Of a stretch of 43,574 nucleotides of DNA, positions 1 through 43,574 are shown in pieces. Source of the stretch: Prochlorococcus sp. AG-363-A03 (lineage in GTDB: Bacteria; Cyanobacteriota; Cyanobacteriia; PCC-6307; Cyanobiaceae); the NCBI GenBank assembly GCA_003280445.1, contig QCEW01000002.1:67969-111542 (forward strand), read 5' to 3'. Made by a program: the position numbers and the translations under genes. Position 1 is the first letter of the stretch. Every line of letters begins with the position of its first letter. Under the pieces are notes generated by a model. It ran no database searches. It was not told the origin of the DNA and was given only the letters and a program-made list of their open reading frames with translations.

Positions 1-93
1 GTTTCCAGAGGAATCTGATCCACCACAAGCAGTAACAGTTACGGCTAAAGAGGCAGTAGCTAAACCTGCAAAAATGCGCTTTGAAAGCTTCAT
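1..93 (-). CDS. urtA: Urea ABC transporter substrate-binding lipoprotein UrtA (N-terminal fragment)
   Basis: Only the first 31 codons lie in the window; the gene runs off the left edge. The visible peptide is a lipoprotein signal: a basic start (MKLSKR), a hydrophobic stretch, and a lipobox ending VTAC followed by GGSDSSG. The cysteine would be lipidated and the mature protein would bind urea outside the inner membrane. The name rests mainly on position: in Prochlorococcus urtABCDE follows ureEFG, and this gene lies directly downstream of ureG on the same strand with a gap of about 130 bp. Another extracellular solute-binding lipoprotein cannot be excluded from so short a piece. Confidence 0.7.
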   Translation of the reverse strand, partial: MKLSKRIFAGLATASLAVTVTACGGSDSSGN

Positions 94-141
94 GAATTAC
101 TAACTAAATTAGTTGTTTGCCCACCTTGGGGTTTATGAAAA

Positions 142-155
142 GTATCCAACTGAAC
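142..155 (-). promoter_or_regulatory. Candidate NtcA-like box upstream of urtA
   Basis: Read on the minus strand the site is GTT-N8-TAC, one mismatch from the NtcA consensus GTA-N8-TAC. It lies about 50 bp upstream of the urtA start. NtcA control of urea transport is known in cyanobacteria. However, no TAN3T -10 element lies at the usual distance of about 22 bp; the nearest, TAATTT, is about 30 bp downstream. The call is therefore weak. Confidence 0.25.
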
Positions 156-225
156 ACCCCTCTTTTTGTAGCAAATAAGACTGTTTCAGCTATTTCAGTA
201 AACGAAGATAAGTTTCAGTATCCGT

Positions 226-843
226 TTACACCATCTTTTGCGCAGAGGGTATCTGATTACACACAAACTCTTCAATTATTTTTATCCCCTCCCCTGTTTT
301 GGTATTGGTAAAGCACCAGGGAAGATCTTTCCTCATAACCAAAGTATCTCTCTCCATTATTTTCAGGCTTGCTCCAACCATTCCAGCAAGGTCAATCTTA
401 TTGATCACTAATAAATCAGAACGTGTTATTCCTGGCCCTCCTTTCCTAGGGATCTTATCTCCAGCTGCTACATCAATTATGTATATACATACATCTACTA
501 ACTCAGGGCTAAAACTAGCAGCCAGATTATCGCCACCACTTTCAACAAATACTAAATCTAAAGTTGTAAATTTATGCTCCAGTTCTTCAACCGCAATACG
601 ATTAATTGAGCAATCTTCCCTTATCGCTGTATGTGGGCAACCTCCAGTTTCAACTCCTTTGATACGTTCAGGTTCTAAAGCCTTTGAATTCGTTAAAAAT
701 TTTGCATCTTCTTGCGTATAGATATCATTTGTTACTACTGCAATCTCTAATCGATCTTTAAGATTTTCACATAGTCTCTGGATAATAGCAGTTTTACCAG
801 ATCCTACTGGACCGGCTATGCCAACTCTTAATTTACTTTCCAT
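226..843 (-). CDS. ureG: Urease accessory GTPase UreG
   Basis: UreG is the SIMIBI-class GTPase that supplies the energy and nickel transfer step in urease maturation, acting in the cytoplasm with UreD, UreF and UreE. The 205-residue length is normal. Visible motifs are the P-loop GPVGSGKT (residues 11-18), TNDIYTQED (38-46), the metal-binding CPH triad (69-71), ESGGDN and the guanine-specificity NKID. The N-terminus lacks the His-rich extension seen in some bacteria. It is the last of three leftward accessory genes: its ATG overlaps the ureF stop as TAATG, which implies translational coupling. The urtA gene follows. Confidence 0.97.
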
Positions 844-1514
844 TAGCTTCGAAATAATCTTGAATAAAGTTCAATATGCGATTGTTGTGCCATAATCGCG
901 CCCACATCACCAACCCAAATTTCTTTGGGATTCTGCTGCAATAAGTAACTCCCTTGAGACTTTATAAGTCTTAGGGATTTCATTTGAAGCTGTTGAGCTT
1001 TTGTTGGTCCTAATGACAATAGTCTTAACGCTGCACTCAATTGATTAGCCACCCAACTATATAAAAATCCTTCCACTAAATCAATTTGGGGTATATCCCA
1101 GCAAACTCCGGCCCAAGCCCAAGCTATCGGCCAAATAAATTTTTTTTCATTGCCAGGAAGAGGATGATCTAGATCAATGAGAAGCTGTAATAGAGATTCA
1201 CCCATTTGTATTTGTTGAGATCTGACATCTGGCGAATCTCTTAATGAACCAAGCCAAGAATTCCACTCTTCAATAATTAATTTATGTTGAATATCTTTAT
1301 GATCATTCCAATGCTCTAAATCTCTCATGATGTGAGCAATTGAGCTTGCCTCAATTGTTATCTGGCCTCGAGAGAGTTCACTTTCAATCCAATTAAAAAG
1401 TGTTGTCTCGTCATATACTTTTTTATTTTGAACAAGCCACTCCAATCCTTCAGAGTAACTAAAAGCACCAACTGGTAATGATGGGCTAATTAATTGTAAA
1501 AACTCAAGTTTCAT
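843..1514 (-). CDS. ureF: Urease accessory protein UreF
   Basis: UreF is an all-helical cytoplasmic protein that joins UreD on apo-urease and acts as the platform for UreG. The motif [20 protein letters not shown] near the N-terminus is the family signature. I choose the ATG at 1514, which gives [11 protein letters not shown] and 223 residues; an in-frame ATG four codons upstream (1526) is possible. The gene lies 20 bp downstream of ureE and overlaps ureG by one base, so ureE-ureF-ureG look like one leftward transcript. Confidence 0.95.
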
Positions 1515-1534
1515 AAACTGAATCAATCAAATCC

Positions 1535-1975
1535 CTACTCATAAGCGCCTATCTCAGGAAAAAAAGGTCTTTGGAAACTTTCTATTTCAAATCCTTGGCC
1601 TTCTAACATTTTTTTCATAACTACATCATTGAGTAAATATAACTCCTTATCGTGTAACTCAATCTCAACATGTCTATTACCTAAATGATAAGCAGCTTTC
1701 AACAATTTCAATCTGTTTTCTGAGCTAATTCTAATTACATCCTCATAAGCGGCCTCTATGCTTACAAAAACTTGTGAATTCTCACTTTTCAATACCTCTC
1801 CTGGAATTAATCGACCTCCTCCTCTAGGCAAATTTAAAATGACATCAATCCCATCTAAGGTTGATCGCTTGCCCCGAAGCTGAGTCCTCTCTTTTGCGGA
1901 CAAGGGAAGTAAAAGGCAATGTTGTATCACTTGAGCACTAATTCTCTCGGTGAGATAGATTAATTCGTGAGACAA
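1535..1975 (-). CDS. ureE: Urease accessory nickel metallochaperone UreE
   Basis: UreE dimers deliver nickel to the urease maturation complex. At 146 residues the length is normal. The N-terminal part contains LPRGGGRLIPGEVL and the C-terminal part contains YHLGNRHVEIE, which carries the conserved histidine of the dimer-interface metal site. The tail ends FFPEIGAYE and has no His-rich extension, so this is the short form without extra nickel storage. It is the first leftward accessory gene and is divergent from ureD. Confidence 0.93.
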   Translation of the reverse strand: MSHELIYLTERISAQVIQHCLLLPLSAKERTQLRGKRSTLDGIDVILNLPRGGGRLIPGEVLKSENSQVFVSIEAAYEDVIRISSENRLKLLKAAYHLGNRHVEIELHDKELYLLNDVVMKKMLEGQGFEIESFQRPFFPEIGAYE

Positions 1976-2010
1976 GCTTCATTTATTTATAGATCTGAAT
2001 TTTATAGGTT

Positions 2011-2030
2011 ATGTCTAGCAGATCAGACAT
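2011..2030. promoter_or_regulatory. 20-bp dyad in the ureE/ureD divergent region
   Basis: The sequence is ATGTCT-N8-AGACAT, a perfect inverted repeat with 6-bp arms and an 8-bp centre, placed between the two urease transcription units. The spacing fits a dimeric helix-turn-helix regulator. It is not an NtcA box, which would be GTA-N8-TAC. Regulator unknown. Confidence 0.35.
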
Positions 2031-2063
2031 TTATTATTTTCTCAAAACCAAATGAGCAAACAC

Positions 2064-2069
2064 TATAAA
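2064..2069 (+). promoter_or_regulatory. Candidate -10 element for ureD
   Basis: TATAAA lies 8 bp before the ureD ATG in an AT-rich gap. If used, transcription would begin almost at the start codon, giving a leaderless or nearly leaderless mRNA. No clear -35 element is seen. Confidence 0.3.
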
Positions 2070-2077
2070 GCTATTCA

Positions 2078-3001
2078 ATGACATCTCAATGGCATGGAAC
2101 TTGTGATCTAAGACTTTTCAAGAGTTCAAGGTCTAATAATAAAAATATTGTCAAAACAATTCATCAAGCAAAGTGCACTGCTCCATTAAAAGTAATGAGA
2201 GTATTCAATGATAAAAAAGATGGGAGATGTGAAATACCAATTCTCCATAGTGCTGGAGGGATTGTTGGAGGTGATCAACTCACAATAAATGTAAATGCTG
2301 AAGAAGATAGTCTTGCTATATGTTCTTCGGTAGCAGCTCAAAAAGTTTATGGAAGTAGAGGTAGATCAAAATTAAATCCACAGGGTAACTGGGCAAATCA
2401 AAAATGCTTTTTTGAAATTGAAAGAAATTCTGACTTTGAGTGGATCCCTCAAGAGTTAATTGTTTATCAGGGAGGTCTTTTTGAACAAAATATGACTGTT
2501 AATCTTGATCCTTCATCAAGCTTTTTATGTGTTGATTTGGTTCGCTTGGGAAGAACTGCTGCCAAAGAAAAACTTGGGAGTGGAATATGGAGATCATCTT
2601 TGGAAATCTTTAGGGAAAATAATCAAGGGAAACGTTATGAATTTAGTGATCGATTAGAATTATCTGGAGAAGCTCTAAAGTCCATTCATGGCTTAGAACA
2701 GCAACCAGTATTTGGATCTTTCACTTGGATAACACCAAAAGAAATAAAGCAAAAAGATTTGTCTGATTTGCTAGTCGAATGCCGACAACAAAGAGCTGGA
2801 CTTGAGGGATTTATGACTTGTAGTCTTCTTGAAAATGGCATATCAGCAAGATACACTGGCTCATCAACACAATCAGCTCGATTTTGGTTTTATAGAATTT
2901 GGAGTCTTACTAGAATTTTAAGAAAATTAAGCATGCCTGAATACATGAGGATTTGGCCAATGCAAGAAAATCCATCAAGAGATACAAAATGTCCATCATG
3001 A
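2078..3001 (+). CDS. ureD: Urease accessory protein UreD
   Basis: UreD (UreH) is the scaffold that binds apo-urease and recruits UreF and UreG during nickel insertion. The protein has 307 residues. Family features include LHSAGGIVGGDQL near residues 56-68, a region rich in beta strands (SSVAAQKVYGS), and WIPQELIVYQGG. It starts the rightward operon ureD-ureA-ureB-ureC, with 49 bp before ureA. The C-terminus FWFYRIWSLTRILRKL is typical of cyanobacterial UreD. Confidence 0.95.
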   Translation: MTSQWHGTCDLRLFKSSRSNNKNIVKTIHQAKCTAPLKVMRVFNDKKDGRCEIPILHSAGGIVGGDQLTINVNAEEDSLAICSSVAAQKVYGSRGRSKLNPQGNWANQKCFFEIERNSDFEWIPQELIVYQGGLFEQNMTVNLDPSSSFLCVDLVRLGRTAAKEKLGSGIWRSSLEIFRENNQGKRYEFSDRLELSGEALKSIHGLEQQPVFGSFTWITPKEIKQKDLSDLLVECRQQRAGLEGFMTCSLLENGISARYTGSSTQSARFWFYRIWSLTRILRKLSMPEYMRIWPMQENPSRDTKCPS

Positions 3002-3050
3002 ACTTTTAAGCATTTTTTTGCTAGTAAAATTTAGTTCTAACTTTTAAAAA

Positions 3051-3353
3051 ATGTACTTAAGCCCTCAAGAAAAAGACAAATTACTTGTAGTTACTGCTGC
3101 TCTTTTAGCAGAGCGAAGATTAAATAGAGGTTTGAAATTAAATCATCCTGAAGCCGTTGCTTGGCTTAGCTTTCAAGTACTTGAAGGTGCTAGAGATGGG
3201 AAGAGTGTCTCAACCTTAATGAACGAGGGAACAGCATGGTTAACAAAAGAGCAAGTTATGGAAGGGGTGCCAGAACTCATCCAAGAAGTTCAAATAGAAG
3301 CTGTTTTTCCTGATGGAACGAAGCTAGTAACACTTCACAATCCAATTAGCTAA
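3051..3353 (+). CDS. ureA: Urease gamma subunit UreA
   Basis: This is the smallest structural subunit of the nickel urease that hydrolyses urea to ammonia and carbamate. Its 100 residues match the family exactly: it begins [13 protein letters not shown], has [16 protein letters not shown] (residues 22-37), and ends with [20 protein letters not shown]. It is followed after 8 bp by ureB. Confidence 0.98.
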
Positions 3354-3361
3354 CTACAATT

Positions 3362-3682
3362 ATGACTTATTTAATTCCTGGAGAACTTATTCCCGAAGAT
3401 GGTTTTATTGAACTAAACAAAGGAAGAGAAACCACAACTCTAAAAGTCGCTAACACCTCTGATCGACCTATACAAATTGGCTCTCATTATCATTTCTTTG
3501 AGTCCAATAAAGGGCTGGAATTTGACCGTAAAAAATCTCTAGGCAAAAGATTAGACATCCCAGCCGGTACTGCTATCAGATTTGAGCCAGGTGACCAAAG
3601 AGAAGTTAATCTTGTGCCTTATGCTGGAGACCGTAAAATTTTTGGGTTCAACGGACTTATAAACGATTCACTTCAACAATAA
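3362..3682 (+). CDS. ureB: Urease beta subunit UreB
   Basis: This is the second structural subunit of the (alpha beta gamma)3 urease. Its 106 residues include [19 protein letters not shown], the conserved [10 protein letters not shown] segment, and [20 protein letters not shown]. Only one base separates its stop from the ureC start, so UreB and UreC are probably translated together. Confidence 0.98.
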
Positions 3683-3683
3683 A

Positions 3684-5393
3684 ATGCCTTTCAAAATTTC
3701 TCGCCAAGCCTATGCAGAGACTTATGGTCCGACTAAAGGGGATCGCATTAGACTTGCAGATACGGACTTAATACTCGAAGTTGAACAGGATCATACTCAT
3801 TATGGAGACGAAGTTAAATTTGGTGGAGGTAAAGTTATTCGTGATGGGATGGGTCAATCACAACAAAGTAGAGACAATGGTGTAGTAGATACAGTTATCA
3901 CAAATGCACTAATTTTGGATTGGTGGGGAATTGTTAAAGCTGATATTGGCATCAAAGAGGGAAAAATCTCCGGTATTGGAAAAGCTGGAAATCCGGATAC
4001 TCAAGAAGGTGTCAACATTATTGTAGGAGCCAGTACAGAAGCAATCGCAGGAGAAGGAAACATTATTACTGCAGGAGCTATTGATAGTCATATTCATTTT
4101 ATCTGTCCACAACAAATAGAAACTGCTTTAGCTAGTGGGGTCACCACAATGCTCGGAGGAGGGACAGGTCCAGCAACAGGTACTAATGCAACAACATGTA
4201 CACCAGGAGCATTTCACATCTCAAGAATGCTTCAGTCTGCAGAGGGATTTCCTGTTAATCTGGGATTCTTTGGCAAAGGCAATGCAACTAACAAAGCAGC
4301 ATTAGAGGAACAAGTAAGAGCAGGTGCTTGTGGGTTAAAACTTCATGAAGACTGGGGAACCACGCCGGCCTGTATTGATTCCTGCCTAAGTGTTGCAGAT
4401 CAACTAGACGTACAAGTTTGTATTCATACAGATACCCTAAACGAAGCTGGCTTTGTTGAAGATACAATTCAGGCAATAAAAGGGAGAACAATTCATACCT
4501 TCCATACAGAAGGAGCTGGAGGTGGTCACGCTCCCGACATTATCAAAATTTGTGGAGAATCAAATGTGATTCCCAGCAGTACGAATCCAACTAGGCCTTT
4601 CACTCTAAATACTCTTGAAGAGCATTTAGACATGTTGATGGTTTGTCATCATTTGGATCCCAAAATTCCAGAGGATGTTGCATTTGCTGAGTCAAGAATA
4701 CGTCGTGAAACCATTGCCGCTGAAGACATACTCCACGATTTAGGAGCCTTTTCTATTATTGCTAGTGACTCCCAGGCTATGGGTAGAGTTGGGGAGGTTA
4801 TTAGCCGGACTTTTCAAACTGCTCATAAAATGAAAGTTCAAAGAGGTGCCTTACCAGAAGATAGCCAAAGGAATGACAATCATCGTCTGAAAAGATATAT
4901 CTCAAAGGTAACTATTAATCCAGCGATAGCTCATGGAATCAGTGCTCATGTTGGTTCGGTAGAAGTTGGAAAACTAGCAGACTTAGTACTTTGGAAGCCT
5001 GGCTTTTTTGGAATTAAACCTGACTTAGTAGTCAAAGGAGGATGTATCGCATGGGCTCAAATGGGTGATGCAAATGCCTCCATCCCTACGCCACAACCAG
5101 TCCATGGTCGTCCAATGTTTTCTGCCTTTGGAAAGGCGCTAAATCCTACATGTTTGACTTTTTTAAGCGAGAGTGCAATAGACGGTGGAGTCCCTGAACG
5201 ACTAAAACTGGAACGCTCTTATGCTCCCGTTAAAGACACAAGAAAAATATCTAAACAATCAATGAAACTAAATAATGCGAAACCCAAAATTGAAGTAGAC
5301 CCCCAAACATATGAAGTTTTTGCAAACGGAGAGCTTTTGACTTGTCAACCAGCTGAATCACTACCACTTGCGCAAAGATATCTATTGCTTTAA
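3684..5393 (+). CDS. ureC: Urease alpha (catalytic) subunit UreC
   Basis: This is the catalytic subunit holding the dinuclear nickel centre, with 569 residues. Metal and catalytic residues are visible: H136 and H138 in SHIHFICP; the carbamylated nickel-bridging lysine K219 in [28 protein letters not shown]; and the flap CHH (C321, H322, H323), with H322 as the catalytic base. The aspartate ligand is in [10 protein letters not shown]. Numbering is offset by about two from Klebsiella urease. The subunit appears complete and probably active. The convergent DUF1830 gene lies 23 bp downstream with no clear terminator between. Confidence 0.98.
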
Positions 5394-5416
5394 TTGACAT
5401 TAAATTTCAAAAGATC

Positions 5417-5644
5417 TTAGGCTACGAGTAGATCTTCCATGTTAGAAGCCGTTATTCGAAGACGTTGTTCTAAATTTGGTCCATATGACTCTATGCCCCA
5501 AATTTCCAACTGCGAACCATCTGGTGCCATAGACGAGAATACTTCTTGGGGGAAAATAGCTCGTTCCAGAAAAAATCTATCTGGTCCAATGCATTTAAGT
5601 ATTACCATACTAGAAGTGATGTTTCTGTAAGAGAAATCGACCAT
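5417..5644 (-). CDS. DUF1830 family small cyanobacterial protein
   Basis: This is a 75-residue protein of the cyanobacterial DUF1830 type, of unknown function. The pattern ITSSMVILKCIG followed by FFLERAIFPQEVFSSMAP and LEIWG matches that family as I remember it. It contains no membrane segment and no catalytic motif. It converges on ureC. A weak inverted repeat (AAGATCT at 5411-5417 and AGATCTT at 5430-5436) straddles its stop codon but has no T-run. Confidence 0.75.
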   Translation of the reverse strand: MVDFSYRNITSSMVILKCIGPDRFFLERAIFPQEVFSSMAPDGSQLEIWGIESYGPNLEQRLRITASNMEDLLVA

Positions 5645-5799
5645 AACTACAATTATTTGTTGAAATTAAAACAAATAAATAAAAAAATATTTGTTATTTT
5701 TTATACAAAAGATACAGGTAAAAATATAAATTTTTTCTTAATATGTCCAAATCGAACGCCCCCTTCAAGGCCAATTAGTTATAAAAAATATAAAAATTC

Positions 5800-5979
5800 A
5801 TGATCTCCACAGCAACAAGAATAAGAATAAAAAATATACTAAATCGACTAGAAAAAAAGCAATTAGTTAGCCTAGAAGAAAGAATTTTCCTTAAGAAAAT
5901 ATCCAATGTTTCTCCCTTGGTATCAGGCTGGCTTGCATCTGCATTAGGAGCAGAGGCTAGTTCTATAGACAATGAATAG
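5800..5979 (+). CDS. Small hypothetical protein (59 aa)
   Basis: An ATG-initiated frame of 59 codons. It has a basic helical N-terminus (TRIRIKNILNRLEKKQL), an acidic-basic middle (LEERIFLKK), and a more hydrophobic end (SPLVSGWLASALGAEASS). The amphipathic, structured composition looks more like a real small protein than chance in AT-rich DNA. No family is recognised and no strong ribosome-binding site is seen. A 75-codon frame on the opposite strand (5775-6002) has a less protein-like composition and is less likely. Confidence 0.55.
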   Translation: MISTATRIRIKNILNRLEKKQLVSLEERIFLKKISNVSPLVSGWLASALGAEASSIDNE

Positions 5980-6170
5980 TTATTAATATTATGGAAACTC
6001 AATTTTCAATGAGATAGCTGAGAACCCATCAAATCTATCCTTAATCAAAAAATATTTAAACAAGTAGAATTCAATCAAAAAAATAATTGAGAATAAATCC
6101 AGAATGTATCTGAAAATACAAAGTAATTCCTGGTAATGTAACAACTAATACACCGATTCTAGCTGCTAAT

Positions 6171-6176
6171 TATAAA
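6171..6176 (+). promoter_or_regulatory. Candidate -10 element of the porin gene
   Basis: TATAAA lies about 33 bp before the chosen porin ATG (6209). A good ribosome-binding sequence, GAGGA at 6200-6204, follows with a 4-base spacer. This places a short leader before a protein likely to be abundant. Confidence 0.35.
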
Positions 6177-6208
6177 AATAGATTGCTCTTAATTTGTGTG
6201 AGGACACA

Positions 6209-7219
6209 ATGAAGCTTTTTCAGCGTTTGCTCGTAGCTCCTGCTGCATTGGGTCTAATGGCTCCAGTTGCAGTTAATGCAGATACTGCATTTTCATCAAC
6301 CACATCTCTTTCTGGTGGTGCTGTTTTTACTATCGGTTCTGTTGCCGACGGAGGAACAACTGATACGGAAGAAGAACTTTATATGCAATATGGATATGGA
6401 CTGGACGTAACTTCCAGTTTTACTGGTGAAGATATGCTCTACATGGGCATGGAAACTGGTAATGCTAGTGGTCCATTAGCAAGCATGGACAGCTCAACCG
6501 GCGGTACTGGTGCTATTACATTGCATTCTTTGTACTATGCCTTCCCTGTTGGCGATCTTTCAGTAACTGCTGGACCGTTACTTGATCAGGATGATGTTGT
6601 TGCTGCAACAACTTCTGCTTACTCAGATGCTTTCAGACTAGGCAGCATGCCTTATTCTTTAGCTGGCAACGAAACTGGCCCTGGAGTTGGTGTTGCTTAC
6701 TCTAATGACAGCGGCCTAGTTGCTTCTGTTAGCTTCGTTTCTGTTGGAGGCTCTGATTCAACAGTAGGAATCGGCGCTGATGATGGAGATGACGTTTCTA
6801 CATTCACTCTTGGCTACGACGGCGACGGCTTTGGTGGCGGACTTGTAATCGCTTCTAATGATGGTGAAGCTGGAACAAGTGGATACGACACATTTGGTGG
6901 CGGTATCTATTACAGCCCTGAGTCAGTTCCTGCGACAATAAGCGTTGCTTATGACACAACAGATCCAGAAACAGGTGCTGATGCAACTGATTTGTTCGTT
7001 GGTGTTGACTACGAAGTTGGCCCTGGAACATTGAGTGCTGCTTACAATTCAACTGATATTGATGGTAGTGATTCTGAAGATTCAACAGGATTTGAAGTTT
7101 CTTACAGCTATGGACTGAATGACTATGTATCTGTTACAGCTGGATTCTTCACTGTTGAAGATACAAGTACGGGTGATGACGACACTGGTGTAGTTGCTGA
7201 AACTTATTTCAGCTTCTAG
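6209..7219 (+). CDS. Outer-membrane porin-like beta-barrel protein
   Basis: A 336-residue exported protein. The signal peptide MKLFQRLLVAPAALGLMAPV ends at about residue 24 (VNA). The mature part is rich in Gly, Ser, Thr and Asp, with alternating hydrophobic strands, and ends in FSF; a terminal phenylalanine is typical of BAM-assembled barrels. The signal peptide resembles Prochlorococcus SOM porins, but no N-terminal SLH domain is present, so it is a porin-like barrel rather than a classical SOM. I choose ATG 6209, preceded by GAGGA, over an in-frame TTG five codons upstream. A strong terminator follows. Solute specificity cannot be told; the acidic loops may favour cations. Confidence 0.82.
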   Translation: MKLFQRLLVAPAALGLMAPVAVNADTAFSSTTSLSGGAVFTIGSVADGGTTDTEEELYMQYGYGLDVTSSFTGEDMLYMGMETGNASGPLASMDSSTGGTGAITLHSLYYAFPVGDLSVTAGPLLDQDDVVAATTSAYSDAFRLGSMPYSLAGNETGPGVGVAYSNDSGLVASVSFVSVGGSDSTVGIGADDGDDVSTFTLGYDGDGFGGGLVIASNDGEAGTSGYDTFGGGIYYSPESVPATISVAYDTTDPETGADATDLFVGVDYEVGPGTLSAAYNSTDIDGSDSEDSTGFEVSYSYGLNDYVSVTAGFFTVEDTSTGDDDTGVVAETYFSF

Positions 7220-7242
7220 CACTTAACAGTTAAAACCTAATA

Positions 7243-7272
7243 AAAGCCTCCTGATAAAACAGGAGGCTTTTT
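7243..7272 (+). terminator. Rho-independent terminator of the porin gene
   Basis: A perfect 10-bp stem (AAAGCCTCCT with AGGAGGCTTT) encloses an 8-base loop and ends in a T-run, 23 bp after the porin stop. Confidence 0.92.
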
Positions 7273-7332
7273 CGTAAATAAAGAAATTATTTCAAAGTTT
7301 CAATTAACCAAAGACAACTCATTTTATTGAAT

Positions 7333-7461
7333 TTATTTATTATTTTCTTTTAGAAAATTATTTGGTTTAATTAACGCTTCATAAGGATCTAGCTTCTCTA
7401 ATCTAATCATATCTTCATAGGGATCAGGACTACTTTTTTTATTATTTTTGATTTTTCTCAT
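7333..7461 (-). CDS. Small hypothetical protein (42 aa)
   Basis: An ATG-initiated 42-codon frame. It has a basic N-terminus (MRKIKNNKKSS), then an internal near-repeat: DPYEDMIRLEK and DPYEALIKPNN both begin DPYE. This regularity argues for a real peptide. No family is recognised, and there is no obvious ribosome-binding site upstream. It lies 44 bp downstream of another small frame on the same strand, so the two may be cotranscribed. Confidence 0.5.
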   Translation of the reverse strand: MRKIKNNKKSSPDPYEDMIRLEKLDPYEALIKPNNFLKENNK

Positions 7462-7505
7462 TTTTTATTATATTTTTATAGATAAACAATTGATTATTAA
7501 TTTTT

Positions 7506-7682
7506 TTATGCTGCGAACTTAGATCTTAAACCCCTATCACGGCTACCTTTAAACCATCTCATTTGATTAGTCATACGATGCCCATTAGGATACAAATAAT
7601 TAAGTTCTGTAGTTGCAATAAGACTTTCATTTCTATCAACAATCTCCGAAAAACTACCAGTGCTATTTTGATTTGATTCCAT
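7506..7682 (-). CDS. Small hypothetical protein (58 aa)
   Basis: An ATG-initiated 58-codon frame. It begins with a polar stretch (MESNQNSTGSFSEIVDR) and ends in a basic, aromatic segment (MRWFKGSRDRGLRSKF). The NYLYPNGHRMTNQMRWFKG part looks conserved in style. It has no membrane helix or signal peptide. The basic C-terminus could bind nucleic acid or lipid headgroups, but that is a guess. Function unknown. Confidence 0.6.
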   Translation of the reverse strand: MESNQNSTGSFSEIVDRNESLIATTELNYLYPNGHRMTNQMRWFKGSRDRGLRSKFAA

Positions 7683-7823
7683 AATAGATAACTTAATTAT
7701 TTCATTTAAAACATCTAATTCATTGGTTGATGTCCATCACGAACAAAGTGGCGATTCCAAAACAAAATAGTCCGAAAAAAATATCAACTATATAAAATGA
7801 TTTTAGAAATTTGTCTTCCGTTC

Positions 7824-7886
7824 AAATTAACTTTCATAGCAAAAAAGCAGCTAATTAAGCTGCTTTTTTGCTATGAAAGTTAATTT
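7824..7886. terminator. 29-bp perfect inverted repeat, probable bidirectional terminator
   Basis: The arms 7824-7852 and 7858-7886 are perfect reverse complements around a 5-base loop (AATTA). The inner part has the terminator core GCAGCT/AGCTGC next to a run of six T on either strand. It lies 14 bp beyond the end of the leftward 90-residue gene and would terminate it. The stem is far longer than termination needs. Confidence 0.75.
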
Positions 7887-7900
7887 TATTTATTTGAAAC

Positions 7901-8173
7901 TTAAAAATATTTAAAAGGGAAAAATATCTTATCAGGGCCTGCAAGCATAACTGAAGCAGCAATTAGAGCGGTAACTACTTGAACGCCAATAAATTGTTTT
8001 TGAAGGTACTTATAAGAACCGGTTTCAGAAAGCTCAACTGATGGTTCATTCTCAGGTAATCCATAATAATAAATTTGTGAGATCTGAAAAAAGATCACCA
8101 AACCAGCAATTGCAGCCAAAGGATTAAATCCACCAAATGTGATAGTAGATAAAGGGATTGTTGAGTAAAGCAT
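7901..8173 (-). CDS. Small membrane protein, conserved hypothetical (90 aa)
   Basis: Two hydrophobic segments are visible, at about residues 15-32 (FNPLAAIAGLVIFFQISQ) and 62-80 (GVQVVTALIAASVMLAGP). They are joined by a polar loop (ENEPSVELSETGSYKYL), suggesting a two-span hairpin in the thylakoid or plasma membrane. I do not recognise the family. A long inverted repeat lies just upstream (8203-8234) in what would be its leader, and the 29-bp repeat lies downstream. Confidence 0.7.
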   Translation of the reverse strand: MLYSTIPLSTITFGGFNPLAAIAGLVIFFQISQIYYYGLPENEPSVELSETGSYKYLQKQFIGVQVVTALIAASVMLAGPDKIFFPFKYF

Positions 8174-8202
8174 TAAAAATGCATCGATCTTAACTTCTAA
8201 TT

Positions 8203-8234
8203 ATTACAGCATTAATTTGAGAAAATGCTGTAAT
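8203..8234. repeat. 11-bp inverted repeat in the leader of the 90-aa membrane protein
   Basis: ATTACAGCATT (8203-8213) and AATGCTGTAAT (8224-8234) are perfect complements with a 10-base loop. No T-run follows on either strand, so an operator or leader hairpin is more likely than a terminator. It ends 30 bp before the start codon of the leftward gene. Confidence 0.5.
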
Positions 8235-8341
8235 CGCTAATAGACTGAAATCTAAAATAAATCAAAATTCCTAAAAACCATCAATTGATATGGTGAAAAT
8301 CAAGCTAATGCTTAAATAAAGAAATTTAGAAATTTATTTAT

Positions 8342-8587
8342 TTAATTTTTTGGTCTAGCTTTTGTAACCCTAATAGCTCTACCCATCCATTCAACATCTT
8401 GAAGATCATCGATTGCCTTTTGTTCTTGAGCATCATCGCCCATATCCACAAAAGCGAAGCCTCTTTTTCTTCCGGTTTCCCTTTCTAATGGAAGTTTACA
8501 ATTGGTGACTTCACCATAGCTGGTAAACACACCAACAATATCTTCTACCTCAGCATCAAAGGAGAGATTCCCGATGTAAATAGTCAT
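8342..8587 (-). CDS. RRM-domain RNA-binding protein
   Basis: A single RNA-recognition-motif protein of 81 residues, typical of the small cyanobacterial Rbp family. RNP2 is IYIGNL (residues 3-8) and RNP1 is RKRGFAFV (40-47). The protein ends soon after the fold (VTKARPKN), without the glycine-rich tail of the cold-induced Rbps. Family members bind mRNA in the cytoplasm and affect cold response or mRNA localisation; the targets here are unknown. It is divergent from rpsU. Confidence 0.93.
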   Translation of the reverse strand: MTIYIGNLSFDAEVEDIVGVFTSYGEVTNCKLPLERETGRKRGFAFVDMGDDAQEQKAIDDLQDVEWMGRAIRVTKARPKN

Positions 8588-8783
8588 TGGATAACGGACC
8601 TAAGAAGTAATAATGAATGGTCCGAAAAGGGGGAAACCTCAATGATTTGGCTAGTAAGCAAAACTTGAAGAAAGCTATTTGGATAATTCAAGGGATATTC
8701 TAGGTCTTTTTCTCCCAAAAAGGTCAAAACAAAAATTTGCTTTATCGTCCTGTAAAATTATTCAATAACATTTTTTTATTTTT

Positions 8784-8960
8784 TTGACTCAAGTAACTGT
8801 TGGAGAAAACGAAGGCATTGAATCTGCACTTCGTCGTTTTAAGCGTCAAGTGTCCAAAGCTGGCATCTTTGGAGAATTGAAGCGATTGCGTCATCATGAA
8901 ACTCCTGTTGAGAAATATAAGCGTAAGCTGCAACAAAGACGCAGAAGCAGAAGAAGATAA
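8784..8960 (+). CDS. rpsU: 30S ribosomal protein S21
   Basis: A 58-residue S21. It begins [20 protein letters not shown], then [17 protein letters not shown], and has the usual very basic end ([11 protein letters not shown]). The start must be TTG at 8784, because no in-frame ATG fits the conserved N-terminus. No Shine-Dalgarno sequence is visible in the T-rich leader. S21 sits near the anti-Shine-Dalgarno site of 16S rRNA and helps initiation. The gene is divergent from the RRM gene. A frame on the opposite strand (8742-8936) is its shadow. Confidence 0.95.
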
Positions 8961-9017
8961 GAAAGATCAAAAAATATAATCAAACTAAAATTTCAAGACT
9001 TATATTCTTTTTATTAA

Positions 9018-9242
9018 ATGGAAAGAGAAAACTGTTGGGTTTGGTTTAAAGGTTCACTCAAAGAAGGAGGGGTATGGAAGGGTGGTTTTACTTACAAAAA
9101 AGATGAAAATCCTGGTGTACTTATTCAAAACCCAGCATATGTACAGTGCCGTGTACCAGAATGGCGTATAAGCACTAAAGAGCCCTTAGATAAGTATAAA
9201 GGTCCAAAAATACCAGAAAGCTCTGTTTGGAAATTTTTATAA
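9018..9242 (+). CDS. Conserved hypothetical protein (74 aa)
   Basis: A small soluble protein rich in aromatic residues and turns (CWVWFKGSLKEGGVWKGGFT, then NPAYVQCRVPEWR). It has an ATG start and a clean stop. The pattern suggests a compact beta-rich domain. It has no signal peptide or membrane span. I recognise no named family. It lies 57 bp after rpsU on the same strand and could be cotranscribed. Confidence 0.7.
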   Translation: MERENCWVWFKGSLKEGGVWKGGFTYKKDENPGVLIQNPAYVQCRVPEWRISTKEPLDKYKGPKIPESSVWKFL

Positions 9243-9282
9243 AACAGATAAGATTTAGTAAAAATAATTTTATTTTTTACTC

Positions 9283-9795
9283 CTAATTAGCATTAACAAT
9301 AGGAGCAATATACTTAACTAGAGCTGGAGTGATTAATAAAACCGCTATTAATCTAAATGCATGAATTGCTGCTACTGCCGCCCCTACCCCGAGCTCTGCT
9401 CCAACCAGGCTCATACCAAGTGTCCCCCCAGGAGCAGATCCTAGCAAGGCTATCAAAGGGTCAATTCCAAAGAAACGAACTACTAGAAATCCAACAACTA
9501 AACCTGTAAAAATCAATGTGATAGTAATTAAAATAGCTGGCTTCCAAAGAGTCTGTAACTCTGAAAGAGTTTCCTTATTTATACCAGTGCCAATAACAGT
9601 CCCCACACCAATTCCGAGTAAAGTTTTGGTACCCAGAGGCCATTGAGCCGGTTCAAATTGACCACTTATGCTTAGAAATCCTGCCGCCAAAATCGAACCA
9701 AGAAGGGGGGCTGCAGGAATGCCGCTTAGCAACATCAAACTTCCGAGAGTAGCCCCACTGAGAATGTATATGATCAAAGTCATTTGAGGATTCAT
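9283..9795 (-). CDS. AbrB-type (Gneg_AbrB_dup) membrane protein
   Basis: A 170-residue integral membrane protein with about five hydrophobic segments. It resembles one repeat of the AbrB/ammonia-monooxygenase-like family: SGIPAAPLLGSILAAG near the start, TLLGIGVGTVIGTGI in the middle, and the conserved GSAPGGTLGMSLVGAELG towards the end. Most relatives carry two such repeats in about 350 residues; this is the single-repeat form, so it may work as a dimer. Transported substrate unknown. It is not the transcription factor also called AbrB. Confidence 0.82.
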   Translation of the reverse strand: MNPQMTLIIYILSGATLGSLMLLSGIPAAPLLGSILAAGFLSISGQFEPAQWPLGTKTLLGIGVGTVIGTGINKETLSELQTLWKPAILITITLIFTGLVVGFLVVRFFGIDPLIALLGSAPGGTLGMSLVGAELGVGAAVAAIHAFRLIAVLLITPALVKYIAPIVNAN

Positions 9796-10081
9796 AACCC
9801 AAGCATTAAATCTGCATCCTTAGTCTGATCTATTTTTTGTTTTTAAACCAATTGATCAAAATCAATTTTAAAAGCACAAAAAAATTTTGCCTTCCGTTTA
9901 AATGATTATATGGATGCTTTCCAAAAAATCTGAAAGCGATCTCTACAACTAAGTCTTGAGTGAGTTTAGTATGAAATTGAATTCCCACCTTTTAACTAAT
10001 AATCTAATTTTCAATCAAAAAGGTCAACAAATTGTTAGTGTTTATATCTAATTGATTATTTTGTTTTCAATAGATGTCCTG

Positions 10082-11695
10082 ATGAAAGCAAATTTGACTT
10101 CTGAATTAAAACTTCTTGGACCTAAATCAGAGGCTAAGATCTTATACGTCAGGCTGCCTTGTAACCCTATTTTTCCAATTGGACCAATTTATTTAGCTGA
10201 TCACGTTCATAAATGCTTTCCAAAAATTCAACAGTTAATTGTAGATTTAGCTTCCATACCAATTTTAGATGTCGAAAGAATACTAATAAATAATATAAAA
10301 AATTTCAAACCAACATTACTAGTTTTCTCATGGAGAGACATACAAATTTATGCTCCTGTAGACGGAAGAGGAGGAAATCCATTACAAAATTCATTTGAAG
10401 TTTTTTATGCTCGAAATCCTCTAAAAAAAATCAGAGGTGCTTTAGGTGGTTTTCAATTATTGAAAAGTCATTATGGAGAAATATGGAGAAACCAAAGATT
10501 AATTAAAAAGGGATTAAAATATGCAAAGAAATATAAGCCAAATGCTAATTTAATACTCGGTGGAGGAGCTGTTAGTGTTTTTTATAATCAGTTAAAAAAA
10601 TCATTACCTAAAGGTACTATTATCTCACTAGGAGAAGGAGAACTGTTAATAGAAAAATTAATAAGGAATGAATCGATTATCGATGAAAGATGTTTTGTAG
10701 TTGGTGAGTCTCCTAGAGAAAAATTAATTCATGAAAAACCAAACAATCTAATTAAAACTGCATGTAATTATGACTATATTCAATCTATTTGGCCTGAGTT
10801 TAAATGGTATTTAGATGGTGGCGATTTTTATATTGGAGTTCAAACCAAAAGAGGCTGTCCTCATAACTGCTGTTATTGTATTTATACAGTTATTGAAGGG
10901 AAAAAAGTCAGAGTTAATCCAGTAAGTGAGGTTATCAAAGAAATTAAAAAACTTTACAATTTAGGTGTTCGTGGTTTTTGGTTTACCGATGCTCAATTCA
11001 TTCCTTCAAGAGGACACATTCAAAATGCTAAGGATATTCTCCAAGCCATCTATGATGAAGGGTTACATGACATTCATTGGGCCGCATATATACGGGCAGA
11101 CAATTTAGATGAAGAATTAGCTGAATTAATGGTTAGAACAGGTATGAGCTATTTTGAAATCGGCATAACATCTGGATCCCAAGAACTTGTCAGAAAGATG
11201 AGAATGGGATACAACTTAAAAACCGTTCTTAAAAATTGCGAACTTTTAGCAAAAGCAGGTTTTAAATCACAGGTTTCAGTAAACTACTCATTCAACGTTA
11301 TTGATGAACGTCCAGAAACAATAAGACAAACAGTCGCTTATCATAGAGAATTAGAAAAGATTTTTGGAGCAGATATTGTTGAGCCTTCCATATTTTTTAT
11401 AGGACTTCAACCTCATACTTTATTAGAAGAATATGGACTGAAAAAAGGTTTATTAAAACAGGGTTATAACCCTATGAGTTTGATGCCTTGGACCGCCAGA
11501 AAATTACTATGGAATCCAGAGCCTATGGGCAAAGAATTTGGAAGGATTTGTTTAGAAGCTTTTGATACAAATCCAAATGATTTCGGTAGAACAGTGATGA
11601 ATCTATTAGAGAGAGATTATGGAGTTTCTTCTTTAAACGACGCATTAACTGTGGAGGCTAAAAATCGTCCTGTTCTTGCAAAAAACCTTCTTTGA
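10082..11695 (+). CDS. B12-binding-domain radical SAM protein
   Basis: A 537-residue protein starting at ATG 10082; an in-frame TTG lies ten codons upstream. The N-terminal part (about 1-180) resembles a cobalamin-binding Rossmann domain: ILYVRLPCNPIFPIGPIYLA, then LVFSWRD and ILGGGAV. The radical SAM core carries CPHNCCYC (Cys 259, 263 and 266) as the 4Fe-4S site, with GFWFTDAQF and IRADNLDEELAELM downstream. Such proteins are oxygenic-phototroph specific, and annotated relatives are sometimes linked to photosystem II high-light acclimation or BchE-like chemistry. The substrate is unknown. The last 79 bp overlap the convergent CPBP gene. Confidence 0.85.
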   Translation: MKANLTSELKLLGPKSEAKILYVRLPCNPIFPIGPIYLADHVHKCFPKIQQLIVDLASIPILDVERILINNIKNFKPTLLVFSWRDIQIYAPVDGRGGNPLQNSFEVFYARNPLKKIRGALGGFQLLKSHYGEIWRNQRLIKKGLKYAKKYKPNANLILGGGAVSVFYNQLKKSLPKGTIISLGEGELLIEKLIRNESIIDERCFVVGESPREKLIHEKPNNLIKTACNYDYIQSIWPEFKWYLDGGDFYIGVQTKRGCPHNCCYCIYTVIEGKKVRVNPVSEVIKEIKKLYNLGVRGFWFTDAQFIPSRGHIQNAKDILQAIYDEGLHDIHWAAYIRADNLDEELAELMVRTGMSYFEIGITSGSQELVRKMRMGYNLKTVLKNCELLAKAGFKSQVSVNYSFNVIDERPETIRQTVAYHRELEKIFGADIVEPSIFFIGLQPHTLLEEYGLKKGLLKQGYNPMSLMPWTARKLLWNPEPMGKEFGRICLEAFDTNPNDFGRTVMNLLERDYGVSSLNDALTVEAKNRPVLAKNLL

Positions 11696-12468
11696 AAAAA
11701 TATCGTAATTAATAAAATTATTATCCCCAAAACGCTACCAATTGGATTGACCATATCTTTGCTTGGTCCCAATAAAAAATAAGGAGTATCGATGGAAAAA
11801 ATAAGCATTCCCGAGTCAAAAAGATACCAAATACCAACCAATCCGCCATGTAAACCAATACACCCCCATAATGATCCTTTATCAATAGTTCTTCTTAAAG
11901 TTAAAACTAATCCAAAAAGAAATAGACCAATGAAGAAAGGTATTAAAGCAAATAAACCAATATCAGATCTATAATGGGCAAGACTAAAAATTGCAGATTG
12001 AATCATTATTCCTCTTTTTAGTCCAAATAAAAGGACCATTTCCTCCATCAACCAGCCTCGAAAAACTATCTCTTCAGCAAAAACAATTCCAACTATCAAT
12101 AATATTGCATTTAATAATTCAATAAGCTTGATATTATCAAATCTATCTATCCAGCCGCATAAGAACAAAAACAGAATCAGAATAGATAGAAGAAAAAGTG
12201 AAAATATAAATCCACTCAGAAATATGTTTAATGTTTTAAATTTATCATTAAAATCTAAACCTATTGATTCCCATAGATTATTAGTATTCCATCTATTACT
12301 TCCCCAACTAGGTAGAGCACATAAAAACAATATGAATGTTATTATTGTGCCTATAACACTTAAATTATTGGAACTAATATCTCGGTTAAATAAGTAAAAT
12401 AAATGACTAATAATCCATCCAGCAGGATATAAAAACAAAAAAAGTGTAAGTGGTGGTAACCATTGCAT
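11617..12468 (-). CDS. CPBP-family intramembrane metalloprotease
   Basis: A polytopic membrane protein of the CAAX-protease/bacteriocin-processing (Abi) family. The active motifs are AEEIVFRGWLMEEM (EExxxR), FSLAHY with its histidine, and GLHGG with another. About eight hydrophobic segments are present. I place the start at ATG 12468 (MQWLPPLTLFLF, 283 residues); a TTG four codons upstream (12480) is possible. The substrate is unknown. Its 3' end overlaps that of the radical SAM gene by 79 bp in convergent orientation. Confidence 0.88.
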   Translation of the reverse strand: MQWLPPLTLFLFLYPAGWIISHLFYLFNRDISSNNLSVIGTIITFILFLCALPSWGSNRWNTNNLWESIGLDFNDKFKTLNIFLSGFIFSLFLLSILILFLFLCGWIDRFDNIKLIELLNAILLIVGIVFAEEIVFRGWLMEEMVLLFGLKRGIMIQSAIFSLAHYRSDIGLFALIPFFIGLFLFGLVLTLRRTIDKGSLWGCIGLHGGLVGIWYLFDSGMLIFSIDTPYFLLGPSKDMVNPIGSVLGIIILLITIFFQRRFFARTGRFLASTVNASFKEETP

Positions 12469-12512
12469 CTTCTGATGCAACCATCTATTCCAAAAACTCT
12501 TAATTGATAGTT

Positions 12513-12884
12513 TCAGCTTTCTAATTCTATTGTACTCGTAAGGCCTTTAGCCTTTAAAGATTCAGAGTAAAATTCAGCAGGTTCCAAGTCACAAGTGATA
12601 ACAAGTCCAACACCATTATTATGAGTCTCTAACATAATATTCAAAGCATCCTGCTCACTTAATTGTGGAACGACCTGTCTTAGAGTGTCAACTACGTAAT
12701 CCATAGTATTAACGGGATCATTATGCAGTAAAACCTTATATTTAGGAGATAATTTCCTAACTCGCTGAACTTCCCTATCAATAACAGCCGTATCTCCATC
12801 AGTTTGATTTGCAGAATCAACCATAATTAAGCTGCCAGGACGAAAAGCACTCTCCAAAAAGAAACTTACCATGAGATTACGCAT
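12513..12884 (-). CDS. clpS: ClpS adaptor of the Clp protease
   Basis: ClpS recognises N-end-rule substrates and hands them to ClpA/ClpC for degradation. The core is clear: YKVLLHNDPVNTMDYVVDTL, then the VGLVITCDLEPAEFYSESLK segment. The frame starts at ATG 12884, overlapping the dapL stop as TAATG, which suggests coupled translation and gives 123 residues. An internal ATG at 12824 (MVDSANQTDG) would give 103 residues, nearer the usual ClpS length, and may be the true start. Cyanobacteria often carry two ClpS types; which one this is cannot be told. Confidence 0.93.
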   Translation of the reverse strand: MRNLMVSFFLESAFRPGSLIMVDSANQTDGDTAVIDREVQRVRKLSPKYKVLLHNDPVNTMDYVVDTLRQVVPQLSEQDALNIMLETHNNGVGLVITCDLEPAEFYSESLKAKGLTSTIELES

Positions 12885-14107
12885 TAAAGTTTGACTATCC
12901 TTTGCATAGCTTTTTCGACATTTTTTCTACTATTGAAGGCAGATAATCGAAAATAACCCTCTCCGGCAGCTCCAAAGCCACTACCTGGAGTCCCAACAAC
13001 GTTAGCGTTTTCAAGCAAGAAATCAAAGAAATCCCATGAGCTCATATTTTTCGGTGTTTTTATCCATGCATATGGGGCATTGGTCGCGCCAAAAACTTCA
13101 AATCCTGCAGCAGTTAAATTTGATTTAATTATTTGAGCATTATCCATATAAAAACTTACTAATTTTTTAATTTGTGCTTGCCCTTCTTTTGAGTAAACAG
13201 CTTCTGCTCCTCTCTGAACCACATAACTTACACCATTAAATTTAGTACTTTGTCGACGATTCCATAAGGACCACAAATCAACTTCTTCAGCGCCTGCGTT
13301 ACCTTTTAAAGACTTGGGAATAACTGTAAAAGCACATCTTGTTCCAGTGAAGCCAGCATTTTTTGAAAAAGAGCGAAACTCAATTGCACAATCTTTAGAT
13401 CCTTCAATTTCAAAAATCGAATGTGGAATAGAGTCATCTTGAATAAAAGCCTCATAAGCAGCATCAAAAAGAATCAAAGAATTATTTTCTTTTGCATATT
13501 TAACCCAAGAAACTAATTGTTCTCTACTTGCTACAGCCCCAGTTGGATTATTAGGGAAACAAAGATAAATCAAATCAAATTTTTCTTTTGGTATTGCTGC
13601 CTCAAACCCATTCTCTGAATTAATTGGGATATAACCTAAACCTTTATATTCACCTATTGAGTTAACTTCTCCGGTCCTGCCTGTCATCACATTACTGTCA
13701 ACGTATACAGGATAAACAGGGTCAGTAACAGCTATTTTATTTTCCTTCCCAAGAATATCTAAAATATTACTGCTATCGCATTTCGATCCATCTGAAACAA
13801 AAATTTCTTCCGCAGAAATCTCGCAACCACGAGATAAATAATCATTTTGAGAAATACTCTCGCGAAGCCATTCATATCCCTGCTCTGGGCCATAGCCCTT
13901 AAAGCCATTTTTTGTTCCCATTTCTTCAATAGCTTCTTTCATAGCTTCGCGACAAGCCAAAGGAAGGGGTTCAGTTACATCACCGATTCCTAAACGGATC
14001 AAATTAGCATTGGGATTCTGAGAACCAAAGTCTTTAATTCTTCTAGAGATCTCTGGAAAAAGATAGCCTGCTTTTAATTTCAGGTAATCTGAATTAACTT
14101 GTACCAC
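12884..14107 (-). CDS. dapL: LL-diaminopimelate aminotransferase
   Basis: A fold-type I PLP aminotransferase of 407 residues. It converts tetrahydrodipicolinate directly to LL-diaminopimelate in lysine and peptidoglycan synthesis, the route used by plants and cyanobacteria. Evidence: [15 protein letters not shown] near the start, [38 protein letters not shown], and the PLP-lysine motif [15 protein letters not shown], all typical of DapL. It is followed by clpS with a one-base overlap. Confidence 0.96.
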
Positions 14108-14511
14108 TTTAAAATCGACAAGATTTCATTCAAGGATAATGCCTGAAACACCTTCAAATCTTCAAATATTCAAACATAGATGATTAAGTAATTAAGAACT
14201 TATTTTTTATTGGGGCCTCAAACTAAAAGTTATGAAGTTAAAATGATCTTGTGTTAATATGTATCTAGAACTAAGTAAAGGGTTTAAGCCCCAAATGTTC
14301 TTAATTAGCGTCAGTTTTTCTTAAAGAGACACCTAGATTAAACGTTGGCAAATCCAACGATATCAAACGGATTATATTTAATTCCCATTCCGAACAGTAT
14401 TCAAAAATCTCTTTAAGTTTGTTTGGCGTTAAAAATTTCCATCAGTTAGTTCTGTTTGCAGTTTTTCTGCTAATCAATTTTTTAATAGCTTGAAAAAGCT
14501 CAACATTATAT
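14108..14511 (+). other. Intergenic region with the rne leader
   Basis: About 400 bp of AT-rich DNA between divergent dapL and rne. A possible -10 sequence (TTAATAT) lies near 14253-14259. A small hairpin, CGTTGG-N5-CCAACG, lies at 14343-14359, about 150 bp before the rne start. RNase E commonly limits its own mRNA through its 5' leader, so this stretch is the likely control region. No tRNA or open frame is seen. Confidence 0.4.
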
Positions 14512-16392
14512 ATGGCCCAGCAAATTGTTATTGCTGAGCATTTGCGAATTGCCGCTCTGCTCACTGATGAGAGAATAGATGAATTAATAGTTGCTCAAGG
14601 TAGCTACCAAATCGGAGATATTTTCTTAGGAACAGTTGAAAATGTTCTTCCAGGAATAGATGCTGCTTTTGTCAATATTGGAGAAAGCGAAAAAAATGGC
14701 TTTATTCATGTCAATGATTTAGGTCCACTTAGATTAAAAAAAGGAACTGTAGGAATAACCGAGTTACTTGAACCAAAGCAAAAGGTTTTGGTTCAAGTAA
14801 TGAAAGAGCCTACTGGGTCCAAAGGACCTAGATTAACTGGAAACATTGCTCTTCCTGGTAGATATCTTGTACTCCAACCTTATGGACAAGGTGTAAATAT
14901 TTCTAGAAGAATTGGCACAGAGAGTGAGAGAAATCGACTTAGAGCTTTAGGCGTGCTAGTTAAACCTCCAAGTACAGGGCTGTTGATAAGGACAGAGGCA
15001 GAAGATATTTCTGAAGAATTTTTAATTGATGATCTTGAAAATCTACTTAAACAATGGGAGCTTATTCAACAAGCATCTGAAAGTTGTATCCCGCCAATTC
15101 TTTTAAATAGAGATGAAGACTTTATCCATAGAATTCTCAGAGATAATGTAGGTCAAAATGTTACTCAGATTGTTGTAGACAATACTGAAGCAATTGGTCG
15201 TGTCAAAAGTTTCCTTGGCAAGAATAGTAAAGAGTTAATAATAGAGTTACATAATGATTCGCAAAACATATTAGAGAAATATAGAGTTATTTCCGCTATT
15301 AATGATGCATTAAAGCCCAGAGTTGATTTACCTTCTGGTGGATATATAATAATAGAGCCAACAGAAGCATTGACAGTTATTGATGTTAATTCAGGTTCAT
15401 TTACACGATCTGCAAATTCTAGAGAAACAGTTTTATGGACTAATTGTGAAGCAGCTATTGAGATCGCAAGGCAATTAAAATTAAGAAATATTGGTGGAGT
15501 TATTATTATCGATTTTATTGATATGGATACAAGAAGAGATCAACTTCAATTATTAGAACATTTCACATCTGCTATTAATGGAGACTCAGCGCGGCCACAA
15601 ATTGCTTCGCTTACAGAGCTTGGACTTGTTGAGCTAACTAGAAAAAGACAAGGTCAAAATATATATGAATTGTTTGGGAAAGCTTCTCCCAACTCCCAAG
15701 CTCAAGGTAATCTTGAAAATATTACTCTTCAAGACATAAATCCAACAATCTTATCTGAATCTGGGGTCATAAATTCAACTTCAATCTCAGGCGAAGACAT
15801 ACAATCATTACAAGATAATAATAAAAAAAATAAGCGTATAAATAAAACAAAAGATATAGAAACAAACATATCCAACGAAGAAAATAAATCATTTACAGAC
15901 AATTCAAAATCTATCTCCACGGAAACAACTGGAGAAGATATTTCTAAAGAGAATAATAATAAAAAGCAAGAAAATATTATGATCAGTATAAATATGAGTA
16001 AGAATGAAGAGATGGTATATAGTTCAATGGGATTAGACCCTATTTTGCTTTTAGAGGAGCCACCATTTAGTGAAAACTATACAGTTAAAATCATTAGGTC
16101 TAGAGACGAGTTAGGAGAAGTAAATAAACATGAAATAATTGAGGAAAGCCATCAAAATTCACTTGTTAATTCCAATAGCAAAAATAAAAAAAATAACAAA
16201 GAAATAATTCGTCTTAAAGACACCAACGTTATTGAGACAAAAACAACCAATTCAGAAGAAGTAGAGAATATCGAAGAAACAAATATCAATGTAGATTTAG
16301 GTGAAGAAACCAATGAATTAAATTCCACCGAATCACAAGAAGTTAATGAGGATCCAAGAAGAAAAAGAAGAAGATCTTCCGCTTCTTCTTAA
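14512..16392 (+). CDS. rne: Ribonuclease E/G
   Basis: This endonuclease starts mRNA decay and processes stable RNAs. Of its 626 residues, about 1-400 are catalytic. They include an S1 domain ([20 protein letters not shown]), the catalytic DVNSG (D291, N293) and DFIDM (D334). After residue 390 comes a low-complexity linker rich in Asn, Lys, Glu and Ser. The C-terminus ends [11 protein letters not shown], close to the Arg-rich nonapeptide that recruits PNPase in cyanobacteria. Oddity: where cyanobacterial enzymes normally have the zinc-link CPxCxG after YELFGK, this has ASPNSQAQG, so both cysteines are serine (392 and 395). It is followed two bases later by rnhB. Confidence 0.95.
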
Positions 16393-16394
16393 AC

Positions 16395-16982
16395 ATGAAA
16401 TCCAAAAATTTTCTAATCGCAGGAGTTGATGAAGTCGGGAAAGGTTGTTTATTTGGACCTGTTTTTGCTGCTGCTGTGATTTTAAGCAAGGCGAATGAAA
16501 TAAATCTCTTAAGGCAAGGCTTGAAAGACAGTAAAAAATTAAATCCCAAAAAAAGAAATAACTTAGTTCCTTTGATAAAAAAAAACTCAATAGCTTGGGC
16601 AATAGGCCAGTCCTCAGCAAGAGAAATTGACAGTATCGGCATCCGAGAAGCTACCGAAAAAGCAATGTTGAGAGCATTAGAAAAACTTCCATTTCCACCA
16701 GACTTAATTCTCGTAGACGGAATATTACCTATTCGTTTGTGGAAAGGGAAACAAAAAACACAAGTTCGAGGTGAAAGCCATTTCGCCTCAATTGCGGCTG
16801 CAAGTGTAATAGCGAAAGAAACCAGAGATGAATTAATTGAACGACTAGCTTACAAATACTGTGATTATGGGCTTGAAAAAAATAAAGGGTATGGCACTGA
16901 GATCCATAGAAAGAAGTTAATCAAAGCAGGTGCAACAAAACTCCACCGAAAAAGTTTCCTCACCAGATTAGAAATCGATTGA
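16395..16982 (+). CDS. rnhB: Ribonuclease HII
   Basis: RNase HII cuts RNA in RNA-DNA hybrids, including single ribonucleotides in DNA. The 195-residue length is normal. The motif [20 protein letters not shown] (about residues 8-27) holds the first Asp-Glu pair; the usual DEVGRG is DEVGKG here. [18 protein letters not shown] and [17 protein letters not shown]-type residues (here [20 protein letters not shown]) follow. It probably shares a transcript with rne, whose stop lies two bases upstream. Confidence 0.96.
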
Positions 16983-17002
16983 AATTTATTTACAACTAAT
17001 AA

Positions 17003-17515
17003 TTAATTGTCTTTACACCAATTATTAAAGTCAACAATTAGCTGCTTCTCAACCCTTGCTTTAATGCCCAACAAAATTCCATTTAAAATGGATTGTCCTG
17101 TTGTCTCAAGCATTTTGGGAGGGATTAATCTCAGTAGCTGAGGCTGACTGACTGTGACGCCCAAAAGCGCTTCGCCTTCAAGTCCTGATGGTTTTGCCTC
17201 CAAAATTGCATCTAAAGTTAAATCAAAATCCTCAACAAATCCCAAACCATCCAAGTGGCTTTCAGTGACATACATTCTTATTTTTCTGTCAGTATTTTCC
17301 ACCCCTATTGATACGACTGGATTTATTTGAAGTTGAAAAACCTTAAAACTTGTGACTTCGTACTTAAAGCTGCCTGGCCCCAAAGGAGTCAATTTCTTAG
17401 GATCAAGCATGGCTCCTACAACTCTTTCCTGTTGTAGGAGATAATCAGGTAGTTGCTCCTGATTATCTTGAACAACTAGATCAATTTTTTGTCGTGCTGC
17501 AAAGGCAAGAGACAT
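17003..17515 (-). CDS. DUF1997 family protein
   Basis: A 170-residue protein of the DUF1997 family, found in cyanobacteria and plastids; function unknown. The pattern AARQKIDLVV, then YLLQQERVVGAMLDPKKLTPLGPGSF-like sequence, LQINPVVSIGV, and a helix ending in ILLGIKARVEKQL fits that family. I start at ATG 17515 (MSLAFAARQ); an upstream start at 17578 would add 21 lysine-rich residues and run into the pheA start. It is divergent from pheA and converges on rnhB with a 20-bp gap. Confidence 0.78.
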   Translation of the reverse strand: MSLAFAARQKIDLVVQDNQEQLPDYLLQQERVVGAMLDPKKLTPLGPGSFKYEVTSFKVFQLQINPVVSIGVENTDRKIRMYVTESHLDGLGFVEDFDLTLDAILEAKPSGLEGEALLGVTVSQPQLLRLIPPKMLETTGQSILNGILLGIKARVEKQLIVDFNNWCKDN

Positions 17516-17571
17516 TATTAAAAACTTGCTCAATTTGATCTTATCGGCATTTACCCCCTTTTTTTTATCTA

Positions 17572-18402
17572 ATGTCAACTCGAGTGGCCTACCTAGGGCC
17601 TAAAGGAACTTACGCTGAAAAGGCTGCAAAAGCTTTAGCTGCCCAAGAAAAGCTTGACTCACCTGTATTCTCGCCATGCAAAGGTTTAAGGTCTGTTGTA
17701 GATAATCTTGCAAACAATCTTTGTGAAGCAGCCGTGGTACCAATTGAAAATTCGGTAGAAGGTGGGGTTACCACAACATTAGATTCTCTATGGAGACACA
17801 AAAATCTATTTATTCATAGAGCCCTAGTACTCCCAATCAAACACTCATTAATGAGCAGCGGGTCAATATCAACTATTTCAGAAGTTCTATCCCATCCTCA
17901 AGCTATAGCGCAATGCAGCCAGTGGCTAAACGACAATATTCCAAATGCAGTTCATTTACCAACCAATTCAACTGCAGAAGCAATAAGGATGGTAAAAGGT
18001 AGCTCATTTAGAGCAGCGATAGGGTCAAAGGATGCAAATGAGGAGCTGAATATTCTGGCTTATCCTATTAATGACATTGAAGGCAATTGCACTCGATTCG
18101 TTCTTCTTAGTAAGGACAACATTAAGGTGGATGGCAATAAAGCAAGTATGGCTTTTTCTCTTAAGTCAAACAGCCCAGGTGCATTACTAAAGGCACTGAA
18201 TTGCATTGCAAATCTTGGCCTGAATATGAGTAGAATTGAATCTCGTCCTTCTAAAAGAGAACTTGGCGAATATGTCTTTTTTATAGATCTTGATTTAAAT
18301 GATAATAATAAAAAAGATTTTGAAAACCTTAGTGATGAGTTATCTCTACTTTGTAATCAAATAATTAATTTTGGATGTTATTTCGGATCAGAAGTTGAGT
18401 AA
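17572..18402 (+). CDS. pheA: Prephenate dehydratase
   Basis: A monofunctional dehydratase of 276 residues that turns prephenate into phenylpyruvate for phenylalanine. It opens with RVAYLGPKGTYAEKAA. Further catalytic-domain motifs are AAVVPIENSVEGGV, LSHPQAIAQCSQWL, and the NCTRFVLLS segment with its conserved Thr-Arg-Phe. A C-terminal ACT domain (about 190-276), with SPGALLKALN and the ESRPSKRELGEYVF motif, should give feedback inhibition by phenylalanine. No chorismate mutase domain is present. Confidence 0.96.
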   Translation: MSTRVAYLGPKGTYAEKAAKALAAQEKLDSPVFSPCKGLRSVVDNLANNLCEAAVVPIENSVEGGVTTTLDSLWRHKNLFIHRALVLPIKHSLMSSGSISTISEVLSHPQAIAQCSQWLNDNIPNAVHLPTNSTAEAIRMVKGSSFRAAIGSKDANEELNILAYPINDIEGNCTRFVLLSKDNIKVDGNKASMAFSLKSNSPGALLKALNCIANLGLNMSRIESRPSKRELGEYVFFIDLDLNDNNKKDFENLSDELSLLCNQIINFGCYFGSEVE

Positions 18403-18403
18403 T

Positions 18404-19336
18404 CTATCCTCTTGATTTAAATACTCCGAATTTCATCAAGCCTCTGGAAAAAGACCATCTCATCATTAATATTGTTGGTATTTCTCTCAATGCCTTTAGA
18501 AAAGATTTAAGGCCTAATTTCATTATGGATGATGGTCTTCTAAACCCTTCATATATAGATTCACTCCAAGACTGAATTGTATATTTTGTCCAATTGGACG
18601 TCTCTACAGAACTCCCCGAATAAGGGCTTTTTAACAAGTTCCTTTTAAATCCTTCAATACTTGAAAATTCAGGATGAGTCCATTGGACTAGTAATTGATT
18701 CATAACGAACTTTTCCAATAAATTTAGGGGTTGCCCTCTAGTATCTCTTTGATTCCAATCTGCAACTGCCAAAAACCCACCAGGTCTAAGGACTCTAAGC
18801 ATCTCATCTGCAAATGTTTGTTTATCAAAGATATGAGGGCCAGCTTCAACACTCCAAACCCCATCAAAGCTGCCTTTTTCAAACTTTAAGTCCAGTGCAT
18901 CCATTACCTCAAAACGACAAAATTCCTTATTAGCTGTTAACTCATTTGCTCTTTTGATTTGTTCTTGACTTATGGAAATACCAATCACATTAAATCCATA
19001 ATAATCAGATAAAATTCTTGAACTTCCACCTATTCCACATCCTACGTCTAACACCCTTGACCCTTTTGGTAATTTGTTTAAACCACTCCAACGAACTAAT
19101 TCATGCACAAAATCAATCTTAGCTTTCCTAAAGTCTTTTTTTATTCTTGGTTTTTCATAAAAACCTAGATGAATATGATCTCCCCAAAGATTTTCTAGTA
19201 AACGATCATTAGTCCATGAATCATATGAAGAGGCAACACTGCTAACAGACTCATATTTACGACTTTTCCTGAGCCACTGAGTAGTTAAAGTGATCAGAAC
19301 GAAAGAGCTAAATATAAAAATTAATATCCATTGCAT
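18404..19336 (-). CDS. MPBQ/MSBQ-type quinol methyltransferase
   Basis: A membrane-anchored SAM methyltransferase of 310 residues, closely resembling Synechocystis Sll0418, which methylates 2-methyl-6-phytylbenzoquinol (tocopherol) and the solanesyl equivalent (plastoquinone). The features match in order: an N-terminal helix (1-20), SVASSYDSWTNDRLLE, WGDHIHLGFY (51-60), SAM motif I LDVGCGIGGSSR (96-107), VWSVEAGPHIFDK, LRPGGFLAVADWNQRD, and a hydrophobic C-terminal region with REIPTILMMR. The enzyme would act at the thylakoid or inner membrane. Which quinol it prefers cannot be settled from sequence. It lies two bases beyond the convergent pheA. Confidence 0.85.
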   Translation of the reverse strand: MQWILIFIFSSFVLITLTTQWLRKSRKYESVSSVASSYDSWTNDRLLENLWGDHIHLGFYEKPRIKKDFRKAKIDFVHELVRWSGLNKLPKGSRVLDVGCGIGGSSRILSDYYGFNVIGISISQEQIKRANELTANKEFCRFEVMDALDLKFEKGSFDGVWSVEAGPHIFDKQTFADEMLRVLRPGGFLAVADWNQRDTRGQPLNLLEKFVMNQLLVQWTHPEFSSIEGFKRNLLKSPYSGSSVETSNWTKYTIQSWSESIYEGFRRPSSIMKLGLKSFLKALREIPTILMMRWSFSRGLMKFGVFKSRG

Positions 19337-19338
19337 AA

Positions 19339-20001
19339 TTAATTGTTAGCTTGATCAGCGTTTGAGAAAGTATCTTTTAAAGCAGTTCTTGCAGCTAGTT
19401 GTCTTCTTGTGTGATCAAGAAGTTCATATTCTCTTTCCAAACGGTGGAAAGTATTAGTTAACTCTAATAAATTCTGCTGTTCACTTGCTACTGGCCCTCC
19501 AAGATGTGCAGCTATCCAAAAAGACAACTCTCTAGGGATATCAGGCAAAGAATCAGGAAGTTCCTTTTCAGATTCAGTTAATTTTGAAGTAAGTGAAACC
19601 ACATCCTTAAGCGCAATAGCGACTGAATCTTTTAATTCTAATAGTTTAGTTTGATCTGAAATTGGTTCATCATCAACCCAACTAACCAGGGCGTTAATAA
19701 AAGGAGTTTCACTAATAATTTCTAGGATTCGAAATCTTTGCTGACCAATGGTAACAATATTACTTCTCCCATCTTGTGAAGTTTGATGCTTAACGATCTC
19801 AGCACAACAACCAACATCTTCCATTTTTTTTGCTAGTGGATCCCATCTAACAACCCCAAAACGACTGTCTGCTTTTAAGACAGATTGAAGCATTAATCTG
19901 TAACGAGTCTCAAAAATATGAAGTGGCAAGTACTCCTGAGGAAAAAGCACAACCTCAGGCAATGGGAAAAGTGGTAGCTCCCTAACTGAAAGTTCGCTCA
20001 A
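19339..20001 (-). CDS. Lon N-terminal (LON substrate-binding) domain protein
   Basis: A 220-residue protein with only the substrate-binding N domain of Lon and no ATPase or protease part. Evidence: ELPLFPLPEVVLFPQEYLPL at the N-terminus, HIFETRYRLMLQSVL, and RFRILEIISETPFINALV. The C-terminal third is helical (LERLEREYELLDHTRRQL-like). The start is TTG at 20001, preceded by AGGA at a fitting distance. Function unknown, possibly protein quality control. It follows rpsJ with a 60-bp gap. Confidence 0.88.
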   Translation of the reverse strand: MSELSVRELPLFPLPEVVLFPQEYLPLHIFETRYRLMLQSVLKADSRFGVVRWDPLAKKMEDVGCCAEIVKHQTSQDGRSNIVTIGQQRFRILEIISETPFINALVSWVDDEPISDQTKLLELKDSVAIALKDVVSLTSKLTESEKELPDSLPDIPRELSFWIAAHLGGPVASEQQNLLELTNTFHRLEREYELLDHTRRQLAARTALKDTFSNADQANN

Positions 20002-20061
20002 ATGAGTATTCCTAATTAAACGTATCCTAGATAATCTATCTCTGGTTTGAGAGAAAAAGAT

Positions 20062-20382
20062 CTAGAGCTTAACTTCTATGTCAACTCCGCTAGGAAGGTC
20101 AAGCTTCATCAAAGCATCTATGGTCTTTGCAGAAGGGCTATAAATATCAATAATTCGTCTATGTGTCCTTGTTTCAAAATGCTCTCTTGAATCTTTATCA
20201 ACATGAGGAGAACGAAGAACACAATAAATTTTTCTTTTTGTGGGCAGAGGAATAGGGCCTATTGCTGAGGCAGCTGTTGTATCTGCAGTCTCAATTATTT
20301 TATCGCAAGATAAATCAAGCATTCTTCTATCAAAAGCCTTTAGGCGTATGCGTATTTTTTGCTGTGCAATTGCAGTTGACAT
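20062..20382 (-). CDS. rpsJ: 30S ribosomal protein S10
   Basis: This 106-residue protein binds the 30S head and, as NusE, takes part in antitermination. Motifs: [54 protein letters not shown], and [11 protein letters not shown] at the end. It is the last gene of the str operon, after tuf, an arrangement common in cyanobacteria. Confidence 0.98.
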
Positions 20383-20428
20383 AATGGGATTACCAAAAGC
20401 TAATTAGATTTTCGAGGTTCTTTTGAGA

Positions 20429-20446
20429 ATGAACTAATTAGTTCAT
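20429..20446. repeat. 18-bp perfect palindrome between tuf and rpsJ
   Basis: ATGAACTAATTAGTTCAT is its own reverse complement. It sits 46 bp upstream of the rpsJ start in the tuf-rpsJ gap. It may be a regulator site or a processing hairpin; no T-run follows. Confidence 0.45.
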
Positions 20447-20464
20447 CTGTTTATTTAATTTAGA

Positions 20465-20493
20465 GGATGACCTGAATAAATTACAAGTCATCC
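20465..20493 (-). terminator. Hairpin after tuf, weak terminator or processing stem
   Basis: GGATGAC (20465-20471) pairs with GTCATCC (20487-20493) around a 15-base loop, 10 bp beyond the tuf stop. The T-run is poor, so partial termination or mRNA stabilisation is more likely than a full stop before rpsJ. Confidence 0.4.
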
Positions 20494-20503
20494 CCAAAAT
20501 CAA

Positions 20504-21703
20504 TTACTCAATAATTTTTGAAACCACTCCGGCTCCAATAGTGCGACCACCTTCACGAATTGCGAATCTCATGCCCTGTTCTATAGCAACAGGAGCTATC
20601 AATTCTCCAGTCATTTTTATTCTGTCCCCAGGCATGACCATTTCAACATTGCTTCCATCATCAGATGTGAATGCAGTAATTTGACCTGTTACATCCGTAG
20701 TACGAATATAAAACTGAGGACGATAACCAGCAAAGAAAGGAGTATGGCGGCCACCTTCTTCTTTTTTCAATACATATACCTCACCCTCGAATTTGGTATG
20801 AGGTGTGATGGATCCTTTTTTAACAAGAACCATTCCTCTTTCAATATCTTCCTTCTGAATACCTCGTAAAAGAAGTCCAACATTGTCACCAGCCATACCT
20901 TCGTCAAGAAGTTTTCTAAACATCTCGACACCAGTCACGGTTGTAAGTCTTGTGTCTCTAATTCCTACAATTTCAACCTCCTCACCGACTGTTACTTTTC
21001 CTCTTTCAATTCGTCCAGTAGCAACCGTTCCACGACCAGTAATTGAGAAAACGTCTTCAACAGCCATTAAGAAAGGCTTATCAATTTCACGCTCAGGTTC
21101 TGGAATTGAAGAATCAACTGCAGTCATTAATTCATCTATTTTTGTCTCCCAATCTGCTTCTCCCTCAATAGCTTTTAATCCTGAAACTTGAACAACAGGA
21201 ATGTCATCGCCAGGAAAGTCATAACTTGTGAGAAGTTCACGAATCTCCATTTCAACAAGTTCGATCATTTCTTCATCATCGACCATGTCACATTTGTTTA
21301 GTGCGACAACCAATGCAGGTACACCAACCTGCTTAGCTAAAAGAATATGTTCTTTCGTTTGTGCCATTGCCCCATCAGTAGCTGCTACAACAAGAATTGC
21401 ACCGTCCATCTGAGCAGCACCTGTGATCATGTTTTTTACATAATCAGCATGGCCTGGGCAATCAACATGAGCGTAATGTCTACCATCAGTTTCATATTCA
21501 ACATGAGCAGTGTTGATGGTGATACCACGTTCACGCTCTTCTGGCGCTCCATCAATTTCTGCGTAATCTTGAGCTTCGGCTTGACCTTTTTTGGCTAAAA
21601 CCTTTGTGATTGCAGCTGTAAGGGTTGTTTTGCCATGGTCAACGTGGCCAATAGTACCTATGTTGACGTGAGGTTTGTTCCTCTCAAACTTCTCGCGAGC
21701 CAT
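20504..21703 (-). CDS. tuf: Elongation factor Tu
   Basis: EF-Tu delivers aminoacyl-tRNA to the ribosome; 399 residues. Visible motifs: P-loop GHVDHGKT (residues 18-25), [15 protein letters not shown], and the effector region [12 protein letters not shown]. Domains 2 and 3 follow ([25 protein letters not shown]). It is the fourth gene of the str operon, 41 bp after fusA. Confidence 0.99.
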
Positions 21704-21744
21704 TTTTTTTAAAGAATCGGGGGTTGGTTAGTAAATTTTAGAGA

Positions 21745-23820
21745 TCAGGAATTGCCCTGATTCTTGGAGATAATTGCTTCGGCAACATTACGAGGAACTT
21801 CCTCGTAGGTGCTGAACTCCATTGAGAAAATACCCCGACCTTGAGTCATTGATCGGAGTTGAGTGGCATAGCCAAACATTTCGGCTAATGGCACTTTTGC
21901 CTGGACTTTGGATTGTCCATCTTCGATGGATTGACCTTCAACCTGACCTCGTCTAGAGGACAGATCTCCAATTATAGAGCCTAGGAAGTCCTCAGGCACT
22001 TCTACCTCAACTTTCATCATAGGTTCTAGAAGGACAGGATTGCACTTCTTGATTCCATCTTTGAAAGCCATTGAGCCGGCAATCTTGAAAGCCATCTCTG
22101 ATGAGTCAACATCATGATAAGAGCCATCAACCAATGTAACTTTTACATCAATTAGAGGATAGCCAGCAATTACACCAGACTCACATGTTTCTTTCATTCC
22201 TGATTCAGCAGGCTTTATGTATTCTTTCGGCACAGATCCACCGACAATTTTATTGACAAACTCAAAACCAGTTCCAGGCTCACCTGGCTCAACTTCAATA
22301 ACAACATGACCATACTGACCTTTACCGCCTGTCTGTCTTGCAAACTTTCCTTCACCTGAAGAGCTGGCTCTAATCGTTTCTCTGTAAGAAACTTGAGGTG
22401 CTCCAATATTTGCCTCTACTTTAAATTCTCTCAACATACGATCCACCAAAATTTCCAGGTGAAGTTCACCCATCCCAGCAATTACAGTTTGATTTGTCTC
22501 TTGATCAGTACTGACTCTGAATGTTGGATCTTCCTCAGACAGAGATGTCAGCGCTTTACCTAACTTTTCCATATCGCTTTTAGTCTTGGGCTCTACCGCA
22601 ACTGAAATAACTGGCTCAGGGATATAAAGCGTTTCAAGAACAATTGCCTCTTCTGAAGCGCATAAAGTGTCTCCCGTTGTTGTATTTTTCAGTCCAAGCA
22701 CAGCACCAAGATCCCCTGCTCTCAATTCATCGACTTCCTCTCGGTCATCAGCTTTCAAAATTATCAACCTAGAGATTCTCTCTTTTGCATCCTTAGTTGA
22801 GTTGAGAACATAACTGCCTTTTTCAAGTACACCGGAATACATTCGAACAAAAGTCAATTTTCCATATGGATCAGCCATTACCTTGAATGCAAGCGCGCTA
22901 AATGGTGCTCCATCATCTGAAGGCCTAACAGCTTCTTTTCCATTAGGAAGCAAACCCTGAATAGGAGGGACATCAACAGGAGCAGGAAGATAATTAACTA
23001 CTGCATCTAGTAATAGTTGAACTCCTTTATTTTTAAAAGCTGAACCACATAGCATTGGGACCAAACCATGTTTAAGAACTCCTTCCCTGATACCAGATTT
23101 GAGTTGTTCTATTGTTAACTCACCATTTTCTAGAAACGCTTCAAGCAATTCTTCCTCAGTTTCTGCTATTGACTCCATTAATTTTGATCGCCAATCGGAT
23201 ACCAAATCAAGCATGTCTGATGGAACATCAGTCTGTTCAATATCTTTTCCAAGATCATCTTTGTATATATATGCTTTATTTTCTACAAGATCTATAATGC
23301 CTTTCAAGTCATTTTCAGCTCCAATAGGTAACTGAATTGGGACTGCATTAGCTTTTAGCCTATCTTTGATTTGGCCATGGACTTTAAGGAAATCTGCTCC
23401 AGTTCTATCCATTTTATTGACAAATACCATCCTAGGTACTGAATACCTATCGGCTTGACGCCAAACTGTCTCAGATTGAGGCTGTACTCCACCAACCGCA
23501 CAGAAGACAGCAATTACACCATCAAGAACTCTCATTGAACGCTCAACTTCAATTGTGAAGTCAACGTGTCCAGGAGTATCGATGATGTTTATTCGGTGAT
23601 CGTCCCATGTGGTTGAAATCGCCGCAGCGGTAATAGTGATTCCCCTCTCTCTTTCTTGGGCCATCCAATCGGTGACTGCGGCACCATCATGAACCTCCCC
23701 CATCTTATGAACTACACCTGAATAGAAAAGAATTCTTTCAGTGCAGGTTGTTTTACCAGCATCAATATGTGCAGCAATTCCGATATTTCTTACTCGTTCC
23801 AAAGGAAAGGCGCGTGCCAC
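21745..23820 (-). CDS. fusA: Elongation factor G
   Basis: This translocation GTPase has 691 residues. Motifs: AHIDAGKTT (17-25), [31 protein letters not shown] and [10 protein letters not shown]. Domain IV contains [20 protein letters not shown] and domain V contains [18 protein letters not shown]. It is a normal full-length EF-G in the str operon, between rpsG and tuf. Confidence 0.99.
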
Positions 23821-23925
23821 AGAAAATACTCCGACTAAAGGGCTTTAAAATGCGCATGGACTCTACAACTCAGCATGCTAAAAAAGAAATATTTTGAGGA
23901 TTTAAATAGAAAAATTTGACCTAAA

Positions 23926-24396
23926 TCAATAACGATAGTGGGCAAAAGCTTTATTCGCTTCAGCCATTTTATGAGTCTCTTCCCTCTTCCTCACTGCATT
24001 TCCAGCTTCATTAGCTGCGTCCATAAGCTCCCCAGCAAGTTTTTGAGCCATACTTCTTCCATTTCTTGATCTTGAGAAATTTACCAACCACCTAAGTGCC
24101 ATCGCAATCCCTCTTTCTTGACGAACCTCCATTGGGACCTGATATGTAGCTCCACCGACTCTTCTCGCTCTGACTTCAACAAGAGGTGTGACATTTTTTA
24201 CGGCTGTTTCAAATAATTCAATCGGGTCGGAACCAGTTCGTTCGTTGATCAAACCAAATGCATCGGAAAGTATTTTTTGAGCTGTTGATTTTTTTCCATG
24301 TTTCATCAAACGATGGACCATCATACTTGCCAAACGATTATTAAACTGAGGATCTGGGAGAACAGGTCTTTTTTCTGCTGCGTTTCTTCTTGACAT
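23926..24396 (-). CDS. rpsG: 30S ribosomal protein S7
   Basis: This 156-residue protein organises the 30S head with 16S rRNA. Motifs: [20 protein letters not shown] at the start, [34 protein letters not shown] and the end [14 protein letters not shown]. It is the second gene of the str operon, followed by fusA with about 100 bp between. Confidence 0.99.
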
Positions 24397-24444
24397 GAAA
24401 TTAAGTTTGTATAAAGGGAGAATTCAATGAATCAAAATAAATTT

Positions 24445-24819
24445 TTATTCTTTAGGAGATTTAGCTCCGTATTTTGATCTTGACTGTTTACGGTCTTTAA
24501 CACCAGCGGTATCAAGAGTTCCTCTAACTATGTGATATCTAACTCCTGGCAGATCTTTAACCCTCCCACCTCTAAGTAAAACTACAGAGTGTTCTTGAAG
24601 GTTGTGACCTATACCACCAATATAAGCAGTAACTTCAAAACCTGAGGTTAATCTCACACGGGCTACTTTTCTTAGAGCCGAGTTAGGTTTTTTTGGAGTT
24701 GAGGTGTAAACCCTTGTACATACTCCTCTCCTTTCTGGACAACCTCGCAAAGCAGGAGATTTTGTCTTCGTTTTTAGAGTCTTTCGCTCTGTTCTTATCA
24801 ACTGTTGAATGGTTGGCAT
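24445..24819 (-). CDS. rpsL: 30S ribosomal protein S12
   Basis: The protein sits at the decoding centre and is the streptomycin target. I start at ATG 24819, giving [13 protein letters not shown] and 124 residues; an upstream in-frame start at 24858 does not fit the family. Motifs: [20 protein letters not shown] with the conserved lysine (streptomycin-sensitive form), [20 protein letters not shown], and [18 protein letters not shown]. First gene of the leftward str operon. Confidence 0.98.
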
Positions 24820-25002
24820 TAATTTTATATTTGGTCTAAGTTCGACCAGATTCAACAATTCTCCAGATTACTTGGTCAACCACCCAAATTCGTATTTTTC
24901 AACAATTAATATTTTATTTTTATCCAGATTTAAGCATAAGTACAAATATTTTCAAGAAAGTATCGATTAAAAAACTTAATGGTCGACAAAAATGTTTAAG
25001 AT

Positions 25003-25016
25003 GTAACTCTGATAAC
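25003..25016 (+). promoter_or_regulatory. Weak NtcA-like half-match upstream of Fd-GOGAT
   Basis: GTA-N8-AAC, one mismatch from GTA-N8-TAC, about 80 bp before the GOGAT start. No good -10 (TAN3T) lies at the expected spacing. It is noted because the gene belongs to nitrogen assimilation; it may well be chance in AT-rich DNA. Confidence 0.2.
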
Positions 25017-25097
25017 TATCAAATCAATCTCATCATCTATTTCAAAGCTTACCAATAGCACTTTTGTAAGAAAAGAAAAAATAGTAAGTTAAAAAAC

Positions 25098-28000
25098 ATG
25101 CATCAACGACTCTCAAGATCAAATTGGCCTTACTGCGATAGCACCTATCCAGACGCCTTTTCTGGAGAGAAAGATTCTTGTGGAGTGGGCTTCATAGCTA
25201 GCGTTGAAGGCAAACAAAATCATTGGGTGCTGTCTCAGGCATTACGTGGTCTGAGTTGTATGGAGCATAGAGGTGGATGCGGTGGAGATAGCGACTCAGG
25301 GGATGGTGCCGGGATTTTATGTGAAATCCCATGGTCATATTTCAGGCAGGTTTGGGACACGGCTAAACATTGCGAACCCCATTTGTCAGGAATAGGCATG
25401 ATGTTTATGCCTAAGGACTTAAAGAATAGAGACATATCGAAAAAAATATGTGAGCAGGAAGCTGAATATTTAGGGTTAACCTCCCAAGGATGGAGAGATG
25501 TTCCTGTTAACGACGAAGTTCTAGGCAAACTTGCAAAAGAAAATGAACCCTTTATTGCACAATGGATAGTTGAAATTAAGGATAAAGAAATTAATCTTGA
25601 GGCTTTACTTTTTAGATTAAGGCAAAGGATTTCAAATCGAGCAAATATAGAATTAAAGGAAGATAAATTAGGGCTCTATATATGTTCATTAAGTAGCAAA
25701 ACAATTGTATATAAAGGTATGGTCAGATCGGAAATATTAGCCCCTTTTTATACAGATCTAAAGGACGATAGATTTGAAGTTTCATACGCAGTTTACCATA
25801 GAAGATTTAGTACAAATACATTACCTAAATGGCCGTTGGCTCAACCAATGAGACTTTTAGGTCATAATGGAGAAATAAATACATTACTCGGAAATATAAA
25901 TTGGGCTAAAGCAACAGAAACAGATATAAGTTCAGTTTGGAAAGAAAATGCAAATGATCTAAAACCTATAGTCAATAATTTATATAGTGATTCAGCAAAT
26001 CTTGATTTAAACCTTGAACTATTAGTTCGAAGTGGAAGGCCAATAACTGATAGTTTATTAACACTTATTCCCGAAGCTTTTAGAGACCAACCAGAATTAA
26101 TCAATAAACCCGAAATAACTGCTTTTTATGAATATGCTGCAGGGACCCAAGAACCTTGGGATGGTCCAGCTTTAATAGTCTTTACTGACGGAAGAAATAT
26201 TGGCGCAACCCTTGATAGAAATGGTTTAAGACCTGCTCGCTATTGCATCACTAAAAATGGATATGTTGTTATGGGATCTGAAACAGGCGTTGTTGAATTA
26301 GAAGAAGATCTAATCCAAGAGAAAGGTCGCCTAGGTCCTGGTCAAATGCTTGCTGTTGATTTAGAAAGCAAGAGAATTTTACGAAACTGGGATGTTAAAG
26401 AAGAGTCAGCAAATAGATACCCATACTTAGATTGGTTAAAAGCAAATCGTATAAACCTTAACAACCAAAGTTGGGAAATAAATAATAAATTTGATAAGCA
26501 AAAATTGCTTCAGCAACAAATTGCATTTGGCTTTAGTGCAGAAGATTTTGATTATATAATTAATAGCATGGCAGCAAATGCAAAAGAACCAACTTATTGC
26601 ATGGGTGATGATATACCACTAGCAATACTTTCTAATAAATCACATATTCTTTACGACTATTTCAAACAAAGATTTGCACAAGTTACCAATCCACCAATTG
26701 ATCCTCTTAGAGAAAAGCTAGTCACTAGCTTAGAAATGAATCTTGGGGTTAGGAAAGCGCCCTTAAGGCCTAAAGCAGAGAACGCAAGACTAATTCATCT
26801 TAAATCACCAATACTTAATGAAAAAGAATTAACTTCAATAACAAAATCAGAACTTTCATGTAAGCAGATATCGACTTTAATTCCTATTAATGATGATAAA
26901 ATTAATCTCAAAGAAGGTCTCAAAAATCTATGCCAAGAAGCAGAAGATAGTGTAATTAATGGTAGAGAAATACTAATCCTTTCGGATAGAGATATTAATA
27001 TAGAAAACTCCTACATTCCTCCTCTTCTTGCTGTTGGTGCAGTTCATCATCACTTACTTAAAAAAGGACTAAGACTAAAAACCTCGATCATTATAGATAC
27101 TGCTCAATGCTGGAGTACTCATCACATTGCCTGTCTGATTGGATTTGGAGCAAGTGCAATTTGTCCTTGGTTAACATGGGAAACTACTCGCCATTGGTGG
27201 CAATTACCTAAAACTCAGAAACTTATTTCTGATGGGAAGTTATCTAATTTATCTATAGAGATTGCTCAAGATAATGTTAAGAAAGCAATGGAAGATGGAT
27301 TAAGAAAAATACTTTCGAAGATAGGAATCTCAGTATTAGCAAGTTATCACGGAGCACAAATCTTTGAAGCTATAGGTATCGGTGCTGATTTAATTGATTT
27401 AGCTTTCAAGGGAACAACAAGTCGTATAGCAGGACTAACTTTAAGAGAATTATCAATCGAGACAGTTTCATTTCACAAAAAAGCTTTCCCCGAACTGGAG
27501 CAAAAAAAACTTGATTTTAATGGGTTTGTTCAATATCGAAATAGCGGAGAATTTCATTTAAATAATCCAGAAATGTCAAAAATTCTTCATGCTGCAGTGA
27601 AAGCTGGGCCTGAATATGACCACTTCAAAACTTATCAACAACTTCTAGAAAGTCGTCCCGCTACTACCCTCAGAGATCTCCTTACATTTAAAACAGCTAC
27701 CCAGCCTTTACCCCTTGATCAAATAGAAAGTGTTGAGAGTATTTGTCAAAGATTTTGCACAGGCGGAATGAGTCTAGGTGCCCTATCTAGGGAAGCGCAT
27801 GAAGTTCTTGCAATAGCAATGAATAGAATTGGAGGCAAAAGCAATAGTGGTGAAGGCGGAGAGGATCCTGCGAGATTCAATGTCCTCGAGGATGTTGATG
27901 AAAATAATCAATCAAAAACATTACCTAATCTAAAAGGACTTTTAAATGGAGATACAGCATGTTCTGCAATCAAACAAATTGCTTCTGGACGATTTGGTGT

Positions 28001-29687
28001 AACCCCTGAATATTTAACTAGCGGCAAGCAATTAGAAATCAAAGTAGCTCAAGGTGCAAAGCCTGGAGAAGGGGGACAATTGCCTGGTCCAAAGGTTGAT
28101 GAATATATAGCAAAGCTTCGTAATAGCAAGCCAGGAGTAGCTCTTATTTCTCCCCCTCCGCATCATGATATCTATTCAATAGAGGATCTTGCCCAACTAA
28201 TTCATGACCTACATCAAATAAATCCAACTGCAAAAGTTAGTGTGAAATTAGTTGCTGAGATAGGGATTGGCACAATTGCAGGGGGAGTAGCTAAAGCCAA
28301 TGCTGATGTAATTCAAATTTCAGGACATGATGGAGGTACGGGTGCATCGCCACTTAGTTCAATTAAACATGCTGGTTTGCCATGGGAACTTGGATTAACG
28401 GAAGTTCATCGCTCTTTATTAGAAAATGGTCTTCGCAAAAGGGTTTTATTAAGAGCAGATGGAGGTTTAAAGACAGGATGGGATGTCCTAATTGCGGCTT
28501 TACTTGGAGCAGAAGAATATGGTTTTGGAACAATCGCAATGATTGCCGAAGGTTGCATAATGGCGAGGATTTGCCATACAAACAAATGTCCAGTAGGCAT
28601 AGCAACTCAACAAGAAGGTTTAAGAAAAAGATTCCCTGGATTACCAGAACATGTCGTTAACTTTTTCATCTTCGTAGCGGAGGAAGTCAGACAATTAATG
28701 AGTCAAGTTGGAGTGGCAAAATTCGAGGACCTTATTGGCAGAACAGATCTATTAATTCCAAGAAATATAGACTTAACTAAAACAAAAGAAGTTGACCTAT
28801 CTAGCCTGCTCAAACCTATAGATAATTCAACTGATCGTTCATGGTTAAGCCACGAAATCGAAGCTCATAGCAATGGAGAGGTTCTTGAAAATTCCCTACT
28901 CAAAGATGAAGAAGTTTCTAATGCAATTCAAACTCAGGGAAGCATTATTAAAGAAATTCCAATTGTTAATACAGACAGAAGTGTTTGTGCACGAATATCT
29001 GGAGAAATAGCTAAAAAGTATGGAAATAAAGGTTTTCATGGGAATTTAAATTTGATATTTAAAGGTTCAGCGGGGCAAAGCTTTGGTGCATTTATTTTAA
29101 AAGGAATGAATATTTCTTTGATAGGAGAAGCTAATGATTATGTAGGGAAAGGCATTAACGGAGGTTCCATTACGATTGTTCCCGAAATTATTAATGACAC
29201 ATCTAACACTCAGGTAATACTTGGCAACACATGTCTATATGGAGCAACTGGTGGGAAATTATTCGCCCTTGGAATAGCTGGAGAACGTTTTGGTGTTCGC
29301 AATAGTGGAGCTCATGCTGTTATTGAGGGCGCTGGAGACCATTGTTGCGAATATATGACTGGAGGAGTAGTTGTTGTGCTTGGAAAAACTGGAAGAAATA
29401 TAGGAGCAGGAATGACTGGAGGCATAGCTTTCATTCTTGACCTCAATAATGAACTTGACTTAAGAATGAATAAAGAAATTGTTGAGGTTCATCATCTAAC
29501 TGCAACTAACCAAGAACAATTCTTAAATGACCTAATTATTGAATATCATCAGAAAACCAAAAGTCCTCTAGCACAACAGATTCTCTCAGACTGGTCTTCG
29601 TGGAAAAATTTATTTAAGATAGTAGTTCCACCAAGCGAAAAGAATAAATTAGGTATTGAGGAAGCGCTGGAGAAAGCAACAATATAG
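25098..29687 (+). CDS. glsF: Ferredoxin-dependent glutamate synthase (Fd-GOGAT)
   Basis: This enzyme makes two glutamates from glutamine and 2-oxoglutarate using photosynthetically reduced ferredoxin. It has 1529 residues, matching the cyanobacterial/plastid form. Domains in order: class II glutaminase with nucleophile C28 in DSCGVGF after a short propeptide; central domain; FMN-binding domain with GGKSNSGEGGEDPARF and GHDGGTGASPLSS; 3Fe-4S site CIMARICHTNKCPVG; and C-terminal beta-helix (GAGDHCCEYMTGGVVVVLG). No NADPH-type beta subunit is adjacent, which fits ferredoxin use. Confidence 0.97.
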   Translation: MHQRLSRSNWPYCDSTYPDAFSGEKDSCGVGFIASVEGKQNHWVLSQALRGLSCMEHRGGCGGDSDSGDGAGILCEIPWSYFRQVWDTAKHCEPHLSGIGMMFMPKDLKNRDISKKICEQEAEYLGLTSQGWRDVPVNDEVLGKLAKENEPFIAQWIVEIKDKEINLEALLFRLRQRISNRANIELKEDKLGLYICSLSSKTIVYKGMVRSEILAPFYTDLKDDRFEVSYAVYHRRFSTNTLPKWPLAQPMRLLGHNGEINTLLGNINWAKATETDISSVWKENANDLKPIVNNLYSDSANLDLNLELLVRSGRPITDSLLTLIPEAFRDQPELINKPEITAFYEYAAGTQEPWDGPALIVFTDGRNIGATLDRNGLRPARYCITKNGYVVMGSETGVVELEEDLIQEKGRLGPGQMLAVDLESKRILRNWDVKEESANRYPYLDWLKANRINLNNQSWEINNKFDKQKLLQQQIAFGFSAEDFDYIINSMAANAKEPTYCMGDDIPLAILSNKSHILYDYFKQRFAQVTNPPIDPLREKLVTSLEMNLGVRKAPLRPKAENARLIHLKSPILNEKELTSITKSELSCKQISTLIPINDDKINLKEGLKNLCQEAEDSVINGREILILSDRDINIENSYIPPLLAVGAVHHHLLKKGLRLKTSIIIDTAQCWSTHHIACLIGFGASAICPWLTWETTRHWWQLPKTQKLISDGKLSNLSIEIAQDNVKKAMEDGLRKILSKIGISVLASYHGAQIFEAIGIGADLIDLAFKGTTSRIAGLTLRELSIETVSFHKKAFPELEQKKLDFNGFVQYRNSGEFHLNNPEMSKILHAAVKAGPEYDHFKTYQQLLESRPATTLRDLLTFKTATQPLPLDQIESVESICQRFCTGGMSLGALSREAHEVLAIAMNRIGGKSNSGEGGEDPARFNVLEDVDENNQSKTLPNLKGLLNGDTACSAIKQIASGRFGVTPEYLTSGKQLEIKVAQGAKPGEGGQLPGPKVDEYIAKLRNSKPGVALISPPPHHDIYSIEDLAQLIHDLHQINPTAKVSVKLVAEIGIGTIAGGVAKANADVIQISGHDGGTGASPLSSIKHAGLPWELGLTEVHRSLLENGLRKRVLLRADGGLKTGWDVLIAALLGAEEYGFGTIAMIAEGCIMARICHTNKCPVGIATQQEGLRKRFPGLPEHVVNFFIFVAEEVRQLMSQVGVAKFEDLIGRTDLLIPRNIDLTKTKEVDLSSLLKPIDNSTDRSWLSHEIEAHSNGEVLENSLLKDEEVSNAIQTQGSIIKEIPIVNTDRSVCARISGEIAKKYGNKGFHGNLNLIFKGSAGQSFGAFILKGMNISLIGEANDYVGKGINGGSITIVPEIINDTSNTQVILGNTCLYGATGGKLFALGIAGERFGVRNSGAHAVIEGAGDHCCEYMTGGVVVVLGKTGRNIGAGMTGGIAFILDLNNELDLRMNKEIVEVHHLTATNQEQFLNDLIIEYHQKTKSPLAQQILSDWSSWKNLFKIVVPPSEKNKLGIEEALEKATI

Positions 29688-29696
29688 AGAACAAGA

Positions 29697-30023
29697 ATGC
29701 CCATATTTATTAAGACAGAAAAGTTTAAAGACAAAACCTTAGAATTATCTAATATTGAAAGGAAAAAATTTTTATTAATGCATAAAGAATGGGTCATAGA
29801 TATTATTAATTCCGGCCATCATATCCATAGCGGATATTTAATAAATGAAAAAAAAATGCCAGGAGGTGGAGGTTTATTAATTCTTGAAGCTAAGGATTAT
29901 CTAACAGCCAAAATTATCATAGAAAATGATCCAATGATTAAAAATGATTTAGTTATCTGGGATCTCCAAGAATGGATATCAATTGATGGAAGTCAACCAA
30001 AGTTTTCTAATCATCTTGGATGA
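29697..30023 (+). CDS. YciI-like domain protein
   Basis: A 108-residue soluble protein of the YciI/dimeric alpha-beta barrel type: [20 protein letters not shown], then [18 protein letters not shown] and [20 protein letters not shown]. The family pattern of a conserved His, GG and DP...W is present. Function unknown. It follows Fd-GOGAT by 9 bp and is probably cotranscribed. Its last 13 bp overlap the 3' end of convergent lipA. Confidence 0.8.
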
Positions 30024-30880
30024 GACATCATTAATTTTTTAACTTCTCCTGCGTGATAGCTACTTCTAGTTAATGGTGAACTAATAACCTGCAAAAATCC
30101 TAATTTATTTTCCCCCTCAATACGGTAACTATCAAATTGAGAAGGAGATACAAATCTATTAACAGGTAAATGTTTTGGTCCTGGTGATAAATATTGACCA
30201 ATAGTTACTATATCAACTTTATTTAGATGCAGATCATAAAGAACGCTCAAAATCTCTTCATCTGTTTCTCCTAATCCAGCCATTAAGCCAGATTTTGTAT
30301 ACACTCTTGGCCAACCTTCACGAACTCTTTTTAATAGTTCCAGAGACCTTTCATATTTGCCTTGAGGTCTCACTCTTGGATAAAGCCTTGGAACTGTCTC
30401 GATATTGTGATTTAGTACATTTGGAGCAGCATCCAAAATAACTTTCAAAGCATCCCAATTACCGCAAAGATCTGGAATTAAAACTTCAATAGAGGTGAAA
30501 GGGGATCGACTTTGAACAGCCTTAATACATTTCAAAAATTGACTAGCCCCACCATCTTCTAAGTCATCACGGTTGACGGAAGTTATAACAACATGAGTTA
30601 AGCCCATCCTGTAAACAGCTTCACCTAAACGATCAGGTTCTGATGGGTCTACAAGCCTTTTCGAATTATCAAATGAGATATCGCAATAAGGACATTTCCG
30701 AGTACAAGCAGGTCCCATTATTAAAAAAGTAGCAGTACCTCCTGCAAAACATTCTCCAATATTTGGACAACTTGCTTCCTGACAAACTGTATTGAGTTTT
30801 AAATCAACTAATAGATCAGCCACATTGCCAATCCTCTCTTGCTGTGGTGCCTTAACACGTAACCAGTCTGGTTTAAGCAA
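30011..30880 (-). CDS. lipA: Lipoyl synthase
   Basis: This radical SAM enzyme inserts two sulfurs into octanoyl groups on 2-oxoacid dehydrogenase and glycine-cleavage proteins. It has 289 residues. The sacrificial cluster cysteines are C33, C38 and C44 ([12 protein letters not shown]). The SAM cluster is CTRKCPYC (C59, C63, C66). The terminal serine ligand is in RSSYHAGE. The start is TTG at 30880, the only standard start that keeps the conserved N-terminus. The overlap with the YciI-like gene is 13 bp. Confidence 0.97.
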
Positions 30881-31017
30881 AGCTCTTTTAGTAACAAACT
30901 AACTTTAGAAAGAATTTCCAGATTGACTTGATTTTTTAACTTCTTCTAAATTTGATAACTAAAAATAAACTTAATAAAATTTATGCGTTTTTCTGATTCG
31001 AAGGCATAAACAAAAAA

Positions 31018-32799
31018 TTAATTAGAAAAATAGCCTCTTGGAGTTAAAAACATATTGTTTTTAATAACACTCTGACTATTACCAATGACCAAAATAGTAA
31101 GCATATCGACCTGATCAAATGGCAAGGTTTCAAGAGTATATATTTCAATGCTTTCATCTGGCCTTCCAAGCTCTCGCGCGATAGCAACAGGTGTGCATGG
31201 TTTGCGAAATTTGATTAATAAATCAACAGTCTTTTTTAACTGCCAATCACGTTTTTTTGATTTTGGATTAAATATTGCGATAACAAAATCACCTGTCGCT
31301 GCACTTTTTATTCTCCTCTCAATTTGATTCCACGGAGTCAAAAGATCACTTAAAGAGATAGAACAAAAATCATGCATAAAAGGAGCACCTAGTTTTGCAG
31401 CAGCCATCTGAAAAGAGCTAATACCTGGATGAACTTGAAATAAAGGCCTTGAATCAATCTTTTCATTTAGCCAAAGTTCAAGAGCCAAGCCTGCCATTCC
31501 ATAAATTCCACTGTCGCCAGATGAAATAAGAGCAACCCTTACTCCCTCTTTTGCAAGATCAAGAGCGTATTGACATCGATCTTTTTCAAAAGTTAATTCT
31601 GAATCAATACGAACCTGATCAGGACGACGAATTGAATCCAAATAATTCAAGTAAGGGGTATAACCGATCCAAGCAGAGCATCTAGTTAAAGCTAGACGAG
31701 AGTCAGAGGTAAGCATTTCCAAATCTCCAGGTCCACTGCCAATCAAATGCAATTCACCTTTATGAGGTGCAAAGGGAATTGATACCTCGACCAATGCAAT
31801 TGTTACGGCACCGCACTCATCCTCGTTGGAATAATAGATTTTTTTTTCTTGTATCAATTTTCCAGACTGAGCTCCTAACAAAATTGCGGCAGCTTCAGCT
31901 ACCGAGGCAGTTCCCATTTCATTCAAAACCACATTTGAAGGAGTTGGCACGTTGACTTGTGAAAGTTCAAGGCCACTAAAAAAATAAATTGGCCATTCAT
32001 TTTTTTTTGACAAATTCAATAATCCTATTTCATCATTTTTTTTATCAATAGTTGCTAAACCAGAGATTGAAAGAGGTGATAAGCCATTTTGATTCAAAGA
32101 CTCATTGATTGCTCTTTCAATGACCTTTTCATCTGTATTTCTCTCACAGCCAATCCCAATGATTATTGTCGGTGGATGCCATGAACATATGTTCTTATTT
32201 TCATGACCTATATATAAGTCGATATTTTTAAAAGATATTGGATCATTTTTCTCTAAAAAAGAGAAATTGGAACAACCCTTTAATTTCTGCCACAATTTTG
32301 ATCCTTTGCCTTGAAAAACAATATTTTTTTGTTCTTTAGACTGACTAATCATTAACTTTCGCCAATCGACATTTTTTCCTCCTCTTTTCCAACCCCATCC
32401 TTCACCAAAACAATCCAAAGGGATTCTTCTTTCTGTAAATGAATCTGATGTGCAAATCACTTCTGCTTCTAAAGCAGCTGCTAATTCACTAGCAAATCGA
32501 TCTCCTCCTTGCTTATGGCCTCCTAAAAGAGTAATAACATTTTTAGCTTTTGAATCCATTACCAGTATTGCTGGATCATTTTCTTTAGATCTAACAAAAG
32601 GAGATATGAGTCTGACTACAGCGCCGATTGAACCTAAAAAAATTAATTTATTATTGTTCTGCCAATAATCTTTTAAAAAATCAATTGGTGAGGATTCAAC
32701 TAAACCTTCAATTTTTTTTTCTAAAGAAATAGATGAACCATTAGATATAAAAATTTGATCTACATGTTTGCTTGCTTGTAATCTCTCAAGCAAAGGCAA
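31018..32799 (-). CDS. cobJ: CbiG-CobJ fusion: cobalamin biosynthesis protein and precorrin-3B C17-methyltransferase
   Basis: A 593-residue two-domain protein for corrin ring contraction in B12 synthesis. Residues about 1-340 are CbiG-like: LGSIGAVVRLISPFV, GGHKQGGDRFASELAAAL, WHPPTIIIGIGCER, and VVLNEMGTASVAEAAAIL. About 350-593 is a SAM-dependent CobJ/CbiH methyltransferase: LHLIGSGPGDLEMLT, SSGDSGIYGMAG, HPGISSFQMAAAKLGAPFMHD, and FNPKSKKRDWQL. The listed start is TTG at 32799. In-frame codons upstream (SKRIAFGFSLSAL) look like the missing first beta strand, so the true start may lie upstream at a non-standard codon. Confidence 0.9.
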   Translation of the reverse strand: MPLLERLQASKHVDQIFISNGSSISLEKKIEGLVESSPIDFLKDYWQNNNKLIFLGSIGAVVRLISPFVRSKENDPAILVMDSKAKNVITLLGGHKQGGDRFASELAAALEAEVICTSDSFTERRIPLDCFGEGWGWKRGGKNVDWRKLMISQSKEQKNIVFQGKGSKLWQKLKGCSNFSFLEKNDPISFKNIDLYIGHENKNICSWHPPTIIIGIGCERNTDEKVIERAINESLNQNGLSPLSISGLATIDKKNDEIGLLNLSKKNEWPIYFFSGLELSQVNVPTPSNVVLNEMGTASVAEAAAILLGAQSGKLIQEKKIYYSNEDECGAVTIALVEVSIPFAPHKGELHLIGSGPGDLEMLTSDSRLALTRCSAWIGYTPYLNYLDSIRRPDQVRIDSELTFEKDRCQYALDLAKEGVRVALISSGDSGIYGMAGLALELWLNEKIDSRPLFQVHPGISSFQMAAAKLGAPFMHDFCSISLSDLLTPWNQIERRIKSAATGDFVIAIFNPKSKKRDWQLKKTVDLLIKFRKPCTPVAIARELGRPDESIEIYTLETLPFDQVDMLTILVIGNSQSVIKNNMFLTPRGYFSN

Positions 32800-33435
32800 A
32801 GCGCTTAAAGAAAATCCAAATGCAATCCTTTTTGAAGTTTTTACTAATGTTTTTTCCAGAACGAGAGATAAAATAAATTTTTGATTTATCTATATAAGGT
32901 AGCCTCTTAAAGAAAGCTTTAGTAAAAATCAAACATCAAAAACCGTGAAATAGTCTTTAAACAAATTTATTGAAATCAATAAAAAGCTCTTATCAAGAAA
33001 TCAAATAGTATTTTTACCTAGCCATTAGCATCCAATTAAGCTTTGCAAAGCCAAGAAAGCCTTACATAACAAATTTTTTCCCTAATTAATATCTATAAGA
33101 AGTAAAGCCCCTAGACCTAAAAAACTTTCTTGCCTGCACTCCACGAAAGGCAAAGATTTACTAATTAAGAAAAACCGTGGATTCAATGACCACTTAAGAA
33201 TAAAAGTGTAGAACATTTGTTACATGCTTCCGTAGTAACTGACTGTCTACTTTATGCTTATCGAATAACCTTTATATAGGTTTTCAAGTAACTTCAAAGG
33301 TAGGTCTTGAATGCCTGAAATCTTTCACCAAAGTAATCTCACTTCATAAGTAAAATTACTTGCTAAAGATTTCACCCTAGTCTTTCCAAGATTAGGCCCC
33401 CCAAACCTCGATCACATTCCTGAAGGAATCACTCG
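32800..33435 (+). other. Intergenic region: cobJ upstream and psaA leader
   Basis: About 636 bp without a convincing gene. It holds a 12-bp palindrome GCTTTGCAAAGC (33040-33051), two copies of AAAAACCGTG (32938-32947 and 33170-33179), a TCCACG/CGTGGA pair around 33140-33181, and a possible -10 (TATATA) near 33272. A usable GGA ribosome site precedes psaA. A long regulated leader for psaA is likely; light-response elements cannot be named safely. I see no cobalamin riboswitch or tRNA. Confidence 0.45.
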
Positions 33436-35742
33436 ATGACCATTAGCCCACCAGAAAAAGAACAAAAAAAAGAACCGGTTCTCGATAAACCTATCGAAAC
33501 TGATGCAATCCCTGTAGATTTTTCCAAGCTTGATAAGCCTGGTTTTTGGTCAAAATCCCTTGCTAAAGGGCCAAAGACTACTACATGGATATGGAATCTT
33601 CATGCTGATGCGCATGATTTTGATACTCATGTTGGAGATCTCCAAGAAACCAGTAGAAAAGTATTTTCTGCACATTTTGGACATCTAGCAGTCATCTTTA
33701 TTTGGATGAGTGCAGCTTTTTTCCATGGAGCTCGCTTTTCTAATTATTCTGGATGGCTCTCTGATCCAACTCATGTCAAGCCAGGAGCACAAGTTGTTTG
33801 GCCAATAGTTGGTCAGGAGATGCTTAATGCGGATTTAGGCGGTAATTATCACGGTATTCAGATCACTTCTGGAATTTTTCAGATGTGGAGAGGCTGGGGA
33901 ATTACCAATGAAACCGAGCTCATGGCTTTAGCTATTGGTGCACTATTAATGGCAGCAATAATGTTGCACGGTGGCATATATCACTATCACAAAGCTGCTC
34001 CCAAGCTTGATTGGTTTAGAAATCTCGAGTCTATGCTCAATCACCACATAGCTGGTCTAGTGGGATTGGGTTCGATTGCTTGGGCTGGACATTGTATTCA
34101 CATTGGTGCACCTACAGCAGCGCTCATGGATGCAATTGATGCAGGAAAGCCTCTAATTATTGATGGAATTCCAATTGCTTCGATTGCGGACATGCCTCTG
34201 CCCCACGAGCTTTGCAATCCTGCCATTGCTAGTCAAATATTCCCTGGCCTCGCTGGAAGAACAGTTGAAAATTTCTTTACGACTAATTGGTGGGCGTTTA
34301 GTGATTTCCTAACTTTCAAAGGTGGTCTAAATCCAGTTACTGGTAGCTTATGGATGACAGATATTTCTCATCATCATTTAGCTTTTGGAGTACTAGCTGT
34401 ATTTGGCGGTCATCTATATAGAACAATGTTTGGCATTGGCCATAGCCTTAAAGAAATACTAGATAATCATGCTGGAGATCCAATTCTTTTCCCTGCACCA
34501 AATGGTCATAAAGGAATTTATGAGTTTTTAGCTAATAGTTGGCATGCTCAGCTTGGCTTAAACCTTGCAATGATTGGCTCCTTGAGCATCATCATTTCCC
34601 ATCACATGTATGCGATGCCTCCATATCCGTACTTGTCGATTGATTACCCAACTGTCCTAGGTCTATTTACACACCACATGTGGATAGGAGGATTATTTAT
34701 TGTTGGTGCAGCAGCTCATGCTGGTATTGCAATGATTAGAGACTATGACCCAGCTGTTCATATTGATAACGTTCTAGACAGAATCTTGAAAGCAAGAGAT
34801 GCATTAATTAGTCATCTAAATTGGGCTTGCATGTTCTTAGGTTTCCATAGTTTTGGTCTTTATATTCACAACGATGTAATGCGTGCTTTAGGAAGACCTG
34901 CAGATATGTTCAGTGATACAGGAATTCAACTTCAACCTGTTTTTGCTCAATGGATTCAAAATATTCATCATTCAGCAGCTGGTTCAACCACTCTTGCTGG
35001 TGCGAACGTAAACCTTCAAAGTGGCTTAGTTAGCGAGGTCTTTAATGGCTCCGTGAGTCAAGTTGGGGGGAAAATTGGAATCGCTCCTATACCTCTAGGA
35101 ACTGCTGATTTCATGATTCACCATATCCATGCTTTTACTATCCACGTAACCCTTCTGATTCTTCTCAAGGGAGTTTTATTCGCAAGGAGTTCTAGACTAA
35201 TTCCTGATAAAGCAAATCTTGGATTTAGATTCCCATGTGATGGACCAGGAAGAGGAGGCACATGCCAAGTTTCATCTTGGGATCATGTTTTCCTTGGTTT
35301 GTTCTGGATGTATAACGGCTTATCAGTAGTTATCTTCCACTTCTCATGGAAAATGCAAAGTGATGTTTGGGGACTTACAGGAGGAAACTTTGCTCAAAGC
35401 TCCATAACTATTAATGGATGGCTTAGAGATTTCCTCTGGGCTCAGTCATCACAGGTCCTTACAAGTTATGGCCAACCCATAAGTATGTACGGTTTGATGT
35501 TCTTAGGAGCACATTTCGTTTGGGCATTTAGTCTTATGTTCCTATTCAGTGGCCGTGGTTACTGGCAAGAATTATTTGAGTCAATTATCTGGGCTCACAA
35601 TAAACTTAAGTTGGCACCAACTATTCAACCAAGAGCTCTATCTATTACTCAAGGTCGTGCAGTAGGAGCAGCTCATTTCCTTCTAGGAGGAATTGCTACA
35701 ACTTGGGCCTTCTTCCACGCTCGCTTAATCGGTCTCGGCTGA
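33436..35742 (+). CDS. psaA: Photosystem I core protein PsaA (P700 apoprotein A1)
   Basis: This is one half of the PSI reaction-centre heterodimer in the thylakoid membrane, binding P700, A0, A1 and the Fx 4Fe-4S cluster. Its 768 residues contain about eleven membrane helices. The Fx loop is visible as [12 protein letters not shown], giving two cysteines. Numerous chlorophyll histidines are present (for example [19 protein letters not shown]). The psaB gene follows after 21 bp. Confidence 0.99.
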
Positions 35743-35763
35743 CCCTCTCTGATCTTTTATAAA

Positions 35764-37992
35764 ATGGCAACTAAATTTCCATCTTTTAGTCAGGGTCTTG
35801 CTCAAGACCCTACAACCAGAAGAATCTGGTACGGCATAGCTACCGCTCATGACTTCGAAAGTCATGACGGTATGACAGAGGAACAGTTATATCAAAAACT
35901 CTTCTCTACTCATTTTGGTCACTTAGCCATCATTGGTCTTTGGGTGGCAGGAAATCTTTTTCACATTGCTTGGCAAGGAAACTTTGAGCAATGGGTTCTA
36001 GATCCAACTCATACTCGTCCAATTGCTCATGCAATTTGGGATCCTCATTTTGGACAAGGTCTTACTGATGCGCTGACTCAGGCAGGAGCAACTTCTCCAG
36101 TTAATATTGCTTACTCAGGCTTATACCACTGGTGGTACACAATTGGTATGAGAACTAATGAGCAGCTTTTCCAAGGTGCAATCTTTATTAACATCCTTGT
36201 CTGCTGGTTATTGTTTGCTGGATGGCTTCATCTTCAGCCTAAATACAGACCTTCATTAGCATGGTTTAAAAATGCAGAATCTCAGTTAAACCATCACTTA
36301 GCTGTTCTTTTTGGATTCAGCAGTATTGCTTGGACTGGTCACTTAATCCACGTAGCCATCCCTGAATCAAGAGGAGTACATGTTGGCTGGGATAACTGGT
36401 TAACTGTTATGCCTCATCCAGAAGGTCTAACTCCATTTTTCTCAGGGAATTGGGGAGCTTATGCTCAAAACCCTGATTCACTTGATGCGGTTTTTGGAAC
36501 TACCCAGGGAGCTGGTACAGCGATATTTACATTCTTAGGTGGACTTCACCCTCAAAGTGAATCACTTTGGCTAACAGATATTGCTCACCATCATTTGGCT
36601 ATAGGAGTTGTATTTATAATTGCAGGCCATATGTATAGGACTAACTTTGGTATTGGCCATAGCCTTAAAGAAATTGTTGAAGCCCACAATACAAGTCACC
36701 CAAAAGATCCACATAAGGGTTATTTCGGTATTAAGCACAATGGACTATTCGAGACAGTCAACAATTCACTCCATTTTCAACTTGGACTGGCACTAGCTTC
36801 TTTAGGTGTAGCTTGTAGTTTGGTCGCCCAGCATATGGGTGCACTTCCTTCATATGCATTTATTGCGAGGGATTACACAACTCAGTCAGCTCTATATACA
36901 CATCATCAATACATAGCAATGTTCTTGATGGTTGGTGCGTTCTCTCACGGAGCAATTTTCTTTGTTAGAGATTATGATCCAGAGCTGAACAAAGATAATG
37001 TATTAGCAAGAATCCTCAGTACAAAAGAAGCCTTAATTAGCCACTTAAGTTGGGTCACGATGCTTCTAGGCTTCCATACTCTTGGAATTTATGTTCACAA
37101 CGATGTAGTGGTAGCCTTTGGTACCCCAGAAAAGCAAATTCTGATTGAACCAGTATTTGCACAGTTCGCACAGGCTGCTAGTGGAAAAATGATGTATGGA
37201 TTTAATGCGTTGCTAGCAAATGCATCAAGTTCTGCATCTATAGCTGCTAATTCCATGCCAGGTAATCACTACTGGCTGGACATGATCAATAGACCAGATG
37301 CACTAACCAATTTCTTACCTATTGGACCTGCAGATTTCTTGGTTCATCATGCGATTGCCCTAGGACTTCATACAACTGCTTTGATTCTTATCAAGGGTGC
37401 TCTTGATGCTAGAGGAACAAAACTAATTCCAGATAAAAAGGATTTAGGATTTGCTTTCCCTTGTGATGGACCAGGCCGTGGTGGTACTTGTGATAGTTCT
37501 TCTTGGGACGCTACTTATTTAGCAATGTTCTGGGCCTTAAATACTATTGCTTGGATTACCTTCTATTGGCATTGGAAACATCTAGCAATTTGGATGGGTA
37601 ATACAGCTCAATTCAATGAATCTGGTACCTATTTGATGGGTTGGTTTAGAGATTATCTATGGCTCAATAGCTCTCAGTTAATTAATGGCTATAACCCGTT
37701 TGGTGTAAACGCTTTATCTCCATGGGCTTGGATGTTCTTATTTGGTCATCTAATATGGGCAACTGGGTTCATGTTCCTCATCTCTTGGAGAGGTTATTGG
37801 CAAGAACTTATTGAAACTCTTGTTTGGGCTCACCAAAGAACACCAATAGCTAATTTAGTTGGATGGAGAGATAAGCCTGTTGCATTATCGATTGTTCAAG
37901 CTCGATTAGTTGGTTTAACTCATTTTACCGTTGGAAACTTTGTTACCTTCGGGGCATTTGTTATAGCCTCTACTTCAGGTAAGTTCGGATAA
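35764..37992 (+). CDS. psaB: Photosystem I core protein PsaB (P700 apoprotein A2)
   Basis: This is the partner of PsaA, 742 residues, with about eleven helices. The Fx loop [12 protein letters not shown] supplies the other two cysteines. Helix 11 and the tail read [20 protein letters not shown] and end TSGKFG. The last 52 codons, the stop and the terminator were copied in tandem directly downstream (38074-38310), so the 3' end exists twice. The psaB frame itself is intact. Confidence 0.99.
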
Positions 37993-38013
37993 ATCAATAA
38001 CAAGAACTGCCGG

Positions 38014-38052
38014 AAAAAAGAACACTGTCTTTATAGGTAGTGTTCTTTTTTT
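38014..38052 (+). terminator. psaB terminator, copy 1
   Basis: AAAAAAGAACACT (38014-38026) pairs with AGTGTTCTTTTTT (38039-38051) around a 12-base loop, ending in seven T. It lies about 20 bp after the psaB stop. The ATG of the duplicated frame begins one base after it. Confidence 0.92.
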
Positions 38053-38229
38053 ATGAGAAATAATATATTTATTAGAACACCAATAGCTAATTTACTTGAA
38101 TGGAGAGATAAGCCTGTTGCATTATCGATTGTTCAAGCTCGATTAGTTGGTTTAACTCATTTTACCGTTGGAAACTTTGTTACCTTCGGGGCATTTGTTA
38201 TAGCCTCTACTTCAGGTAAGTTCGGATAA
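38053..38229 (+). pseudogene. Duplicated PsaB C-terminal fragment with its own open frame (58 aa)
   Basis: An ATG at 38053, just beyond the psaB terminator, reads MRNNIFI and then runs in frame into the psaB copy ([18 protein letters not shown]) to the normal end TSGKFG and stop. It would encode PsaB's last membrane helix and tail. Compared with psaB it has Val-to-Leu and Gly-to-Glu changes (ANLVGWRDK becomes ANLLEWRDK), both amino-acid altering. Transcription would need read-through of terminator copy 1. A weak AGGTAG lies about 13 bp upstream. It is best read as a gene fragment, though its frame is intact and translation is possible. Confidence 0.75.
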
Positions 38230-38250
38230 ATCAATAACAAGAACTGCCGG

Positions 38251-38289
38251 AAAAAAGAACACTGTCTTTCTAGGTAGTGTTCTTTTTTT
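38251..38289 (+). terminator. psaB terminator, copy 2
   Basis: The duplicated terminator. The stem is identical to copy 1; the loop differs by one base (GTCTTTC against GTCTTTA). It would stop any read-through transcript that passed the first terminator. Confidence 0.88.
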
Positions 38290-38414
38290 ATGAGAAATAA
38301 TATTTATTAGATTATTTCTTTATATTTATAAGAAAATTAGATCGATTAAAATATAGGACTAAGCAAATACAGCATCTATAAACAAACCATATCAATGAAA
38401 GTTAAAAATTTAGA

Positions 38415-38450
38415 AATTAAAAAGCCCCTTATCTAAGGGGCTTTTTAATT
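38415..38450. terminator. Bidirectional terminator between psaB and psaL
   Basis: A palindromic stem of 17 bp (38415-38431 with 38434-38450), with the core AAAAAGCCCC/GGGGCTTTTT. T-runs on both strands allow it to stop psaL transcription, whose stop is 23 bp away, and residual psaB read-through. Confidence 0.92.
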
Positions 38451-38472
38451 CGAATTCCTTTAGAAAAAGATT

Positions 38473-39000
38473 CTATGCTCCAAGTAAATGATATTCCTTA
38501 ATCAAAGGGAGCACAGTATCTAGATGCAAAGTACCAATTAGCAACCAAGCAAATACGACACCTCCTGTTCCTCCTAACCAAAAACCATTTGTAAAATCAG
38601 CCCATCCTGCTCTAGTAAATAAATCAGAAGGAGGATTAGCTACTGTTGCATCAGGAGGTTGGACGTTAGGTGCCTTACCTGCAGCATTATAAAGAATAAA
38701 AAGAGCAGTCAATATTTGAACAGCTCCAACGCCACCAAGCAAGCCTGCTGTTAAGGCAAAGTCAGTATTCCTGAGAGGTCCTGTCATAGAAAAAGGACCA
38801 AACAGTAAATAACCAAAAATTGCTCCTGTTTCAAGGCCTCTAAAGTTTGGTGATAAGCCCTCTCTATAAACAGGAAGATTATTTATAACCATCTTTGTAA
38901 ACCAACCACTGTTAACTGGAGTTTGAAGATTGCCAACAGTTGGATCTGAGACTGTTTTCACAGCCCACTTTTGCATAAGTGTTTCTTGAGATTTAGTCAT
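38473..39000 (-). CDS. psaL: Photosystem I subunit XI PsaL
   Basis: This thylakoid membrane protein lies at the monomer interface of the PSI trimer. It has 175 residues. Motifs: [20 protein letters not shown] near the start, [19 protein letters not shown], the first helix region GYLLFGPF, and a C-terminal pair of helices with [17 protein letters not shown]. It is downstream of psaI on the same strand (37-bp gap), forming a psaI-psaL operon that converges on psaB. Confidence 0.97.
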
Positions 39001-39037
39001 GGGCTAAAAGAATTGGTAGAAAATTAAGTTTTTGAAT

Positions 39038-39154
39038 TTACTCAGTAGCGGTTATGTACCTACCAATCAAAACAATAAAAACTGCTGGACCCATTATTCC
39101 AACTAATGGAATCAGAATAGCGGGAAGCAAACTCGAAGCTAGTTCACTAGTCAT
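39038..39154 (-). CDS. psaI: Photosystem I subunit VIII PsaI
   Basis: A 38-residue single-helix subunit that helps hold PsaL in the PSI trimer. It reads MTSELASSLLPAILIPLVGI, continues GPAVFIVLIGRYI, and ends ATE. The length, the Pro-Leu-Val-Gly helix and the position before psaL identify it. Confidence 0.95.
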   Translation of the reverse strand: MTSELASSLLPAILIPLVGIMGPAVFIVLIGRYITATE

Positions 39155-39287
39155 TACTTATTTCAATAAATCCACCTTTATTTTATAGAGTTATGATCTA
39201 ATCAAACCAAATACAACCCATTGATGACATAAAAGTTCAATCCGTATATCTTCTTTAAAGATGCATTACTAAACAGATTTTCTCATC

Positions 39288-39770
39288 ATGAATCAAGTTT
39301 TTGCTGGTGGCTTAGCTCTAATTATTGCATTGGTCCTTTGGAGTTCAAAAAAACAATCCAAGAAATCAGCTTTTTTTAAATCTCAAAAAGATTCCTTTTC
39401 AAAGGCTCAGATAACATCATCGGCTTTGGTAATTGATAAGAGTTTACAAAATCTAAAATCAACAAAACAGAAGGATAAGAAATCCAAGCCTTTTTTACAG
39501 CTAAATTCACTTAATTCAATAGAGACAAAAAAACAATTAACTAAATTAATCTCTAGCAACCCTAGTGATCGTCTATTGGCTATTCAAATTGCTAGTAAAT
39601 GGGACAACAATAAAGCATTACCTTTTTTAAGAAGAGGGTTGAAGGATTCTGACAGTAGAGTGGTTATTGCATCTGCTGCTGGCATTGCATCTTATAAAGG
39701 TAAAACTATTGATTTACATAAAAAATCTCAAGCTTCTCCACCTCCTCGAAATGTATCTCTGATACGATAA
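39288..39770 (+). CDS. Membrane-anchored HEAT-repeat-like protein
   Basis: A 160-residue protein. An N-terminal helix (about 5-18, AGGLALIIALVLWSS) should anchor it in the membrane. A lysine- and serine-rich linker follows. The C-terminal 60 residues look like one or two HEAT-type helical repeats: DRLLAIQIASKWDNNKALPF and RRGLKDSDSRVVIASAAGIA. The partner is unknown; such repeats usually bind proteins. Its last 43 bp overlap the convergent glycosyltransferase gene. Confidence 0.72.
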   Translation: MNQVFAGGLALIIALVLWSSKKQSKKSAFFKSQKDSFSKAQITSSALVIDKSLQNLKSTKQKDKKSKPFLQLNSLNSIETKKQLTKLISSNPSDRLLAIQIASKWDNNKALPFLRRGLKDSDSRVVIASAAGIASYKGKTIDLHKKSQASPPPRNVSLIR

Positions 39771-40690
39771 ATTGGTCTATTTTGACTTTCATGATAAGTG
39801 CGGATTTGCAGCTCTCCAAGCAAGCCAAATCCAAAGAGTTGAACTCCAGTAACTGCTAGAAGTAAAGCAAAAATGAGTAAAGGTCTATTACCTATATCTT
39901 CTCCTAAAAGTTTAATTGTTAAAAGGTAAAAGCTTGTTATGAAGCTCCCAATAATTGCAAGAATTCCACCAAAACCAAAAACATACATAGGTCTAGTTAA
40001 AAATCTATTCATAAACCAAACAGTCAGCAAGTCCATCAAGACTCTAAAAGTTCTATCTATTCCATACTTACTAGATCCAAATTGACGGGCTCTATGATTT
40101 ACTTTGACTTCAGTAATTCTAGCTCCTTCTATATTTGCAAGAACAGGCAAAAATCTGTGCAATTCACCATATAATCTCATATCTGTAAGTACTTCTTTCC
40201 TATAAGCCTTTAAAGAACATCCGTAATCATTAAGTCGAACACCAGTAACCTTACCAATCAATCGATTAGCAATTTTTGATGGAAGCTTTCTACTTATCGC
40301 TGCATCTTGCCTTCGATATCTCCATCCACTTACAAGATCAAATCCATCCCTAATCTTATTTACTAATAGCGGAATATCTGCAGGATCATTTTGCAAATCA
40401 CCATCAAGTGTGACAACTATCTCTCCAGAAGAAATATCAAATCCTGCTGCCATTGCAGCCGTCTGTCCATAGTTTTTACGTAAAAGAACTCCAACTAATT
40501 CTGGTATTTCAAAACTTAGTTTTCTAATTACGTCTGCGCTGTTATCTGACGAACCATCATTAACTAAAACTAATTCAAAAGTTTCCTCCATAGGATTTAA
40601 AACTTGTAACAACTGATTCACCAACAAAGGAAGACTTTCTTCTTCGTTATAGATAGGAACAACTATTGATAGTGCAACATTTGAATTCAT
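39728..40690 (-). CDS. Family 2 glycosyltransferase with membrane C-terminus (DPM1/GtrB-like)
   Basis: A GT2 enzyme of 320 residues. It begins SIVVPIYNEEESLPLLV. Further motifs are LVNDGSSDNSADVI, TLDGDLQNDPADIPLLV (the metal-binding Asp region), and SGWRYRRQDA. After the soluble domain come two membrane helices (about 235-300). The architecture is that of polyisoprenyl-phosphate glycosyltransferases, which load a sugar onto a lipid carrier. The target glycan is unknown. Confidence 0.92.
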   Translation of the reverse strand: MNSNVALSIVVPIYNEEESLPLLVNQLLQVLNPMEETFELVLVNDGSSDNSADVIRKLSFEIPELVGVLLRKNYGQTAAMAAGFDISSGEIVVTLDGDLQNDPADIPLLVNKIRDGFDLVSGWRYRRQDAAISRKLPSKIANRLIGKVTGVRLNDYGCSLKAYRKEVLTDMRLYGELHRFLPVLANIEGARITEVKVNHRARQFGSSKYGIDRTFRVLMDLLTVWFMNRFLTRPMYVFGFGGILAIIGSFITSFYLLTIKLLGEDIGNRPLLIFALLLAVTGVQLFGFGLLGELQIRTYHESQNRPIYRIRDTFRGGGEA

Positions 40691-40723
40691 TCAAAACTCC
40701 TCATAAGGGTCAATTAATCTTCT

Positions 40724-41476
40724 TTAGAGTTTTTCACTCTGATAACACGAGATCACTCTTCCAGCAGATCTAAATTTAGATCTGTAAAAAGAACCAATTT
40801 TTCCAAGGTTAGGGGGAAATAAACCGTCAATCTCTATTCCATTATGCCCATTAGTTACCCCAGAACTATGAATATAAAAACCATTCTCAATATGCAATCC
40901 AACGTGAGTACATTTTTCAGATGATCCAAAGAACAGTAAATCTCCAGGTTTTAATTCTTCGCCTAAAGCTTCAATATCCAATGCAATATTTTTACAGAAT
41001 TTTTCCTGCTGATAAGCATCTCTTGGTATCCAAATACCTGAACTTGCAAAAGCAGATTGAACCAAACCAGAGCAATCAAAATTTGGACCAATAGTTCCAC
41101 CCCACAAATATTCATTACTCATTTTTTTCGCAGCCTTAGTCCAAGACAATACGCTAGGAATCCTAGAAATAATTTGCTCTTCAGTAAAACATTCAGATTC
41201 CCATGATTCTATTTTTGAAGCTTGATGAATTAATTCGGAAAATCTAAACCAACAAATATAGTCATCTTCCAAAAGACGAACTTTTACTCTATTAATAACT
41301 TCCTTATTTTTAAAATTAGATTTCAAACAATCAATCAATTGAAAACTCCTACCAATACTTGCTTGCGTAACTAATTCATCACTATTTTCACTTTTAAATC
41401 CATCCATATTTATTCGCAGTTTCCATAAACTTCCCAAAACAAATGAAGCTTTAGTTAGCAAAACCTCTAAGGTCAT
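40724..41476 (-). CDS. NlpC/P60 peptidoglycan endopeptidase
   Basis: A 250-residue cell-wall hydrolase. The start is ATG 41476 (MTLEVLLTKASF); the longer frame upstream overlaps the divergent neighbour. The C-terminal domain has the catalytic cysteine in NFDCSGLVQSAF, the histidine in THVGLHIEN, and HSSG as the third polar site. The N-terminal half may hold SH3-like binding modules (VRLLEDDYICWF). No clear signal peptide is seen. Substrate: peptide cross-links of peptidoglycan. Confidence 0.9.
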   Translation of the reverse strand: MTLEVLLTKASFVLGSLWKLRINMDGFKSENSDELVTQASIGRSFQLIDCLKSNFKNKEVINRVKVRLLEDDYICWFRFSELIHQASKIESWESECFTEEQIISRIPSVLSWTKAAKKMSNEYLWGGTIGPNFDCSGLVQSAFASSGIWIPRDAYQQEKFCKNIALDIEALGEELKPGDLLFFGSSEKCTHVGLHIENGFYIHSSGVTNGHNGIEIDGLFPPNLGKIGSFYRSKFRSAGRVISCYQSEKL

Positions 41477-41497
41477 ATTGTATTCTTCTCGAGCGCT

Positions 41498-42391
41498 ATG
41501 GCGTTCTACCGAAAAGACCCTGAGATGGCATTTTGCCTGCAAGGTCTCCTCGATAGGTTTGAAAAAGAAGGTCGACCAAACCTTCAGGAAAATATTGCAA
41601 TAACTTGGATTCGTTATGACAAGCAAAGTCCATCGACTTCTAGTGGATATGGGACAGGGTGGAATTCAAACAGAAATTTTTATCCTGCAAGCGTAGTAAA
41701 AATAGTTTATGCGTTGGCGACTCAAGTATGGCTTCAAAAAGATTTAATTGTTGACTCAGAAGAACTTAGAAGAGCATTGCATGAGATGATTGCAAACTCC
41801 AATAATGACGCGACTAGTTATATTTTAGATCTTTTAACAGGTACAACAAGTGGTCCATCTCTTAATGATTCAAACTATCAAGCATGGAAAGTACAAAGGC
41901 AATTGATTAACCACTGGCTATATGACCTCAGATGGCCTGAAATTAAACATTGGAACTGCAGCCAAAAGACTTGGAATGAAGGACCTTTTGGAAGGGATAA
42001 AGATTTTTATGGAAAAAAAAATGAGAATCGAAACATTATGACTACCGATGGGAGCGCCAGAATTTTTGAATCATTAATGACTTTTGAAATGCTCCCAAAA
42101 TTAGCAAGCGAGGATTTAATAAAAGTTTTTCAACGCTCACTTGATCCAGTTCGCCGCAAGCAAGATTTAGAGAATCAAGTAGATGGTTTTTTAGGAGCAG
42201 GACTCCCTTTGGCTTCTAAACTTTGGAGCAAAGCAGGTCTGATGAGTGAAGTTCGCCATGATGTCGCATGGTGGGAGGCGCCAAAGAAGAATCCCATGCT
42301 TGCAGTCGTTTTTACAACTGGAAAAGAATTAGTCAAAGATCAATTTTTACTCCCTGCAATTAGCAGTGAGTTAAACAAATTAGCTATTTAG
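41498..42391 (+). CDS. Serine hydrolase, beta-lactamase-like fold
   Basis: A 297-residue protein resembling class A beta-lactamase/DD-peptidase-type serine hydrolases. It has SVVK (S65, K68) as the active-site SxxK in NFYPASVVKIVYALA, SNND (101-104) in place of SDN, and SKAG near residue 245 in place of the KTG box. No signal peptide is visible. A start at M10 (41525) would also work. Housekeeping peptidase or esterase activity is more likely than antibiotic resistance. It is divergent from the NlpC/P60 gene with a 21-bp gap. Confidence 0.85.
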   Translation: MAFYRKDPEMAFCLQGLLDRFEKEGRPNLQENIAITWIRYDKQSPSTSSGYGTGWNSNRNFYPASVVKIVYALATQVWLQKDLIVDSEELRRALHEMIANSNNDATSYILDLLTGTTSGPSLNDSNYQAWKVQRQLINHWLYDLRWPEIKHWNCSQKTWNEGPFGRDKDFYGKKNENRNIMTTDGSARIFESLMTFEMLPKLASEDLIKVFQRSLDPVRRKQDLENQVDGFLGAGLPLASKLWSKAGLMSEVRHDVAWWEAPKKNPMLAVVFTTGKELVKDQFLLPAISSELNKLAI

Positions 42392-42518
42392 CAATGAATA
42401 AGATTCCAGCGAACAAAATAGATCCCAAAAGAAATCCAAGAGCCAAAAGCACAGCTATTATTGGTGTATTTAAGTAAACAGATATTGTTGCGAGTTGATT
42501 ACCCTTTGCTTCAGACAC
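42384..42518 (-). CDS. Small single-helix membrane protein (44 aa)
   Basis: A GTG-started 44-codon frame: a short polar head (SEAKGNQLAT), then ISVYLNTPIIAVLLALGF and LLGSILFAGILFIAK as a membrane segment. Its last 35 residues align without gaps to the C-terminus of the protein at 43289-43574, sharing SVxLNT and an FIA ending. That similarity is the main reason to call it real. No family name is known to me. It overlaps the convergent serine hydrolase by 8 bp. Confidence 0.65.
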   Translation of the reverse strand: MSEAKGNQLATISVYLNTPIIAVLLALGFLLGSILFAGILFIAK

Positions 42519-42642
42519 CTTTAAAACTCATAAAAATCATTTTTGATTAAAGCATCTAACTATGCCAAAAAACAAAAAAGTTTAACTGATAAAACAATTT
42601 TTAAAAAAATAAAGAATTATTTATTGATATCAAAAAAATAGT

Positions 42643-43197
42643 TCAAATAAAATTTGATTTTGGTCTCTTATTTTCTAAAACTTTAATATCTTTATCACTT
42701 TGACTTTCTATTATTGAACTTTCTTGGTTATCTATTTTTTCGTTTATTATTTGGTGATCTGCTTTAAGCAAATCATCATCTAATGAATTTATTTTATTTG
42801 ATTTATCTAAGTCTTTTTTATCAAGATTTTGTTGAATTAATGAATTTGTAGAATCTATATCCTTTAATTGGATTATATCTAAAACTTTATTTTCCTCAAC
42901 TTTAATAATTGAAGATTTACTCAATAAATTCAAATCAAATCTACCTTTTGCAAAAGATACTGAAGTAAATACTAGTATTGATCCTAAAATAATAATCAAA
43001 AAAATATTCGATAATAAACTATTTATTGGAGACCAAAATAATATTATTTTAGCATTTTCATTTTTCTGTTTAACCATATCAGCAGAGGGGCTTAAATCTA
43101 AAAAGATATCTTGATTAATCCAGCCTTTATTAGCTTTAGTATAGGGAGACTCACTTTTAGTGAAATCAAAAACCTCCTGGATTCTTTCTTTAAGCAC
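42643..43197 (-). CDS. Hypothetical single-pass membrane protein
   Basis: A 184-residue protein with a GTG start at 43197. The N-terminal 50 residues are soluble (ERIQEVFDFTKSE). One membrane helix lies near residues 62-82 (LSNIFLIIILGSILVFTSVS). The C-terminal 100 residues are highly charged and rich in Asp, Lys, Ile, Asn and Ser, probably disordered. It is very AT-rich. I recognise no family. It lies between two small proteins that resemble each other, all on the same strand. Confidence 0.6.
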   Translation of the reverse strand: MLKERIQEVFDFTKSESPYTKANKGWINQDIFLDLSPSADMVKQKNENAKIILFWSPINSLLSNIFLIIILGSILVFTSVSFAKGRFDLNLLSKSSIIKVEENKVLDIIQLKDIDSTNSLIQQNLDKKDLDKSNKINSLDDDLLKADHQIINEKIDNQESSIIESQSDKDIKVLENKRPKSNFI

Positions 43198-43288
43198 AGC
43201 TTAGGTTTATCTAAAACTACAAGTACGAAAACATAGCAGAAAGTCAGAATAAAAAAGTTACTTTCACACAGATTTTCGTGAAATTGAA

Positions 43289-43574
43289 TTACCCAGCAAT
43301 AAATACCATCGCAGAAAGAAGAATAGCTGCAGCCAAAATTCCTAAAGAAGCTATTCCAACGATCTTCCCTGTGTTTAAGGAGACGGATACAGTTAACAAC
43401 TCAGTTCTTGAGTCTCTTTTCTGTTGAGAATCAATTGGAGAGCGAGGATTGACTTTTTTGGTCGCGCTAGATGTTCTATCTTTAGCAGCTTTTTTCTCTG
43501 CTAAGGCTTTTTTCTCTGCAGCAGCTTTATTAGCTGCTTGAGCTTTCTTCTCTGCTAAGGCTTTTTTCTCTGCT
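43289..43574 (-). CDS. Ala/Lys-rich membrane protein (C-terminal part)
   Basis: Only the C-terminal 94 residues are in the window; the start lies beyond the right edge. The visible N-terminal part is a repeat of AEKKALAEKKA-type units, probably a helical or unordered charged stretch. A linker (KDRTSSATKKVNPRSP) and a terminal membrane helix follow (SVSLNTGKIVGIASLGILAA to FIAG). The helix aligns to the 44-residue protein at 42384-42518. The DNA repeats GCTAAGGCTTTTTTCTCTGC in the Ala/Lys part. Function unknown. Confidence 0.65.
   Translation of the reverse strand, partial: AEKKALAEKKAQAANKAAAEKKALAEKKAAKDRTSSATKKVNPRSPIDSQQKRDSRTELLTVSVSLNTGKIVGIASLGILAAAILLSAMVFIAG

Follow-up and report, generated by a model that had tools for sequence, protein, structure and literature searches.

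Three genes at the right end of the analysed stretch of Prochlorococcus DNA (43,574 nucleotides, hereafter the window) encode, as profile comparisons and a frame-background control show, a single family of one-helix proteins with a common C-terminal anchor, restricted to Prochlorococcus in the searches made. Three different N-terminal modules precede the anchor: almost nothing in a 44-residue protein, a 38-residue ESPYR..GW domain in the middle protein, and a hypervariable Ala/Lys/Glu repeat rod in the third (Table 1). The family and its architecture are well shown by these comparisons; the function is one that we infer. The three leftward frames were recovered at the positions where the sequence-only reading had placed them. 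The right-hand Ala/Lys gene is truncated because the assembly contig ends there (the window spans 67969-111542 and the contig stops at 111542). The full gene, which that reading had proposed to obtain, is thus missing from this assembly, but full-length relatives were recovered. The three-gene block adjoins genes for an NlpC/P60 and a Beta-lactamase2-like protein (window positions 40724-42391), and the 3′ end of the 44-residue gene overlaps the convergent beta-lactamase-like gene by 8 bp. Similar neighbours were seen in loci L062-L064. A scan for sigma-70 promoters found 5 promoter-like sites, where 5.2 were expected, and a terminator scan found none.

Table 1. Features of the three-gene block in the window, and members of a neighbouring protein family in other loci
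Feature	Position	Strand	Remarks
44-aa tail-anchored protein	42384..42518	(-)	GTG start; the smallest member, with a single AEKxG-like unit, LATxSVYLNT and one membrane helix
Juxtamembrane motif and anchor helix, common to the family, of the 44-aa protein (residues 9-44)	42387..42494	(-)	signature N-T-x9-G
184-aa middle protein	42643..43197	(-)	GTG start; ESPYR..GW N-terminal domain, one membrane helix, charged disordered tail
Conserved N-terminal domain of the middle protein (~residues 1-38; ESPYxxANKGW)	43084..43197	(-)	invariant E, F, S-P-Y, A, W in A3/A4 alignments
Long helix of the middle protein (residues 41-84), membrane span included	42946..43077	(-)	diverged anchor copy, F/YW-P replacing YLNT; AF2 helix 41-84, profile-profile 97.2%, clear anchor in 88-aa counterparts
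Ala/Lys rod protein, C-terminal 94 residues	43289..43574	(-)	5′ part absent: contig ends
Rod-protein copy of the shared anchor (SVSLNTGK + helix)	43295..43405	(-)	similarity search, profiles, signature
Tandem repeat encoding the rod, 18-bp (six-residue) unit, first part	43487..43574	(-)	period 18, 4.9 copies, cut by contig end
SPLYSYW...EPYKWENLYQSI family members	L063:7761-8246, L069:1541-2032, L071:8013-8354, L075:6357-6866, L076:421-909

When its own genome was queried with the 44-residue protein, the tail of the Ala/Lys protein aligned without gaps over residues 7-43 (37 residues, 43% identity, E 0.0013), a match that is weak taken alone. The sequence-only reading had described this C-terminal region as common to the two proteins, and both the profiles and the frame-background control agree with it. 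Alignments were built from 16 of the 44-residue proteins (A1), 10 rod tails (A2) and 16 middle proteins (A3). Profile-profile probabilities were 98.4% (A1-A2), 97.2% (A1-A3) and 85.5% (A2-A3), values that lean high because the comparisons were pairwise. A profile made solely from 44-residue proteins matched the Ala/Lys tails, down to E ~1e-12 per genome. In a control against 33,353 frames from 180 loci, the A1 profile scored 14.4-49.7 bits with the Ala/Lys rod tails and 45.9-53.0 bits with 88-residue middle proteins, and 12.4 bits with the best unrelated frame; most rods were far above this background but not all, the weakest tails lying near it. Since the Ala/Lys tails outscored unrelated frames, the similarity exceeds a chance hydrophobic match, which answers the doubt that it might be no better than between random helices. 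The signature [ND][TSA]x9G was present in 76/76 distinct 44-residue tails, 61/61 rod tails and 4/72 middle tails, and the window's own middle protein has no NT-x9-G signature. Within the LATxSVYLNT segment of the 44-residue proteins, LA and V.LNT were invariant in all 76.

The middle protein had been read as an unknown protein with one membrane span and a charged, probably disordered tail. The span and the tail were borne out, but the protein is a homologue of both flanking proteins. Its N-terminus, RERIxEVVDFAxTESPYRSANKGW, was conserved in every lineage having the middle gene. In four named loci (L137, L138, L140 and L143, with MIT 0701 among them) this N-terminus runs into an 88-residue protein, encoded directly behind a gene of the 44-residue type, which has S[IV]YWNTGI and a helix at its end. 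These counterparts, from MIT 0701/MIT9313-type genomes, join the same N-terminal domain to a copy of the anchor that is plain to see, and they make the middle protein the third member of the family. The window's lineage has a drifted anchor (FWSPINS), with a long disordered tail behind it. The AF2 model of the middle protein had a mean pLDDT of 63.5, with helices at residues 3-14 and 41-84 and a disordered tail, and a disordered tail beyond the membrane helix was present in most lineages. This tail terminates in TA[TVM]DLFQ[PS]K in many lineages (e.g. L186, L132, L136 and L154) and has lost that ending in the window's genus (KSNFI); the terminal peptide looks like a putative binding motif. At L170:6198-6782, presumably the locus of an SS120-type genome, the middle-gene match carried one in-frame TAA in the profile search, yet a 194-residue frame is open there.

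Complete relatives of the Ala/Lys gene encode hexads of the form A-[ED]-K-K-A-[ALQ], then a linker, SVSLNTGK and one hydrophobic helix. The full rod gene in L051 holds 23.4 copies of a 36-bp repeat. In 18 rods, the rod and linker together measured 180-875 residues, with 27-50% Ala and a net charge of +27 to +65 (the L056 rod is cut by its contig). The main periodicity was 6, 12 or 18 residues in 16 of them and 11 residues in 2. At 0.15 nm per residue, such rods would be 27-131 nm long if fully helical. Charge pairing at i/i+3,4 was above that of shuffled sequences in 17/17 rods (z 3.8-14.3), heptad power was 0.1-1.3 with no heptad hydrophobic signal, and Pro plus Gly numbered 0-5 in these 17 rods; the pattern is therefore that of a single alpha-helix and not of a coiled coil. 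Single alpha-helix (SAH) domains are described in the literature as charged, poor in proline and glycine, patterned by i/i+3,4 salt bridges and free of heptads. The rods share these features, charge pairing and lack of heptads being seen in 17/17, but differ in being net positive, built of Ala-rich hexads and tail-anchored in the membrane. Rod charge is not uniform, because a 908-residue frame in genome G092 is close to neutral for its length (+4.8 per 100). Rod frames within the window's genus ranged between 227 and 361 residues, the length differing between species. Adjacent hexads compared within 8 rods gave mixed pS/pN, and in 2 of the 8 pN was not below pS; we do not count this comparison as evidence of selection on the rod.

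Several rods and 44-residue proteins start alike with VAEKK, VAEKQ or VAEKN (VAEKQGNELA..., VAEKKGQELA...), and a protein of genus g30 has two such units. These shared starts suggest that the rod most likely arose by expansion, ahead of the old anchor, of the AEKK unit that begins the 44-residue protein. The repeats break assemblies: 27 of the 49 rods in the listed named loci run off a contig end, and the window too stops there. Rods are therefore systematically truncated in databases and easily overlooked, and many draft genomes of Prochlorococcus must lack their rod genes or contain them cut short.

Homologues beyond the strain, whose absence would have spoken against the sequence-only reading, were readily found. 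The 44-residue query matched 39 of the 41 genomes of the window's genus at E<=1, a few only marginally. Among 400 sampled genomes of its taxonomic family, A1 matched 120 (32/59 genera), A2 119 (31/59, including cross-matches to 44-residue proteins) and A3 83 (29/59). Strong rods, counted from A2 matches of at least 66 bits after dropping the weaker ones as 44-residue cross-matches, were present in 76/400 genomes, and strong middle genes in 82/400, a count that leaves out the weak A3 match of G080. All 76 rod genomes also have the middle gene, and six genomes (five of genus g30, and G153) have the middle gene without a rod. In this co-occurrence tally the A1 matches of G055, G056, G059 and G081 were dropped as rod-tail or broken, and the list of 44-residue genes omitted part of the genus of G154; the rod and middle counts are the ones taken from this tally. 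A second rod was found in 6 of the 76 (G041, G053, G092, G147, G166 and G217). A sample drawn across the class gave 9 matching genomes out of 194, all inside the window's taxonomic family. Of the 114 relatives in named records, 80 were listed, and 78 of these 80 were titled Prochlorococcus, one “Prochlorococcaceae cyanobacterium” and one “uncultured cyanobacterium”. Patterns matched 46 and 92 stretches in viral contigs, none of which encodes a relative, and the middle protein was unmatched in phage records. The module, whose neighbourhood the sequence-only reading had proposed to follow across picocyanobacteria, was restricted to Prochlorococcus within the searches made and had no wider spread.

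Within Prochlorococcus the members are unevenly kept. We take genomes G110, G002, G050, G117, G154 and G271 to be MIT9313, NATL2A, SS120, MIT9211, MIT9312 and AS9601, respectively, and the genus of G154 to be of the high-light type; the high-light and low-light labels are likewise our assumption. With these labels, low-light-type lineages keep the family, mostly as an operon of rod, middle and 44-residue genes, and high-light-type genomes keep in part a 44-residue remnant. In the genus of G154 only the 44-residue type was found, in 42 of 151 genomes (21/52 of those at least 90% complete), three of the matches being partial or marginal (G422, G438 and G477), and none of the A3 matches among the 400 genomes came from this genus. 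Genomes of genus g30 (MIT 0701/MIT9313-type) had no rod. The rod is not essential, because g30 is without it and the genus of G154 keeps only the 44-residue gene.

Rod and middle genes go as a pair. In the 80 listed named loci, 43 have rod, middle and 44-residue genes on one strand, 6 have a 44-residue gene facing the middle-rod pair, 26 have a lone 44-residue gene (several of these at contig ends), 4 have a 44-residue and then a middle gene, and 1 has two 44-residue genes. The rod and middle genes were on the same strand, with a gap of 8-126 bp, for 49/49 rods in these loci. The larger surroundings were not conserved between clades. For the 44-residue gene, pN/pS within the window's genus was 0.066 (300 pairs, 25 sequences). 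The rod tail gave 0.123 (210 pairs, 22 sequences), and a stretch of 80 residues near the N-terminus of the middle protein gave 0.330 (231 pairs, 22 sequences). Purifying selection acts on all three.

A TPR-repeat protein lies beside the G092 908-residue frame and beside the 59/88-residue pair of MIT 0701 (L065:5005-8568 and L068:5220-7045, 38% identity), a hint that the two sites go back to one location or that the TPR protein is a functional partner. In G057, of the genus of G154, the gene after the 44-residue gene (L075:5407-6030) encodes a 207-residue protein with tandem 11-residue repeats, EEDRLAIEKAK. A relative of it in L073 is without the repeat; this is a second charged-repeat protein beside a 44-residue gene, unrelated to the rod. 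An uncharacterised protein family (SPLYSYW...EPYKWENLYQSI) occurs near the 44-residue gene in several lineages, and three members scanned had no Pfam match.

The “small, undescribed membrane module” of the sequence-only reading fits a block that recurs in more than half of the listed named loci, is under purifying selection and is unmatched in Pfam, NCBIfam, PHROGs and PDB. The 44-residue and middle proteins matched nothing above chance in the first three libraries, and neither the 44-residue sequence nor the A1 and A3 profiles matched a solved structure at E<=10. Matches of rods to ClfA were rejected as low-complexity. The open-access literature held nothing that we could find on the family; print beyond open access may differ. 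The absence of PDB matches at E<=10 and of credible Pfam matches also led us to reject identity by sequence with a small subunit of a photosystem, cytochrome or NDH complex.

Three known kinds of protein bear some likeness to the rods. TolA has its membrane anchor at the N-terminus and a globular domain at the C-terminal end. It shares a long A/K/E-rich helix with the rods, to which its matches were marginal only (E 0.13 and 0.23, far below the cut-off); identity was rejected, as the rod anchor is C-terminal and full-length rods have no globular domain. Histone H1-like proteins (HC2, NF038053) are similar as Lys/Ala-rich polycations but, to our knowledge, have no membrane anchor. The 908-residue frame scored 35.6 and 62.6 bits, below the curated cut-offs of 40 and 80, and was the only one of four rods scanned to match; these matches are weak evidence because rods are low-complexity, and membership was rejected. 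Membership in the ElaB/YqjD family, which we take to be DUF883 in Pfam, was also rejected, no Pfam-model match being found for the 44-residue, middle or rod proteins. YqjD of E. coli is C-tail-anchored and its N-terminus associates with the 30S subunit, according to PMC10502375. The likeness to ElaB and YqjD lies in a single C-terminal membrane helix, a charged helical N-terminal part facing the cytoplasm (as would hold for the Prochlorococcus proteins) and a paralogous set of small proteins. The single C-terminal tail anchor without signal peptide is found in the rod and 44-residue proteins but not in the middle protein, where a long tail follows the helix in most lineages. The Prochlorococcus family differs in its SVYLNT-x9-G anchor, its rod of up to 875 residues of repeats and its confinement to Prochlorococcus. 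By analogy, the rod family may work like YqjD/ElaB, though not as a member.

We tentatively propose, as a possibility that we favour without holding it probable, a lineage-specific tail-anchored set in which the anchors co-assemble and the rod, a polycation in the cytoplasm, serves to dock a polyanion such as the ribosome, the nucleoid or a facing membrane. The rod and 44-residue proteins end 0-3 residues beyond the helix and have no signal peptide, and dozens of lysines precede the rod helix. Given this placing of the lysines and the very short stretch behind the helix, these proteins would be tail-anchored with a cytoplasmic N-terminus. The near-invariant LATVSVYLNT beside the membrane goes beyond the needs of an anchor. 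It points to contacts between proteins, probably those of the three relatives with one another, whose anchors may co-assemble via the conserved LATVSVYLNT-x9-G segment. Conservation of one helix face, as co-assembly might show, was not significant (helical conservation moment, p 0.75 and 0.25), so the evidence for co-assembly consists of the shared sequence and the operon. The rod would be a membrane-tethered polycation of tens of nanometres, with positive charges along a stiff helix. It could dock a polyanion to the membrane electrostatically, with ribosomes or the nucleoid as the likeliest partners and a facing thylakoid membrane next. The 44-residue member may be a subunit that spaces or caps the others, and the link between the array and a partner may be the ESPYR protein.

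The main rival, in itself unlikely, is that the rods act as a thylakoid spacer or zipper, holding stacked thylakoids together across a narrow cytoplasmic gap that would have to be free of phycobilisomes. Prochlorococcus is not known to have phycobilisomes, and the family was found only in Prochlorococcus in all searches and is best kept outside the genus of G154. Rods of 27-131 nm with net positive charge are also in its favour, as are the concentric thylakoid lamellae of Prochlorococcus described in PMC6395441. However, g30 genomes have no rod, and 44-residue proteins persist in many rod-less genomes. Improbable to a similar degree is that the proteins are small subunits of a Prochlorococcus-specific photosynthetic or respiratory membrane complex (e.g. 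a Pcb antenna-photosystem assembly), the rod being a decorated subunit. The size and extreme conservation of the 44-residue protein (LA and V.LNT invariant in 76/76, pN/pS 0.066) would suit a subunit, as would restriction to what is presumably the Pcb-bearing group, the genes that we take to be psaL and psaI 3-4 kb away in the window, and a presumed pcb gene near the 44-residue gene in some lineages. Yet no solved chain matched by sequence or profile, no credible small-subunit match was found in Pfam, the neighbourhood varies between clades, and only 42/151 genomes in the genus of G154 have the 44-residue gene although all photosynthesise.

A joint function may also be lacking, the family being a fast-drifting set of small proteins and the rod a selfish or neutral repeat expansion. 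The repeat does differ by lineage (six-residue in 16/18, 11-residue in 2/18) and loss in the genus of G154 is patchy, but purifying selection on all three members (on the tail in the case of the rod), a rod never separated from the middle gene in 76/76 rod genomes, and charge pairing kept while the rod sequence changes make this distinctly improbable. Surface or periplasmic rods, serving phage or grazer resistance or cell-wall organisation, are the most doubtful reading and seem very improbable. Rod length differs between species of the window's genus (227-361-residue frames), and NlpC/P60 and beta-lactamase-like genes adjoin the block there and in some other lineages. Against this, a signal peptide is lacking, the anchor lies at the C-terminus behind many lysines and should leave the N-terminus inside, and the cell-wall-like neighbours are not kept in genomes that we take to be of SS120, MIT9211 or MIT9313 type.

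A broader form of the docking proposal, which seems to us unlikely as a whole, is that Prochlorococcus evolved its own tethered-polycation system. Anchor-built rod arrays on the cytoplasmic face would staple thylakoids or park ribosomes or the nucleoid, with a tunable, fast-evolving rod length, and would have been kept in low-light and discarded in high-light lineages. The family itself is real and conserved in Prochlorococcus, is undescribed in all libraries searched, and has an unusual rod architecture made from known kinds of parts. Its importance lies in its limitation to Prochlorococcus in every search made, in the strong purifying selection on it and its split along lineages, and in the possibility that a polycationic rod with a tail anchor gives order to membranes, ribosomes or DNA in a photosynthetic cell that is among the most abundant.
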